Source of the DNA: a virus
Length of the DNA stretch: 45,612 nt
Direction: 5' to 3' (one strand)
IMG/VR virus record: IMGVR_UViG_3300042907_000047
Span: 1-45,612 of that record
The notes under the pieces: generated by a model
The model's database searches: none
What the model saw: the letters and a program-made list of their open reading frames with translations, nothing else
Told to the model about the DNA's origin: nothing
Translations under genes and position numbers: made by a program
Part shown: positions 1-45,612 of the stretch, piece after piece
Position numbering within the stretch: position 1 is the first letter of the stretch
How the letters are laid out: every line of letters begins with the position of its first letter

Positions 1-168
1 TATGGCTCACTGGTTGAGGCTTATACCTACATGAAGGGCGAAACAGACATGCTTGCTTTGTACGACGGCAAATACAAAGAAGCCCTTGCACAAGCTAAAC
101 GTTTGGGTGATGGTATGGAGCGTCAGGATGCCTATCGTTCTGGTCAATATAGACAGGCGGTGACCTGA
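1..168 (+). CDS. C-terminal end of a truncated virion-operon protein
   Basis: The reading frame is open from base 1 and ends at the TGA at 166-168, giving 55 residues. It is helical and charged, with Tyr-Lys-Glu-Ala-Leu and Ala-Lys-Arg-Leu-Gly segments. Its stop overlaps the next start (TGATG), so the two genes are probably translationally coupled. The tail resembles what I recall of small head-tail adaptor-region proteins (DUF6682-like) in podoviruses, but this cannot be verified here. The N-terminus lies outside the window. Confidence 0.75.
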   Translation, partial: YGSLVEAYTYMKGETDMLALYDGKYKEALAQAKRLGDGMERQDAYRSGQYRQAVT

Positions 169-590
169 TGGCTTTTACAGGTAACTATTCCTGCAATACG
201 TTGCGGACTGGCTTGATTAACGGGACGTTGAATTTTTCAACTGACACGTTCTATTTGGCGCTGTATACCAATTCTGCTACTTTGAATCAGCTTACTACGG
301 CCTACACATCTGATGGTGAAACTTCCGGCGGCAATTATGCGGCTGGTGGGCTGGTAGTAACGGCAACGGTCAATACTGCGCTTAGTTCAAACAGCAGCAC
401 CATTTACGTTAATTTTTCCAGCCCAGCGTGGACTGGTGCAATTACGGCTCGTGGCGCGTTGATTTATAAAGCCGGGGCCAATGGCGCTGTTTGTGTTCTG
501 GACTTTGGGAATAACATAACATCGACTGGCACTTTCACTGTAACGATGCCTGCTAACACTAGCACGGCTGCACTCATTAGACTTGTATAG
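168..590 (+). CDS. small virion protein, paralogue of the 804-1280 product
   Basis: A 140-residue protein rich in Ser, Thr, Gly and Asn, with the alternating pattern of a beta-sandwich and no signal peptide or membrane helix. Its second half (RGALIYKAG, VLDFG, then F-T-V-T-MPANTS-A-LIRL at the C-terminus) aligns by eye with the 158-residue product of 804-1280, which has the same MPANT...ALIRLA ending. The two are diverged paralogues separated by one 64-residue gene. Proteins of this type are common in phage tail regions and are usually annotated as structural. The start is the ATG coupled to the preceding stop. Exact position in the virion is unknown. Confidence 0.8.
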   Translation: MAFTGNYSCNTLRTGLINGTLNFSTDTFYLALYTNSATLNQLTTAYTSDGETSGGNYAAGGLVVTATVNTALSSNSSTIYVNFSSPAWTGAITARGALIYKAGANGAVCVLDFGNNITSTGTFTVTMPANTSTAALIRLV

Positions 591-598
591 GAGAAAAC

Positions 599-793
599 AT
601 GGCATTGGTCACAACCACCAAAGGCGAAATGGATGAATCTTTGCTTGAAAAGCGAGAGGGTTCATTAGATAATGACAACGAACACACGACTTGGGTCGAG
701 TATTGGCTGGATGGCGAACTTGTTCACCGCTCTGCCCATGTCGCCCTGAAACAATCTGTAACACTAGCTGCTGAAGCGGCATCTTTTAACTAA
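599..793 (+). CDS. small hypothetical protein between two paralogous virion genes
   Basis: A 64-residue acidic protein with a clear GGAG ribosome site just before the ATG. Its middle carries a T-T-W-V-E-Y-W-L-D-G-E-L-V-H-R segment, a beta-hairpin-like stretch, followed by an Ala-rich C-terminus. No family is recognised. It is tightly packed between the two paralogues (8 and 10 nt gaps) and so belongs to the same virion operon. It may be an accessory or assembly factor for its neighbours, but nothing in the sequence proves this. Confidence 0.75.
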   Translation: MALVTTTKGEMDESLLEKREGSLDNDNEHTTWVEYWLDGELVHRSAHVALKQSVTLAAEAASFN

Positions 794-803
794 GGAGCCT
801 AAT

Positions 804-1280
804 ATGGCAAATACACAAGCAATGACGACTAGTTTTATGGGTGAGTTAATGACTGCCACCCATAACTTTGGTACTGCCCCCGTTCGCGCAAGCGGCGCAA
901 CTGATTCGTTTAAAGCCGCACTGTTTTTAGCGTCAGCTACGCAAAATGCTAGTACTACCGCCTATGGAACTTCCGGCGAAGTAACTGGTACTGGTTACTC
1001 TGCGGGCGGTGTTGCGGTTACATTTGGAACCCCACCTACGGCTACTAACTCTTCTGTTACTGCGGGCGTTGCATTTGTCACACCTTCAGCCAGTATTACC
1101 TATAGCGGCGTAACATTGTCTACAGCTTTTGATGCCGTGTTGATCTACAACTCAACGCAAAGCAATAAAGCGGTGAGCGTCCATACTTTCGGTTCACAGA
1201 CAATTACTGCTGGTACGTTTACTCTTACCATGCCTGCGAATACAACTTCGACTGCTTTGATTCGTCTGGCTACAACCTAA
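804..1280 (+). CDS. small virion protein, paralogue of the 168-590 product
   Basis: A 158-residue Ser/Thr/Gly/Ala-rich protein with beta-type alternation. It shares with the 140-residue paralogue the FKAALFLAS / FYLALYTNS segment, the A-A-G-G-x-V-V/T region, the FDAVLIYN / RGALIYKA segment and the near-identical C-terminal LTMPANT-S-TALIRLA. An AGGAG ribosome site lies about 7 nt before the ATG. The family is typical of phage tail modules; the function (decoration or fibre base) is inferred. The gene ends just before a short hairpin. Confidence 0.8.
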   Translation: MANTQAMTTSFMGELMTATHNFGTAPVRASGATDSFKAALFLASATQNASTTAYGTSGEVTGTGYSAGGVAVTFGTPPTATNSSVTAGVAFVTPSASITYSGVTLSTAFDAVLIYNSTQSNKAVSVHTFGSQTITAGTFTLTMPANTTSTALIRLATT

Positions 1281-1285
1281 TAGGG

Positions 1286-1305
1286 CCGGTGGGGTAACTC
1301 ACCGG
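1286..1305 (+). promoter_or_regulatory. hairpin overlapping the ribosome site of the repeat-protein gene
   Basis: CCGGTG at 1286-1291 can pair with CACCGG at 1300-1305 around an 8-nt loop. The right arm runs into the GGAG Shine-Dalgarno of the gene starting at 1313, so the stem could mask part of the ribosome site. There is no T-run, so it is not an intrinsic terminator. The regulatory role is inferred. Confidence 0.4.
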
Positions 1306-1312
1306 AGTAGCC

Positions 1313-2311
1313 ATGTTCGGTATCTCCGCATTTGCCGAAGCGCCGTTTGCCTCGCTTGCGGGGCAAACAATAGTTGTTGCTCTTACCGGCGTTCAGGCAT
1401 CTGGCGCGGTAGGAACAGTCACGGAAGTTAGCTCTGTTGAGTTAACAGGAGTTACGGCATCTGGCGAGGTAGGTACAGTTGCGGTTGGAGAACGTACAAT
1501 TGCTTTGACTGGCGTGGCAGCTTCAGGTGCAGTTGGTACAGTAGATTTTGCTAAAACAGAAACGTTGACCGGGGTTCAAGCGGTAGGCGACGTAGGTACC
1601 GTAACCGTTAGCATAACTGTTGCTTTAACGGGTGTTGAAGCAAGTGGAGCAGTAGGCGATGTTGCTGAGACTAATGCGCCTGTAGAAACAGGCGTTGTAG
1701 CTACAGGCTCGGTAGGTAGCGTTGGCACAGCTATCACGGTTGCATTGACTGGTGTTGAAGCTAACGGCGAAGAAGGCTCGGTTGGTGTTGCTGGTGTTGA
1801 AGCAGGGCTTCAAGGTGTTGAAGCTATTGGCGCAGTTGGTAGCTTAACTTCTAGCCGCACAGTTGCGTTGACTGGTGTAGAGGCTGCGGGTGCAGTGGGC
1901 ATCATAATCTTCTCCAAATCTGCGGCGCTTAATGGAGTGGCGGCTTCTGGTGAGGTAGGTGATGTTACTGAAACTAACAGCCCAACCGAAACGGGTGTTG
2001 TAGCTACAGGCTTGGTTGGTAGTGTAGGTACTACTAGAACTGTTGCGCTAACCGGTGTTGAAGCTACTGGCGCAGTTGGTGATGTTACAGAAACTAATAG
2101 CCCAACTGAAGACGGCGTACAGGCTACAGGAAGTGTTGGGTCAGTTGGGTCAAGCAGGACGGTAGCGTTAAGCGGAGTTTCAGCTAGAGGTCAGGTTGGC
2201 ATAATGAATTATTTTTATTGGACAACAATAGATGACAGCGAGACTCCAAACTGGCAAAATATAGACGACTCACAGACGCCTAACTGGGTTGAAGTTGAGA
2301 TGGTTGTGTAA
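1313..2311 (+). CDS. tandem-repeat virion protein (14 LTGVxAxGxVGxV units)
   Basis: A 332-residue protein made almost entirely of about 14 copies of a roughly 20-residue unit. The unit core is L/E-T-G-V-x-A-x-G-x-V-G-x-V, followed by a variable 6-8 residue linker. It ends with repeated W-x-x-I-D-D-S-x-T-P-N-W segments (about residues 302-325), a pattern I associate with phage tail structural proteins. Short regular units of small and beta-branched residues suggest a beta-solenoid or extended fibre. Two more copies of the unit occur at the C-terminus of the 11674-12069 product, about 9.5 kb away. Fibre or decoration protein is the likely role; receptor contact is not shown. Confidence 0.75.
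   Translation: MFGISAFAEAPFASLAGQTIVVALTGVQASGAVGTVTEVSSVELTGVTASGEVGTVAVGERTIALTGVAASGAVGTVDFAKTETLTGVQAVGDVGTVTVSITVALTGVEASGAVGDVAETNAPVETGVVATGSVGSVGTAITVALTGVEANGEEGSVGVAGVEAGLQGVEAIGAVGSLTSSRTVALTGVEAAGAVGIIIFSKSAALNGVAASGEVGDVTETNSPTETGVVATGLVGSVGTTRTVALTGVEATGAVGDVTETNSPTEDGVQATGSVGSVGSSRTVALSGVSARGQVGIMNYFYWTTIDDSETPNWQNIDDSQTPNWVEVEMVV
1382..2205 (+). repeat. in-frame tandem repeat array, about 14 units of about 60 bp
   Basis: Degenerate direct repeats encode the LTGVxAxGxVGxV motif. Some neighbours are close at DNA level: the units near 1960-2010 and 2080-2130 both contain GATGTTAC, a GAAACTAA block and AGCCCAAC, which suggests recent duplication inside the array. Unit length varies from about 57 to 66 bp, always in frame. 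Confidence 0.8.
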
Positions 2312-2320
2312 GGACATAAT

Positions 2321-2782
2321 ATGGCTTTTGTTGTAGCAGACCGAGTAAAAGAAACCACCACCACAACTGGTACGGGGACAGTGACGCTTAACGGCGCATC
2401 TACCGGGTTTCAATCTTTTGCGGCTATAGGCAACGACAACACAACTTACTACACAATTGCGGCTCAATCTGGTACTGAGTGGGAAGTTGGTATTGGCACG
2501 TACACATCTTCTGGTACAACATTAGCCCGTACAACTGTCTTTTCTTCTAGCAACTCAGGGTCGCTCGTCAACTTTAGTGCAGGTACTAAAGATGTGTTTG
2601 TAACGTACCCAGCGGAGATGTCTTCATTTGCGGCTGCTGGCGTGGTCACTGAGAACTACACTACATTGACTGGCACGTATACACTGACAACTGGTAAGAA
2701 TGGTTTTAGTGTTGGGCCTATTACAATCAGTTCTGGGTCGGCATTTACAGTACCAAGCGGTCAAAGGTGGGTAGTTATATGA
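2321..2782 (+). CDS. tail-fibre-region protein with a conserved phage N-terminal module
   Basis: A 153-residue beta-rich protein. Its N-terminal 95 residues (AFVVADRVKE-TTTTTGTGT, a GIGTYTSSGTTLARTTV segment near the middle, then FVTYPAE) match a module I recognise as recurrent at the start of phage tail or baseplate fibre proteins. The remaining 50 residues (YTLTTGKNGFSVGPITISSGSAFTVPSGQRWVV) look like a short repeat-type head. The stop overlaps the next ATG by 4 nt (ATGA), so this protein and the 195-residue product downstream are probably made together. Confidence 0.75.
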   Translation: MAFVVADRVKETTTTTGTGTVTLNGASTGFQSFAAIGNDNTTYYTIAAQSGTEWEVGIGTYTSSGTTLARTTVFSSSNSGSLVNFSAGTKDVFVTYPAEMSSFAAAGVVTENYTTLTGTYTLTTGKNGFSVGPITISSGSAFTVPSGQRWVVI

Positions 2783-3363
2783 GCACGATTGCAGCAGGAA
2801 CAACAACGACAACCGCGCTGGTTAGCACAGGAGATACAACGGGCGCATTGGTTCTTCAGACCAATGGGACTACAACAGCCGCAACATTTAACGCAAACCA
2901 GACTACTACGTTTATCAGTACTATTTCTGTTGGTAACGCTACCCCATCAACAAGCGGTTCTGGCATCACATTCCCCGCAACTCAATCAGCATCATCAGAC
3001 GCTAATACGCTAGATGATTATGAAGAAGGTACTTATACGCCAACAATAGCCAATGCGGTAAACACTACTTCTTTATCTGTTACCTATGCCAAATATACAA
3101 AAATTGGCAGAGAGGTGCTTGTCGAGGCATCTATAGCAGGAACAGTTACCTCTAGTGCTTCTGCTACTGGATTTACTGTGACACTACCATTAACCGCAAC
3201 TTCTACTGGAGTTTCGTCAGGTTCAGTTTATGTGGATGCTGTGGCGGTTGGTGCTGTTCAGAACAATAACACTACTACTGCATATATTTGGTTTATTGGT
3301 GGGTCTGGAATTTCAAGTGGAGCCAAGACATTTAATATGGCTTTCTTTTACACAACTGCATAA
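2779..3363 (+). CDS. fibre-like protein with a LDDYEEGTYTPT module
   Basis: A 194-residue protein. I start it at the ATG at 2779, which overlaps the previous stop (ATGA), rather than the GTG 12 nt upstream. The N-terminus has the S-T-G-x-T-x-G-A-L-x-L-Q-x-NGTT motif also present in the 605-residue fibre. The middle has SDANTLDDYEEGTYTPT, shared almost exactly with the 3684-4322 product. The C-terminal part is a Thr/Val-rich beta region. The protein looks like one of several receptor-binding or fibre-tip variants made from a common set of modules. Confidence 0.75.
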   Translation: MSTIAAGTTTTTALVSTGDTTGALVLQTNGTTTAATFNANQTTTFISTISVGNATPSTSGSGITFPATQSASSDANTLDDYEEGTYTPTIANAVNTTSLSVTYAKYTKIGREVLVEASIAGTVTSSASATGFTVTLPLTATSTGVSSGSVYVDAVAVGAVQNNNTTTAYIWFIGGSGISSGAKTFNMAFFYTTA

Positions 3364-3372
3364 GGAACAATC

Positions 3373-3681
3373 ATGGCTAAACAATTAATTATTGAGCAAA
3401 TCGAAGTTACCAGCAATGGAACTGTCCAAGTGCGTATGCACAAACTCTCTAGTGATGGAGATGTAATTGGTAATCACCGAACAACATTACCTCCTGCAAC
3501 TGACATCAATGCTCAGATTGGTGCTGTAAATACACACATGGCAACAGAGAACTATTCAGCAATCTCTGATGCTGATGTTGTCAAACTAACTGCAATCTGC
3601 AATGCGGCTTGGACTGCTGAAGTTATTGCGGCTTATCAAGCTGCACAGGCTGCGGCTCAAGCGGCACGACAAGGAGCCTAA
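3373..3681 (+). CDS. small hypothetical protein of the fibre block
   Basis: A 102-residue protein. The N-terminus (QLIIEQIEVTSNGTVQVRMHKLSSDG) is beta-type, and the second half is helical, ending in an Ala/Gln-rich coil (AAQAAAQAARQG). The gene sits between two related fibre genes with gaps of 9 and 2 nt and has its own ribosome site. Similar small proteins occur beside fibre genes in many phages, where chaperone or trimerisation roles are suspected. I do not recognise a named family. Confidence 0.7.
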   Translation: MAKQLIIEQIEVTSNGTVQVRMHKLSSDGDVIGNHRTTLPPATDINAQIGAVNTHMATENYSAISDADVVKLTAICNAAWTAEVIAAYQAAQAAAQAARQGA

Positions 3682-3683
3682 TC

Positions 3684-4322
3684 ATGGCAGTAACGATCAC
3701 AGGTAACAACACGCCAACGGCTGGCGGCGTCACATACGGTGACGGGACAACCTACGCCAACACAGCGGCGGGTACTGCTGGTCAGATTCTGCAAAGCAAT
3801 GGCGCTTCTGCTCCTACATGGGTAGCTGCTGGCGCAAGTTTAACCACTCCATCATTTACTACAACAATTGGAGTTGGAGGTGCTACTGCCTCTGCCTCTG
3901 GTGCGGGCATCACTTTTCCCGCAAGTATGTCAGATTCCACGGACGCTAACACGCTAGACGACTATGAAGAAGGTACTTGGACACCTACACTTGGTGGTAC
4001 AGCAACTTATGATATTCAAGCTGGAACATACACAAAAATTGGTCGTCTTATCAATATAAGATTTCAACTAAGAAATACAGCAATTGGAACAGGTTCTACT
4101 ACGTTTATGACGGGATTGCCATACAACGCTACTACTGGCGGTCAAGGTGTTGTAAGTTATGCAACAGGTGTAGCTTCAAACTTTTATTCTATAGTTAGCC
4201 ATATAGATAATTCAACTCAAATAGCTTTTAACACAACAAACTCTTTAGGTTCTGGTATCAATTACCAAGCAACTGTTTTTGCTACAAATACCTATGTTTT
4301 AGGTAATGCACTTTATATTTAA
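3684..4322 (+). CDS. fibre-like protein, modular relative of the 2779-3363 product
   Basis: A 212-residue protein. The N-terminus has a TAGQILQSNGASAPTWV segment that recurs in the 605-residue fibre as NGQVLTSAGSGAAPTWA. It is followed by the ITFPAS-x-SDxxDANTLDDYEEGTWTPT block shared with the 2779-3363 product, then a beta-rich C-terminus (YTKIGRLINIRFQLR) that differs from its relative. It is therefore a mosaic with conserved attachment and variable tip parts. Receptor binding is inferred from position and modularity. Confidence 0.75.
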   Translation: MAVTITGNNTPTAGGVTYGDGTTYANTAAGTAGQILQSNGASAPTWVAAGASLTTPSFTTTIGVGGATASASGAGITFPASMSDSTDANTLDDYEEGTWTPTLGGTATYDIQAGTYTKIGRLINIRFQLRNTAIGTGSTTFMTGLPYNATTGGQGVVSYATGVASNFYSIVSHIDNSTQIAFNTTNSLGSGINYQATVFATNTYVLGNALYI

Positions 4323-4333
4323 AGGAACTCAAA

Positions 4334-4369
4334 ATGAAAAAACTTATCAATAAGTTCTTCAGCAAATAA
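4334..4369 (+). CDS. possible 11-residue basic leader peptide
   Basis: An AAGGAACTC ribosome site is followed by ATG and a short frame encoding MKKLINKFFSK. It is amphipathic and basic, and is followed at 4371-4386 by a small CAAAACT/AGTTTTG hairpin. It occupies the only gap of about 100 bp in this operon. It may be translated, or be a chance frame; no homologue is known to me. Confidence 0.25.
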   Translation: MKKLINKFFSK

Positions 4370-4422
4370 TCAAAACTGGAGTTTTGGAGCAACTTATTTT
4401 GTTTAATTGAAAGAAATAAATT

Positions 4423-6240
4423 ATGGCAAGCACAGTTAATTCTGACAATGGCGTAGTGTCCGGCTCAGCTGGGCTAAAGACGAGCGCAGATTCCACTGGT
4501 GTTTTGGCGTTGCAGTCCAACGGCACTACAGGCTTAACGCTCAATACTTCTGGAGCTTTAGGTGTAGGTTCTGGCAATTCAACTGGAACAAACGGTCAGG
4601 TATTGACATCTGCTGGTTCAGGTGCGGCTCCAACATGGGCTACCGCTGGTGCTTCTGCCGCTACGCCTACTGCATTGGGTACTGTGTATGGCAATCAAAG
4701 TAGTGCAAACGGTATAGCGGCTTATGGTTATCAGGCATTAAATGTAAATACTGCGCAGAGTGTTTCTGCTTTTGGTAATCAAGCAGGATTAGTCAACACA
4801 TCTGGATTAGTTGACCTTTTTGGTGCAAGTGCGGGTGGTAGTAACACCACTGGAAGCATTGCCGCGTTTGGAAACTCTGTTTTGTACGCAAATACAACAG
4901 GTACAGGAAACTCAGGATTTGGTACTTACAATGGTACTATACTTCCACCTTTAAGATTCAACACAACAGGCAACTATAACTCAGCTTTTGGGACTGGCGC
5001 TCTTGCGGCTAACACCACTGCATCTGGTAGCACTGCCGTAGGTTATGCCGCATTAGATGCAAATACAACTGGCACTGAAAATTCCGCTGTTGGTTTTAAT
5101 GCGTTAGGGGCTACCACTACGGGCCAATATAATGTAGGTGTTGGCGCATACGCACTTGCACTTCAGACCACGGGAAATAACAATGTCGGAGTTGGCTATG
5201 GCGCGCTTGTTGCCAACACCACAGCATCTGACAACACCGCTACTGGTCATTATGCCCTGCAAGCCAATACAACTGGCGCAACTAATACGGCTGTTGGCTC
5301 CCAATCACTTTACACAAACACCACAGCATCTTTTTCAACTGCCGTAGGTCATCAAGCGGCTTATAGCAACACAACTGGAGAAGGATTGACAGTAGTTGGG
5401 CGACAGGCTATGTATTCCAACACCACAGGTTCAGCCAATGTTGCTATTGGAAGAACTGCCTTATTTGGAAATACAACTGGTGATTATAATGTTGCCGTTG
5501 GAAATCAAGCCCTTGAATCCAACACCACAGCCGTGGCAATGACTGCTGTAGGTTATAAAGCACTTTATTCAAATACCACATCCAATAACAGTACAGCTTT
5601 TGGTTATCAAGCACTTACTAATGCAACTGGAAATTCAAACTGTGCAATAGGTCATAATTCTGGAAACGCAATAACCACTGGCGTTAGAAATACGTCTTTG
5701 GGTGCGGCTGCAAATGGCAATGGAACAACTGGAGACGATAATATTTGCATTGGTCATGCAATAAATCTAGGCGCTGCTGGAGATTCAAATGAAATAGTAA
5801 TTGGGTGTGCTGGTGGTTCAACTCTTACTGGTAAAGGTAATTCTACTGGATTTATTTCTCCGGGTGGTGGTGCTATGTATAACGGAGGGAACACAACCAC
5901 ATGGACAACAACATCTGACCAGCGCCTCAAAAAGAACATCGTTGACAACAACTCAGGTTTAGAAAAACTGACGCAGATTCAGGTTCGCAACTTTGAGTAC
6001 CGTCTGCCAGAAGAAGTTACCGAACTTGACGCATCTAACGCCATCCAAAAATCAGGTATTCAACTTGGCGTAATTGCACAAGAACTACAAGCCGTTTTAC
6101 CTGAGTGCGTAAAGACAGAATCCACAGGTGTTATGTCTGTTGATACGGATAACTTGATTTGGTACGCAATTAACGCCATCAAGGAACTCAAAGCTGAAAA
6201 CGATTCACTCAAGGCACGACTTGATGCCGCTAATCTTTAA
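4423..6240 (+). CDS. tail fibre with GN-repeat stalk and C-terminal peptidase S74 chaperone
   Basis: A 605-residue fibre. The N-terminal 80 residues contain the shared LALQSNGTTGLTLNTSG and PTWATAGAS modules. Residues about 90-460 are many short units of the type A-x-G-x-x-A-L-x-x-N-T-T-G, the left-handed beta-roll repeats also seen in YadA-like heads and long phage fibres. The last about 110 residues carry the peptidase S74 intramolecular chaperone: TSDQRLKKNI with the predicted catalytic Ser at residue 498, then GVIAQELQAVLPECV and a final helical YAINAIKELKAEND segment. In this family the domain trimerises the fibre and cuts itself off just before that Ser. The gene is the largest of the fibre block and probably the main receptor-binding fibre. 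Confidence 0.9.
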   Translation: MASTVNSDNGVVSGSAGLKTSADSTGVLALQSNGTTGLTLNTSGALGVGSGNSTGTNGQVLTSAGSGAAPTWATAGASAATPTALGTVYGNQSSANGIAAYGYQALNVNTAQSVSAFGNQAGLVNTSGLVDLFGASAGGSNTTGSIAAFGNSVLYANTTGTGNSGFGTYNGTILPPLRFNTTGNYNSAFGTGALAANTTASGSTAVGYAALDANTTGTENSAVGFNALGATTTGQYNVGVGAYALALQTTGNNNVGVGYGALVANTTASDNTATGHYALQANTTGATNTAVGSQSLYTNTTASFSTAVGHQAAYSNTTGEGLTVVGRQAMYSNTTGSANVAIGRTALFGNTTGDYNVAVGNQALESNTTAVAMTAVGYKALYSNTTSNNSTAFGYQALTNATGNSNCAIGHNSGNAITTGVRNTSLGAAANGNGTTGDDNICIGHAINLGAAGDSNEIVIGCAGGSTLTGKGNSTGFISPGGGAMYNGGNTTTWTTTSDQRLKKNIVDNNSGLEKLTQIQVRNFEYRLPEEVTELDASNAIQKSGIQLGVIAQELQAVLPECVKTESTGVMSVDTDNLIWYAINAIKELKAENDSLKARLDAANL

Positions 6241-6249
6241 AGGAAAATT

Positions 6250-6462
6250 ATGATTGATACACAAACCCCCGCACAAATTGCACAGCACTATAAAGCCGCA
6301 ATGGATAGCGTCAACCTAATCAATGGTGGCAAGCCAGAGAACATGACTGATGCTGAATGGGCTGATTGCCTATCACGCAATAAAGAACATTTGAAAATCA
6401 TGTTGGCTAAAGACTATTGGACAAACGAAGACCTTGCACCATTGCAAGCCGCATCCGTATAA
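6250..6462 (+). CDS. small helical protein following the S74 fibre
   Basis: A 70-residue, mostly helical protein with AAMDSVNLING, T-D-A-E-W-x-D-C-L-x-R-NKEHLKIMLAKDYW and a short C-terminal tail. An AAAGG ribosome site lies 9 nt after the fibre stop. Small proteins of this look, with a conserved EW...RN..HL..ML pattern, often sit directly downstream of fibre genes and may help fold them, but that is by analogy. It is not a recognised T4 gp38 or lambda Tfa homologue. Confidence 0.75.
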   Translation: MIDTQTPAQIAQHYKAAMDSVNLINGGKPENMTDAEWADCLSRNKEHLKIMLAKDYWTNEDLAPLQAASV

Positions 6463-6471
6463 GGAGTAATC

Positions 6472-8058
6472 ATGGCAGTAACTAATTTCTCACCCCTCCT
6501 TGGTTTAGCGCTGCCAACCACTGGAGACTTGTCGGGTACATGGGGTACGACTGTTAATGACTCCATCACGTCGCTTATTGACTCTGCGGTGGCGGGCACA
6601 ACTACGCTCTCTGCTGATGCTGACGTCACTCTCTCCACAACCAACGGAGCGGCTAACCAAGCGCGTAATGCAGTTATCTTGTGGACTGCAAGTAATGGCG
6701 CAACCACACGTAACATTACAGCCCCTGCGCAAAGTAAAGCCTATTTAGTCATCAATGCGGGCACAGGCTCAATTGTTGTTCGCGGCTCCGGCCCTACAAC
6801 TGGTGTCACTATTCCATCTGGAACAAAAGCCTTAATTGCTTGGAACGGTTCAGACTTTGTAAAGATTGTCAGTAACCCCGTTGTGCTGACCACTGACGTA
6901 ACAGGCACATTGCCTATCGCTAATGGCGGTACGGGCACTACGTCAACTACGTTTACCAATTTAGCTACCAACGTAACAGGAACTTTGCCTATTGCCAACG
7001 GCGGTACGGGTACAACCACACCTGCTTTAGTAGCAGGCACAAACGTCACTATTTCAGGTACATGGCCAAACCAGACAATTAACTCATCTGGTGGCAGTGG
7101 ATCAGTCACAGCAGTAACAGCTTCTTCACCCTTGGCTTCAAGTGGTGGTACAACGCCTAATGTTAGTTTGACAGGTATAGTTCCTGTTGCCAACGGCGGT
7201 ACAGGCACAGCCACACCTTCGCTTGTTGCTGGTACAAGCGTCACTATTTCAGGTACATGGCCTAACCAAACTATTAACGCTGCCGGTAGTGGTTTTGGTA
7301 CGGTAACTTCTGTGGGCATGACTGTTCCAACATTTTTGTCTGTAGCAGGTTCGCCCGTTACAACAAGCGGTACGTTGGCGGTTACTTTGTCTGGCACTGC
7401 GTTACCAATTGCTAACGGCGGCACAGGTACAACTTCACCATCTATTGTTGCTGGCAGTAATATTTCAGTTACAGGTTCTTGGCCTAATCAAACCATTGCA
7501 ACGACAGGTAGTGGCGCAGTTTTAACAACCAATACGTACACTTCATCAACTACTTTTACAGTTCCCACAGGAGTTACAAGCATACTATGTGAAGTCATTG
7601 GCGGAGGCGGTGGAGTAGGTATTTCCTCCGCTAGAGGTGGAGGCGGTGGAGGTTTTGCTTATGGCTCTATTGCAGTGTCTGCGGGGCAGGTTTTAACAAT
7701 TACTGTAGGTGCTGGCGGTACAGGTGGTCAACCGTATCCTAATGGTGGAACTGCTGGTGGCACTAGTGAAATTGTAAGAAGCGCGGTATCTTTAATTTCA
7801 GCAACAGGTGGTGGAGGTGCTGGCAGTTCAGGTAGTGGTGCGGGTGGTTCTGCTACGGGTGGGACTATTTACAATATTACTGGTGGAACCGGTACTGCTG
7901 TTGGAGGTAGTACTGCTGGCACACCCGGTGCATCAGGTAAGGGCTTTCCAACTGGTACTGCGTTCTCAAATGGCCCCGGTGCTGGTGGATATGGGGATGG
8001 TAATGTTTCTGGAACAAACGGTAATGCTGGCCAAATCACAATTCAATACGTTGTATAA
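6472..8058 (+). CDS. tail fibre with IANGGTGT repeats and a glycine-rich tip
   Basis: A 528-residue fibre in three parts. Residues 1-135 are a beta-rich attachment domain (NFSPLLGLALPTTGDLSGTWG). Residues about 140-345 carry four P-I/V-A-N-G-G-T-G-T units alternating with S-G-T-W-P-N-Q-T-I segments, a repeat pattern widespread in phage fibres. Residues about 365-528 form a glycine-rich domain (runs of GGGGG, AGGTGGQ, GGGGAGSSGSGAGG), resembling polyglycine-sandwich adhesin tips. The glycine-rich tip is a good candidate for direct receptor contact and rapid variation. A long antisense frame over the repeats is a composition artefact. Confidence 0.85.
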   Translation: MAVTNFSPLLGLALPTTGDLSGTWGTTVNDSITSLIDSAVAGTTTLSADADVTLSTTNGAANQARNAVILWTASNGATTRNITAPAQSKAYLVINAGTGSIVVRGSGPTTGVTIPSGTKALIAWNGSDFVKIVSNPVVLTTDVTGTLPIANGGTGTTSTTFTNLATNVTGTLPIANGGTGTTTPALVAGTNVTISGTWPNQTINSSGGSGSVTAVTASSPLASSGGTTPNVSLTGIVPVANGGTGTATPSLVAGTSVTISGTWPNQTINAAGSGFGTVTSVGMTVPTFLSVAGSPVTTSGTLAVTLSGTALPIANGGTGTTSPSIVAGSNISVTGSWPNQTIATTGSGAVLTTNTYTSSTTFTVPTGVTSILCEVIGGGGGVGISSARGGGGGGFAYGSIAVSAGQVLTITVGAGGTGGQPYPNGGTAGGTSEIVRSAVSLISATGGGGAGSSGSGAGGSATGGTIYNITGGTGTAVGGSTAGTPGASGKGFPTGTAFSNGPGAGGYGDGNVSGTNGNAGQITIQYVV

Positions 8059-8069
8059 CAGGATTAAAA

Positions 8070-8162
8070 ATGTGGAACTGGGCTGAAGCATTCATTGCGG
8101 CGGCCTGTATAGTGGCCTTCGTCATCTTTGGCACGTACATGATTGCATGGAGTTGGGGTTGA
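8070..8162 (+). CDS. 30-residue single-helix membrane peptide of the lysis cassette
   Basis: The ATG at 8070 follows an AGGATT ribosome site, and the frame ends at TGA 8160-8162. The product begins MWNWAEAF and continues with one hydrophobic helix rich in Ala, Ile, Val and Phe (about residues 8-27), ending WSWG. The next start follows one base later. Its position just before membrane-anchored, holin and lysozyme genes suggests a holin modulator or lysis regulator, but it could equally be a minor membrane peptide. Confidence 0.55.
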   Translation: MWNWAEAFIAAACIVAFVIFGTYMIAWSWG

Positions 8163-8163
8163 T

Positions 8164-8637
8164 ATGGAACTTGAGTATTACACCAAGATTATTGGCGCAG
8201 TAACTGCCTCAACTGCCATGATTGGTGGTGGTTACACACTTGCTGATAAGTTTGGTGTGTTCCATAAAGACATCCTCAAGTGGTCGCCAGAGCACTTTCA
8301 AATATCCGATGCGCCTGCAAATGGCGAATTTAAGGTTGTAGTGGCTCGTCAAAAGCTCAGAGATAACTGCGAAGTTACGTCATTTAAAATAGAGGTGCGG
8401 GATTCTGAATTGGTTGTACACCCAGCCAAACCTAGCATTGCAACGTTTTCAGGCCCAGCCAGCGACACAGTGGACAAGTTTGGGTACAAGTTTACGCTCG
8501 ATACCACCACGCAGGTAACACCCGGCGTTGCTACGTTAATGGCTCACATTAAATACAAGTGCCCCGAGGGTGAAGTAATTGTAAATTACCCCGCGCACAA
8601 GAACTTGATGTTTACGATAAAGGAATCCAATGTTTGA
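8164..8637 (+). CDS. membrane-anchored beta-domain protein of the lysis cassette
   Basis: A 157-residue protein. I start it at ATG 8164, right after the preceding stop; a TTG 21 nt upstream lies inside the neighbour. Residues about 8-25 (IIGAVTASTAMIGGGYTLA) form a weak membrane helix. The rest is a soluble beta-rich domain (FKVVVARQKLRDNC, VRDSELVVHPAKP, TLMAHIKYKCPEGEVIVNYP) with two Cys. No family name is certain. Being next to holin and endolysin, it may be the spanin-type component that this cassette otherwise lacks, or a virion protein; topology is not decided. The last 8 nt overlap the holin gene. Confidence 0.7.
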   Translation: MELEYYTKIIGAVTASTAMIGGGYTLADKFGVFHKDILKWSPEHFQISDAPANGEFKVVVARQKLRDNCEVTSFKIEVRDSELVVHPAKPSIATFSGPASDTVDKFGYKFTLDTTTQVTPGVATLMAHIKYKCPEGEVIVNYPAHKNLMFTIKESNV

Positions 8638-9124
8638 TATTCTAAGTGGTGGTATTTTAGGCTCAGTGTTTGGCGGCTTGTTCCGCATGGCCCCCGAGGT
8701 GCTGAAGTTCTTTGACAAGAAGAATGAGCGCCAGCATGAACTGTTAATGTTTACACGCCAATGCGAACTAGAGACACTGCGTGGTCAGCAGAAGTTGGCT
8801 GAGATAGGCGCACAGCGGGAAGCCGCTATTGACGTAGGCGTAATGGATGCGTTTCAATCTGCCATAGAACAACAAGCCACAATGGTCAAAGCCGCTGGTG
8901 GTTGGGCTGCATCTTTATCTGCGTCAGTCAGGCCAGTCGTAACTTACTGGGTTTTGTTTGTGTGGAGCTTTATCCACGTATGGTTTGCATGGAACGCGTG
9001 GATCACTGGCGCTCCCCCCGTAGAAGTGTTCAAGATAATGATGTCACCTGACTTCTCAGCACTGCTTGCCGGAACAATTAACTTCTGGTTCCTTGATCGT
9101 ACTTTAGCCAAGCGTGGGTTATGA
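8630..9124 (+). CDS. holin candidate (three-helix, GTA-holin-like)
   Basis: A 164-residue protein with a hydrophobic N-terminal segment (ILSGGILGSVFGGLF), a charged amphipathic helix (about residues 30-75), and two strong membrane helices after a conserved S-V-R-P-V-V-T-Y-W turn: about 105-123 (WVLFVWSFIHVWFAW) and 140-157 (FSALLAGTINFWFLD). This layout matches the 3-TM holin family found in gene transfer agents and many phages (PF11351 type, from memory). It overlaps the lysozyme gene by 4 nt (ATGA), the usual holin-endolysin coupling. It would form the inner-membrane holes that release or activate the lysozyme. Confidence 0.75.
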   Translation: MFDILSGGILGSVFGGLFRMAPEVLKFFDKKNERQHELLMFTRQCELETLRGQQKLAEIGAQREAAIDVGVMDAFQSAIEQQATMVKAAGGWAASLSASVRPVVTYWVLFVWSFIHVWFAWNAWITGAPPVEVFKIMMSPDFSALLAGTINFWFLDRTLAKRGL

Positions 9125-9564
9125 ACTTAGAACTAGCCGCAGAGATGTGCAGACGGTTTGAGGGCTTTCGCTCCAAGCCGTACTTGTGCCCTGCCAACGT
9201 AGCCACGATTGGCTACGGTTCTACCTACTACGCAGATAAGCGCAAAGTAACTTTGGAAGATGCCCCGATGGATGAACCCACGGCGCGAGCGCTTTTGATG
9301 ATTGAGTTAGAACACACATATCTACCCGGTGTTCTACGTAACTGCCCCGGTTTGCTTATTGATGAACGTAAGTGCAATGCCATCGTGGACTTTGCCTACA
9401 ATTTAGGCGTTGGGCGCTTGCAAACCTCTACGTTAAAGAGGAAAATCAACGCCAATGATTGGGAAGGCGCAAAAGAACAACTGATGCTCTGGACTAAAGG
9501 TGGCGGCAAGGTATTGCCGGGCTTATTAAAACGCCGCACTGCTGAGTGCGCCTTACTGGATTGA
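9121..9564 (+). CDS. endolysin, glycoside hydrolase family 24 lysozyme
   Basis: A 147-residue muramidase of T4-lysozyme type, cutting the MurNAc-GlcNAc bond of peptidoglycan. The signature is F-E-G-F-R-S-K-P-Y-L-C-P-A-N-V-A-T-I-G-Y-G, with the catalytic Glu at residue 14 and the Thr at 29. The position of T4 Asp20 is Cys23, a natural variant seen in a YLCPA subgroup; the T4 D20C mutant is known to keep activity. Later blocks AIVDFAYNLG and LKRKINANDWEGAKEQL are also typical, and a LPGLLKRR segment near the end is the usual GLxxRR. There is no signal peptide, so export depends on the holin. Confidence 0.93.
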   Translation: MNLELAAEMCRRFEGFRSKPYLCPANVATIGYGSTYYADKRKVTLEDAPMDEPTARALLMIELEHTYLPGVLRNCPGLLIDERKCNAIVDFAYNLGVGRLQTSTLKRKINANDWEGAKEQLMLWTKGGGKVLPGLLKRRTAECALLD

Positions 9565-9567
9565 CCA

Positions 9568-11670
9568 ATGCCATTATCCAAAATTCTATTTAAGCCGGGC
9601 GTCAACCGAGAAAACACACGCTACACCACCGAAGGCGGCTGGTACGAGTGTGACAAAATTCGTTTTCGTCAAGGCAACCCAGAAAAAATTGGTGGTTGGA
9701 CTTCGTTTGCTTTTGATACGTTCCAAGGCGTATGCCGCTCTTTATGGAATTGGGTTACTTTAGCTGGTGAAAGCCTAGTCGGTGTTGGAACTAATTTGTA
9801 CTTCTACATCCTTAAAGGCGGCGCTTATTACAACATCACCCCTATACGTAAAACACTCACATTAACTAATCCTTTTGTTGCAACTTTAGGTTCAAGCGTT
9901 ATAAGAATTACTGAAGTAGATCATGGATGTCTGAATAATGATACTGTTATCTATAGTGGATCGGGTATTACAGGTCTTGGCGGTAACATCACAGCGGCTG
10001 TTCTAACTGGAACTTTCCAAATTGCATTTATTGATGACGACAACTATACAATTACTGTATCCGCCACTGCAAATGCAACGGACGTCTCAGGTTCTCCTGG
10101 CGGCGGTACGGTTGTAACGCAGTATGAAACTAACACTGGAAACACATATCAAGTTCCGTTAACCGGCTGGGGTGCTGGGCCTTGGGGTGGTGGTACATGG
10201 GGAAATGGTGTAGCGGTTCCTACTTCTCTTTATATTTGGAACCAACAAAACTTTGGTGAAGATTTAGTTTATGGACCCCGTGGCCAAGGACTTTATTATT
10301 GGAGCGCTAACGTAGGCTATTCACCTATTCAAACTACAATTAGTATTGCTGCGCCGGGTGTTATTACTCTACCTGTTGGGTTTTCTTTACCTAACGGAAC
10401 AACAATTTCATTTACTTCTACAGGCGCATTACCTACTGGATTGACTGTTGGCGTAGTTTATTTTGTGGTGAACTCTACAGGCACTACATTTAATGTGTCT
10501 TTGACAATTAACGGTACACCTATTACAACTTCTGGTGGTCAGTCTGGCTTACAATTTATTTCTGCTAAAGGCATCAATTTAGCTGATGTAGGCGATGATG
10601 ATTGCCCTATAGTCCAAAACAATCTTATTGTGTCTGACACTTCTCGTTTTATTCTGGTGTTTGGTACAAATGACTACAGCAGCACCGTGCTTAACCCAAT
10701 GCTAATTAGGTGGTCTGGGCAAGAAGACCCATTTACGTGGACACCCTCAATTACCAACCAAGCAGGTAGTTTGCAGCTTTCGCACGGCTCTGAAATTGTT
10801 ACAGCTATTCAAACCCGCCAAGAAATTATAGTATTTACTGACACGGCTTTGTATTCAATGCAGTATGTTGGCCCCCCATTTGTGTGGAGTTCTCAACTGC
10901 TTGGAGACAATGTTTCTATTTCTGGACCTAATGCTGTGGCGCTTGCCTCTGGCGTTATTTTCTGGATGGGCGTAGATAAATTTTACAAATACGATGGTCG
11001 CGTACAGACACTCAACTGTGACCTGCGTCGTTATATTTTCCAAGACTTTAACGCCTTACAAAGCCAACAAGTGTATGCAAGCACCAACGAAGGCTTTAAC
11101 GAAGTCTGGTGGTTTTATTGCTCTGCTAACAGTACAGCTGTTGACCGCTACGTAGTGTATAACTACCTTGAAAACGTTTGGTACTACGGCACAATGGCGC
11201 GAACAGCTTGGCTAGATTCTGGGCTGCTTTCATACCCAATCGCTACAACATACAACGGCAAGATTGTTCAGCATGAAGACGGTGTAGACGACGCTGAAGA
11301 CCCAAATGCCGTACTGCCTATTGCGGCAAATATCTCTTCATCTGAGTTTGACATTGGTGACGGACACAACTTTGGTTTTGTGTGGCGCATCCTACCTGAC
11401 CTGACATTCTCTGGTTCTTCTAGTAGTGTCACGCCCCAAGTCACTATGACTCTGTATCCGTTGCAGAACTCAGGCTCTGGCGTTACTAGCACTGCTTCAG
11501 CCCCGGTTGTTAAGAGTTCTACGTATGTAATTACTGAGCAATTTACAGGTCAAATTTACACCCGTGCCCGAGGCCGTCAGTTAATATTTAAAATTTCATC
11601 GGCTGATTTAGGTACAACATGGCAACTTGGTGCGCCCCGTATTGACATTCGTCAGGACGGTAGGAGATAA
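9568..11670 (+). CDS. large tail structural protein (candidate nozzle/stabilisation protein)
   Basis: A 700-residue beta-rich protein. It opens with LFKPGVNRENTRYTTEGGWYECDKIRFRQG-type text, followed by K-I-G-G-W, an N-terminus I recognise from virion proteins of many environmental podoviruses. It continues with repeated W-rich, propeller-like segments (IWNQQNFGEDL, MLIRWSGQEDPFTWTP, HGSEIVTAIQTRQEIIVFTD, FWMGVDKFYKYDGRVQ). The pattern fits a beta-propeller tail protein comparable in role to P22 gp10, but that assignment is by analogy. An insert at about residues 95-200 and 255-325 is Thr/Gly-rich and may be a surface Ig-like domain. It starts 3 nt after the lysozyme. Confidence 0.7.
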   Translation: MPLSKILFKPGVNRENTRYTTEGGWYECDKIRFRQGNPEKIGGWTSFAFDTFQGVCRSLWNWVTLAGESLVGVGTNLYFYILKGGAYYNITPIRKTLTLTNPFVATLGSSVIRITEVDHGCLNNDTVIYSGSGITGLGGNITAAVLTGTFQIAFIDDDNYTITVSATANATDVSGSPGGGTVVTQYETNTGNTYQVPLTGWGAGPWGGGTWGNGVAVPTSLYIWNQQNFGEDLVYGPRGQGLYYWSANVGYSPIQTTISIAAPGVITLPVGFSLPNGTTISFTSTGALPTGLTVGVVYFVVNSTGTTFNVSLTINGTPITTSGGQSGLQFISAKGINLADVGDDDCPIVQNNLIVSDTSRFILVFGTNDYSSTVLNPMLIRWSGQEDPFTWTPSITNQAGSLQLSHGSEIVTAIQTRQEIIVFTDTALYSMQYVGPPFVWSSQLLGDNVSISGPNAVALASGVIFWMGVDKFYKYDGRVQTLNCDLRRYIFQDFNALQSQQVYASTNEGFNEVWWFYCSANSTAVDRYVVYNYLENVWYYGTMARTAWLDSGLLSYPIATTYNGKIVQHEDGVDDAEDPNAVLPIAANISSSEFDIGDGHNFGFVWRILPDLTFSGSSSSVTPQVTMTLYPLQNSGSGVTSTASAPVVKSSTYVITEQFTGQIYTRARGRQLIFKISSADLGTTWQLGAPRIDIRQDGRR

Positions 11671-11673
11671 ACC

Positions 11674-12069
11674 ATGGGCATGTTGCAAAACCAAAATACG
11701 CCAAACGTACCGGCAGCCCCTACGCAGTACGATCAAACGTTCATGAATCAGTACACCAACGTACTAAGGTTGTTTTTTAATCAGATTAACGCAATTCAAC
11801 AGCTTAACTTAGCTAAGTTAAATTTAGATTTGGGGACCCTACCTACCGACGCCGACTACGACAATTTGCGGTTAGGCGATGTATACAGGGATACGCAAGG
11901 CGGTACTTTGCAGACTGGCAGCAACTTGCTACGCATTAAAGTTCCAGTTCAATTGTCTGGTGTTCAAGGTGCGGGCGCAGTTGGATCGGTTGGTCCTGTT
12001 GGCGGCACGATAACTAGTAGCCTAACAGGCGTAACAAGTACTGGCGCAGTTGGTACAGTTACTCCATAA
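11674..12069 (+). CDS. small virion protein ending in two LSGVxxxGAVGSV repeats
   Basis: A 131-residue protein. Residues 1-75 are helical (YDQTFMNQYTNVLRLFFNQINAIQQLNLAKLNLD), then LPTDADYDNLRLGDVYRD and a short strand region. The last 40 residues hold two copies of the same L-S/T-G-V-x-x-x-G-A-V-G-x-V unit that builds the 332-residue protein at 1313-2311. This suggests a shared assembly interface or a repeat moved between genes. It sits directly after the 700-residue tail protein. Confidence 0.75.
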   Translation: MGMLQNQNTPNVPAAPTQYDQTFMNQYTNVLRLFFNQINAIQQLNLAKLNLDLGTLPTDADYDNLRLGDVYRDTQGGTLQTGSNLLRIKVPVQLSGVQGAGAVGSVGPVGGTITSSLTGVTSTGAVGTVTP

Positions 12070-12098
12070 TATCGACATCAATAACCTAGAGCAAATAC

Positions 12099-12449
12099 AT
12101 GGACATCGACGCTATTAGTGAAAACCCTAAGTACAAGAAGATTGAACTTGACTATGTGGAGTTTGTCGAAGTAGACGACATCTGGGTCCGTTCCTATACG
12201 ATTCCAAAATCTAAGACTGTTTTATCTCAGCATGTCCATACTCACCCTCACGTAACGTTGATATCGCATGGCGCTGTAGAAGCTTGGCAAGATGGCGAGT
12301 CTATGGGGCGGTTTGATGCTCCTGCTGTTATTACAATACCTGCGGGCAAGAAGCACGCATTCATGGCGCTGACGGATGACGTGACGCTATGTTGTTTACA
12401 TAACCTTCGCGGCACAGGACTAGAGTCGCCAGAAATCAAGGAGTTTTAA
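12099..12449 (+). CDS. small cupin-fold protein
   Basis: A 116-residue single-domain cupin. The first cupin motif reads S-Q-H-V-H-T-H-P-H-V (His 45, 47, 49, 51), followed by an acidic loop (EAWQDGESMGRFD), the P-A-G-K-K-H-A-F second motif with His86, and a final V-T-L-C-C-L-H-N strand. The His pattern suggests a bound divalent metal. Isolated cupins inside virion operons are seen in a number of phages. A structural role, sugar binding or isomerase activity are all possible. A GAGC ribosome site and 29-nt gap separate it from the upstream gene; it ends 1 nt before the next. Confidence 0.8.
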   Translation: MDIDAISENPKYKKIELDYVEFVEVDDIWVRSYTIPKSKTVLSQHVHTHPHVTLISHGAVEAWQDGESMGRFDAPAVITIPAGKKHAFMALTDDVTLCCLHNLRGTGLESPEIKEF

Positions 12450-12450
12450 T

Positions 12451-13953
12451 ATGCCAATGCTTGCTATATTTGGAGCAGAAGTACTTGCCGCTGAAGTTGC
12501 CGCCGCTACCGCCGCTGAAATCGCCGCCGCCGAAGCTGCTAAAATAGCCGCCGCTGAAGCCGCTTCTGTTGCCGCCGCTGAAACTGCCGCCGCTGCCGCT
12601 GCTCAACAAGCCGCTGTTCAACAAACTGCACAAGCCGGTATTCTGGGGATTGAAGGGGCTGCTGCAAACGCCCCCCTTACAGCAGAGGCAGTTCAAAGCG
12701 CTGCTATGAATTCTGGACTTCCTCCCGGATTTGAGCAACAACTTCAGAATGTAGAAAACCTTAGCCGAGGGCCTTCAGTTCAGCTTGCTTCGGCGGATCC
12801 AAGTGCGGGTATTAAAAGCCTTCAAAATGTTACTACTTCTCCTGTACCCAATTTTGAGCCAGTGCCAAATTTTCAAGGTAGTGTTGCTGGCCCTCAAGGC
12901 GCTAGCCCCGGCTTTTTTAATCCCTCCACTGCTCCCGGTCAAGGCCCATTACAGTATCAACTAAACGCTCCCACTGGCGGACAAGGTATGCGTCTTGGTA
13001 CGAGTTTAGAAAGCATGGCTGCCCCTACTACGCCAATGACTACAGTTCTTCCGCCTCCTTCAGGGCTTGAGGCCGGATTTGACAAAGCTGTAAAGTTTGC
13101 AGAAAAGAATCCGTTCACTGCAATGACAGGCGCATACATGGGCGCTAGCGCTCTTGGTCTTTTGAACCCTAATGCCGCTACGTTTAATCAAGACAAATAC
13201 GACGGTCCTTTGTCTAAGTACAAGCTGTCGCCTAATTTTCAAGCGGGCAGTGCTAACCCGGCAAATTTTCAGTACAGACCTCGCTATGCGGCAGGTGGCG
13301 GCATTATGGGCACTGAGTCTTACGATATTCCTGTAGGATACGATGAAGGTGGCGATGTGCCTGAATATGCCAGAGGCGGTAGCCTCTCTGACTCTATTGA
13401 GAGCTATCAAAAAATGTTGGCTGGTAAGCCGCAAGCAGCCCCTGCGAGGTCTGCTGACGTAGGTATCTATTACGACCAAGACCCCGATACCCGCTATCAG
13501 GATGCATTGACTGCTGCTCAGATTCGTCAAGCCAAAGTTAATCAACGCGCTTACGTTTCTCCCCCTGCCGCTAAGCGTCCCACACCGATGGGTCAGTTGC
13601 AGATGGCCTCAGTTAAGCCTAGAAAGCAAAGCGACGACGTAGAAGCAGCTAGTGGCGGTATCATGCAATCAAGCTTGGGCGGTTATGCTGCTGGCGGAAA
13701 CCCACGACTGCTCAAGGGCCCCGGCGACGGAATGTCAGACAACATCCCTGCAACTATTAACAGACGCCAACCCGCTCGACTTGCAGATGGTGAGTTTGTA
13801 ATCCCAGCTGATGTGGTGTCACATTTGGGCAACGGCTCTACAGAAGCTGGCGCTAAACAACTTCATGCGATGATGAACAAGGTACGCAAAGCGCGTACTG
13901 GCAACCCTAAACAGGGTAAGCAGATTAACGCTAGAAAATACATGCCTAAATAA
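12451..13953 (+). CDS. Ala-rich internal/structural virion protein
   Basis: A 500-residue protein. Residues 8-60 are an almost pure Ala/Glu helix (AAEVAAATAAEIAAAEAAK...). The middle is Pro/Gln-rich and probably disordered. From about residue 275 there are repeated Y-A-x-G-G motifs (YAAGGGIM, YARGGSL, GYAAGGNP). The C-terminal 90 residues contain a very regular block, GPGDGMSDNIPA, then LADGEFVIPADVVSHLGNGS and a basic tail (KVRKARTGNPKQGK). That block is a recurrent signature in environmental podovirus structural proteins. The long Ala helix may line the tail channel or be an ejected component; this is inference. Confidence 0.75.
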   Translation: MPMLAIFGAEVLAAEVAAATAAEIAAAEAAKIAAAEAASVAAAETAAAAAAQQAAVQQTAQAGILGIEGAAANAPLTAEAVQSAAMNSGLPPGFEQQLQNVENLSRGPSVQLASADPSAGIKSLQNVTTSPVPNFEPVPNFQGSVAGPQGASPGFFNPSTAPGQGPLQYQLNAPTGGQGMRLGTSLESMAAPTTPMTTVLPPPSGLEAGFDKAVKFAEKNPFTAMTGAYMGASALGLLNPNAATFNQDKYDGPLSKYKLSPNFQAGSANPANFQYRPRYAAGGGIMGTESYDIPVGYDEGGDVPEYARGGSLSDSIESYQKMLAGKPQAAPARSADVGIYYDQDPDTRYQDALTAAQIRQAKVNQRAYVSPPAAKRPTPMGQLQMASVKPRKQSDDVEAASGGIMQSSLGGYAAGGNPRLLKGPGDGMSDNIPATINRRQPARLADGEFVIPADVVSHLGNGSTEAGAKQLHAMMNKVRKARTGNPKQGKQINARKYMPK

Positions 13954-13955
13954 AC

Positions 13956-14363
13956 ATGCCCTTTTACCAAATTAGTCCTACCCAATTACCAGAAGTATGG
14001 CCTGTTGCCGCCCCTCTTTTGCAAAAAGCAATTGACCTTGACCCTAGTGAAATAACTATTGAGCAAGTTGAGTATGCAGTTCGCACAGGACGTACTTATT
14101 TAGTAGTGTGGGACGAGCCGGGAGAAGGCATAACAGGCGCAGCGGCGGTGGACTTTATCGACTACCCTCGTGAAAGAATTGGACACGGTAACTTGATGGG
14201 TGGCAAAGGAATTATGCGCCCACACGTTATTGCAGAGATGTATAAATGGATGAAACTCCATGGGGCCACAAAAGCGCAAGTATGGGCTAGGGGTTCTTTG
14301 GTTAACATGTATGAGAAGTTTGGGTTAGAAGTTACCCATCAAGTAATGAGGATTAAATTATGA
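13956..14363 (+). CDS. GNAT-like small virion protein
   Basis: A 135-residue protein with an acetyltransferase-like layout: an N-terminal helix, a strand at TYLVVWDEPGEGITGAAAVDF, then R-I-G-H-G-N-L-M-G-G-K-G-I-M, a helix V-I-A-E-M-Y-K-W-M-K and the strand K-A-Q-V-W-A-R-G followed by M-Y-E-K-F-G-L-E. The usual acetyl-CoA loop (Q/RxxGxG/A) is weak, so enzymatic activity is doubtful. GNAT-like proteins lie at this position in T7-like and related podoviruses beside internal virion proteins. It ends with a 4-nt ATGA overlap with the 1185-residue gene. Confidence 0.65.
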   Translation: MPFYQISPTQLPEVWPVAAPLLQKAIDLDPSEITIEQVEYAVRTGRTYLVVWDEPGEGITGAAAVDFIDYPRERIGHGNLMGGKGIMRPHVIAEMYKWMKLHGATKAQVWARGSLVNMYEKFGLEVTHQVMRIKL

Positions 14364-17300
14364 TCGTCCCAAGCAAATTTAACGGCTATAACAAAGACGG
14401 TACTCGTAATTTATTTATGGGTGGCGGGGGTGGCGGCGGACAGACAACATCTACTGTTCAGAATACAAACGTTCCTGAGTATGCAAGGCCGTATGTTGAG
14501 ACTATGCTGGGCGCAACTCAAGAGCAGTTGTTTCAAGGCAATAGAACCCCCGTCACTACAGACCCAGTAACAGGCGAAACTACGGGCGGCCAGTTTAATA
14601 TTACTGGGTTTAAGCCCTATCAAGCATACGGTGGTCAATACGATGCTCAAGGCAATCCCATATTAGGTCCTGATGGTAAACCTATATATGACGCTGGCAA
14701 ATCAATAGCAGGGTTTTCCCCTATGCAAACAGCCGCCCAGCAAGGTATTGCTGGTATGGTGTCACCCACGGCGCAATACAATAAAGCTCAATTTGCGGCT
14801 GAACATGCTGGTCTTGGCGCTATGCAATCTGCGCAGCAAGCATATAACTATGGTCAGCTAGGTTATGAGTCTGGCGCACGAGGCCAACAATTAGGATTGG
14901 CAGCGGCAGCGGATGCGCAAGCACTGGCAAAAGAACAAGCTGGGCGCGCTAACAAGTTTGGTGATGCTGGCTTTGCCTCTGGTCAAGAAGGACAAAAGCT
15001 TGGTATTGCTGGTGGTCAAAAGTACGGTGAAATGGGCGCTGGTTTTGGACAACAAGCTGCTGGTTTAGCTTCTCCTGCTTTAGCTTATGGCGCTCAAGGC
15101 GCAGGTTATGGTCAAACGGGTGCGGGTTATGGCGCTCAAGCCGCTCAGTTAGCTAATACAGCTTTAGGTTATGGACAAGGCTCTGCCGATATTGGACAGA
15201 TGGCTCTCCGCGCCCAGGGCATGGGTGAAAACATTTCTAGTCAATCTCAAGCATTAGCTCGTCAACAAGCTATGGCAGGGCAACAGTATGCGCAAATGGC
15301 GACTGACCCCCGTGTAACTGAAGCGTTAATGAATCCATTTACAAAGAATGTGTTGGATGTTCAAAACGAAGAGTTAAATCGTCAAGGTAAAATTGCTGCT
15401 CAAGCTCGTGGTGCGCAAGCTGTTCGTGCAGGTGCGTTTGGCGGTGGTCGCCAAGCCGTTGAGAACGCTGAAGCTGAACGTAATTTAGCAACGCTTAAGA
15501 ACGCTAACACTGCGCAAGCATACCAACAAGCGTTTCAAAATGCACAAGCTCAACAACAGTTTGGTGCTAACCTCAATCTTCAAGGTTTGTCTGGTGCTCA
15601 ACAAGGTTTAGGCACTGCGTTGCAAGGTGGTCAGTTAGGCTTGTCTGGTCTTGGCACTGCATTACAAGGTCAACAAGGTGCGTTGGCTGGTGTTGGTCAA
15701 GCTGGTGCTATGTACGGCCTCGGTATGCAAGGCGCACAGACAGGTATTCAAGGAACTCAAGCTGGACTGGCTGGCGTTAATGCCGCTAACCAAGCTTATC
15801 AAACCGGTATTCAAGGCGCGGGTATGGGTTTGCAAGGTGTTGATCGTCAGTTGGCTGGTACGGCTCAAGGTATGCAGGGCGCTCAAGTGGGTCTAGCTGG
15901 CGTAAATGCCGCCACTAATGCAGGTCAATTAGGTTTGCAAGGTGCGCAAGTTGGATTACAAGGCACGGCTCAAGGTATGCAGGGCGCACAGACTGGACTG
16001 CAAGGAGTACAAGGTGCTCAAGCTGGCTATGGTTTACTTGGTCAACAAGGCGCTAACCTTACAAACATACTTGGTCAACAGCAACAGAATCAACTTGGTT
16101 TGTATGGCGCTCAAAGTGCAGCAGGCGCGCAGCAACAGGCTCTGGAACAGCAGAAGATTAATCAGGCCATGCAAGACTACGCCAACGCGCAACAGTACCC
16201 ACTTATGCAGTTGGGCACGATGTCTAACATGCTCCGTGGCTTACCAATGCAGGCGTCTACAACTAACCAATATCAAGCTGCGCCTAATCAACTTACACAA
16301 GCTATCGGCACAATTGGTTCAGGTGCGTCTATCTATAACGCCATGAAACCTCCCGGTCAAGCTGCTGGCGGTGAAGTTAAAGGCTATGCCAAGGGTGGCA
16401 TCATGTCTTACGACATGGGCGGCGAAGTTGAAGAGCAGCTTGAGAGCATGGATGAGAAAGGTTTGGCAGCACAAGCTAAAGAATCTTCTAGCCCATCTAT
16501 TCGTAGAATGGCTCAGCGTTTGCTTCGTGAGCGTCAGATGGGCAATAAGCCACAAGGCACAGGTCCTATGGGTGTTCAATACCAAGCTGCTCAGCCACAG
16601 ATGCCTAGCTACGCTCCCGGCGGTATTGTTGCTTTTGCTCAAGGAAAGACTGTGTATGGTGGTCCTTCTACTGAAGCAGATGAAGGTGAAGCTGAAGCTA
16701 GGATTGGTATGCAAGAACGCCTTGCACAACCTGCCCCAACTACGGGCGGTATCATGGGCGCAACTACTCAGCCAACAACGCCTGTCCCTGCTGCCCCTCA
16801 AGTTAATCGTGCATTGCAGCAAACCGCCACTATTCCTGAGTTCATGAAAGCTGAGTATGCAGAGGCAGAAAGGCGCAAGAATGCTCCTTTGTCAGAGTTT
16901 ATGGCAGAGCGTCAAGCAGCAATGCGTGAAGCTGGTGTGGCGGATGTATCGGAAGGCCAGCAAAAACAACGTGCTGAGTTGATGGCTGAAAAAGCTAATA
17001 TGGCTGATGAGAAAGAACGTCAAAGACATTTGCGCTTGGCTGAGTTCTTTGCATCGTGGGGATCAACCCCTGGCCCAACACTTGTTGCTGGTATGAACGC
17101 ACTCAAGCAATCTGTGCCCGGCATTATTTCTGATGAGAAAGAGCAGAAGAAAGCGCGCCGTGAGATTGACAAGTCTATTGCTGATTTAGATAACGCTACA
17201 CGTCTTGAGAAGCGCGGCGAAGTTGATGCGGCTATGGCACTCAAACTAAAAGCTGCTGAAGACATGAAAGCGCTAAACACTAAGTTTATTGACTATCAAT

Positions 17301-17917
17301 CACGTCGTGAGAGCGATGCGTCTTCCGCTGCGGCATCTAAATACAGCGCTGACATGCAGTTCCGTAGTGAACAGCTTCGCTCACAGACTTCAGCACTAGA
17401 CCGAGCAGCTAGACGAGAAACTGATGATGATCTTAAACGTATTAATGCATATAACGCTGCGTCAGGTAGAGAGCTAAATTTAATATCTAAAATTTCTGAT
17501 CAAATGAAACTGCTTGCTGCAGATTACGAGACAATTAAAACAGCTGAAATGAACGCAAAGCAAAACGATGGCAAGATGACGCCCGCGTTTGTGCCAGCTT
17601 ATGAAGCTGCTAAAAAGAAAATTGCAGATCAAGAAGCAATCTGGACTAAACAAAAAGAACAAGCTGCTCGAGATAGTGAACTAGCGTATAGCCGTATACG
17701 TATTAACCCGCAAGCTGCTAAAGACTATACTAAGTCTACCGGGTCGCCAGCACCTGCTGCCGCACCTGCTCCTAGTAGTGGTCCAGCCTCTGGAGATTTT
17801 CAAGCTCCGCCAGCAGCGGCTATTGCTGCGTTAAAAGCTAATTCAAGTTCTGCCAGAAAAGCAGATTTTGATGCTATGTTTGGGCCTGGCGCAGCAGATG
17901 AATACTTAGGAAAATAA
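14360..17917 (+). CDS. 1185-residue repeat-rich internal virion (ejection) protein candidate
   Basis: After a Gly-rich start come about 600 residues of helical, Ala/Gln/Gly-rich repeats: first GYG-Q-x-A-A-G type, then many L-G/A-L-Q-G-A-Q / G-L-A-G-V-N-A-A units at about residues 410-590. Next are two Y-A-K-G-G / M-G-G-E-V and Y-A-P-G-G-I-V-A-F-A-Q-G segments (670-760), also seen in the 12451-13953 product. A charged coiled-coil region follows (about 820-1110), then a Pro/Ala linker and a C-terminal F-D-x-M-F-G-P-G-A-A-D-E-Y-L motif. Size, repeats and position before the giant protein suggest an ejection-tube component, as with T7 gp14-gp16, though no homology can be claimed. Confidence 0.7.
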   Translation: MIVPSKFNGYNKDGTRNLFMGGGGGGGQTTSTVQNTNVPEYARPYVETMLGATQEQLFQGNRTPVTTDPVTGETTGGQFNITGFKPYQAYGGQYDAQGNPILGPDGKPIYDAGKSIAGFSPMQTAAQQGIAGMVSPTAQYNKAQFAAEHAGLGAMQSAQQAYNYGQLGYESGARGQQLGLAAAADAQALAKEQAGRANKFGDAGFASGQEGQKLGIAGGQKYGEMGAGFGQQAAGLASPALAYGAQGAGYGQTGAGYGAQAAQLANTALGYGQGSADIGQMALRAQGMGENISSQSQALARQQAMAGQQYAQMATDPRVTEALMNPFTKNVLDVQNEELNRQGKIAAQARGAQAVRAGAFGGGRQAVENAEAERNLATLKNANTAQAYQQAFQNAQAQQQFGANLNLQGLSGAQQGLGTALQGGQLGLSGLGTALQGQQGALAGVGQAGAMYGLGMQGAQTGIQGTQAGLAGVNAANQAYQTGIQGAGMGLQGVDRQLAGTAQGMQGAQVGLAGVNAATNAGQLGLQGAQVGLQGTAQGMQGAQTGLQGVQGAQAGYGLLGQQGANLTNILGQQQQNQLGLYGAQSAAGAQQQALEQQKINQAMQDYANAQQYPLMQLGTMSNMLRGLPMQASTTNQYQAAPNQLTQAIGTIGSGASIYNAMKPPGQAAGGEVKGYAKGGIMSYDMGGEVEEQLESMDEKGLAAQAKESSSPSIRRMAQRLLRERQMGNKPQGTGPMGVQYQAAQPQMPSYAPGGIVAFAQGKTVYGGPSTEADEGEAEARIGMQERLAQPAPTTGGIMGATTQPTTPVPAAPQVNRALQQTATIPEFMKAEYAEAERRKNAPLSEFMAERQAAMREAGVADVSEGQQKQRAELMAEKANMADEKERQRHLRLAEFFASWGSTPGPTLVAGMNALKQSVPGIISDEKEQKKARREIDKSIADLDNATRLEKRGEVDAAMALKLKAAEDMKALNTKFIDYQSRRESDASSAAASKYSADMQFRSEQLRSQTSALDRAARRETDDDLKRINAYNAASGRELNLISKISDQMKLLAADYETIKTAEMNAKQNDGKMTPAFVPAYEAAKKKIADQEAIWTKQKEQAARDSELAYSRIRINPQAAKDYTKSTGSPAPAAAPAPSSGPASGDFQAPPAAAIAALKANSSSARKADFDAMFGPGAADEYLGK
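15580..16080 (+). repeat. in-frame LQGAQ/GLAGVNAA repeat tract
   Basis: About 500 bp of degenerate direct repeats built on CAAGG(T/C)GC(T/G)CAA and GGT(T/A)TG/ATT words. A near-identical pair is GCTCAAGGTATGCAGGGCGC at about 15864 and again at about 15967. They encode short helical units in the internal virion protein. They lie within a long open frame and have no spacer structure. Confidence 0.65.
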
Positions 17918-17918
17918 A

Positions 17919-20900
17919 ATGGCTAACTTCTTTGAACAGTTTGTTACTGAAAAAGAAAAAGAAAAAGAAGCACCGCCTGAAAACTTCTTTGCTCAGTTTG
18001 TTAAACAAGCAGAAGAGTCTAAAAAAGAAACACCTAAAGCTGCGGCTCCTGCTCCCGCCCCTGCGGAAGACAAGGAAATGGTTCCGCTTTTACGGCAAAC
18101 TGCCGACATACCCCTCAAGGTTGGCTCTGGCGTAGTAACTGGTGTCCGTATGGTTGCTGACGCCTTTGGCGCGGACAGTGGTGTAGGTCAAAACCTGCGT
18201 GGCGTAGAAGACTACATCGCTGGTCTGTATAGCGCGCAGTCTAAAAAGGATAGTAAAGAAATCGCCCGCATCATGAAAGATGCAGAGGATAAAGGTGTGC
18301 TTGATCAGGTTGTAGCTGGAGCCAAAGCGTTTTCCGTTGCCCCTGTAGATATGCTTGCCAACGCACTTGGTACTAGTGCTCCTGCTATTGCTACTGGCTT
18401 GATAGCTACCCTTGCTAGCGCCCCTGCTTTAGTTGGTTTAGGTATTACTGGTTTAACTGGCGCATTAATGGGCGCGGGTACGGTTAAAGGCTCTATCTAC
18501 GAAGCCACTAAGCAGGCGCTTGCAGAAAATACCGATATGTCTCCCAAGGAGATTGAAGCTCGCGCGGTTCTTGCGCAAGAATATCGTGGTCAAAACTTAG
18601 ATCAAATTTTAATGGGTGCTGCAATAGGTACAGTTGGTGCTCGAACAGGCGTCGAACCAGCTCTTGCACGGCAGCTTGCAAAAGGTATTGCCACTAAAGA
18701 AGCTGTTAAAGAAGCAGTTAAACAAAACGCTGCAAAAGAAACCGCACTTGCCGCTGAACGTGGCGTGATAAAGCAAGGCGCTATCACAGGCGCTAAAGAA
18801 CTTGCTACTGAATTTCCCCAAGGCGCTCAAGAACAGTTGGCGCAGAACATTGCATTGCAGCGCGAGGGGATTGATGTCCCTACGATGCGTGGTGTAGTCG
18901 GTCAAGGTACGTTAGAAGGTCTTGCTGGTCTTGGCATGGGTGCTGTGACGGGCGGACGCGAAGCGGCTAAAGCTAGACGTGAGTTGGCTGAAGATGCTAC
19001 TAGAGGTGGCAATATCTCTGGGCAGTTCACCACTGACAAAGAAGAAGTCCAGCGTGCTGGTGTAGGTTTCAGCAAAGAGAGTGCCGATCTACTCATGCCA
19101 GCTTCCGATGCGGCAGGTAAACCACTCGTTGCTGACGTTGCTGCTCCTGAGGTTACTGAGACTACACCTGCAACTACAACAAAGAAAACTAAAGCTGAAC
19201 CAATTAAGCCTGAGGACGTAACGCCTGAGTCTGTTCAAGCAGCTAATGATTACATCGCCAAGATTGATAGCGGTGAAGCTATTAAACAATCTGATTACCG
19301 CAAAGTTGCAACGTCGCTTGGCGTTAAGATTCCCTTTGGAACAAAGAATGCTGATGGCGTCGAACTTATTAGAAACCACCTTGCACAACAAGGAGCACCT
19401 GATGCTGCAGGAATTGACACACAAGCAGGTGGAGCAGGCCCTGGAGTGGCTGCACTCGCCGACCAAAGCCAGACCGCCACAGGAGTTGCTGGACCTAAAC
19501 CCGGTGGAGTGGTATCTACTAGAACAGATGCTAGGCCAGATTTGGCTGGAGCAGTCCAACAGTCCTCTGCACTAAGTCCGGTAGCGCAAAAAGTTATTAC
19601 GCAAGAGTTTAATGACGGGGCTACCGCTGCTGAACTTGTTACTAAATACGGCACAACTCCTGAGCTAGTCGCCAGCATTGATACGCTCGTTAAATCTTTA
19701 TCACCTCAAGGAACCACAAGTGGCGCTACGACCCCTGAAACCAAGCAAACAGCGCCGCAAGGACAAGCGGCAACAACTCCCGCAGGACCAGTAAACCTTG
19801 GCGATCTTGCGCCTGAAATCCAAGAAGACATTATGTCTCGTAGAGACGCTGTCTATGAAATGCTGACTGATGGGTCAAGTGAAAAGAAAATTGCTAACGC
19901 TTATAAGGCGCTGAACAAGCTGGAAGAAAGCCTTGGTTTAGATTTGTCTAAGCCATCTACGCTTAGCGCTAGGTCTAATGAGCAGCCAGCTTATCAGGGT
20001 ACTGACCTGCAAGAAGCGCTTAACCTTGCCGACCAATACGAGAAACAAGATGAGCAGGAAAGAGAAGCCGCTTATCAAGAATCTTTAGGTAAGGGTACGG
20101 GACGCTACGAGCAAAAAAATCTTCCTCCTAACACTGAAGATAACTATAACGCTGTAGCTGAAGAACTTAGCGCCAAAGCTGAAGCAGCAAATGCTACGCG
20201 TAGTGAGCTTTCTAAAAGGGCAGAGGATTTAAATAAACAGCACCGTGAAGCTGCGGCTGAAGCTCAACGTATTGAAGACGCTATTGACGAAGCTGAGCGT
20301 AAAGGCGATCAAAAGAAATTAGATGCGTTGCGTGAGCAAGAAAATGAAAACAACCGCCTTGAAAGCGATCTGCTTGGTGAATTAGTTGACGCGCAAGCAG
20401 CATTACAAGCGCATGGCCCAGTGCAGTTTAAGCCGTTTACTTGGGATAAATTAAACTCTGCTGACAAAGATATCTACTTTAGTTACATACGTAACAACAC
20501 ACCTGCCGAACATCGAGAAGCTGCCGCTGCATTGTTAGCCGCAAAGAATAGGGCAGGTGTTAAGTCTCGTGAAGGTGAAGGCAAGTTAGAAGCCGCAGAA
20601 CGTCGCGCTGCGCAGAACTACGAAGACAATCGCGCTCAGATGAGCAAGATATTTGGCGTTCAGTTTCCAGCATGGGAGCGCTTATCAAATGCTGCAAAAG
20701 CGGTTTACCTCAGACAGATTGTTAACAACGCTGGCTTGCAACAAGATGTGGCGTTTGCCAAACTTGGCGTTCAGTTAATTCAAGAAAACAAAAACCTTGA
20801 CGTCAACGGCAAAGCTAAAGAACAAGCAAACATTGAAAAGCGTCAACGTGAAGTACGGGTGATGAGTGAGCGTAGACGCCGTCTTGATGAACGTTTAAGG

Positions 20901-23900
20901 CGCAACTTTAATCGCACCAATATAGGTGGTGTACCAAGCACGTACTTGCCTAATCGTATTGTTCAAATGGTTCAGAACAATAACTTGCAGGGTGTTTTAC
21001 AGTATTTACGATCAGAGTTTGCCGCGCCTACAAAACGCGAAAAGATGTTTAAGACAGTTGCGCAAGCATTGTTTTCATTAAAACTTGATACAAAGATTAA
21101 ATATGTTGAGTCGTTACCTAATGGGGACTTAGCGCAGTACGATCCGTCTATAGATACTATCTTTGTAACAGCAGAAGGTATGACTGCTGCGACTGTACTG
21201 CACGAGATTGTTCACGCAGGTACGGCTAAAATTATTAATCTGTACACCACTAACAAGCTAAGTCAGCTTACAGAAGAACAGATCCGTGCCGTTGAACAGC
21301 TTGAAGACTTAATGAACGAGGCTGCTGAGACTTTGGCTTTGTTGCATCCAAACGCGTTTGAAGTTGTTGGCAAGAATGCGGACGGCTCACCACGTTACAG
21401 CATCATGGAGTTTTTGGCATATGCTTTGACTGATGAAAGTTTTCAAGATGATTTAAACCAGCTTGAGTCACAACGCGCTGTCTTGACCACTAATCTTCCA
21501 GAAGCTAAGAGTGGCTGGTCAAAGTTTAAATTAACGATTGCAAAACTTCTTGGTGTTGACAAGGTCTATTTCCGTCAGAACAAGACTCGTCAGGATGCGC
21601 CATTTAACTTTTTGTTAGAAATTTCAGCGGCGTTTGATGACATCTTGGCCAAGCCAACAGAGCCAATATATCTAAGCCCTCTTTCTGCCAAAACACCCGC
21701 GCCACCTGCACCGGCAGCGCCTGTAAAGAAAGAGCCAGAGTTTCGCGAGTCTGGTCTGTACGAAGAAGACAAGTCATACAACTTGAGTGAGCGTGAGAAT
21801 CCAACAACTAAACGTAATGCGTTTTATAAAATGTTTAGTACGCGTGAAGGCTGGAGAAATATCACTCGCGTAGTGCAAGACAAAAGCTACGCGTCGCGTA
21901 GCTTGTTCAACAAGCTTGATAGGGCAAAGAAAATTAACCGCGACATGTCTGGCGTGTTTAATAACTTTGAAGAGCAGGGCGATCTGTCTACAGGTGAAGC
22001 ACGTCAGTTTTTGACCGATTACCTGCAAGAGCCACTAGATAATATTCGCCAGTCTTTCCAAGAGTGGATTAAATTAACTGACAAGAAAACTGATCAAGCT
22101 CTTAATGAATTTCACAGAATTGTTGAAATGTTCCACGAGCCAGAGCGTCGCCTTGCTAAGTGGGTTACATCTGTACCTCTAAGCAAGACACAAAACTTAA
22201 CTCACAACGGCAAACCAATCAGCGCTGCTGAGCGTCGTATTGCTATTCTTGGTGACCAACGTACTGGTACTGCTGGCCTTATCCACAAAGTTGATCTAAC
22301 ACAACAGCAAAAGCAAGCTTTATGGCAGGAATTAACTTCCCTTGCTGAGAACCATGCCGATCCATTAGGCGACAGCCCTCGTATCAGTGAAAAGATGCGT
22401 AAACGATTTGCTGATCCTAAATCTACCCATAAAGGCATCAACACAAATATGGATGCGCCTATCTACAACGTGCTTGGTATTGAGAAGGCCACTGTAGATA
22501 AACGCATGGCTGAGTACATGCAGAAGAGTCCGGAAGAACGTGCAGCTATTGAAAAGATTCTTTCCGAATCTAAAGTGCTAAGTGACGCTACGGCTAAACT
22601 CAATCAGATTGGTAACTACTGGTCATCACCCGTATCCAATTTGGTGGGCATGTATAACTACCAATACTACATGCCATTTAAAGGTCTGTCTAAGCATAGC
22701 AAGAGCGACGAGTTAATTGATCCTGAGAGTCATGGCAAAGAGATGCAGGAGCAAGAGCACTCTGCTGACGGTCGCTTCAAGACTTCTGATAATCCTGTCT
22801 TGCAATTGATTAACGATGCATACAGATCAGCAGGGCGTGCTGGTCGTCGTAACTACACGCAGTCAATTAAAAACTCAGTAGAGCCTAACAAGTACAACCC
22901 TACTGGTACAGGCGTAATCCCCGGCAAGGTTGTTGACACGATTAAGTTTGAAGAGCGCAATACCACCGACATGTCAAAGTACAAAGGCGGTGCAAATATT
23001 TTTCATTACAACGCTGATGGCTCTATTGACATCATCCGTATTAGCGACCCAAAGATTTTGAACGCGTTGCGTTATACGTTCCGTGATGCGAGTCCACTGC
23101 TTGACTTTGCAAACTCTGTAACAGGATTCTTTGGCGCAATGCACACGCGTTACAACTACAACTTTGCGCCGCTTAACTTTGTGCGTGATACGTTGACTAA
23201 CGCATGGACTATTGGCGCTAGCCGACAGATGGGTCCTATAGCCGCCGCTCAGTATCTAGGTTCTGTTAGCGCGCAGATAGTTAAGAATGGTTTAGGCAAG
23301 GCGATGCATGTTGCATTGCTAGAAGAGAAAGGCGACGCAGCAAGTAAGAAGATGCTGCTAGATGCCGCTCAAGATCCATTTGTAAGAGACATGCTTGAGT
23401 ACCTTCGCTTTGGCGGCAAGACAACGTACTTGCAGGGTTTTTCTTTAAAGTCAAACCTTGAGCAACTTAGCAAGAACACTATCGGTCGTTCACGGATTGT
23501 TACTAACTTAGAAGATGCTGGCAGGCTGATTGATACATGGAACAACATGTTTGAATTCACAGGCCGTACTGCTGCGTACACCATCTATAAAGACAGGGCT
23601 TTGGCTAAGAACATTAAAGAAGGCATGTCTAACACAAAGGGGCCGCAAGGGCAGATGTCTCCCGCAGAGCGAGCTGCCGCAGTAGAAGCCGCAGCGTTCG
23701 TTAAAAACCTTGCTAACTTTGAAAAGGTTGGCGAAAGAGGTCGTGAGTTAGGCGCTGCATACATGTTTATTCGCCCCGCCGCTACTGGCGCTGTGCGTGC
23801 AATTGAAGCTGTAATGCCTGCTTTTACACGCGAAAAATGGGAAGAGTCAGATATTCCTCCACAGATTGCTAATGATCCCGTAGCCAAAGCTGAGTACATT

Positions 23901-25001
23901 AAAAACTTTAAAATAGATCGCATGTACGCGCAAATCATGGTTGGCGCGCTAACAGCTGGTGGTATGGGACTTTATTTCCTATCTATGCTGGGCGCTCCTG
24001 ACGATGAGTGGGGTCGTAACAATACTAAGACTGACAACATGGAGCAATGGACTCGCTTTGCGCGTTTTCATATTCCAAATAATGTGTCACAGCAACTTGG
24101 CCTTGGTAAAGACTTAGTGTTCCAAATTCCTTGGGGCTTTGGTTTGGGGGCGTTTGCTGCAACAGGTGCGCAGTTTGCCGGTATGCTTTCTGGCAACGTT
24201 TCTATTAAAGATGGTCTTGGTAATATTGCAGGAACTATCTTGTTAGATTCATTCTTGCCTTTGCCAATATCTAAAATCCCAGTTACAGAGTCATCCTTAA
24301 ATTGGTTTATAGATTCAATTGCTCCTAGCGTTTTCCGGCCTATGATTGAATTTGCAACAAACATGAATGGTATTGGACAAACTATTAATAGCGCGTCTCA
24401 GCGTCGTTTGGGAGATGCGTTTACTGGTAGCGACCGCATCCCTGAAATTTACAAAGATGCAGCTAAATGGTGGTTTAGAACAACAGAAGGCGAAGGCTTA
24501 TTGGGAATACCTGGCGATATTAGTCCAAACACTATTTATTTCTTGGCTAATAGTTATCTAGACGGTATCTCTAAGATTGGTGAGATTACCTACAACTGGG
24601 CTAACCTTGACAAAGGTGAGCGTGAGTTTACTCCTAAAAACGACATCCCATTGTTTGGCTCGTTCTTTGGCGCAAAGACTAACGTTGATTCTCGTCTATA
24701 CGGCAAAGTTGAGAAGAAGATTAAAGAAATTGATAAACGCCTTTACAGTATGAAGAAGGATGACCCCGGACAATATGCGCTGTATGTGGCTAAGAATCCT
24801 TTGTACCCAAGTGTTGTTGATGCCTATCAAGCTAAGCAAGGTGAATTAAATAAACTTCGGCAAAAGGCTACTGAAATTCGTACCATGAGGTACATAAGTC
24901 CAAAAGACCGTGATCAAATAATAAAAACAATTACGCTTGAACAAAACATGCTCAAACATCAAATGGTTGAGCAGTTCAAAGTGCTAGGCGTAGAACCTTA
25001 A
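17919..25001 (+). CDS. 2360-residue polyvalent ejection protein with HEIVH zincin motif
   Basis: The largest gene in the window. The N-terminus carries two copies of N-F-F-x-Q-F-V (residues 3-9 and 22-28) in a Lys/Glu/Pro-rich tail, then a hydrophobic glycine-rich region (about 145-190) that may cross or insert in membrane. Residues 350-950 are disordered or coiled coil. At 1090-1101 the sequence TVLHEIVHAGTA gives an HExxH zinc-protease motif (His 1095 and 1099). From about 1720, NSVTGFFGAMHTRYNYNFAP then LNFVRDTLTNAW resembles the LPD38-type region of large polyvalent phage proteins, followed by further helices including a hydrophobic stretch near 2010. Such proteins are packaged and injected, acting on the host envelope or early targets. 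The product is last in the + strand operon. Confidence 0.8.
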   Translation: MANFFEQFVTEKEKEKEAPPENFFAQFVKQAEESKKETPKAAAPAPAPAEDKEMVPLLRQTADIPLKVGSGVVTGVRMVADAFGADSGVGQNLRGVEDYIAGLYSAQSKKDSKEIARIMKDAEDKGVLDQVVAGAKAFSVAPVDMLANALGTSAPAIATGLIATLASAPALVGLGITGLTGALMGAGTVKGSIYEATKQALAENTDMSPKEIEARAVLAQEYRGQNLDQILMGAAIGTVGARTGVEPALARQLAKGIATKEAVKEAVKQNAAKETALAAERGVIKQGAITGAKELATEFPQGAQEQLAQNIALQREGIDVPTMRGVVGQGTLEGLAGLGMGAVTGGREAAKARRELAEDATRGGNISGQFTTDKEEVQRAGVGFSKESADLLMPASDAAGKPLVADVAAPEVTETTPATTTKKTKAEPIKPEDVTPESVQAANDYIAKIDSGEAIKQSDYRKVATSLGVKIPFGTKNADGVELIRNHLAQQGAPDAAGIDTQAGGAGPGVAALADQSQTATGVAGPKPGGVVSTRTDARPDLAGAVQQSSALSPVAQKVITQEFNDGATAAELVTKYGTTPELVASIDTLVKSLSPQGTTSGATTPETKQTAPQGQAATTPAGPVNLGDLAPEIQEDIMSRRDAVYEMLTDGSSEKKIANAYKALNKLEESLGLDLSKPSTLSARSNEQPAYQGTDLQEALNLADQYEKQDEQEREAAYQESLGKGTGRYEQKNLPPNTEDNYNAVAEELSAKAEAANATRSELSKRAEDLNKQHREAAAEAQRIEDAIDEAERKGDQKKLDALREQENENNRLESDLLGELVDAQAALQAHGPVQFKPFTWDKLNSADKDIYFSYIRNNTPAEHREAAAALLAAKNRAGVKSREGEGKLEAAERRAAQNYEDNRAQMSKIFGVQFPAWERLSNAAKAVYLRQIVNNAGLQQDVAFAKLGVQLIQENKNLDVNGKAKEQANIEKRQREVRVMSERRRRLDERLRRNFNRTNIGGVPSTYLPNRIVQMVQNNNLQGVLQYLRSEFAAPTKREKMFKTVAQALFSLKLDTKIKYVESLPNGDLAQYDPSIDTIFVTAEGMTAATVLHEIVHAGTAKIINLYTTNKLSQLTEEQIRAVEQLEDLMNEAAETLALLHPNAFEVVGKNADGSPRYSIMEFLAYALTDESFQDDLNQLESQRAVLTTNLPEAKSGWSKFKLTIAKLLGVDKVYFRQNKTRQDAPFNFLLEISAAFDDILAKPTEPIYLSPLSAKTPAPPAPAAPVKKEPEFRESGLYEEDKSYNLSERENPTTKRNAFYKMFSTREGWRNITRVVQDKSYASRSLFNKLDRAKKINRDMSGVFNNFEEQGDLSTGEARQFLTDYLQEPLDNIRQSFQEWIKLTDKKTDQALNEFHRIVEMFHEPERRLAKWVTSVPLSKTQNLTHNGKPISAAERRIAILGDQRTGTAGLIHKVDLTQQQKQALWQELTSLAENHADPLGDSPRISEKMRKRFADPKSTHKGINTNMDAPIYNVLGIEKATVDKRMAEYMQKSPEERAAIEKILSESKVLSDATAKLNQIGNYWSSPVSNLVGMYNYQYYMPFKGLSKHSKSDELIDPESHGKEMQEQEHSADGRFKTSDNPVLQLINDAYRSAGRAGRRNYTQSIKNSVEPNKYNPTGTGVIPGKVVDTIKFEERNTTDMSKYKGGANIFHYNADGSIDIIRISDPKILNALRYTFRDASPLLDFANSVTGFFGAMHTRYNYNFAPLNFVRDTLTNAWTIGASRQMGPIAAAQYLGSVSAQIVKNGLGKAMHVALLEEKGDAASKKMLLDAAQDPFVRDMLEYLRFGGKTTYLQGFSLKSNLEQLSKNTIGRSRIVTNLEDAGRLIDTWNNMFEFTGRTAAYTIYKDRALAKNIKEGMSNTKGPQGQMSPAERAAAVEAAAFVKNLANFEKVGERGRELGAAYMFIRPAATGAVRAIEAVMPAFTREKWEESDIPPQIANDPVAKAEYIKNFKIDRMYAQIMVGALTAGGMGLYFLSMLGAPDDEWGRNNTKTDNMEQWTRFARFHIPNNVSQQLGLGKDLVFQIPWGFGLGAFAATGAQFAGMLSGNVSIKDGLGNIAGTILLDSFLPLPISKIPVTESSLNWFIDSIAPSVFRPMIEFATNMNGIGQTINSASQRRLGDAFTGSDRIPEIYKDAAKWWFRTTEGEGLLGIPGDISPNTIYFLANSYLDGISKIGEITYNWANLDKGEREFTPKNDIPLFGSFFGAKTNVDSRLYGKVEKKIKEIDKRLYSMKKDDPGQYALYVAKNPLYPSVVDAYQAKQGELNKLRQKATEIRTMRYISPKDRDQIIKTITLEQNMLKHQMVEQFKVLGVEP
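24998..25001. other. collision point: convergent stop codons share TTAA
   Basis: The + strand gene ends with TAA at 24999-25001, and the - strand gene ends with TAA read from 25000 to 24998. The two stops overlap in the palindrome TTAA, with no intergenic DNA and no hairpin-plus-T-run visible within about 40 bp on either side. Transcripts of the two arms must therefore run into each other's coding region or be stopped inside it. Confidence 0.9.
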
Positions 25002-25204
25002 CGGATGCGCCAAGCGCGGACTCCAAGGTGATTGTCTTTGTGCGTGACATAGCACTTGACTCTCACGTTGGCGCGCTTGGCTCCACTTTCTAAAGCGTAG
25101 ATTATCTCGGCAGGGCGCAAGGTGGGGATAAAGAAACTCTCCCCCACCTCCATCACATCAAATGGAAAGATCCACTCAGGTTCTTTGATGTCACTCGGAT
25201 TCAT
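24998..25204 (-). CDS. small conserved-type phage protein at the end of the replication operon
   Basis: A 68-residue protein with W-I-F-P-F-D-V-M-E-V-G-E-S-F-F-I-P-T, then a helical A-E-I-I-Y-A-L-E-S-G-A-K-R-A and a strand K-C-Y-V-T-H, ending G-V-R-A-W-R-I-R. The F-P-F-D...V-G-E-S-F-F-I-P motif recurs in short proteins of many phages, but no function is known to me. Its start lies 14 nt inside the end of the primase-helicase gene, so it is translated from the same message. Confidence 0.75.
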   Translation of the reverse strand: MNPSDIKEPEWIFPFDVMEVGESFFIPTLRPAEIIYALESGAKRANVRVKCYVTHKDNHLGVRAWRIR

Positions 25205-28040
25205 TGAATAAGTCGTTTGGGATCTCAGTCTTAAACCAATAGAGATATGCAGGATCGGTGCTGATCGCTGACTTCCATCCAGTAGTGAGACGCCCCTTCT
25301 TGTCGTCTACGAGAATCTTCTTGTCACGCATGTCGAACTCAAACTCACGGCTACTGACTTTGCGCTCTGCCAAGAACTTCTTGAACTCAGTCTTAGACAC
25401 TTGCAAGAGACCTTCTTCACTGACGATGCGCCCTACAAGCTGGCCCCTGGGTTCCATAGTGACCTTGCCATCTTTAAGCACAAGGATGTTACCCATATTC
25501 TTGTTGATGAAGTCGCCCAGCACAGATGGGTAGTCGGTGCGGTTAACCTTCACAACCTTCTCACGAATCTCAATCATCTTCAGGATCGTTTCGTGATAGA
25601 TGCGATCAAGTTGCCAAGCGGTAATGCCAGCTTGATTAGCCATGTCTGCGCCACCAAAGTTAGTGCCAACCAAGTTTTTGTAGAACCGATACTCTGCATA
25701 GTTACCAAAGTCAGTTAGGAATTTCTCTTCCCACTTGGCAATGTTGTCTAGCACATAGTTGTCGCCTAGTTTCATGATGTGTTGGATAAACATCGGCCCT
25801 GCGTGACCGTAGTTGTATTTGAACGCATCAAAGATATGTTCGCCAAGCTTGGCGTCGTGGTTCAATACGCTTGGACGAAATACTTCAAACTCAATCAGAC
25901 GTGCTGCTTCTCCATCTGGATTCATTTTGAGGGCTTCTAACTTGCCGTATAAACCGTGGTTAGATGTCAATACCGCAGTCATTGATGCAGACATCTCGTA
26001 CTCCCGCTCAGCATTGACTGAACCCTGCATACGAATCTTGGCTTTACCGTGAGACACGTTGTGAATCAAACCACCAATCTCCTCTGCCTTCATGTCACCT
26101 ACTTCGTCTAGCCCAAACATAAGACTGTGCAAACCAAGGTAACGACCAGTCAAGCCGTTGTCGGTAGCTTTCACTACACTCAAATCTTTAGGATGACCAA
26201 ACACGCTAAGCCCTGCATACATCGCACCTGTCTTGGCGTTACCTGACTTGCCTGTCAAACTCATCACCACGCCAGACGTAGACGTGTAGCACATCAAGGG
26301 AGAACCAAAGCCACTCATTGCGGCAAAGGCATGCAACTCAAACTGAGGCTTGTTTAGATAATCAATTGACTCACGCCAACGCTCAAAGGTCCCGTTCTGC
26401 GTAATGTGGCGTGATAGACCACGAACGAATGGAGACGACGGGGCTTCAATAGTTTCGCCAGTGCGGGTGATTTCTTTTCTACCTATGACGAAGCTTCTGT
26501 TGTCCCACTCCTTGTCTGTGCGGTCTTGTGTCCAACCCATCTGCATGCGCATCTGTAGCGCCTTGTCAGTTGTCTGGAGGTACTGCCCCCATTTGATGAT
26601 GTAGTTCATAAGGTGTTGGTCGTGGTGTGAAGCAAAGAAAACTCCATTGCTGGACATGATTGCCTTGAGCGCTTCTTTGGCGTACACCTGCTTCATGGGC
26701 AGGAGGAATTCGCGTTCCCCGTCAAACGGAAGAATCGTACGCATCTGCAAGCACTCGCCATCGTGCGGGCTTACCATGCGTTTAATGGGAAACAAGTCGT
26801 GCGCCAAGATCAAGATAGGATCGTCTTGATGTTTCTTGCCTTGCTTGTCTGTCTTAGGTGCTGGAACAAAATATATACCGCCATTCTGTCCACGCACAAA
26901 TGGCGTCATGAAGTCGGGGAAATCAGGAATTTTTTGGGTATTCGGGACTTCCCAAACTGCGTCCTCTTTATTTGGCGCAGGGGCTGGTTTAAAGACTCTT
27001 GCGAGTTGAATTGGAGTTGTAATCTTTCCTCTGTGCTGACATCCGTCGCAACGGCTTGGGTAGTTATCGATGAACCACTCACAGGTTCTCGGAGCAGGAA
27101 AGCGGCTGGCCTTATCTTCTGTATCTTCATAGGTGTACTTTGGGTGTTCGTTGGAAAACTCATGGATAGCGGTCTTGCCATCATCACAAAACTTAGCGAT
27201 GGATAAACCTGCAAACCACAACGGTTCTTCTAAGGTCTTTGCGTTGTCACACATGAATTTAATCTGTGCGCAACCACCTTCATCGTCAACACTTTTTTGC
27301 GCTAGTACCTCAAATGATTTTGCAAAGTTGTCTAGCTTAAGAATTGCTTTAGTGTCTTCATCGATACCCTTGGGAATGCTTGCAAGAATATCTTCCGCTT
27401 CAATCTCTTCTTGTGTCTGTTGAACTACGGGCGCTGCTGGTGCAACGCCAAGAAAGTCTTTGAACTCGTTCCAGCTATAGACGTGAATCTCATCACTAAC
27501 AACTGACGTTGGCTCTGGTGGATCAAACTTGTGGTTGAACGTCTCAGGTGCGCGCATGATACGTGCGGCATCTGCGGTAACCACTGGGTCAATAGATATA
27601 TGCTGGAGGCATAGCGCTTTGAATTTCTCAGCGGCTGGCTTCCACTCATCTTTGGGGATGTCCTCATCCATGATCCAGTAGGCGTGAACCCCGCCACCTG
27701 AGTCAATCACTACTGGGTCAGGTAGCCCAGTCTCCCCAACTAGTTTGTAGAGCGCCGTGTGTGCGTCGCCCTTTGTCTGATAATCTTTTTCTGCACCAAC
27801 ATCTAAGTCAATGAAGAACGATCGCACGAAGAGGCAGTCGTCTGCTTTCCTGCTATAACCCTCGAACGTTCCAAGTGCAACAAAAGTGTTGACTCCCTTT
27901 TTCTTGAACGTCTCTATCTGTGCAAATACGTCGTCAAGTGTCTCTGCAAATTTGTTTGAAACTTTTTTGTCAGTCCCAATGCTTGTTATGCAATAGACAC
28001 CCTGCGTAGGCAATGCTTTCTCGTAGAATTGTTTTAACAT
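25191..28040 (-). CDS. primase-helicase (AEP-like primase fused to DUF927-type helicase)
   Basis: A 949-residue replication protein. The N-terminal part has an archaeo-eukaryotic primase layout: FFIDLD (residues 75-80, metal-binding Asp78 and Asp80), D-S-G-G-G-V-H-A-Y-W (113-122, His119) and a R-I-M-R-A-P-E-T-F-N-H-K segment at 160-171. A Cys cluster at 320, 331 and 334 followed by H-R-G-K-I looks like a small metal site. The C-terminal half resembles DUF927, with a Walker A-like G-K-S-G-N-A-K-T (597-604) and a Walker B-like F-G-L-D-E-V-G around 655. It would synthesise primers and unwind DNA at the fork for the family A polymerase encoded 5 kb away. A hairpin with a short T-run precedes it. 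Confidence 0.85.
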   Translation of the reverse strand: MLKQFYEKALPTQGVYCITSIGTDKKVSNKFAETLDDVFAQIETFKKKGVNTFVALGTFEGYSRKADDCLFVRSFFIDLDVGAEKDYQTKGDAHTALYKLVGETGLPDPVVIDSGGGVHAYWIMDEDIPKDEWKPAAEKFKALCLQHISIDPVVTADAARIMRAPETFNHKFDPPEPTSVVSDEIHVYSWNEFKDFLGVAPAAPVVQQTQEEIEAEDILASIPKGIDEDTKAILKLDNFAKSFEVLAQKSVDDEGGCAQIKFMCDNAKTLEEPLWFAGLSIAKFCDDGKTAIHEFSNEHPKYTYEDTEDKASRFPAPRTCEWFIDNYPSRCDGCQHRGKITTPIQLARVFKPAPAPNKEDAVWEVPNTQKIPDFPDFMTPFVRGQNGGIYFVPAPKTDKQGKKHQDDPILILAHDLFPIKRMVSPHDGECLQMRTILPFDGEREFLLPMKQVYAKEALKAIMSSNGVFFASHHDQHLMNYIIKWGQYLQTTDKALQMRMQMGWTQDRTDKEWDNRSFVIGRKEITRTGETIEAPSSPFVRGLSRHITQNGTFERWRESIDYLNKPQFELHAFAAMSGFGSPLMCYTSTSGVVMSLTGKSGNAKTGAMYAGLSVFGHPKDLSVVKATDNGLTGRYLGLHSLMFGLDEVGDMKAEEIGGLIHNVSHGKAKIRMQGSVNAEREYEMSASMTAVLTSNHGLYGKLEALKMNPDGEAARLIEFEVFRPSVLNHDAKLGEHIFDAFKYNYGHAGPMFIQHIMKLGDNYVLDNIAKWEEKFLTDFGNYAEYRFYKNLVGTNFGGADMANQAGITAWQLDRIYHETILKMIEIREKVVKVNRTDYPSVLGDFINKNMGNILVLKDGKVTMEPRGQLVGRIVSEEGLLQVSKTEFKKFLAERKVSSREFEFDMRDKKILVDDKKGRLTTGWKSAISTDPAYLYWFKTEIPNDLFNESE

Positions 28041-28054
28041 GTCTCGCCAGAGTT

Positions 28055-28080
28055 GAAAAGAGCGGGACTATGCCCGCTCG
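28055..28080 (-). terminator. hairpin with TTTT tail between HTH gene and primase gene (attenuator?)
   Basis: Read on the - strand, GAGCGGG pairs with CCCGCTC around a 6-nt loop (28060-28079) and is followed by TTTTC. This is a strong stem with a short T-run, about 15-20 nt before the primase-helicase start. It could end part of the transcription from the HTH gene and so lower primase expression, or act as a leader stem. Confidence 0.55.
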
Positions 28081-28153
28081 GTGAATGGGTGGGGGTACTA
28101 ACCGCTCGTCCGCAAGCTTTAAAACTTTTGACGGCTTTCCCCCCGATTTTTAT

Positions 28154-28468
28154 TTAGTCAAATTTTCTCCCGACCATATCTTCAAGGTAATTTTTAGCCG
28201 CCGCAGTGTTCTTTGCTGGAAGAATACCTTTGGCAGTGTCACTCTCAATCAGGTCAGTTAGTGTCTCAACCTTAACAAGGTTGTTGTGGCGCAAAGGTTT
28301 GCCACGGAACCAACTAAAGACCGTCATGCGAGTTACTTCTAACGCGTTAGCTACGTACTTTGCGGGGAGATTTGCATTCACGCAAGCGAGTGCCAATGCA
28401 ATGCCAGCCCTGTTGGGGTTAGCCTTGTGCAACTCAATCAAAAAAGCTTCGCTGTATGTCCGTGACAT
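28154..28468 (-). CDS. small helix-turn-helix DNA-binding protein
   Basis: A 104-residue, mainly helical, basic protein. Residues about 33-60 (LPAKYVANALEVTRMTVFSWFRGKPLR) form a good helix-turn-helix, with the turn at A-L-E-V-T and a recognition helix ending in W-F-R-G. The C-terminal 40 residues are helical (TDLIESDTAKGILPA...NYLEDMVGR) and could dimerise. Position between the candidate ssDNA-binding protein and the primase suggests a replication-coupled regulator or origin-binding factor. It is a candidate for recognising the repeated sites near the right end, but nothing links them directly. Confidence 0.75.
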   Translation of the reverse strand: MSRTYSEAFLIELHKANPNRAGIALALACVNANLPAKYVANALEVTRMTVFSWFRGKPLRHNNLVKVETLTDLIESDTAKGILPAKNTAAAKNYLEDMVGRKFD

Positions 28469-28477
28469 TCCTATTCC

Positions 28478-29335
28478 TTATTTCTTAGACCACTTTTTTA
28501 CCACGTCTGAGATGTCTTTTTCTTCAGATGCAACGGCTTTTTTAGACTCGACCTTGACGGGAGGCGCTTCGTCTTCAACGACTTCGTTGCGGTGGCTTGG
28601 CACTTCAATCTCGTTTGTGCTATCCGCTTGGTAGACGTTCATCTTGATAGCGGCTTCTGCGGCTGGGCTCTTGGCTTGATTTGCAATGATCTGCAAGTCC
28701 TCATCTGGAACCTTACCAGCTGGTGAGAACACAACCTTTGGCGTAGGAGATTTTGTATCGAAGGCCATCTTAGTGATCACCCGGCCAGCGCTTACGTTGT
28801 GTGAAGCCAAATGCTGAATGTACGGGCGGAATGGGAATCGACCGTTGTCTTCCTTGCCAAACGATGAAGTAGCTGGCAAGACCAACTGCATCACATCGCC
28901 TGATGGATCGTTAGGCAAGACCACGGCTGTACGCCATGACAAGCGGCAAGCTGTACCCATGCCGCCTTGACCGGAGCCTTTGGCTGACTTGTCGCAGTCA
29001 ATACATGCGGAAGCGCAGGGCGTCTTGACATCTGCATCGGGCTTCTCTGAGTCAGTAGACCAGCACACAGGGCTGACCTTCTGACCTTCTTGATACGTTG
29101 CGTCATAAAACATGCGGGAGGCTTTGTGAGCCATCTTGACGAAGATCACGTTCATGTGGCGGTCTTCAATCGCGCCAATTTCTTTACCGCCAGAATACTT
29201 GCGGAACACGCCACCCTTGATGGAGATGCGTTTGCTACCTTGGCGAGCGCCACCTGCTACGGCAAGTGTGTCTTCATCCAAACCAGCGATAGGGGTTAAT
29301 GCACCGCTGAACATTGTTGCGAGATCGTTACTCAT
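28478..29335 (-). CDS. candidate single-stranded DNA-binding protein with Cys cluster
   Basis: A 285-residue protein. Residues about 35-95 and 135-210 are beta-rich (RISIKGGVFRKYSGG, MNVIFVKMAHKASRMFYD, WRTAVVLPND, VMQLVLPATSSFG), compatible with an OB-like core. They are interrupted by five Cys at 91, 107, 111, 114 and 130, a plausible metal site. The C-terminal tail is Glu/Lys-rich (VVEDEAPPVKVESKKAVASEEKD) and ends in Lys, so it is not a purely acidic SSB tip. Its place between primase and SNF2 helicase genes supports an SSB role, as for other phage replication modules. The name is inference; no diagnostic motif was matched. Confidence 0.55.
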   Translation of the reverse strand: MSNDLATMFSGALTPIAGLDEDTLAVAGGARQGSKRISIKGGVFRKYSGGKEIGAIEDRHMNVIFVKMAHKASRMFYDATYQEGQKVSPVCWSTDSEKPDADVKTPCASACIDCDKSAKGSGQGGMGTACRLSWRTAVVLPNDPSGDVMQLVLPATSSFGKEDNGRFPFRPYIQHLASHNVSAGRVITKMAFDTKSPTPKVVFSPAGKVPDEDLQIIANQAKSPAAEAAIKMNVYQADSTNEIEVPSHRNEVVEDEAPPVKVESKKAVASEEKDISDVVKKWSKK

Positions 29336-29362
29336 GATAATTTTCCTGTTACTAAATTGAAC

Positions 29363-29773
29363 TTAATTGGAGGGTTTGCGCACGACAATCGTGAACTCCC
29401 TCATCACATTCACGCCGGGCGGTAGACCATCGTCTTTGTGCTCAGCCATGAACTCTTTGAAATTGCCCTGATGGATACGACGCTCCAGCAAGTCAATCGC
29501 CTCGTTGTCCAGAACAAACTTCTTGAAGTTGTCCCAGTCATTTGTAGTGAACCGCTCCTTGAGAGAACGAATCACTGTGCCACTTTCTGTGCGGATACTG
29601 CTTGCGTTTGTATCGTTGCAGACTGTTAGCATGGACTGCTCTAGCAGTTTCATCTCCTGCTCTAGCTCACCATCTTTTACTTCCCAACCAGACTTGAGTT
29701 TCTCACGCTCATTTCTTATTGTCAAGTATATTTTTACTAATTCATCGAGATTTAACTCAGTAGTTTCACTCAT
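29363..29773 (-). CDS. small coiled-coil replication-module protein
   Basis: A 136-residue acidic protein. The first half is a predicted coiled coil (YLTIRNEREKLKSGWE, ELEQEMKLLEQSML). The second half has a pattern W-D-N-F-K-K-F-V ... L-L-E-R-R-I-H-Q-G-N-F-K-E-F and G-L-P-P-G-V-N that I recognise from recurrent phage proteins next to helicases and nucleases; family name not certain. Gam-like end protection is one option, but the length is short for Gam. Its start overlaps the stop of the SNF2 gene by 4 nt (ATGA). Confidence 0.7.
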   Translation of the reverse strand: MSETTELNLDELVKIYLTIRNEREKLKSGWEVKDGELEQEMKLLEQSMLTVCNDTNASSIRTESGTVIRSLKERFTTNDWDNFKKFVLDNEAIDLLERRIHQGNFKEFMAEHKDDGLPPGVNVMREFTIVVRKPSN

Positions 29774-31326
29774 ATCCCTAACTCCTCTTTGTACAGATCG
29801 ACTAGTCGTTCGTGCGTATCGACCTTGCCTTGCAACATCTGATAGACCTTGCGTTCGGCTTCTGAGCCTTGCAGGTGAACAACTGTCATGCTGTTCTTCT
29901 GACCAACTCGATCAATACGGGCGACGCATTGCAGGTATGTCTCAACGCTCATAACGGGAGACCAAAACACAACGGTGTCTGCGGCAGTTAACGTGACGCC
30001 ATGCGATGCGGACTGTGGTTGAATAACTAAAACTCTTGGGTCAGTTTGTGTTTGGAATCGGTTGATGATCTCAGACCGTTCCCTTGCAGGCACATCTCCG
30101 TTGATAACTTCATTGGCTACTCCTTGTGAACTTAAATGACGTGCGACTAAAACGATGGTGTGGCGAAACGGAACGAACACAACTACCTTGTGCTTGGTCT
30201 CTTCCAACACCTCCATCAGTGCATTCAGGCGTGGTGACACGTCAAACTCCACCACCTCCTTGTCATCGGTATAGATTGCTCCGCCCGACAACTGCAACAA
30301 CTTACTCAGCTTGGCTGCCGCGTTAACAGCGCTGATCTGTTCCCCCGCTGCTTCTATCAGCAGTTGGTTCTTTAACTCACGGTAATATCTATTCACCTGG
30401 GCCGTCAGTGGCACTTCACGGGTCTGATACACCAACTCAGGCAGGTCAAGGCAGTCTGCCTTCTCGAAGCGGATCGCAGGTTGCAAGGCGCTGAACACTT
30501 CTTGTTGTGCAATAGCGCGGGGTATCCACTTGAACTTGCTGATAGGTTGCATCACGCGATCACGCCAAGCAGTGAAGAACTTGGGTACGCCAGCAGGGTT
30601 GACTAGCTTTGCCAAGCCAAACGCATCCAGTGGAGACTGCGAGGCAGGTGTGCCTGTCATCATCCAGAGGCGGGTCGAAGGGGTGATCAATTTAGCCAAG
30701 GTCTTCCAACGTTTTGTAGATACTGTTTTATATGCGTTGGCTTCATCAATTACAATAAGGTCAAACCCTACTTTACTAATATCTTCTTGAACAATGTTGA
30801 CCCCATCGAAGTTGATGACGACAAATTCGTACTCTCCGTTAATGATCTTCTTGCGCTTGGATGCGTCTCCGTAAGCTACGCCGACCGTTCTGTGCATAGC
30901 GGTCTTGAAGATATCCGCTTGCCAAGCGGAATACATGATGGACAAGGGACAGACGACTAGGACTCGTTTGACTATCCCCAACTGCATGAGGTAGTCTGCC
31001 GCCCAAATGACTGAGGAGGTCTTGCCTGTGCCAGCTTCATTAAAACAGAAGCAGCGATCTCGTAAGGCAAGGAATGATGCTGTAACTTTTTGGTGAGCGA
31101 ACGGCTGAAACATTCCCGGCCAGTCGTACTCTTTGAGCATTGGGTTAGGAGCATCTCCATAGACACGTACAAGGCGTTGCATCTCGGGTACGCCCCAGTA
31201 CACCACCACTTCTGCGTTTGTGCCGTCGTCCTTGAGCACCTCGCACCGCTCTATGTGTCCTAAAAGAAACTGTAAGTCGCTAGATGGGATCACCATCCGA
31301 ACAACTGTGTCGTCTACTACATTCAT
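29770..31326 (-). CDS. SNF2/RAD54-type superfamily 2 helicase
   Basis: A 518-residue two-domain SF2 ATPase. Motif Q/I region: F-A-H-Q-K, then N-E-A-G-T-G-K-T (residues 96-103, Walker A). Motif II is D-E-A-N (194-197) in the context L-I-V-I-D-E-A-N-A-Y-K; motif III is M-T-G-T-P (223-227). The C-terminal RecA domain has VVVFVPFR, G-V-T-L-T-A-A-D-T-V-V-F and motif VI Q-C-V-A-R-I-D-R-V-G-Q. The last motif is diagnostic of the SNF2-like group. Such phage helicases are thought to remodel protein-DNA complexes or branch-migrate during recombination-dependent replication. An AAGGAA ribosome site precedes the ATG. Confidence 0.92.
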   Translation of the reverse strand: MNVVDDTVVRMVIPSSDLQFLLGHIERCEVLKDDGTNAEVVVYWGVPEMQRLVRVYGDAPNPMLKEYDWPGMFQPFAHQKVTASFLALRDRCFCFNEAGTGKTSSVIWAADYLMQLGIVKRVLVVCPLSIMYSAWQADIFKTAMHRTVGVAYGDASKRKKIINGEYEFVVINFDGVNIVQEDISKVGFDLIVIDEANAYKTVSTKRWKTLAKLITPSTRLWMMTGTPASQSPLDAFGLAKLVNPAGVPKFFTAWRDRVMQPISKFKWIPRAIAQQEVFSALQPAIRFEKADCLDLPELVYQTREVPLTAQVNRYYRELKNQLLIEAAGEQISAVNAAAKLSKLLQLSGGAIYTDDKEVVEFDVSPRLNALMEVLEETKHKVVVFVPFRHTIVLVARHLSSQGVANEVINGDVPARERSEIINRFQTQTDPRVLVIQPQSASHGVTLTAADTVVFWSPVMSVETYLQCVARIDRVGQKNSMTVVHLQGSEAERKVYQMLQGKVDTHERLVDLYKEELGI

Positions 31327-31502
31327 ACTATTCCTTACTGTGTTAAAACGTAGCCCCTTACGGGGGCTAGTCGGTCAAGCCTGTCGTGCAGAAAGGAGAG
31401 GGAGATCTGAGCACCGCTTGACTGACAAGGTTATAAAAGGGATGGGCAACTGCAAGATCAACGACACCCCCCAGCCTACTCACTCATGCCTAACAGTAGA
31501 GA
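31327..31502. other. 176-bp intergenic region with hairpin and CTTGAC half-sites
   Basis: No gene is seen. Read on the - strand it holds the near-palindrome CTTGTCAGTCAAG (31417-31429) and another CTTGACC (31373-31379), which resemble halves of the operator at the two early promoters. It also holds a strong stem TAGCCCC/GGGGCTA (31351-31369) followed by CGTTTTAA, a weak terminator. No -35/-10 pair with good spacing was found. The region separates the nuclease genes from the SNF2 helicase gene. Confidence 0.5.
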
Positions 31503-31814
31503 TTACTTCTTACGTTCTTTCTTGCTAGTCTCTGATACCAAGTTACCTTTGGAGTCACGCTTGAATGAACGGTTCTTTGCCGCGCTTTGAATGCGCAGAC
31601 CATCCTTGTTAGAGCCGCCTTTGTCGAGGGCTTTAACGTGGGATACATCCTTACCTTCACGCTTATCAGCCTTACCATTGCCGTTGGCATCTGAGCCTGT
31701 TTTGTCTATTGCACGACGCCCCTTCTGACGCTCCATGCGACGCTCATGTTCGCCACGGGCTTTCTGTTGTTGGTACTCTTTGTCGTAAGGGCGGGGTTTA
31801 TTAACGTAAGCCAT
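31503..31814 (-). CDS. HNH-like endonuclease candidate
   Basis: A 103-residue very basic protein, started at ATG 31814, which shares its A with the upstream stop (TAATG) and has an AAGGAAAG ribosome site. The key block is G-K-D-V-S-H-V-K-A-L-D-K-G-G-S-N (residues 54-69) followed by L-R-I-Q-S-A-A-K-N-R-S-F (73-84). In related phage proteins this block reads DVDH...GGS...NL...NRSF and is taken as a compact HNH motif. Here the first D-H pair is D-V-S-H and the N of the usual N-L is replaced by G-L, so activity is uncertain. It lies next to the Cas4-like nuclease. Confidence 0.6.
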   Translation of the reverse strand: MAYVNKPRPYDKEYQQQKARGEHERRMERQKGRRAIDKTGSDANGNGKADKREGKDVSHVKALDKGGSNKDGLRIQSAAKNRSFKRDSKGNLVSETSKKERKK

Positions 31815-32467
31815 TATCTTTCCTTGTGATGGGGGCAAGTGTTCACAGGACACCAGCCGCATAGGGGTGTTGGGTTGGGGTTCCAAACATCGTTTGTATA
31901 CGATGCTTCTATTCTACGCAAATCGGGGTAAAACGCATCCCATAGTTCTGTGATGTCATCCCTAGAATATTCTTCAGTCATGAAACTGTTATGCACTACG
32001 AAGAGTAAACCCGCTTTGATTCGGTTGATCTCAGGGTAGTGAGCAAACGCCATGAGCGCCATCAGCTTTAACTGTTTTGGCTCAGGATACTTGTTGCTTC
32101 CCGTCTTGTAGTCGATGATGAACGCAGTGTCTCCGTCGATAATCATCAAGTCCACGATGCCCCGCACCCAGTAGCCCTTGCCGTACTCACACGCCTTACC
32201 TTCAGCATCAAGTGCCATCCTCTGCTCGGGATACCTAGTTCCCTCAATCTCCATGAGCGTGTCAAGCACAGGTTTGAACTGCTGATAGTTCTTGGCAAGG
32301 GGCTTGCCTTCTCCAACGTAATCTTCACAAGCCTTGTGTACCTCATTGCCGTAGTTCATCTGCGCGGTCGGCTTAATATAGAAGCGCTTAAGTACCTTGA
32401 TTTCTTGGTACTGCTTGGGGCAGTTAAGGTACTGCTTGTAAGACGAGAAAGACCATGTGAAACTCAT
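31814..32467 (-). CDS. Cas4/RecB-like PD-(D/E)XK exonuclease with Fe-S cluster
   Basis: A 217-residue nuclease of the PDDEXK_1 (Cas4/AddB-C) type. It has S-x-S-x-Y-x-x-Y-L-N-C-P with Cys16, then Y-G-N-E-V-H-K (His44), G-I-V-D-L-M (Asp106), I-I-D-Y-K-T-G (Asp119, Lys121) and, at the end, C-G-W-C-P-V-N-T-C (Cys203, 206, 211). One N-terminal plus three C-terminal Cys is the classic 4Fe-4S arrangement. In phages such enzymes resect DNA ends for recombination or degrade host DNA. It overlaps the upstream gene by 4 nt. No CRISPR array or other cas gene is in the window, so the phage-recombination role is preferred. Confidence 0.9.
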   Translation of the reverse strand: MSFTWSFSSYKQYLNCPKQYQEIKVLKRFYIKPTAQMNYGNEVHKACEDYVGEGKPLAKNYQQFKPVLDTLMEIEGTRYPEQRMALDAEGKACEYGKGYWVRGIVDLMIIDGDTAFIIDYKTGSNKYPEPKQLKLMALMAFAHYPEINRIKAGLLFVVHNSFMTEEYSRDDITELWDAFYPDLRRIEASYTNDVWNPNPTPLCGWCPVNTCPHHKER

Positions 32468-32682
32468 GTGTTCTCCTCCACGTTTAGCAAGCGCAGTTTC
32501 ATGCGCTCAAGTAACCACAGAACATCCCCACCATCGGCGTAGGTCGAGGCAAAATACTCCTCACCTTCCTTGTCGTAACCGATCAGGATTACACCCTCCA
32601 GTTTTCCCTTAGTATTCTCAAGCACCATGTCAGGGTCAAGGTCAAGTTTGGTAATGCCGTTAAATAGAATGACGTTGCTCAT
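32464..32682 (-). CDS. small conserved-type hypothetical protein
   Basis: A 72-residue acidic protein (NVILFNGITKLDLDPDMVLE, then LEGVILIGYDKEGEEYFASTYADGGDVLWLLERMKLRLL). Two strands with a charged turn, followed by a helix, suggest a compact alpha-beta fold. The DGGDVLWLLERxKxRLL ending recurs in small proteins of phage replication modules that I recall; no function is known. It overlaps both neighbours by 4 nt, so it is part of a tight translationally coupled chain. Confidence 0.7.
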   Translation of the reverse strand: MSNVILFNGITKLDLDPDMVLENTKGKLEGVILIGYDKEGEEYFASTYADGGDVLWLLERMKLRLLNVEENT

Positions 32683-32921
32683 TTTTTCATACCTCTTACA
32701 AACGCGGCAAAACTAGCCGCTGTATCGCCAAAGGCTTTCATACTGTCAAACTCTTTAGCAACTTCTTCTAGTGCGTCGTTGCGCGTTGTTTTTCTTTCTT
32801 CGAGCAACTGCTCCATTTCATCAGCCGCCATCAAATGAAACGGACTGATCGGTATATTGCTCGCCATTGAACGCATCATGCCTATGGTTGTCCTCGCAGT
32901 TGTTTCACTCAAAGGTTTCAT
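32679..32921 (-). CDS. small helical hypothetical protein
   Basis: An 80-residue helical protein with Met-rich N-terminus (TTIGMMRSMASNIPISPFHLMAADEMEQLLEER) and a second helix (DALEEVAKEFDSMKAFGDTAASFAAFVRG). No family recognised and no membrane segment. It is coupled by ATGA overlaps at both ends, to the 31-residue gene upstream and the 72-residue gene downstream. Confidence 0.65.
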   Translation of the reverse strand: MKPLSETTARTTIGMMRSMASNIPISPFHLMAADEMEQLLEERKTTRNDALEEVAKEFDSMKAFGDTAASFAAFVRGMKK

Positions 32922-33013
32922 AGCGGTGCGTCCTCATGGTTGTCAGGGTTGAACTTGGGGACTCGGTTGCCCGTGTCTTTGGGATTTGGGAACGGAGGGA
33001 AAGGCCAAGTCAT
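32918..33013 (-). CDS. 31-residue proline-rich microprotein
   Basis: This small frame begins MTWPFPPFPNPKDTGN and ends HEDAPL. It has 7 Pro, no Cys and no hydrophobic helix. It is joined by ATGA overlaps to the stop of the 69-residue gene upstream and to the ATG of the 80-residue gene downstream, exactly filling the gap between them, which is strong evidence that it is translated. The upstream coding end supplies an AAGCAG... but no strong Shine-Dalgarno, so translation probably depends on reinitiation. Function unknown; a proline-rich ligand is possible. Confidence 0.6.
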   Translation of the reverse strand: MTWPFPPFPNPKDTGNRVPKFNPDNHEDAPL

Positions 33014-33219
33014 GCTTCTTCTGCCTTGTACTCAGAGATGCGCTTGTGCAACCTAGCAATCCTTGCCTCGTTGTAAGCCACTACGCTCTTGGCATAGTCT
33101 GCCGCTGATTCAGCTTTGAGTTTCTCTAACTGTGCCATACGCAACTCCTCTTGGGTGATCTCTACCAGTGTGACGCGACGCATTACCCGCTTATATAATT
33201 CTACCATTTTCTCTATCAT
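33010..33219 (-). CDS. small coiled-coil protein upstream of the nuclease chain
   Basis: A 69-residue protein that is one long amphipathic helix (IEKMVELYKRVMRRVTLVEITQEELRMAQLEKLKAESAADYAKSVVAYNEARIARLHKRI is its general course, with heptad-like Leu/Val/Ala spacing). An AAGGAGAC ribosome site precedes the ATG, 22 nt after the polymerase stop. Likely a dimeric coiled coil; no function assigned. Confidence 0.65.
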   Translation of the reverse strand: MIEKMVELYKRVMRRVTLVEITQEELRMAQLEKLKAESAADYAKSVVAYNEARIARLHKRISEYKAEEA

Positions 33220-33241
33220 AAGTCTCCTTTTATTTTACATA

Positions 33242-35116
33242 TTAACATTCGCCATAGGTCTGTGCGTACTTTGCTTCGCAAGTTACGGGTAAACCCCTAG
33301 CCCACTCGGGTGGCGTAGACATGCACTCGACGATATATGCAAGCGCCTCATCCTTCTCGGCTTCGGGAACCACGATCACTGCCGCATCATGGACAGTCAG
33401 AGCAACGCGATACTTCTCGTTGATCTTGATCATCTGCTCTCCCACAATGATTCGTGCCAAGGCTTGAACTACGTTCTCAACTAGCGACCCACCCCACAGT
33501 GACACGGGACCTTTGCGCGACTTGTAAACATACTGAGACTTGGCTTCTGACGTATCCAGTTTGAGGTCTGGGTATCGGATAGAAAGACCATTAGGCAGAC
33601 CTATACCATCTTTCGTAACCTTGAGGCACTTGTGCTTGCCGTAGTAATAGGGCTTGAGTTTGTCATCCCAGTTGGCTAAGTCTGCGATCGCCTTGTCGCC
33701 ATCACGCCATAACTTAATCACTTTGTCGTTGGCGTCGCGGTATGTATCAACATAGTTCTTAGCCTCGTCTTCAGTAACGACCGCGCCAGGTGGTTGCGTC
33801 TTGAGCGTGTGCTGTAACTTTAATGCCCCAGTCCCGTAGCCTAGACCCAAGATGCAGGTCTTACCCACGAAGCGTTCCACTGGGTCAGCCTTGGAGATTG
33901 GGCGTTCGTATATCTTTGTTGCAAACAGAGAGTAGACATCCTCTCCGTTGCGGAACTGCTCAACCACATCATCCTGTCCTGCCAGCCAGACGAGGACACG
34001 CGCCTCAATCTGAGAAGAGTCACAGTTTATGACGATGTGATCGTCAGGCGCTACGACTGCATTCTTTAAAGCTTTCTTTTTCTTATCTCTACTTGGTAGA
34101 TTTTGGAAGTTAACCTTATCACTGCCTGCCCAGCGACCAGTATGCGCTCCGTAGTATTTGAGTGGGATTGGTAGGCGTCCTTTGTTACGTTTGCCAACAT
34201 CAATGAATCTCTCAATCCTTGATTCTTCAATGGTAGATTTTGTGCCGAGTCGCACCGCGCATAGCTGTTGGATAAATGGGTCATCATGTTCTGTGAGTTT
34301 TAAGAAGCCTTCGTCGTTCTTTGCCAACGCATAGGTCTGCTTGCCTGTTGTCTTGCTTTCTTTCATCGGAGCCTCAACCCCGCGCTCAACTAACACTTCA
34401 GCAAACTGTTTATTACTGGCTAGTCGTTTACGCACCGCCTCTGCGGTCTCACATTTTAACTTCTCCATCAAGCCCTCGAGCAGTTGCTCTTTCTCTTCTT
34501 TGAGTTCATCGTAGCGCTCTTGTAGTAGTGCATCATCAACAAAGAACACAGGGTGCGTGAACATCCGCAGAGTCATGTCGATCAGCTTCATCTCGTTCTC
34601 AGGAAACGCGCTCGACAATATCTTGAATAGCTTGAGGGTTAGGTCAACGTCGTTCTTGCAATACTCTGCGTATCGCTCGAGTTCTTCTTTGTTGAAGTCG
34701 AGTCGTGCCTTGCCTTCAGCGGCAATCACTTCCTCGCCCTTAACTCCGATCTCGTAGCGGTCAGCCAACGCCTTGAGTGAGCCACCTGCCTCAACGCCAT
34801 GAATCGCGCGCGCCATACATAGAGTGTCGAACATGAACGCGGGCGTGATGCCGTAGATCCAACTAAGAATTGCTCCATCGAAGAGGGTGTTGTGGCACAG
34901 AAGCGCGCTGCTGCCCCAGTCAAACGACGCTAAGAATTCTTTTAGCTTATCCTTACCGCCTGATACCCAGACAGTCGGTTGCTCGTCTACCTTCACGCCC
35001 ACACCGATAACTTCAAAACGCTTGTCGCGTATGTATTCCTCAGTAGTCTGATGCTTGAAGCCTAGCTTGATCTTGCTATCGTAGTAGGTCTCAAAGTCAA
35101 TCGTTATCAGTGACAT
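33242..35116 (-). CDS. family A DNA polymerase with 3'-5' exonuclease domain
   Basis: A 624-residue replicative polymerase, short for Pol I because it has no 5'-nuclease domain. Exo I is I-D-F-E-T (Asp7, Glu9), Exo II C-H-N-T-L-F-D (Asn76, Asp80), Exo III Y-C-K-N-D-V-D (Tyr152, Asp156). Polymerase: TGRW at 326-329 and N-F-Q-N-L-P-S; motif A I-N-C-D-S-S-Q-I-E-A-R (Asp366); motif B R415-x-x-x-K419 to Y-G (427-428); motif C T-V-H-D-A-A (His576, Asp577). The residue after Asp577 is Ala, where HDE is usual. All catalytic Asp are kept, so it should be active. It starts inside the preceding 62-residue gene (20-nt overlap). Confidence 0.95.
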   Translation of the reverse strand: MSLITIDFETYYDSKIKLGFKHQTTEEYIRDKRFEVIGVGVKVDEQPTVWVSGGKDKLKEFLASFDWGSSALLCHNTLFDGAILSWIYGITPAFMFDTLCMARAIHGVEAGGSLKALADRYEIGVKGEEVIAAEGKARLDFNKEELERYAEYCKNDVDLTLKLFKILSSAFPENEMKLIDMTLRMFTHPVFFVDDALLQERYDELKEEKEQLLEGLMEKLKCETAEAVRKRLASNKQFAEVLVERGVEAPMKESKTTGKQTYALAKNDEGFLKLTEHDDPFIQQLCAVRLGTKSTIEESRIERFIDVGKRNKGRLPIPLKYYGAHTGRWAGSDKVNFQNLPSRDKKKKALKNAVVAPDDHIVINCDSSQIEARVLVWLAGQDDVVEQFRNGEDVYSLFATKIYERPISKADPVERFVGKTCILGLGYGTGALKLQHTLKTQPPGAVVTEDEAKNYVDTYRDANDKVIKLWRDGDKAIADLANWDDKLKPYYYGKHKCLKVTKDGIGLPNGLSIRYPDLKLDTSEAKSQYVYKSRKGPVSLWGGSLVENVVQALARIIVGEQMIKINEKYRVALTVHDAAVIVVPEAEKDEALAYIVECMSTPPEWARGLPVTCEAKYAQTYGEC

Positions 35117-35285
35117 CTTGTTTCTCTAAAAGTTTTTTGTAGTACGACGCAGGGAATGGCGCTTTCTTCTCTAAGAGTGTGCGCAACCATTCCGCACCAC
35201 CAAGCTGATTGAGTATCAACCACTGCTTGTCAGTCATGCGTACCTGCCTTCCAATAAGAGGCGCAGGGGGTTTGGGTCTCGGCAA
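35097..35285 (-). CDS. small basic protein coupled to DNA polymerase
   Basis: A 62-residue basic protein: MPRPKPPAPLIGRQVRMTDKQWLILNQLGGAEWLRTLLEKKA describes its first two thirds in outline (Pro/Arg-rich arm, then T-D-x-Q-W and G-G-A-E-W-L-R helices). The fold resembles ribbon-helix-helix or short DNA-binding proteins seen beside phage polymerases. It overlaps the polymerase gene by 20 nt and has a GGAGAG ribosome site. It is the first gene after the terminator and leader hairpin at 35314-35390, so it heads its own transcription or processing unit. Confidence 0.65.
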   Translation of the reverse strand: MPRPKPPAPLIGRQVRMTDKQWLILNQLGGAEWLRTLLEKKAPFPASYYKKLLEKQDVTDND

Positions 35286-35299
35286 TTTTCTCTCCTTAG

Positions 35300-35318
35300 T
35301 AACTGGTCTCTAAATAGC
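35300..35318. repeat. 19-bp leader repeat, copy 1
   Basis: TAACTGGTCTCTAAATAGC here matches TAACTGGTCTCAAATTAGC at 45462-45480 in all but two positions and in the same orientation. In both places the repeat lies on the downstream side (in - strand direction) of an intrinsic terminator. No coding function. Confidence 0.6.
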
Positions 35319-35343
35319 ATCCCACTGAGTCATGGGTCGCTAT
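35314..35343 (-). promoter_or_regulatory. leader hairpin of the polymerase unit
   Basis: On the - strand ATAGC and CCCA pair with TGGG and GCTAT, giving a two-part stem of about 30 nt, 29 nt before the ATG of the 62-residue gene. The inner CCCA-N8-TGGG resembles the more perfect CCCACG/CGTGGG stems in front of other early genes. It lies just after a terminator. Confidence 0.5.
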
Positions 35344-35363
35344 CTAACAAAAAGTACAGATAC

Positions 35364-35390
35364 AAAAAAAGGCATGGCGAACCATGCCTT
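35364..35390 (-). terminator. intrinsic terminator after the HTH-DUF3310 gene
   Basis: Read on the - strand, AAGGCATGG pairs with CCATGCCTT around a TTCG tetraloop (35371-35388), followed by TTTTTTT. A perfect stem with a stable loop and a T-run, 7 nt after the stop of the gene ending at 35397, ends the upstream early unit. Confidence 0.9.
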
Positions 35391-35396
35391 CGGGGT

Positions 35397-35888
35397 TTAC
35401 TTCAGTGTGGCGATTTCACGAGAAAGATACCATTGCGCTTTGCGCAAGTCTTCTAACTGATTGCCCTTGAGTCCTGATCTAGTAATGTATTTCACGACAT
35501 TACCCAAGTTGTACCCAAGACGCTTCGCCTCGATGAAGTCAATAGTTTCGATCCCACCTGAGGTGTAGTGCGTAGGGTGATTCACTGAGTCATGTTGGGA
35601 AATAGCTTGATTCACGTCAGCTACAATTTCCTCCGCCTCTGCCACAGTCATACCCTTGGGTAAATTATTAGGTCTTACAATTTCAATACGCTTTGCCAAG
35701 TCTCTCATTCTGATCATGCGATCTTCAATGGTCTCGCCATATTGTTTCTGATATGACGATCTTGCCTTGCTCATCAATACATAGGTGTATGACTTGGTAG
35801 TGCCAAGAGCCTTCATTACGTCTGCGGTTTTCATGCGTGGGTTTCTCTCCAACAATACACGAACCTGTTCAATCTTATTGCGTTTCAT
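35397..35888 (-). CDS. HTH-DUF3310 fusion protein
   Basis: A 163-residue protein, started at ATG 35888, which has an AAGGAGAAGG ribosome site; longer frames lack one. Residues 8-43 (VRVLLERNPRMKTADVMKALGTTKSYTYVLMSKAR) form a helix-turn-helix. Residues about 100-163 contain the DUF3310 core: V-N-H-P-x-H-Y, G-I-E-T-I-D-F-I-E-A, G-Y-N-L-G-N-V-V-K-Y-I-T-R and L-E-D-L-R-K-A-Q-W-Y-L. DUF3310 is present in T7 gp1.7 and many phage proteins linked to nucleotide metabolism, but usually without HTH. The fusion suggests DNA-linked regulation. A strong terminator follows. Confidence 0.85.
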   Translation of the reverse strand: MKRNKIEQVRVLLERNPRMKTADVMKALGTTKSYTYVLMSKARSSYQKQYGETIEDRMIRMRDLAKRIEIVRPNNLPKGMTVAEAEEIVADVNQAISQHDSVNHPTHYTSGGIETIDFIEAKRLGYNLGNVVKYITRSGLKGNQLEDLRKAQWYLSREIATLK

Positions 35889-36084
35889 TTGCCTTCTCCT
35901 TTTTGGTTTGGCGTTTAATTGATACGATTCCAACACTATGTCGGTCTCGTGCTTCCTGCATAGCATCTGCGATCTCATACGCAGTCTGAGTTATTTGGTC
36001 TGACAATCCTCCTCTCATGATTAAACCAACTAACGCAAAACCAGCGTGTAGGTCACGCAGATTGCTACGATCTTCTTCATTCAT
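35875..36084 (-). CDS. small helical hypothetical protein
   Basis: A 69-residue protein, acidic at the start (NEEDRSNLRDLHAGFALVGLIMRGGL), then a helix S-D-Q-I-T-Q-T-A-Y-E-I-A-D-A-M-Q-E-A and a Lys-rich tail. The tail coding region contains the ribosome site for the HTH-DUF3310 gene, with a 14-nt overlap. A short hydrophobic stretch (AGFALVGLIM) is too brief for a sure membrane helix. No family recognised. Confidence 0.65.
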   Translation of the reverse strand: MNEEDRSNLRDLHAGFALVGLIMRGGLSDQITQTAYEIADAMQEARDRHSVGIVSIKRQTKKEKANETQ

Positions 36085-36365
36085 AACTGTTCCAATAGAC
36101 GCGTTAGCGCATCAATGTTTGTCTCATCAATGACGAGGGTGAACCCACCCTGCCCACGAATGGCTGACATATGTTTCTCTTGTAGGGCAGTAGGCTTGTT
36201 GCCATTAGCTTTCGCCTCTACCCCAATGAACCTCCCCTTGTAACAAATCACAAAGTCAGGGACACCTGCCGCCCCATAGCCAGTACCGATTGGCATGGTG
36301 AAGTAGGCTCCCTTTGCGTGAAGAATGTCTTTGATCTTCTTCTTAACTAAACCCTCAGGCGTCAT
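36081..36365 (-). CDS. VRR-NUC nuclease
   Basis: A 94-residue stand-alone VRR-NUC domain, started at ATG 36365; a GTG 12 nt upstream is possible. It has the compact PD-(D/E)XK core G-V-P-D-F-V-I (Asp37), F-I-G-V-E-A-K (Glu50, Lys52), then a conserved T-A-L-Q-E-K-H (Gln62) and a C-terminal helix. Phage VRR-NUC proteins act as structure-specific (Holliday-junction-type) nucleases. With the Cas4-like exonuclease and SNF2 helicase it gives the phage a recombination toolkit. It overlaps neighbours by 11 and 4 nt. Confidence 0.9.
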   Translation of the reverse strand: MTPEGLVKKKIKDILHAKGAYFTMPIGTGYGAAGVPDFVICYKGRFIGVEAKANGNKPTALQEKHMSAIRGQGGFTLVIDETNIDALTRLLEQL

Positions 36366-36726
36366 CTTGCATCCCACCTTTCAGTGACTCTAAAGTTGGT
36401 CGATCTACAACTAAACAGAAGTAGGTCTCGCTCGCTCTCCACCCAACCTCATCGAGTTCGGGGAAGTCGGTGTTTGTATAAAGTGTCATCCTAATGATTC
36501 TTGAATCAAGCATGTACCTCCCCTCACTGGCAAGAATCATTGCGAACTTAGACTTCAATACATCAGGCAAAGTATCATCTGTATATATGCGATGAAACCC
36601 ATCAGCCACATACACGATGTACTGCTCGTCTACCTTACGCACAGGCAAACGAATCAACTCCCATTTCTTGGGGTGAACCACAGGACTCAGTTCCCCAATC
36701 AAGTGGGGCATGGGGTAGCCATCCAT
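36355..36726 (-). CDS. hypothetical protein between VRR-NUC and unknown 324-residue gene
   Basis: A 123-residue alpha-beta protein with strands V-R-K-V-D-E-Q-Y-I-V-Y-V-A-D-G-F-H-R-I-Y and a C-terminal E-T-Y-F-C-L-V-V-D-R-P-T-L-E-S-L. The start may be 36726 or the ATG at 36711, both inside the upstream gene's end. No catalytic motif or membrane segment seen; function unknown. It is embedded in a coupled chain with overlaps at both ends. Confidence 0.7.
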   Translation of the reverse strand: MDGYPMPHLIGELSPVVHPKKWELIRLPVRKVDEQYIVYVADGFHRIYTDDTLPDVLKSKFAMILASEGRYMLDSRIIRMTLYTNTDFPELDEVGWRASETYFCLVVDRPTLESLKGGMQDDA

Positions 36727-37673
36727 GCGTGTTCGTAGTTCGTGGGTTGACCGCCATAAAAGAATACCGCATCAAGCCCTTCGTCATACTTGTCCATGAT
36801 CGGGAAGTTCAACATACCAAGCCTACGCACCTCTTTAGTTTCGTAAGATACTTTCATCATTGTCATCAACGGCACTAACTCGGGGTACTCTTCAATCGTT
36901 CTGACTCGCTTGAAGTCTTCAATGATCTCGTACTCCATCTTGCTCGTATCACTATGCAATACAGTCATCTTTAATTTGCCTATGAGTAAGTGCTTGTAGT
37001 CGTCTATGCCAATGAGATAGAAAGGATTCTTAAAGAACCGCTTGGACTCTTCTCTCTTTATATCTCGTATCTTATCAGCTTCTTTGTAAATGTCAAGTGT
37101 ATTTTTACATTTATTTAGGTCTAATGGTACAGAAAGACCATTGGTACTTTCCCCTAGTAAGGTTGCCAACATCGCATGAATCTCGTCAGGCGTAAAAGAG
37201 TTCTGCTTATCGCTATTACCCATCGACTGGCGCAGAGCGTGAACACCACTCCTGACCTGCTTTACTTTGTTATCCATGATGTCTTTCTTACTGCGCACAG
37301 CGGCTTGACGCTTTAGTACCGCCATCAATGATGAAAGTTTTGTGCTACGGATAGTCTCTCTATCATTTTGATCTGAGCCACGAGACTTGGCGTAGTAAGG
37401 TGTGCGGAAACAATACTCTAGTTGATCGCAGTTAGCACCGCCCAAACTTGTTGTCCATACCTTACACACTGCCAACCCATTGGGATGACACATCATGTAA
37501 GAATCTTTATCTTCTTGCGGATAGCCTACATTCATTACCTTTCCCATGACCTTCAAGCCATACTTGAATTGCAACTCACGCACCAGTGGGAGAACATCTG
37601 AGTGAAGCAACTCGTTCAGTTGTTCCTCTGTGCCGAACCCATCAAGAAAATATCTGCTAAATGTGTATGTCAT
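36699..37673 (-). CDS. unknown 324-residue early protein
   Basis: No family is recognised. The sequence is soluble and mixed alpha-beta: F-G-T-E-E-Q-L-N-E-L-L, a strand-rich block (LKVMGKVMNVGYPQED, YMMCHPNGLAVCKVW), a basic helical middle with many Arg/Lys (KLSSLMAVLKRQAAVRSKKDIMDNKVKQVRSG), and a C-terminal strand-helix region (MEYEIIEDFKRVRTIEEYPE, FPIMDKYDEGLDAVFFYGG). Cys are scattered, not paired. It shares the early operon with the 344-residue unknown gene and follows the MoxR/VWA genes. The MoxR system could act on it, but this is only from proximity. Confidence 0.7.
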   Translation of the reverse strand: MTYTFSRYFLDGFGTEEQLNELLHSDVLPLVRELQFKYGLKVMGKVMNVGYPQEDKDSYMMCHPNGLAVCKVWTTSLGGANCDQLEYCFRTPYYAKSRGSDQNDRETIRSTKLSSLMAVLKRQAAVRSKKDIMDNKVKQVRSGVHALRQSMGNSDKQNSFTPDEIHAMLATLLGESTNGLSVPLDLNKCKNTLDIYKEADKIRDIKREESKRFFKNPFYLIGIDDYKHLLIGKLKMTVLHSDTSKMEYEIIEDFKRVRTIEEYPELVPLMTMMKVSYETKEVRRLGMLNFPIMDKYDEGLDAVFFYGGQPTNYEHAWMATPCPT

Positions 37674-37684
37674 ACTAACTCTCC

Positions 37685-37870
37685 TTAAAAATCTATTGCT
37701 CGTGCCGTTGCGTTGATTGAGTATCCCAACGCCTCGATCTTTTTGATTGCATGTAGCGTGAGAGTCTTAGTCCCTGCTATATCTGCAAACAGTTGTGCCT
37801 TCTCGCATAGGGGGTAGTACTTCAATGTCCCATATACATCTTTCACCTCCACTCGAATCGTATTAGTCAT
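37685..37870 (-). CDS. small alpha-beta hypothetical protein
   Basis: A 61-residue protein: TIRVEVKDVYGTLKYYPLCEKAQLFADIAGTKTLTLHAIKKIEALGY is its approximate course, with a strand pair, T-L-T-L, then a helix and a final I-N-A-T-A-R-A-I-D-F. The size and pattern resemble other small phage proteins with this strand-helix layout. Function unknown. The gene overlaps the 344-residue gene by 8 nt and has a clear AGGAGG-type ribosome site. Confidence 0.65.
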   Translation of the reverse strand: MTNTIRVEVKDVYGTLKYYPLCEKAQLFADIAGTKTLTLHAIKKIEALGYSINATARAIDF

Positions 37871-38897
37871 ATTGCTTTACCTCCTGTCCATCAACCATGA
37901 CTGTGTAGCCCCACTCGCTAGGCGGATACATCTCCCCATTAACATACTCAACCTTCTTGAACACTGTCTCGTTCGCTTTGTATATCTCCTTGTTCAGTCT
38001 GCGCTTGAGATTCAAGAACATCGTGTGCGGTGTGTCCTCGTGTGCGCTATACCTACTCATCTGTGAGTCAGAGAACCTACGCAAGTTCCAACGCATATTG
38101 CCAATATCCCACGCAAAGATGTAGAGCATTGCCGAATCAAGCGGTGCGGTATCAATCAATTTATCTGCTACCGATGTGTACTCTTTATGGTCTAGATAGA
38201 AATCGCCACTAGGCACATGCTCATTCACCACCTCAAGCATCGTCTTGACAAACACCTCGTAGTCCATCGCCTTGGTCATGACCTCAGTCGTCATGTAGAA
38301 GTCTGTATAGCCAGCCAGTAAGTCTTTGCCTACCTTGCGATCGACCTTCCTACCAACGACTGTGATTGGCTTGATTGGTTGCATAGTTTCACAGTTGACA
38401 CGCATACCTTTGTAGATTGGAAACGCACCACGCTCGCCATTGCCATGAAGTCTTCCTGTCCATATCATCCCACCCATGCGTGAGTTAGTAGATAACTCAC
38501 CATGCCCATAGGTAGACAAGATGCCTCGATCACCCTGACCATAGTTTTCGCTAGTGAACTCGAACGTATTGTCAGGTCGCACAATGCCAAGAATGTTTGG
38601 CGACACCTCGTAGGTGTAGTACTCCCAAGTGCCATCATGTTGTTGGTAACTACGCAGTTTGGTTGAGCCTTGCTTGGCAAGATTGTCATGCTCTGCCTTC
38701 GTCAAAGTAATATGCTTCCAGTTGCTACCATGAACGATGTCAAACACGCGTTGTCCTTCCTCCTCTCGCACAAGAAAGTATTTGGTGTTATGTCTACGGC
38801 TAGCAATAGGGAATCTATTTACAGACCCACGATAGGGTGAGACGCTATTTGAGATGCTATTGAGCCTCGTGTAATTCAGTCCTTGCATTTTTTCCAT
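37863..38897 (-). CDS. unknown 344-residue early protein
   Basis: No family is recognised. It is a soluble mixed alpha-beta protein (RRHNTKYFLVREEEGQRVFDIVHG, HITLTKAEHDNLAKQG, WEYYTYEVSPN...), then a Gly/Arg-rich region (GHGELSTNSRMGGMIWTGRLHGNGERG) and a helical C-terminal part with W-N-L-R-R-F-S and R-R-L-N-K-E-I-Y. It is rich in Tyr, Arg and His. The start at 38897 or ATG 38888 lies inside the end of the preceding gene. Its order (after AAA+/VWA genes, before another unknown gene) makes it a candidate client or partner; not shown. Confidence 0.7.
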   Translation of the reverse strand: MEKMQGLNYTRLNSISNSVSPYRGSVNRFPIASRRHNTKYFLVREEEGQRVFDIVHGSNWKHITLTKAEHDNLAKQGSTKLRSYQQHDGTWEYYTYEVSPNILGIVRPDNTFEFTSENYGQGDRGILSTYGHGELSTNSRMGGMIWTGRLHGNGERGAFPIYKGMRVNCETMQPIKPITVVGRKVDRKVGKDLLAGYTDFYMTTEVMTKAMDYEVFVKTMLEVVNEHVPSGDFYLDHKEYTSVADKLIDTAPLDSAMLYIFAWDIGNMRWNLRRFSDSQMSRYSAHEDTPHTMFLNLKRRLNKEIYKANETVFKKVEYVNGEMYPPSEWGYTVMVDGQEVKQYD

Positions 38898-39103
38898 CCT
38901 TTCAGTTCATCCATGTGTTTCATTACTTCTCGCCAATCGATGTTGGTCTTGCTTCCATGCTCTTCCTCATGGTGCAGATTCATCAGCGCCACTAGGTGTG
39001 CTTGGCTTCCATGTATCACGAGCATCCGCATCGCACAATTTTTGTTGAGCCTCATGCGGTTCTCCTTCTCGTCTAGAGATATCTCCTTCCATTCTTCCTC
39101 CAT
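38876..39103 (-). CDS. small protein in an overlapping frame
   Basis: A 75-residue charged protein. I start it at ATG 39103, which has a GGAGG ribosome site 6 nt upstream. It begins MEEEWKEISLDEKENRMRLN and includes LVIHGSQAHLVALMNLHHEEEH, a His/Glu-rich helix that could bind metal. Its first 137 nt overlap the same-strand gene ending at 38967 in another frame. Either both are real or one ends in the other by frameshift. It overlaps the 344-residue gene by 22 nt. Confidence 0.6.
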   Translation of the reverse strand: MEEEWKEISLDEKENRMRLNKNCAMRMLVIHGSQAHLVALMNLHHEEEHGSKTNIDWREVMKHMDELKGWKKCKD

Positions 39104-39338
39104 TCTTAGCCTCCAGTTCATCAATCTTGATCAGCACTTGTCGCCACAGATCAGGGTGCAGATTACCTACACTCATCAGTTGTTCTAACGCATAGAGATG
39201 CGGTGCGCTAGGAAAGTTTGATATGACACTCCTAGCGAGTTCATCCACATAACGATATTGCAATTTGCTTTGTCCTTTCGTCTTAGCTACTGCGTATGCG
39301 GTTGCGGTAATGCTCACCCACCATGTATCAATCGTCAC
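38967..39338 (-). CDS. hypothetical protein overlapping two neighbours
   Basis: About 123 residues if begun at the GTG at 39338, inside the end of the VWA gene; a TTG at 39371 is less likely. The first 80 residues look ordered (Y-V-D-E-L-A-R-S-V-I, L-Y-A-L-E-Q-L-M-S-V-G-N-L-H-P-D-L-W-R-Q-V-L-I-K-I-D-E-L-E-A). The last about 45, which overlap the 75-residue gene, are polar and irregular (GGRMEGDISRREGEPHEAQQ), as expected if this frame only tolerates coding. No family is recognised. Confidence 0.5.
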   Translation of the reverse strand: MTIDTWWVSITATAYAVAKTKGQSKLQYRYVDELARSVISNFPSAPHLYALEQLMSVGNLHPDLWRQVLIKIDELEAKNGGRMEGDISRREGEPHEAQQKLCDADARDTWKPSTPSGADESAP

Positions 39339-40611
39339 CAAACATAACCTTCTTGCCGACAGGCGGTTCAAAGTCGCGGCGTTGTGTAACCATCCACAGG
39401 GTTGGGTCAGTAATCTTCCAGTTGATGTCGTTCTCTACATACCCGTCAGTGAACACCAATACACACTCGGCTTTCAGTTTGTTCTTAACTACGTAGTCAC
39501 TGACGCATGAGACGTGAGTCCCACCACCGCCCAATGGTTTGAGCAACTTGGCAATGTCGTTGTAGTTGTCCCGAAAGATTTGTTCACCATGCACAACGGT
39601 ATCCCACCAAAGAACACGCACCGCTTCGGGCTGACAGACCTCGCAAATTGAAACCAGTTCGGTAGCGAACTCGGTTATCTCTGCACTGCCTATCGAGCCT
39701 GATGTGTCAATGGCTACGATGATCTCACCGATGCTCTCGTTGATCACGCTTGGCAAGTAGATGTCATTAGCCATCTGACGCTTGTTCATGCGACGCCATG
39801 TGAACTCATCGTTACCCTTGGTTGATGCAGATACAAACTCACGCAACGCATCACGCCAATCAATCTTGGGTTCCAACAAGTCAGAGATAACTCTAGGAAT
39901 CTTTGCACCCATGCGACCTGCAAGCATCCCGCCTTCACGCAACGCTTTGTCGATGCCATCCATTACTTCCTTGGCTTCCTCGGGTGACAACTCTTTGCCG
40001 ATGAAGTCATGCTCGTCTGACTGAGAGATGTCATAGGTCTTGCCGTTGACTGTGATCGTATCTTCATCACCAAAGACTTCGTTACCATCACCATCGTTAG
40101 ATTGTTTCCCACTCGATGGTGGGGGATTACCTTGACCCTGACCACCACCGCCCTTGCAATGCTTCTTGAGATAGTTGTATACCTCACGCATTGACCAGTC
40201 GTGAAACATTGGGTCATAGACAGAGCCTTCGGTTGGCAACGCTACGAGTCGCTCATTCGTACCTGCGACAGTCCCATCGATACTGACGATAATGTCATTC
40301 ACAACAAAGTCAGCCGCGATGTTAGCTAGCTTATGATTCTCTCTGAACATGGCAGAGCCAAACACAACGTGCTTCAAGGCTACGTGAAGATTCTCATGGA
40401 GGATGAGACCACGCACATTGGGTTCACCTGCGAGACTCTCCAAGAACTTACGCCCATACCTCTTGTTCACACCATCGGTGTAGGCGGTAGGCACATTCTC
40501 CTCGACTGAGGATGTTCCCATCAACATCACGCCTGAGTACAGGGCAGTGGATGGATGCTTCATTAGCGTGATATGCCCACGCTTGATTCGGGTTTCTTGC
40601 TTGCTCATCAT
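39328..40611 (-). CDS. VWA/metallopeptidase-like protein (DUF2201-type), MoxR partner
   Basis: A 427-residue protein. I start at the ATG-ATG at 40611, coupled to the preceding microgene and with a TTGGAG ribosome site; frames further upstream lack support. The N-terminal domain has L-I-L-H-E-N-L-H (HExxH at 72-76) and N-I-A-A-D-F-V-V-N-D, a zincin-like pattern. A Gly/Pro/Asp-rich linker (about 154-185) follows. The C-terminal domain is VWA-like with the MIDAS motif D-T-S-G-S (302-306). This two-part layout is the DUF2201 type. In bacteria and in archaeal virus ATV, MoxR ATPases act with VWA partners as assembly or remodelling chaperones. Confidence 0.85.
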   Translation of the reverse strand: MMSKQETRIKRGHITLMKHPSTALYSGVMLMGTSSVEENVPTAYTDGVNKRYGRKFLESLAGEPNVRGLILHENLHVALKHVVFGSAMFRENHKLANIAADFVVNDIIVSIDGTVAGTNERLVALPTEGSVYDPMFHDWSMREVYNYLKKHCKGGGGQGQGNPPPSSGKQSNDGDGNEVFGDEDTITVNGKTYDISQSDEHDFIGKELSPEEAKEVMDGIDKALREGGMLAGRMGAKIPRVISDLLEPKIDWRDALREFVSASTKGNDEFTWRRMNKRQMANDIYLPSVINESIGEIIVAIDTSGSIGSAEITEFATELVSICEVCQPEAVRVLWWDTVVHGEQIFRDNYNDIAKLLKPLGGGGTHVSCVSDYVVKNKLKAECVLVFTDGYVENDINWKITDPTLWMVTQRRDFEPPVGKKVMFGDD

Positions 40612-40697
40612 GGTCTCCAATAAAATAAATCTAACAATAGAACAATCATTCCTAACAGGAACAACACTCTCACTACCTTCTCTGATGCAGTGAACAT
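40608..40697 (-). CDS. 29-residue membrane microprotein between MoxR and VWA genes
   Basis: ATG at 40697 overlaps the stop of the 62-residue gene (TGATG) and the stop overlaps the VWA start (ATGATGA). The product has a charged N-terminus (MFTASEKVVR) and one strong hydrophobic helix (VLFLLGMIVLLLDLFYW). Precise coupling at both ends strongly suggests real translation. It would be a single-pass inner-membrane protein. Confidence 0.6.
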   Translation of the reverse strand: MFTASEKVVRVLFLLGMIVLLLDLFYWRP

Positions 40698-40885
40698 CAC
40701 TCGACCTCCTTGAACTCGATGAAGTCATCGGTCTCGGTCACCTTGATAGTGCCTTTGGCGATCTTGACCAACAAGTCGCAGGTCACCATGCGATGATGCT
40801 TTAACTCACCACGCAGATAGCCATAGCCAAGTGAAGCACCGATCGCCCACGCCAATAGAAACAACTCAGCAATACTGAATGTCAT
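40697..40885 (-). CDS. 62-residue membrane protein next to MoxR
   Basis: Residues about 4-25 (SIAELFLLAWAIGASLGYGYLRG) form an N-terminal membrane helix, followed by a basic and then acidic cytosolic tail (ELKHHRMVTCDLLVKIAKG, FIEFKEVE). A GGAGG ribosome site precedes the ATG, and a CCCACG/CGTGGG hairpin lies 22 nt upstream. Together with the 29-residue neighbour it could anchor the MoxR/VWA pair to the membrane; no homologue is known to me. Confidence 0.7.
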   Translation of the reverse strand: MTFSIAELFLLAWAIGASLGYGYLRGELKHHRMVTCDLLVKIAKGTIKVTETDDFIEFKEVE

Positions 40886-40906
40886 AGAACCTCCTGAAGA
40901 TAAGAA

Positions 40907-40922
40907 CCCACGGTGTCGTGGG
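40907..40922 (-). promoter_or_regulatory. CCCACG-N4-CGTGGG leader hairpin
   Basis: A perfect 6-bp stem with a 4-nt loop in the 45-nt gap between MoxR and the 62-residue membrane gene, 22 nt before the latter's ATG. No T-run follows, so it is not a typical terminator; a translational, processing or mRNA-stability role is likelier. Confidence 0.6.
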
Positions 40923-40930
40923 ATTAAGTT

Positions 40931-42046
40931 TTAGAACAACTCGTGGTTGTTCTTCGCCCACTCAGCGATCTTGGCATTGTTGCGAGCCAAGCGGATGGAC
41001 TTCGTATTGCGCATCATCATTGTGAAGAACACGCCTTGTACCTCGGATGAGGGAATACGCTCAACGAACATCATGAACTTAGTCAACTGATCTTGTGTCT
41101 CCAATACATCTACTGCTTGAAACATGATCATCAACTGCGCACTGATGTCGTTAGGCATGGGTATGCTCTCGGGAGACTTGACGATGTCCTTCACATCAAT
41201 CAATGATTTCTCCATTGAGATGAATGCCGCCATATCGCCTGCGAATGACGCACCCACAGTACCAGCCAATGCGACCTTCGTGCCGTTCTCACCAATCGCA
41301 TCACGATTGCGCACGATCACGTCAGCCTTCGCCAACGAACGAGGGGACACGAACGATAAGGAACTCATAGATGGTTTGAAGATGTATGGGTTGTCGTTCT
41401 GATCGCCTGTGGTGTATGACGCCAAGCAACGAGGGAACATAGCCACCGATGCACGAATGACACGAGAGATACCATTCTCTGATGCCCACTGCAACCACTC
41501 AGGCACATTGGGTTTCGCCATGCGCATGATGCAAACACGATTGCCTGCGTGAGCAAGCATGGAGTCACCCACGCCATCGCCTGCATTGTTCGATGTCGCA
41601 AAAACTAGAGACCCACGGGGCAGTGGCTTGTCACCTGCCATTCGCTCAAGAAACAACCTAGTGAAAACTACCTGCAATAGCTTAGGCGACTTCATGAACT
41701 CGTCAGCCAAGATACACTTAGGCTTGGGGTCGTTCAGATTGAACAGGCTTGAGACGTAATACTCAAGGGTCTGAGTCGTGTGGTTGGGGATAGTCATGCC
41801 AATGTCTGACATATCTTTGACAGGGCAGTCGATGTAGATGTAGTCGTACTTGTCGCCTTCGATGCTCATGCCATCGGCAGGGCTACGCCACTTGTCGCCA
41901 TTGTCTTCAGCGATCATAGCCAACAGAGAGGTCTTGCCACAACCTGGTTCTGACTGTATGACAGGTGTGATCTCTGAAGCTATTAGGGGAATGATTCTGC
42001 GCAGTTCGTTGATAGATACTGTCTCGACTGTTTGTACTTTTGCCAT
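40931..42046 (-). CDS. MoxR-like AAA+ ATPase
   Basis: A 371-residue single-domain AAA+ protein. Walker A S-E-P-G-C-G-K-T-S (residues 32-40), Walker B C-I-L-A-D-E (111-116), sensor 1 F-A-T-S-N-N (149-154), and an S-P-R-S-L-A-K-A-D segment in the lid region. The short hexameric MoxR-type core uses ATP to remodel protein complexes, normally with a VWA-domain partner. The partner candidate is 1.4 kb downstream in the same operon. The DUF3150-like gene directly upstream completes the set. No DNA-binding domain is visible, so a replication helicase loader is less likely. Confidence 0.88.
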   Translation of the reverse strand: MAKVQTVETVSINELRRIIPLIASEITPVIQSEPGCGKTSLLAMIAEDNGDKWRSPADGMSIEGDKYDYIYIDCPVKDMSDIGMTIPNHTTQTLEYYVSSLFNLNDPKPKCILADEFMKSPKLLQVVFTRLFLERMAGDKPLPRGSLVFATSNNAGDGVGDSMLAHAGNRVCIMRMAKPNVPEWLQWASENGISRVIRASVAMFPRCLASYTTGDQNDNPYIFKPSMSSLSFVSPRSLAKADVIVRNRDAIGENGTKVALAGTVGASFAGDMAAFISMEKSLIDVKDIVKSPESIPMPNDISAQLMIMFQAVDVLETQDQLTKFMMFVERIPSSEVQGVFFTMMMRNTKSIRLARNNAKIAEWAKNNHELF

Positions 42047-42095
42047 GATGTATTACTTTCTTTACTGAATGGTTACTAGACGGATTAATTATTAC

Positions 42096-43010
42096 TTACA
42101 CACACTTGAACGAACTAAATTTACCGAGGATGTCGTCGATATCCTCCTTCACTGCGTGACGCACCGCATCGGACTCTCGAATGTCCTCTGCCGTTACACC
42201 ACTCAATGCTCTCTCCAACGATGCCCGCGCTTCTTCGAGCTGGGGATCACCGCTAAGATTGAAGCCCTTGAATGTATCGCACATCTCTTTGGCTTTCAAT
42301 ATGGTCGTGTCGTAGATCTTGCGCTTCTTGGTCTTGGTTTCTCCTGTGTTGTCGTCAATGCCAACATCGTCAACGCCACAGCAATGGCTGATCGACTTCA
42401 TAACTTCAATGAACCTTGATTGTTGCTCCACCATCACGTGAGATACTATTTCCTGTGCTTGTTGACTGTATGTAGCAAACAAATCCTCTGCGATGTCTGA
42501 CGCTATGCCACATCTGAAATCTGACATGGGAACTTCTGACACGAAAAGTTGGACACCGAACTTAGATACCAGTTGCTCTTTAGCGGGGTAGTCATTGCGG
42601 TCGAACATATCGCCTTGCTTGAACGCCATGTCCGAGACAATGCTATCGTAGGCAAGGATGAAGTCGCCAAGCAGGGTGTTGAACGCCTGCTGATGTGCGT
42701 GATACTCTTGCTTGAACTTGGGCATATCCACAGACGGCAACAAGTCCTGCGAGTTGTTCCATCTATAAGTCCTGCGCTTGACCCAGTTATAGATAGTCTG
42801 ACGATAGTTGACGATCGCCTTGTGACGTGGGTGATCTGCCAAGAGGTTCTTGACGTAGCGCCCCGCGCTCTTGTCTGCATTCTTTGATGCAGTAACTTCA
42901 TTGCTGATGATTCGGTCTTGCTTCGTCGCTGACCATACGTTGACATCCACGCTCACGAGGACTGCTGATGAGGCAAGGCTGATGAGGTGATCGGGTTTAT
43001 GTAATTCCAT
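42096..43010 (-). CDS. unknown 304-residue protein, possibly DUF3150-like, heading the MoxR operon
   Basis: Started at ATG 43010, which has an AAAGGAGAGAG ribosome site. The protein is helical with a V-D-V-N-V-W-S-A-T-K-Q-D region, N-K-S-A-G-R-Y-V-K-N-L-L-type text (actual KNADKSAGRYVKNLLAD), W-V-K-R-R-T-Y-R-W-N-N, and a coiled region at the end (EDIRESDAVRHAVKEDIDDILGKF). I recall such proteins (DUF3150) next to phage and bacterial MoxR/VWA genes; this cannot be checked here. It lies directly behind a strong promoter/operator and a leader hairpin, so it is the first gene of the unit. Confidence 0.65.
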   Translation of the reverse strand: MELHKPDHLISLASSAVLVSVDVNVWSATKQDRIISNEVTASKNADKSAGRYVKNLLADHPRHKAIVNYRQTIYNWVKRRTYRWNNSQDLLPSVDMPKFKQEYHAHQQAFNTLLGDFILAYDSIVSDMAFKQGDMFDRNDYPAKEQLVSKFGVQLFVSEVPMSDFRCGIASDIAEDLFATYSQQAQEIVSHVMVEQQSRFIEVMKSISHCCGVDDVGIDDNTGETKTKKRKIYDTTILKAKEMCDTFKGFNLSGDPQLEEARASLERALSGVTAEDIRESDAVRHAVKEDIDDILGKFSSFKCV

Positions 43011-43037
43011 AACTCTCTCCTTTGGTTGAAAACAAAT

Positions 43038-43053
43038 CCCACTGATACGTGGG
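43038..43053 (-). promoter_or_regulatory. CCCAC-N6-GTGGG leader hairpin
   Basis: CCCAC at 43038-43042 pairs with GTGGG at 43049-43053 around a 6-nt loop, in the 5' leader between the promoter at 43099-43128 and the ATG at 43010 (28 nt). Read on the - strand the stem is followed by ATTTGTTTTC, so partial termination is possible. Confidence 0.6.
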
Positions 43054-43098
43054 TCTCTAAACAGTGGGGTAGCTGATCTGCTCTCCCCACTAGCTATA

Positions 43099-43128
43099 AG
43101 TATAACACAACTTGACCTTTGAGTCAAG
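43099..43128 (-). promoter_or_regulatory. sigma70-type promoter with CTTGAC palindrome (P1)
   Basis: On the - strand -35 TTGACT (43127-43122), 17-bp spacer, -10 TATACT (43104-43099), followed by TATAG. An 18-bp palindrome CTTGAC-N6-GTCAAG (43111-43128) covers the -35 box and part of the spacer, so a bound protein would block polymerase. It faces the 304-residue gene and the MoxR/VWA operon. Confidence 0.85.
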
Positions 43129-43147
43129 GGTTTTACTCAAGTTTTTT

Positions 43148-43552
43148 CTATGACCAGTCTGTGATGATCTGTCTGCTGACACTCATCCAATCGTATTCGT
43201 AGTCACCATTGAATCGTTCTTCGTTGTCGTTAGCTTCCTCGCCTATGCGTACAAACATCGAACCTATCTTGCAATGAAGTTTTCCCTCACTCACTTGACA
43301 AGACCAATCCTCCGCCTGTTTCACCAACGCCATGTGACTCATCACCTCGGGGTAGTTGTCGTACCACTTCACATCAGTGGCAGTGAAATAGAACGCCTTC
43401 TCCTTATGGTTGATCTCCACCTCCGCTAGTGCGATCTGGCACTTGGGGTTAGCCTTTGCCTCCAGTAAGAATGTATAAAACGATTGCTCGTTGTTCGTGT
43501 CGTGGTCGCTCACGAACCGAATCGTGTATGCCACATCTGATCTATAGCCCAT
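43148..43552 (-). CDS. conserved-type early hypothetical protein
   Basis: A 134-residue acidic protein beginning MGYRSDVAYTIRFVSD, with a strand-helix-strand course (QSFYTFLLEAKANPKCQIALAEVEINHKEKAFYFTATDVKWYDNYPEV) and a C-terminal E-R-F-N-G-D-Y-E-Y-D-W-M-S-V-S-R-Q-I region. The MGYRSDV...Y-D-W signature recurs in small phage and plasmid proteins I recall without a function. It ends just upstream of P1 and overlaps the zinc-ribbon gene by 11 nt. Confidence 0.75.
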   Translation of the reverse strand: MGYRSDVAYTIRFVSDHDTNNEQSFYTFLLEAKANPKCQIALAEVEINHKEKAFYFTATDVKWYDNYPEVMSHMALVKQAEDWSCQVSEGKLHCKIGSMFVRIGEEANDNEERFNGDYEYDWMSVSRQIITDWS

Positions 43553-43760
43553 TGTGGAACCCTCCCTTGTTGTTGATACCCTTGAGATCAGCCATGTCGG
43601 TGATCATCATGTAGTTGCTCTTGTGCATAGGCACGACTGTGCGCACTGCGTCATGTGAGAGTTTCTCCCCACATGGCATACAGTGTTTGTAACCAAGCTT
43701 CCACCTGTCAGTGGCATACTCTTCATCGCAGTTACGGCAATGTGGCTTGTAGCTTTTCAT
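43542..43760 (-). CDS. small zinc-ribbon protein
   Basis: A 72-residue protein with two knuckles: H-C-R-N-C (Cys8, Cys11) and H-C-M-P-C-G (Cys27, Cys30), about 15 residues apart, the spacing of a small treble-clef or ribbon. The C-terminal part (VPMHKSNYMMITDMADLKGINNKGG) is conserved-looking. It may bind DNA, RNA or a protein partner. It overlaps both neighbours by 4-11 nt. Confidence 0.75.
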   Translation of the reverse strand: MKSYKPHCRNCDEEYATDRWKLGYKHCMPCGEKLSHDAVRTVVPMHKSNYMMITDMADLKGINNKGGFHNGL

Positions 43761-43954
43761 GCAACCACCATCCTTTCTTGTATCCAGTAATGACCATATT
43801 GGTCATCTTCCTTGCACTCACGCATAAACGCCTCGGCATCTATCTTGTGAGCAAACAACTCGACCATGTGGACACCTCGTTTATCGGATAGTTTCACCTT
43901 ATCGCTGACACTATCATTTCCCCACAGTATCCATACCATTGGGTAATACTTCAT
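43757..43954 (-). CDS. small hypothetical early protein
   Basis: A 65-residue protein (YPMVWILWGNDSVSDKVKLSDKRGVHMVELFAHKIDAEAFMRECKEDDQYGHYWIQ gives its overall course): a strand, a charged turn, and a helix D-A-E-A-F-M-R-E-C, compatible with a compact alpha-beta fold. No family recognised. It overlaps both neighbours by 4 nt (ATGA coupling). Confidence 0.65.
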   Translation of the reverse strand: MKYYPMVWILWGNDSVSDKVKLSDKRGVHMVELFAHKIDAEAFMRECKEDDQYGHYWIQERMVVA

Positions 43955-44154
43955 TTCAATACTCCTTCATCCATCAGTTCATGCCATGTGGGGAAACGCT
44001 TGTGCGTGTCGTAGAAGTGCCATGGGTCACAGATGAAGCATCCCTCCTCGTAGGTACGGCAACGCTTGGTCTGACTCAGGCGTAGATAGCTGAACGAACC
44101 ATTGGATTGGTACTTGCTCTTGGCTCTACGCTTGCGTATGTCTCTGACTTTCAT
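43951..44154 (-). CDS. small basic Cys-containing early protein
   Basis: A 67-residue protein with a very basic N-terminus (RDIRKRRAKSKYQ) and a Cys/His group C32-x6-C39-x2-C42-D-P-W-H46 that could bind a metal. The end is R-F-P-T-W-H-E-L-M-D-E. A nucleic-acid-binding role would fit, but no family is recognised. It sits 2 nt after the preceding stop. Confidence 0.65.
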   Translation of the reverse strand: MKVRDIRKRRAKSKYQSNGSFSYLRLSQTKRCRTYEEGCFICDPWHFYDTHKRFPTWHELMDEGVLK

Positions 44155-44156
44155 GA

Positions 44157-44405
44157 TTAGTTCTCCTCGTATGAGTGGGTGACTACGCCCATGGTCTTGA
44201 TGCGGTACTTGTTCTCATGTCCCTCGTGCATATCTCCCTGCAAGCAGATGTGCATCTCGTACTCGGCAGTGTCCCGATGGTCATACAACGCCAAGGGTTT
44301 GCCGTTGCACAGAAGCAGGTACATACTGCGCCCCTTTGTCTCCAGTTGTTGTTCTTGCTCAGGCGCGAAGTCGAGCGGTGCGTATTGAACTTTTACTTTT
44401 CCCAT
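44157..44405 (-). CDS. small early hypothetical protein
   Basis: An 82-residue protein with a strand at the start (KVKVQYAPLDFAPEQEQQ), then M-Y-L-L-L-C-N-G-K-P-L-A-L-Y-D-H-R-D-T-A-E-Y-E-M-H-I-C-L and a charged tail. Pattern suggests a small mixed alpha-beta fold. Function unknown. A CCCACG/CGTGGG hairpin lies 21 nt before its ATG and a GGAGATC ribosome site follows. Confidence 0.65.
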   Translation of the reverse strand: MGKVKVQYAPLDFAPEQEQQLETKGRSMYLLLCNGKPLALYDHRDTAEYEMHICLQGDMHEGHENKYRIKTMGVVTHSYEEN

Positions 44406-44425
44406 AATGATCTCCTAGATGATGA

Positions 44426-44441
44426 CCCACGTCTCCGTGGG
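44426..44441 (-). promoter_or_regulatory. CCCACG-N4-CGTGGG leader hairpin
   Basis: A perfect 6-bp stem with a 4-nt loop, between two early genes, 21 nt before the ATG at 44405. No T-run follows on the - strand (TCATCATC), so it is unlikely to be a terminator. Confidence 0.6.
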
Positions 44442-44460
44442 TGCTTAGTTGCAAATGTGA

Positions 44461-44790
44461 TTAGATGATGTCGTAGCCTGTGAGGTACTCAAACGCCTCA
44501 ACCTCTGACATAGCAGAAGTGATCGTCAAGCCCTCATGTTCGTCATCGATGTCGTTGAACTCATCGAAGCCATACTCACGATCAAGGAACTCAAGGTTCT
44601 GTGTGTGGTATGTGTCGACACGGCAGTCAACGGCTAAGTAGTCATCCACGCCATCGTGGGTATTGACATTGCATTGACGGGACTTGGTAAGACGCAAAGT
44701 CTTGCGGACTGAACGAGGCATAGCCTTCATCCAATCTGTTGCCTTCTCTACCTGCTTGTCAGGTAATGCTGTAACAAACGAAACTATCAT
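44461..44790 (-). CDS. first early gene after the right-end promoter
   Basis: A 109-residue protein started at ATG 44790 with an AAGGAGAGATC ribosome site. It begins MIVSFVTALPDKQVEKATDW, has a basic helix (AMPRSVRKTLRLTKSRQC), then a very acidic second half (DREYGFDEFNDIDDEHEGLT). Acidic small early proteins sometimes mimic DNA or inhibit host factors; that is conjecture here. It is the first gene behind P2. Confidence 0.7.
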   Translation of the reverse strand: MIVSFVTALPDKQVEKATDWMKAMPRSVRKTLRLTKSRQCNVNTHDGVDDYLAVDCRVDTYHTQNLEFLDREYGFDEFNDIDDEHEGLTITSAMSEVEAFEYLTGYDII

Positions 44791-44839
44791 GATCTCTCCT
44801 TGTGGTTCCTGCAAAGGACACCGATTGGTGGAAACAAAA

Positions 44840-44855
44840 CCCACGCATGCGTGGG
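44840..44855 (-). promoter_or_regulatory. perfect 16-bp CCCACGCATGCGTGGG leader palindrome
   Basis: CCCACGCATGCGTGGG is a full palindrome, placed between P2 and the ATG at 44790 (50 nt). On the - strand it is preceded by CTAATTAGCTT and followed by TTTTGTTT, so it could also work as an attenuator. The same core recurs at 45391-45406. Confidence 0.65.
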
Positions 44856-44900
44856 AAGCTAATTAGGGTCGCTTGGTATCTACCTCCCGACCCAGACTCC

Positions 44901-44930
44901 AGTATAACATAACTTGACATATGAGTCAAG
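44901..44930 (-). promoter_or_regulatory. sigma70-type promoter with CTTGAC palindrome (P2)
   Basis: On the - strand -35 TTGACT (44929-44924), 17-bp spacer, -10 TATACT (44906-44901). The 18-bp palindrome CTTGACTCATATGTCAAG (44913-44930) covers the -35, as at P1. It drives the leftward early genes from 44790. Confidence 0.88.
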
Positions 44931-44993
44931 CAGTTAATAAAAAAAGTAGTTTTGTACGGCAGTTGGAGGCAGGGAAACTGTGCGCTGAGTTTT

Positions 44994-45327
44994 GTTCTAA
45001 TGTTCTAGTCTGTTCTACTTTTCGTACTATACTTATAGAACGGATTTTGGGGGGTGCGTGTTCTCTAAGTTGTTGTTTTTATTAATTATTTTATAAAAAA
45101 ATATATAGTTGTTCTAATGTTCTACGAAAAATGGGTATATGCCTCCCTTTTTCGATTTTTTTGCTTTTTGCGTTGCATTGGCTGAGAAGGTCTTGATCTC
45201 TGCAGTTTTTACCAAGTTTCCCCATCCTACCCAAAAAACGTAGAACATTAGAACAAAACCTCCGCAACCCGCATGGATCCTCACTTTTCTTGTTCTAACT
45301 ATGCTTTTAAAAGTAGAACATGTTCTA
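44994..45327. repeat. eleven GTTCTA/TAGAAC iteron-like sites
   Basis: GTTCTA starts at 44994, 45002, 45012, 45111, 45119, 45292 and 45322; the reverse TAGAAC starts at 45036, 45241, 45249 and 45314. Three pairs form TGTTCTAATGTTCTA (44993-45007, 45110-45124 and inverted 45241-45255), with starts 8 bp apart. One pair forms the palindrome TAGAACATGTTCTA (45314-45327). Confidence 0.85.
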
Positions 45328-45390
45328 AAAAAACACGGAACAAACCCTGCAACCTATCAGTTCTGAAAACGGTAGGCGATGCAAAGCAAT

Positions 45391-45406
45391 TCCACGCATG
45401 CGTGGG
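45391..45406 (-). promoter_or_regulatory. CCACGCATGCGTGG palindrome in the non-coding region
   Basis: The core CCACGCATGCGTGG (45392-45405) is identical to that at 44840-44855, and CTTAATTAGCAT precedes it on the - strand as CTAATTAGCTT does there. No gene follows within 600 nt, so it may serve as a processing stem or a protein site. Confidence 0.5.
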
Positions 45407-45461
45407 ATGCTAATTAAGAGCCTTGTTCAGCCATGCGCGCCCTCTCGCGCGCGTCGAAAAA

Positions 45462-45480
45462 TAACTGGTCTCAAATTAGC
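45462..45480. repeat. 19-bp leader repeat, copy 2
   Basis: TAACTGGTCTCAAATTAGC, two mismatches from 35300-35318, in the same orientation and again just downstream (in - strand direction) of an intrinsic terminator. Confidence 0.6.
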
Positions 45481-45485
45481 AGGGC

Positions 45486-45522
45486 AAAAAAAAAGCCCAC
45501 ATGGCAAAAACCATGTGGGCTT
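45486..45522 (-). terminator. intrinsic terminator of the partial right-end gene
   Basis: On the - strand AAGCCCACATGG pairs with CCATGTGGGCTT around a short T-rich loop, followed by seven or more T (45486-45494). An 11-12 bp stem plus T-run is a strong Rho-independent terminator, 11 nt after the stop at 45534. Confidence 0.92.
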
Positions 45523-45533
45523 GGGTCACAACA

Positions 45534-45612
45534 TCATTTGTTGTATGTCATCCAAAACGCTTTTACGGCAAGCGCATACTTGGCGCTGTTTGCTGTTGTG
45601 TCACGTTTTGTT
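45534..45612 (-). CDS. C-terminal end of a gene entering from the right
   Basis: The last 25 residues are visible (TKRDTTANSAKYALAVKAFWMTYNK), a basic helical ending, with stop TGA at 45536-45534 followed by a strong terminator. The frame is open to the window edge. The identity cannot be told from so short a piece. Confidence 0.6.
   Translation of the reverse strand, partial: TKRDTTANSAKYALAVKAFWMTYNK

Follow-up and report, generated by a model that had tools for sequence, protein, structure and literature searches.

A conserved two-strand repeat module as the very probable replication origin of an uncultured tailed phage

Introduction

What is the function of a noncoding stretch of phage DNA in which one hexamer, GTTCTA (TAGAAC on the opposite strand), recurs eleven times without mismatch on both strands within 334 bp? 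The cluster lies in a 45,612-base IMG/VR virus record, here taken in full (hereafter, the window), a partial genome of an uncultured, lytic-type tailed phage. As judged from sequence comparisons, it is very probably the replication origin of this phage.

Tail and structural functions are encoded by rightward genes (168-25001). The leftward genes, running from 44844 down to 25191, comprise replication functions and early genes: an ATPase, a VWA protein, a DUF3310 protein, a family-A DNA polymerase and a PD-(D/E)XK exonuclease, as well as an SNF2 helicase, a conserved 285-aa protein, a 104-aa helix-turn-helix (HTH) protein and a 949-aa primase-helicase. The array sits at the head of this replication operon. 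The window is truncated: beyond the array, relatives carry more leftward genes and then the terminase, and several related contigs span 60-67 kb. Among named relatives, the fullest matches are Pseudomonas phage KPP25 and Rhizobium phage RHph_TM3_14A, both distant, with polymerases only 34-35% identical to that of the window; RHph_TM3_14A keeps the gene order of the window.

Results

A dense array around two converging repeat pairs

The array is organised as follows:

44989-45342, unstranded: whole iteron array and proposed replication origin, noncoding, with 11 exact sites and a degenerate twelfth
44994, 45002, 45012, 45111, 45119, 45292 and 45322, plus strand: GTTCTA sites
45036, 45241, 45249 and 45314, minus strand: GTTCTA sites
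44994-45041: left outer sites, three on the plus and one on the minus strand
45065-45078, plus strand: CTAAGTTGTTGTTT, preceding the AT-rich tract and belonging to the letter-independent element CTAAGTNNTTG(A/T)TT
45076-45109, unstranded: AT-rich tract of 10-15% GC, proposed DNA unwinding element; relatives have an AT-rich tract at the same place
45110-45255, unstranded: inner module of converging tandem pairs, TGTTCTAATGTTCTA at 45110-45124 and TAGAACATTAGAACA at 45241-45255
45125-45240, unstranded: 116-bp core between the inner pairs
45292-45327, unstranded: right outer sites
45314-45327: palindromic TAGAACATGTTCTA, within the right outer sites

An earlier note, made from the letters alone, had judged this cluster to lie far above chance, and it does: when all 6-mers were considered in 60 dinucleotide shuffles, the densest 334-bp cluster held 4-6 copies, compared to the 11 observed. 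A scan of the whole window, which the note had called for, returned 31 GTTCTA sites, the 20 outside the array matching chance level (19.97 expected in the whole window). The three tandem pairs with starts 8 bp apart are present as well, in the form of TGTTCTAATGTTCTA at 44993 (+), 45110 (+) and 45241-45255 (-), although one of the three lies on the minus strand; the single inverted pair is TAGAACATGTTCTA. The degenerate twelfth site, CGGAAC, occupies 45336-45341, where relatives have another full site.

The repeat unit is TGTTCTAN with a period of 8 bp, arranged in the inner module as two converging tandem pairs. Directly left of the left inner pair lies the AT-rich tract, with GC at 10% over 45080-45119. 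Both this tract and the CTAAGTNNTTG element are retained in relatives irrespective of the iteron letters. In the arrays of relatives, (C/G)TAAGTNNTTG(A/T)TT often appears as inverted copies that flank the inner module on both sides, and words resembling it occur near the noncoding regions of KPP25 and RHph_TM3_14A. Rfam and tRNA searches at the array returned no family and no tRNA.

Conserved layout and changing letters

The exact pattern of the inner module was found in 56 IMG/VR contigs, and its letter-reversed control in none. Among 50 distinct related arrays, which are 42-98% identical to that of the window, hexamer columns were 88% identical as compared to 56% elsewhere, and the length of the inner module was 133-146 bp in all but one (49/50). 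A search free of letters—two equal 6-mers 7-9 bp apart, then their inverse 70-135 bp on—hit a single location in each positive family member, namely the array, and had no match in 5 Mb of shuffles; in its strict form it misses some arrays with imperfect pairs. These comparisons directly establish the module, the conservation of its layout and its unique position in each genome.

At the corresponding position in other family members, about 13-20 kb upstream of the initiator gene, stand arrays that are spelled differently. Relatives with an initiator only 41-52% identical are without GTTCTA pairs, and a letter-blind scan of several of them uncovered arrays of TTGTGTCA, TTGTTCCA, TTGTGCGG and TTGTTCCG; the word of the KPP25 array, by letter-blind scan, is TGTTACGA. 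A further sample comprised 35 contigs, 30 picked by homology to the 104-aa HTH protein and 5 already known to have GTTCTA pairs. Nearly all of them contained a dense two-strand array in the region scanned, about 10-30 kb upstream of the HTH gene, with words such as TGTTCCA, TGTGCCG, TGTTACA, TGTTCTC, TGTTGCCA, TGTTCAA and ATTCCA. TGGAAT was considered as a separate iteron type and rejected, as the layout fixes the orientation of these repeats. On a tree of 41 genomes built from four replication proteins, the repeat word changed at least 17 times (17 of 80 branches), the words including TGTTCTA, TGTTCCA, TGTGCGG, TGTTGCCA and ATTCCA. Five words occur among the close relatives L540, L550, L551, L555, L557 and L558, the polymerases of the latter five being 76-88% identical to that of L540. 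The density of sites is a property of the module layout rather than of the GTTCTA hexamer itself.

The earlier note would have taken it as evidence against a function if close relatives that share the replication genes had lost the sites. The GTTCTA letters have indeed been lost in such relatives, but the array itself has been replaced: an array of other letters stands in the matching place wherever the stretch is readable, which argues for function, not against it. One large family member, phage G021 (L353 around 11700-12420; contig 51700-52420), speaks against an origin, as its constant elements and AT-rich tract are accompanied by degenerate iterons only.

Several look-alikes came up outside this family. 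Six matches from a search of bacterial genomes were chromosomal repeats beside ordinary genes, and no phage origins. Tandem GTTCTANN units around a core, again between ordinary genes, were seen in L269, L270 and L271, also in L268, L272 and L273; the carriers are MAG chromosomes of Bacteroidales and others, the core being AT-rich in the Bacteroidales, and the units are candidates for a mobile repeat or an unrelated structure. Unrelated phage records of roughly 34-41 kb (L213-L217 from phages G002 and G004; L211-L212 from G001) have 6-10 GTTCTA sites packed into 142-234 bp close to the gene for a different type of primase, and in G002 and G004 the pairs diverge rather than converge. A literature search for the array motifs listed unrelated papers only.

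A candidate reader of the iterons

Two neighbouring genes of the leftward operon were considered as encoding the protein that reads the repeats:

25191-28040, minus strand: 949-aa PrimPol and DUF927 self-loading helicase, proposed initiator
28154-28468, minus strand: 104-aa protein with an XRE-like HTH, conserved beside the initiator and not favoured as the reader of the iterons

The family of the first protein is established directly. It is a DUF927-family helicase (PF06048, E 1.3e-20), with profile matches to SCCmec Cch (5dgk, E 1.4e-19) and SaPIbov1 Rep (8tch, 2e-13). The same two structures ranked first when a model of the protein was searched with Foldseek (5dgk, 8e-19; 8tch, 8e-15), followed by an AEP PrimPol (6zp9) for the N-terminus. 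Mean pLDDT of the model was 80.8 and pTM 0.46, the latter leaving the arrangement of the domains uncertain. At the C-terminus, the model has helices at 883-892 and 897-906, then strands at 910-916 and 931-937, an order that reads as a winged-helix-like domain spanning about 840-940, which would place residue 917 at the start of the wing. In MN988472.1, the homologue (42239-45322; L204 12239-15322) is annotated as a putative integrase, probably a misannotation.

The earlier note had instead named two HTH proteins as candidate binders. That encoded at 35397 is a DUF3310 protein and is absent from some array-bearing relatives. The case of the 104-aa protein at 28154, a weak XRE-like HTH match, needs more care. 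Its gene lies directly beside that of the initiator in the members examined, and an initial small sample suggested that its helix tracks the repeat letters, so that the array could be an origin read by this or another early protein that recruits the primase-helicase, following the logic of lambda O/P. This explanation is unlikely, though, as the correspondence failed on 41 genomes: the recognition helix VSRMSIHSWFRGQYVR is nearly constant across phages with TGTTACA, TGTTCCA, TGTTCTC and TGTTGCC repeats (seven related loci). With the same helix facing different repeats, the protein is unlikely to set specificity; it may still bind nearby. A homologue was not found in KPP25, RHph_TM3_14A or the unrelated 40-kb phages. 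From the sequences compared, the 949-aa primase-helicase, rather than its HTH neighbour, is likely to be the iteron reader.

One covariation may link this protein to the repeats. Residue 917 was compared across 130 distinct homologues: 113 have Arg, 8 have His and 2 have Gln, and the remainder are gaps or come from a group whose alignment is shifted. Relatives with Arg917 have G at iteron position 2 (oriented by the module layout), and those with His or Gln917 and a readable array have A (ATTCCA vs GTTCCA). Noticed after the fact, the covariation involves two lineages that are independent. G068, another phage with His, was checked afterwards and has ATTCCA pairs as expected, though it belongs to the already known His lineage. 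Arg-G and Gln-A contacts are textbook pairings, and on the alignment the covariation appears chemically sensible. However, 18 of 2767 columns separate the same three genomes as does 917, 4 of the 18 at otherwise conserved positions, and the two changes at 917 alone are thus not decisive. In a tree-based co-change test, into which three genomes had entered with their word in the wrong orientation (leaving the branches of word difference unaffected), residue 919 ranked second of 1883 columns, and no column survived correction for the number tested. Against the link, too, L555 and L558 differ in part of their repeats (TGTTCT vs mixed TGTTCC/TGTTCT) despite C-terminal domains that are nearly equal.

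Discussion

How might the array work? Of the functions that the earlier note had offered for such iterons—origin, partition site or cooperative operator—several features favour the origin: the layout is conserved, the array includes an AT-rich tract and heads the replication operon, and the phage encodes a protein from a family of initiators. We propose, with a probability of about 0.74, a self-loading origin read by the C-terminal domains of the 949-aa primase-helicase, which would assemble there as two head-to-head rings. These domains would bind the 8-bp units TGTTCTAN, each converging tandem pair nucleating one helicase ring, so that the head-to-head pair of rings would form across the 116-bp core. 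The tract of 10% GC beside the left pair would then melt and the rings would move onto single strands, with the AEP primase domain of the same protein making primers for the phage's own family-A DNA polymerase; the outer sites may increase occupancy or fix the orientation. That the protein binds and loads as rings, that the tract melts and that replication starts at the array is what we infer. In near-complete relatives, GC-skew extremes lie 1.7-3.7 kb from the array and coincide with the switch in gene direction. This confounds the skew analysis suggested by the earlier note, which speaks neither for nor against an origin at the array.

Could the sites instead be bound by a repressor or activator that controls the leftward early operon? 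The array does lie upstream of early genes and is adjoined by the best promoter match:

44901-44929, minus strand: sigma-70-type promoter match TTGACT-17-TATACT, outside the array, facing the early/replication genes

The promoter scan gave this one match vs a mean of 1.7 in shuffles, and is weak by itself. The match reads away from the array from a position outside it, which makes a classical operator less likely, and the sites start about 65 bp upstream of the promoter and extend 400 bp away. Moreover, an operator needs neither converging pairs at a near-fixed distance nor an AT-rich tract or constant element, and the module is single-copy per genome where found. We therefore regard a cooperative operator as improbable. 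Direct and inverted repeats in a single noncoding block would also suit the partition site (centromere) of a plasmid-like prophage, yet no ParA/ParB-type protein was found among the early genes scanned and the gene set, with its own polymerase, helicase and exonuclease, is that of a lytic phage, leaving this reading with very little credibility. Equally hard to credit is a site for recombination or packaging (attP arms, pac/cos). Short repeated units are a form that arm-type sites can take, but no integrase was seen in the replication arm of the window, the terminase genes of relatives are kilobases away, and the iteron letters change while the genome organisation stays.

The proposed self-loading origin has precedents. 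In the SaPI system, iterons are recognised by the C-terminal domain of Rep (PMC7581432), and at the SaPI origin repeats in opposite orientation direct two head-to-head hexamers (PMC9894130). The phage resembles the SaPIbov1 Rep and SCCmec Cch systems in its helicase, of the DUF927 family by both sequence and fold, in having iterons in two opposed sets (here 45110-45124 and 45241-45255) and in the AT-rich tract of its origin (here 10% GC, 45080-45119). In contrast to these systems, its helicase is fused to an AEP primase-polymerase, the phage is of lytic type with its own polymerase, and the 8-bp unit differs in letters between close relatives. The array lies about 17 kb from the initiator gene, whereas the SaPI origin is just downstream of rep; this is hence no SaPI-type origin in the strict sense. 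P4 alpha unites primase, helicase and a winged-helix iteron reader in one protein (PMC4234260), as we propose for the phage, but its primase is of the Toprim type (PMC4234260) and not an AEP PrimPol-like N-terminus (6zp9). Origins of the lambda O type use a separate iteron binder that recruits the helicase, and the one HTH candidate tested here does not track the letters. Opposed short sites loading two head-to-head hexamers are also the logic of SV40 T-antigen (PMC9894130), which lacks homology to the phage system and reads its origin with an N-terminal domain (PMC7581432). By analogy, the array is best read as a SaPI/SV40-like origin that would load two head-to-head helicases.

A DUF927 initiator, opposed iterons and an AT-rich tract are thus already known from staphylococcal islands. 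What is new is the proposed occurrence of such an origin in a broad environmental phage family, with an initiator fused to a primase-polymerase and encoded 17 kb away, together with the rapid change of iteron words within a constant arrangement. The best reading of the latter is that origin specificity turns over unusually fast while the layout stays fixed. We raise, as a tentative and rather doubtful extension, that origin recognition in this family is under pressure to diversify, the origin letters and the residues of the initiator that read them switching together. If true, switching would be far faster than change in the rest of the replication machinery, for example as a way to evade exploitation or blocking of the origin by satellites, rival phages or host factors, and relatives with polymerases 76-88% identical would no longer share an origin code.

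Few environmental phages have a known origin, and here the layout alone would locate the origin across a broad family. At least nine origin codes together with their initiators form a natural set in which the code of winged-helix/DNA recognition and its speed of change are directly testable, and a natural series for learning about joint change in a virus and the protein that binds its origin. A PrimPol/DUF927 protein, labelled putative integrase in one relative, would thereby be linked to initiation. For experiments, KPP25 (Kochitakasuvirus, AB910393.1) offers a practical place: the array at 26218-26895 is a candidate origin in a cultured phage. Like that of the window, it has converging pairs (GTTACGA at 8-9 bp, the words being GTTACGA/GTCACGA) in an early noncoding region, with a roughly 110-bp AT-rich core between them; it differs in that the primase is of the DUF5906 type, and the array is absent from the KPP25 annotation.

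Two kinds of hairpin accompany the array. CCCACG-N4-CGTGGG recurs in leftward leader regions (44426-44441, 44840-44855 and 45392-45405), and these may be RNA processing or regulatory hairpins. Just past the array, at 45493-45522, lies a strong leftward terminator-like hairpin, which would shield the array from transcription arriving from upstream genes.
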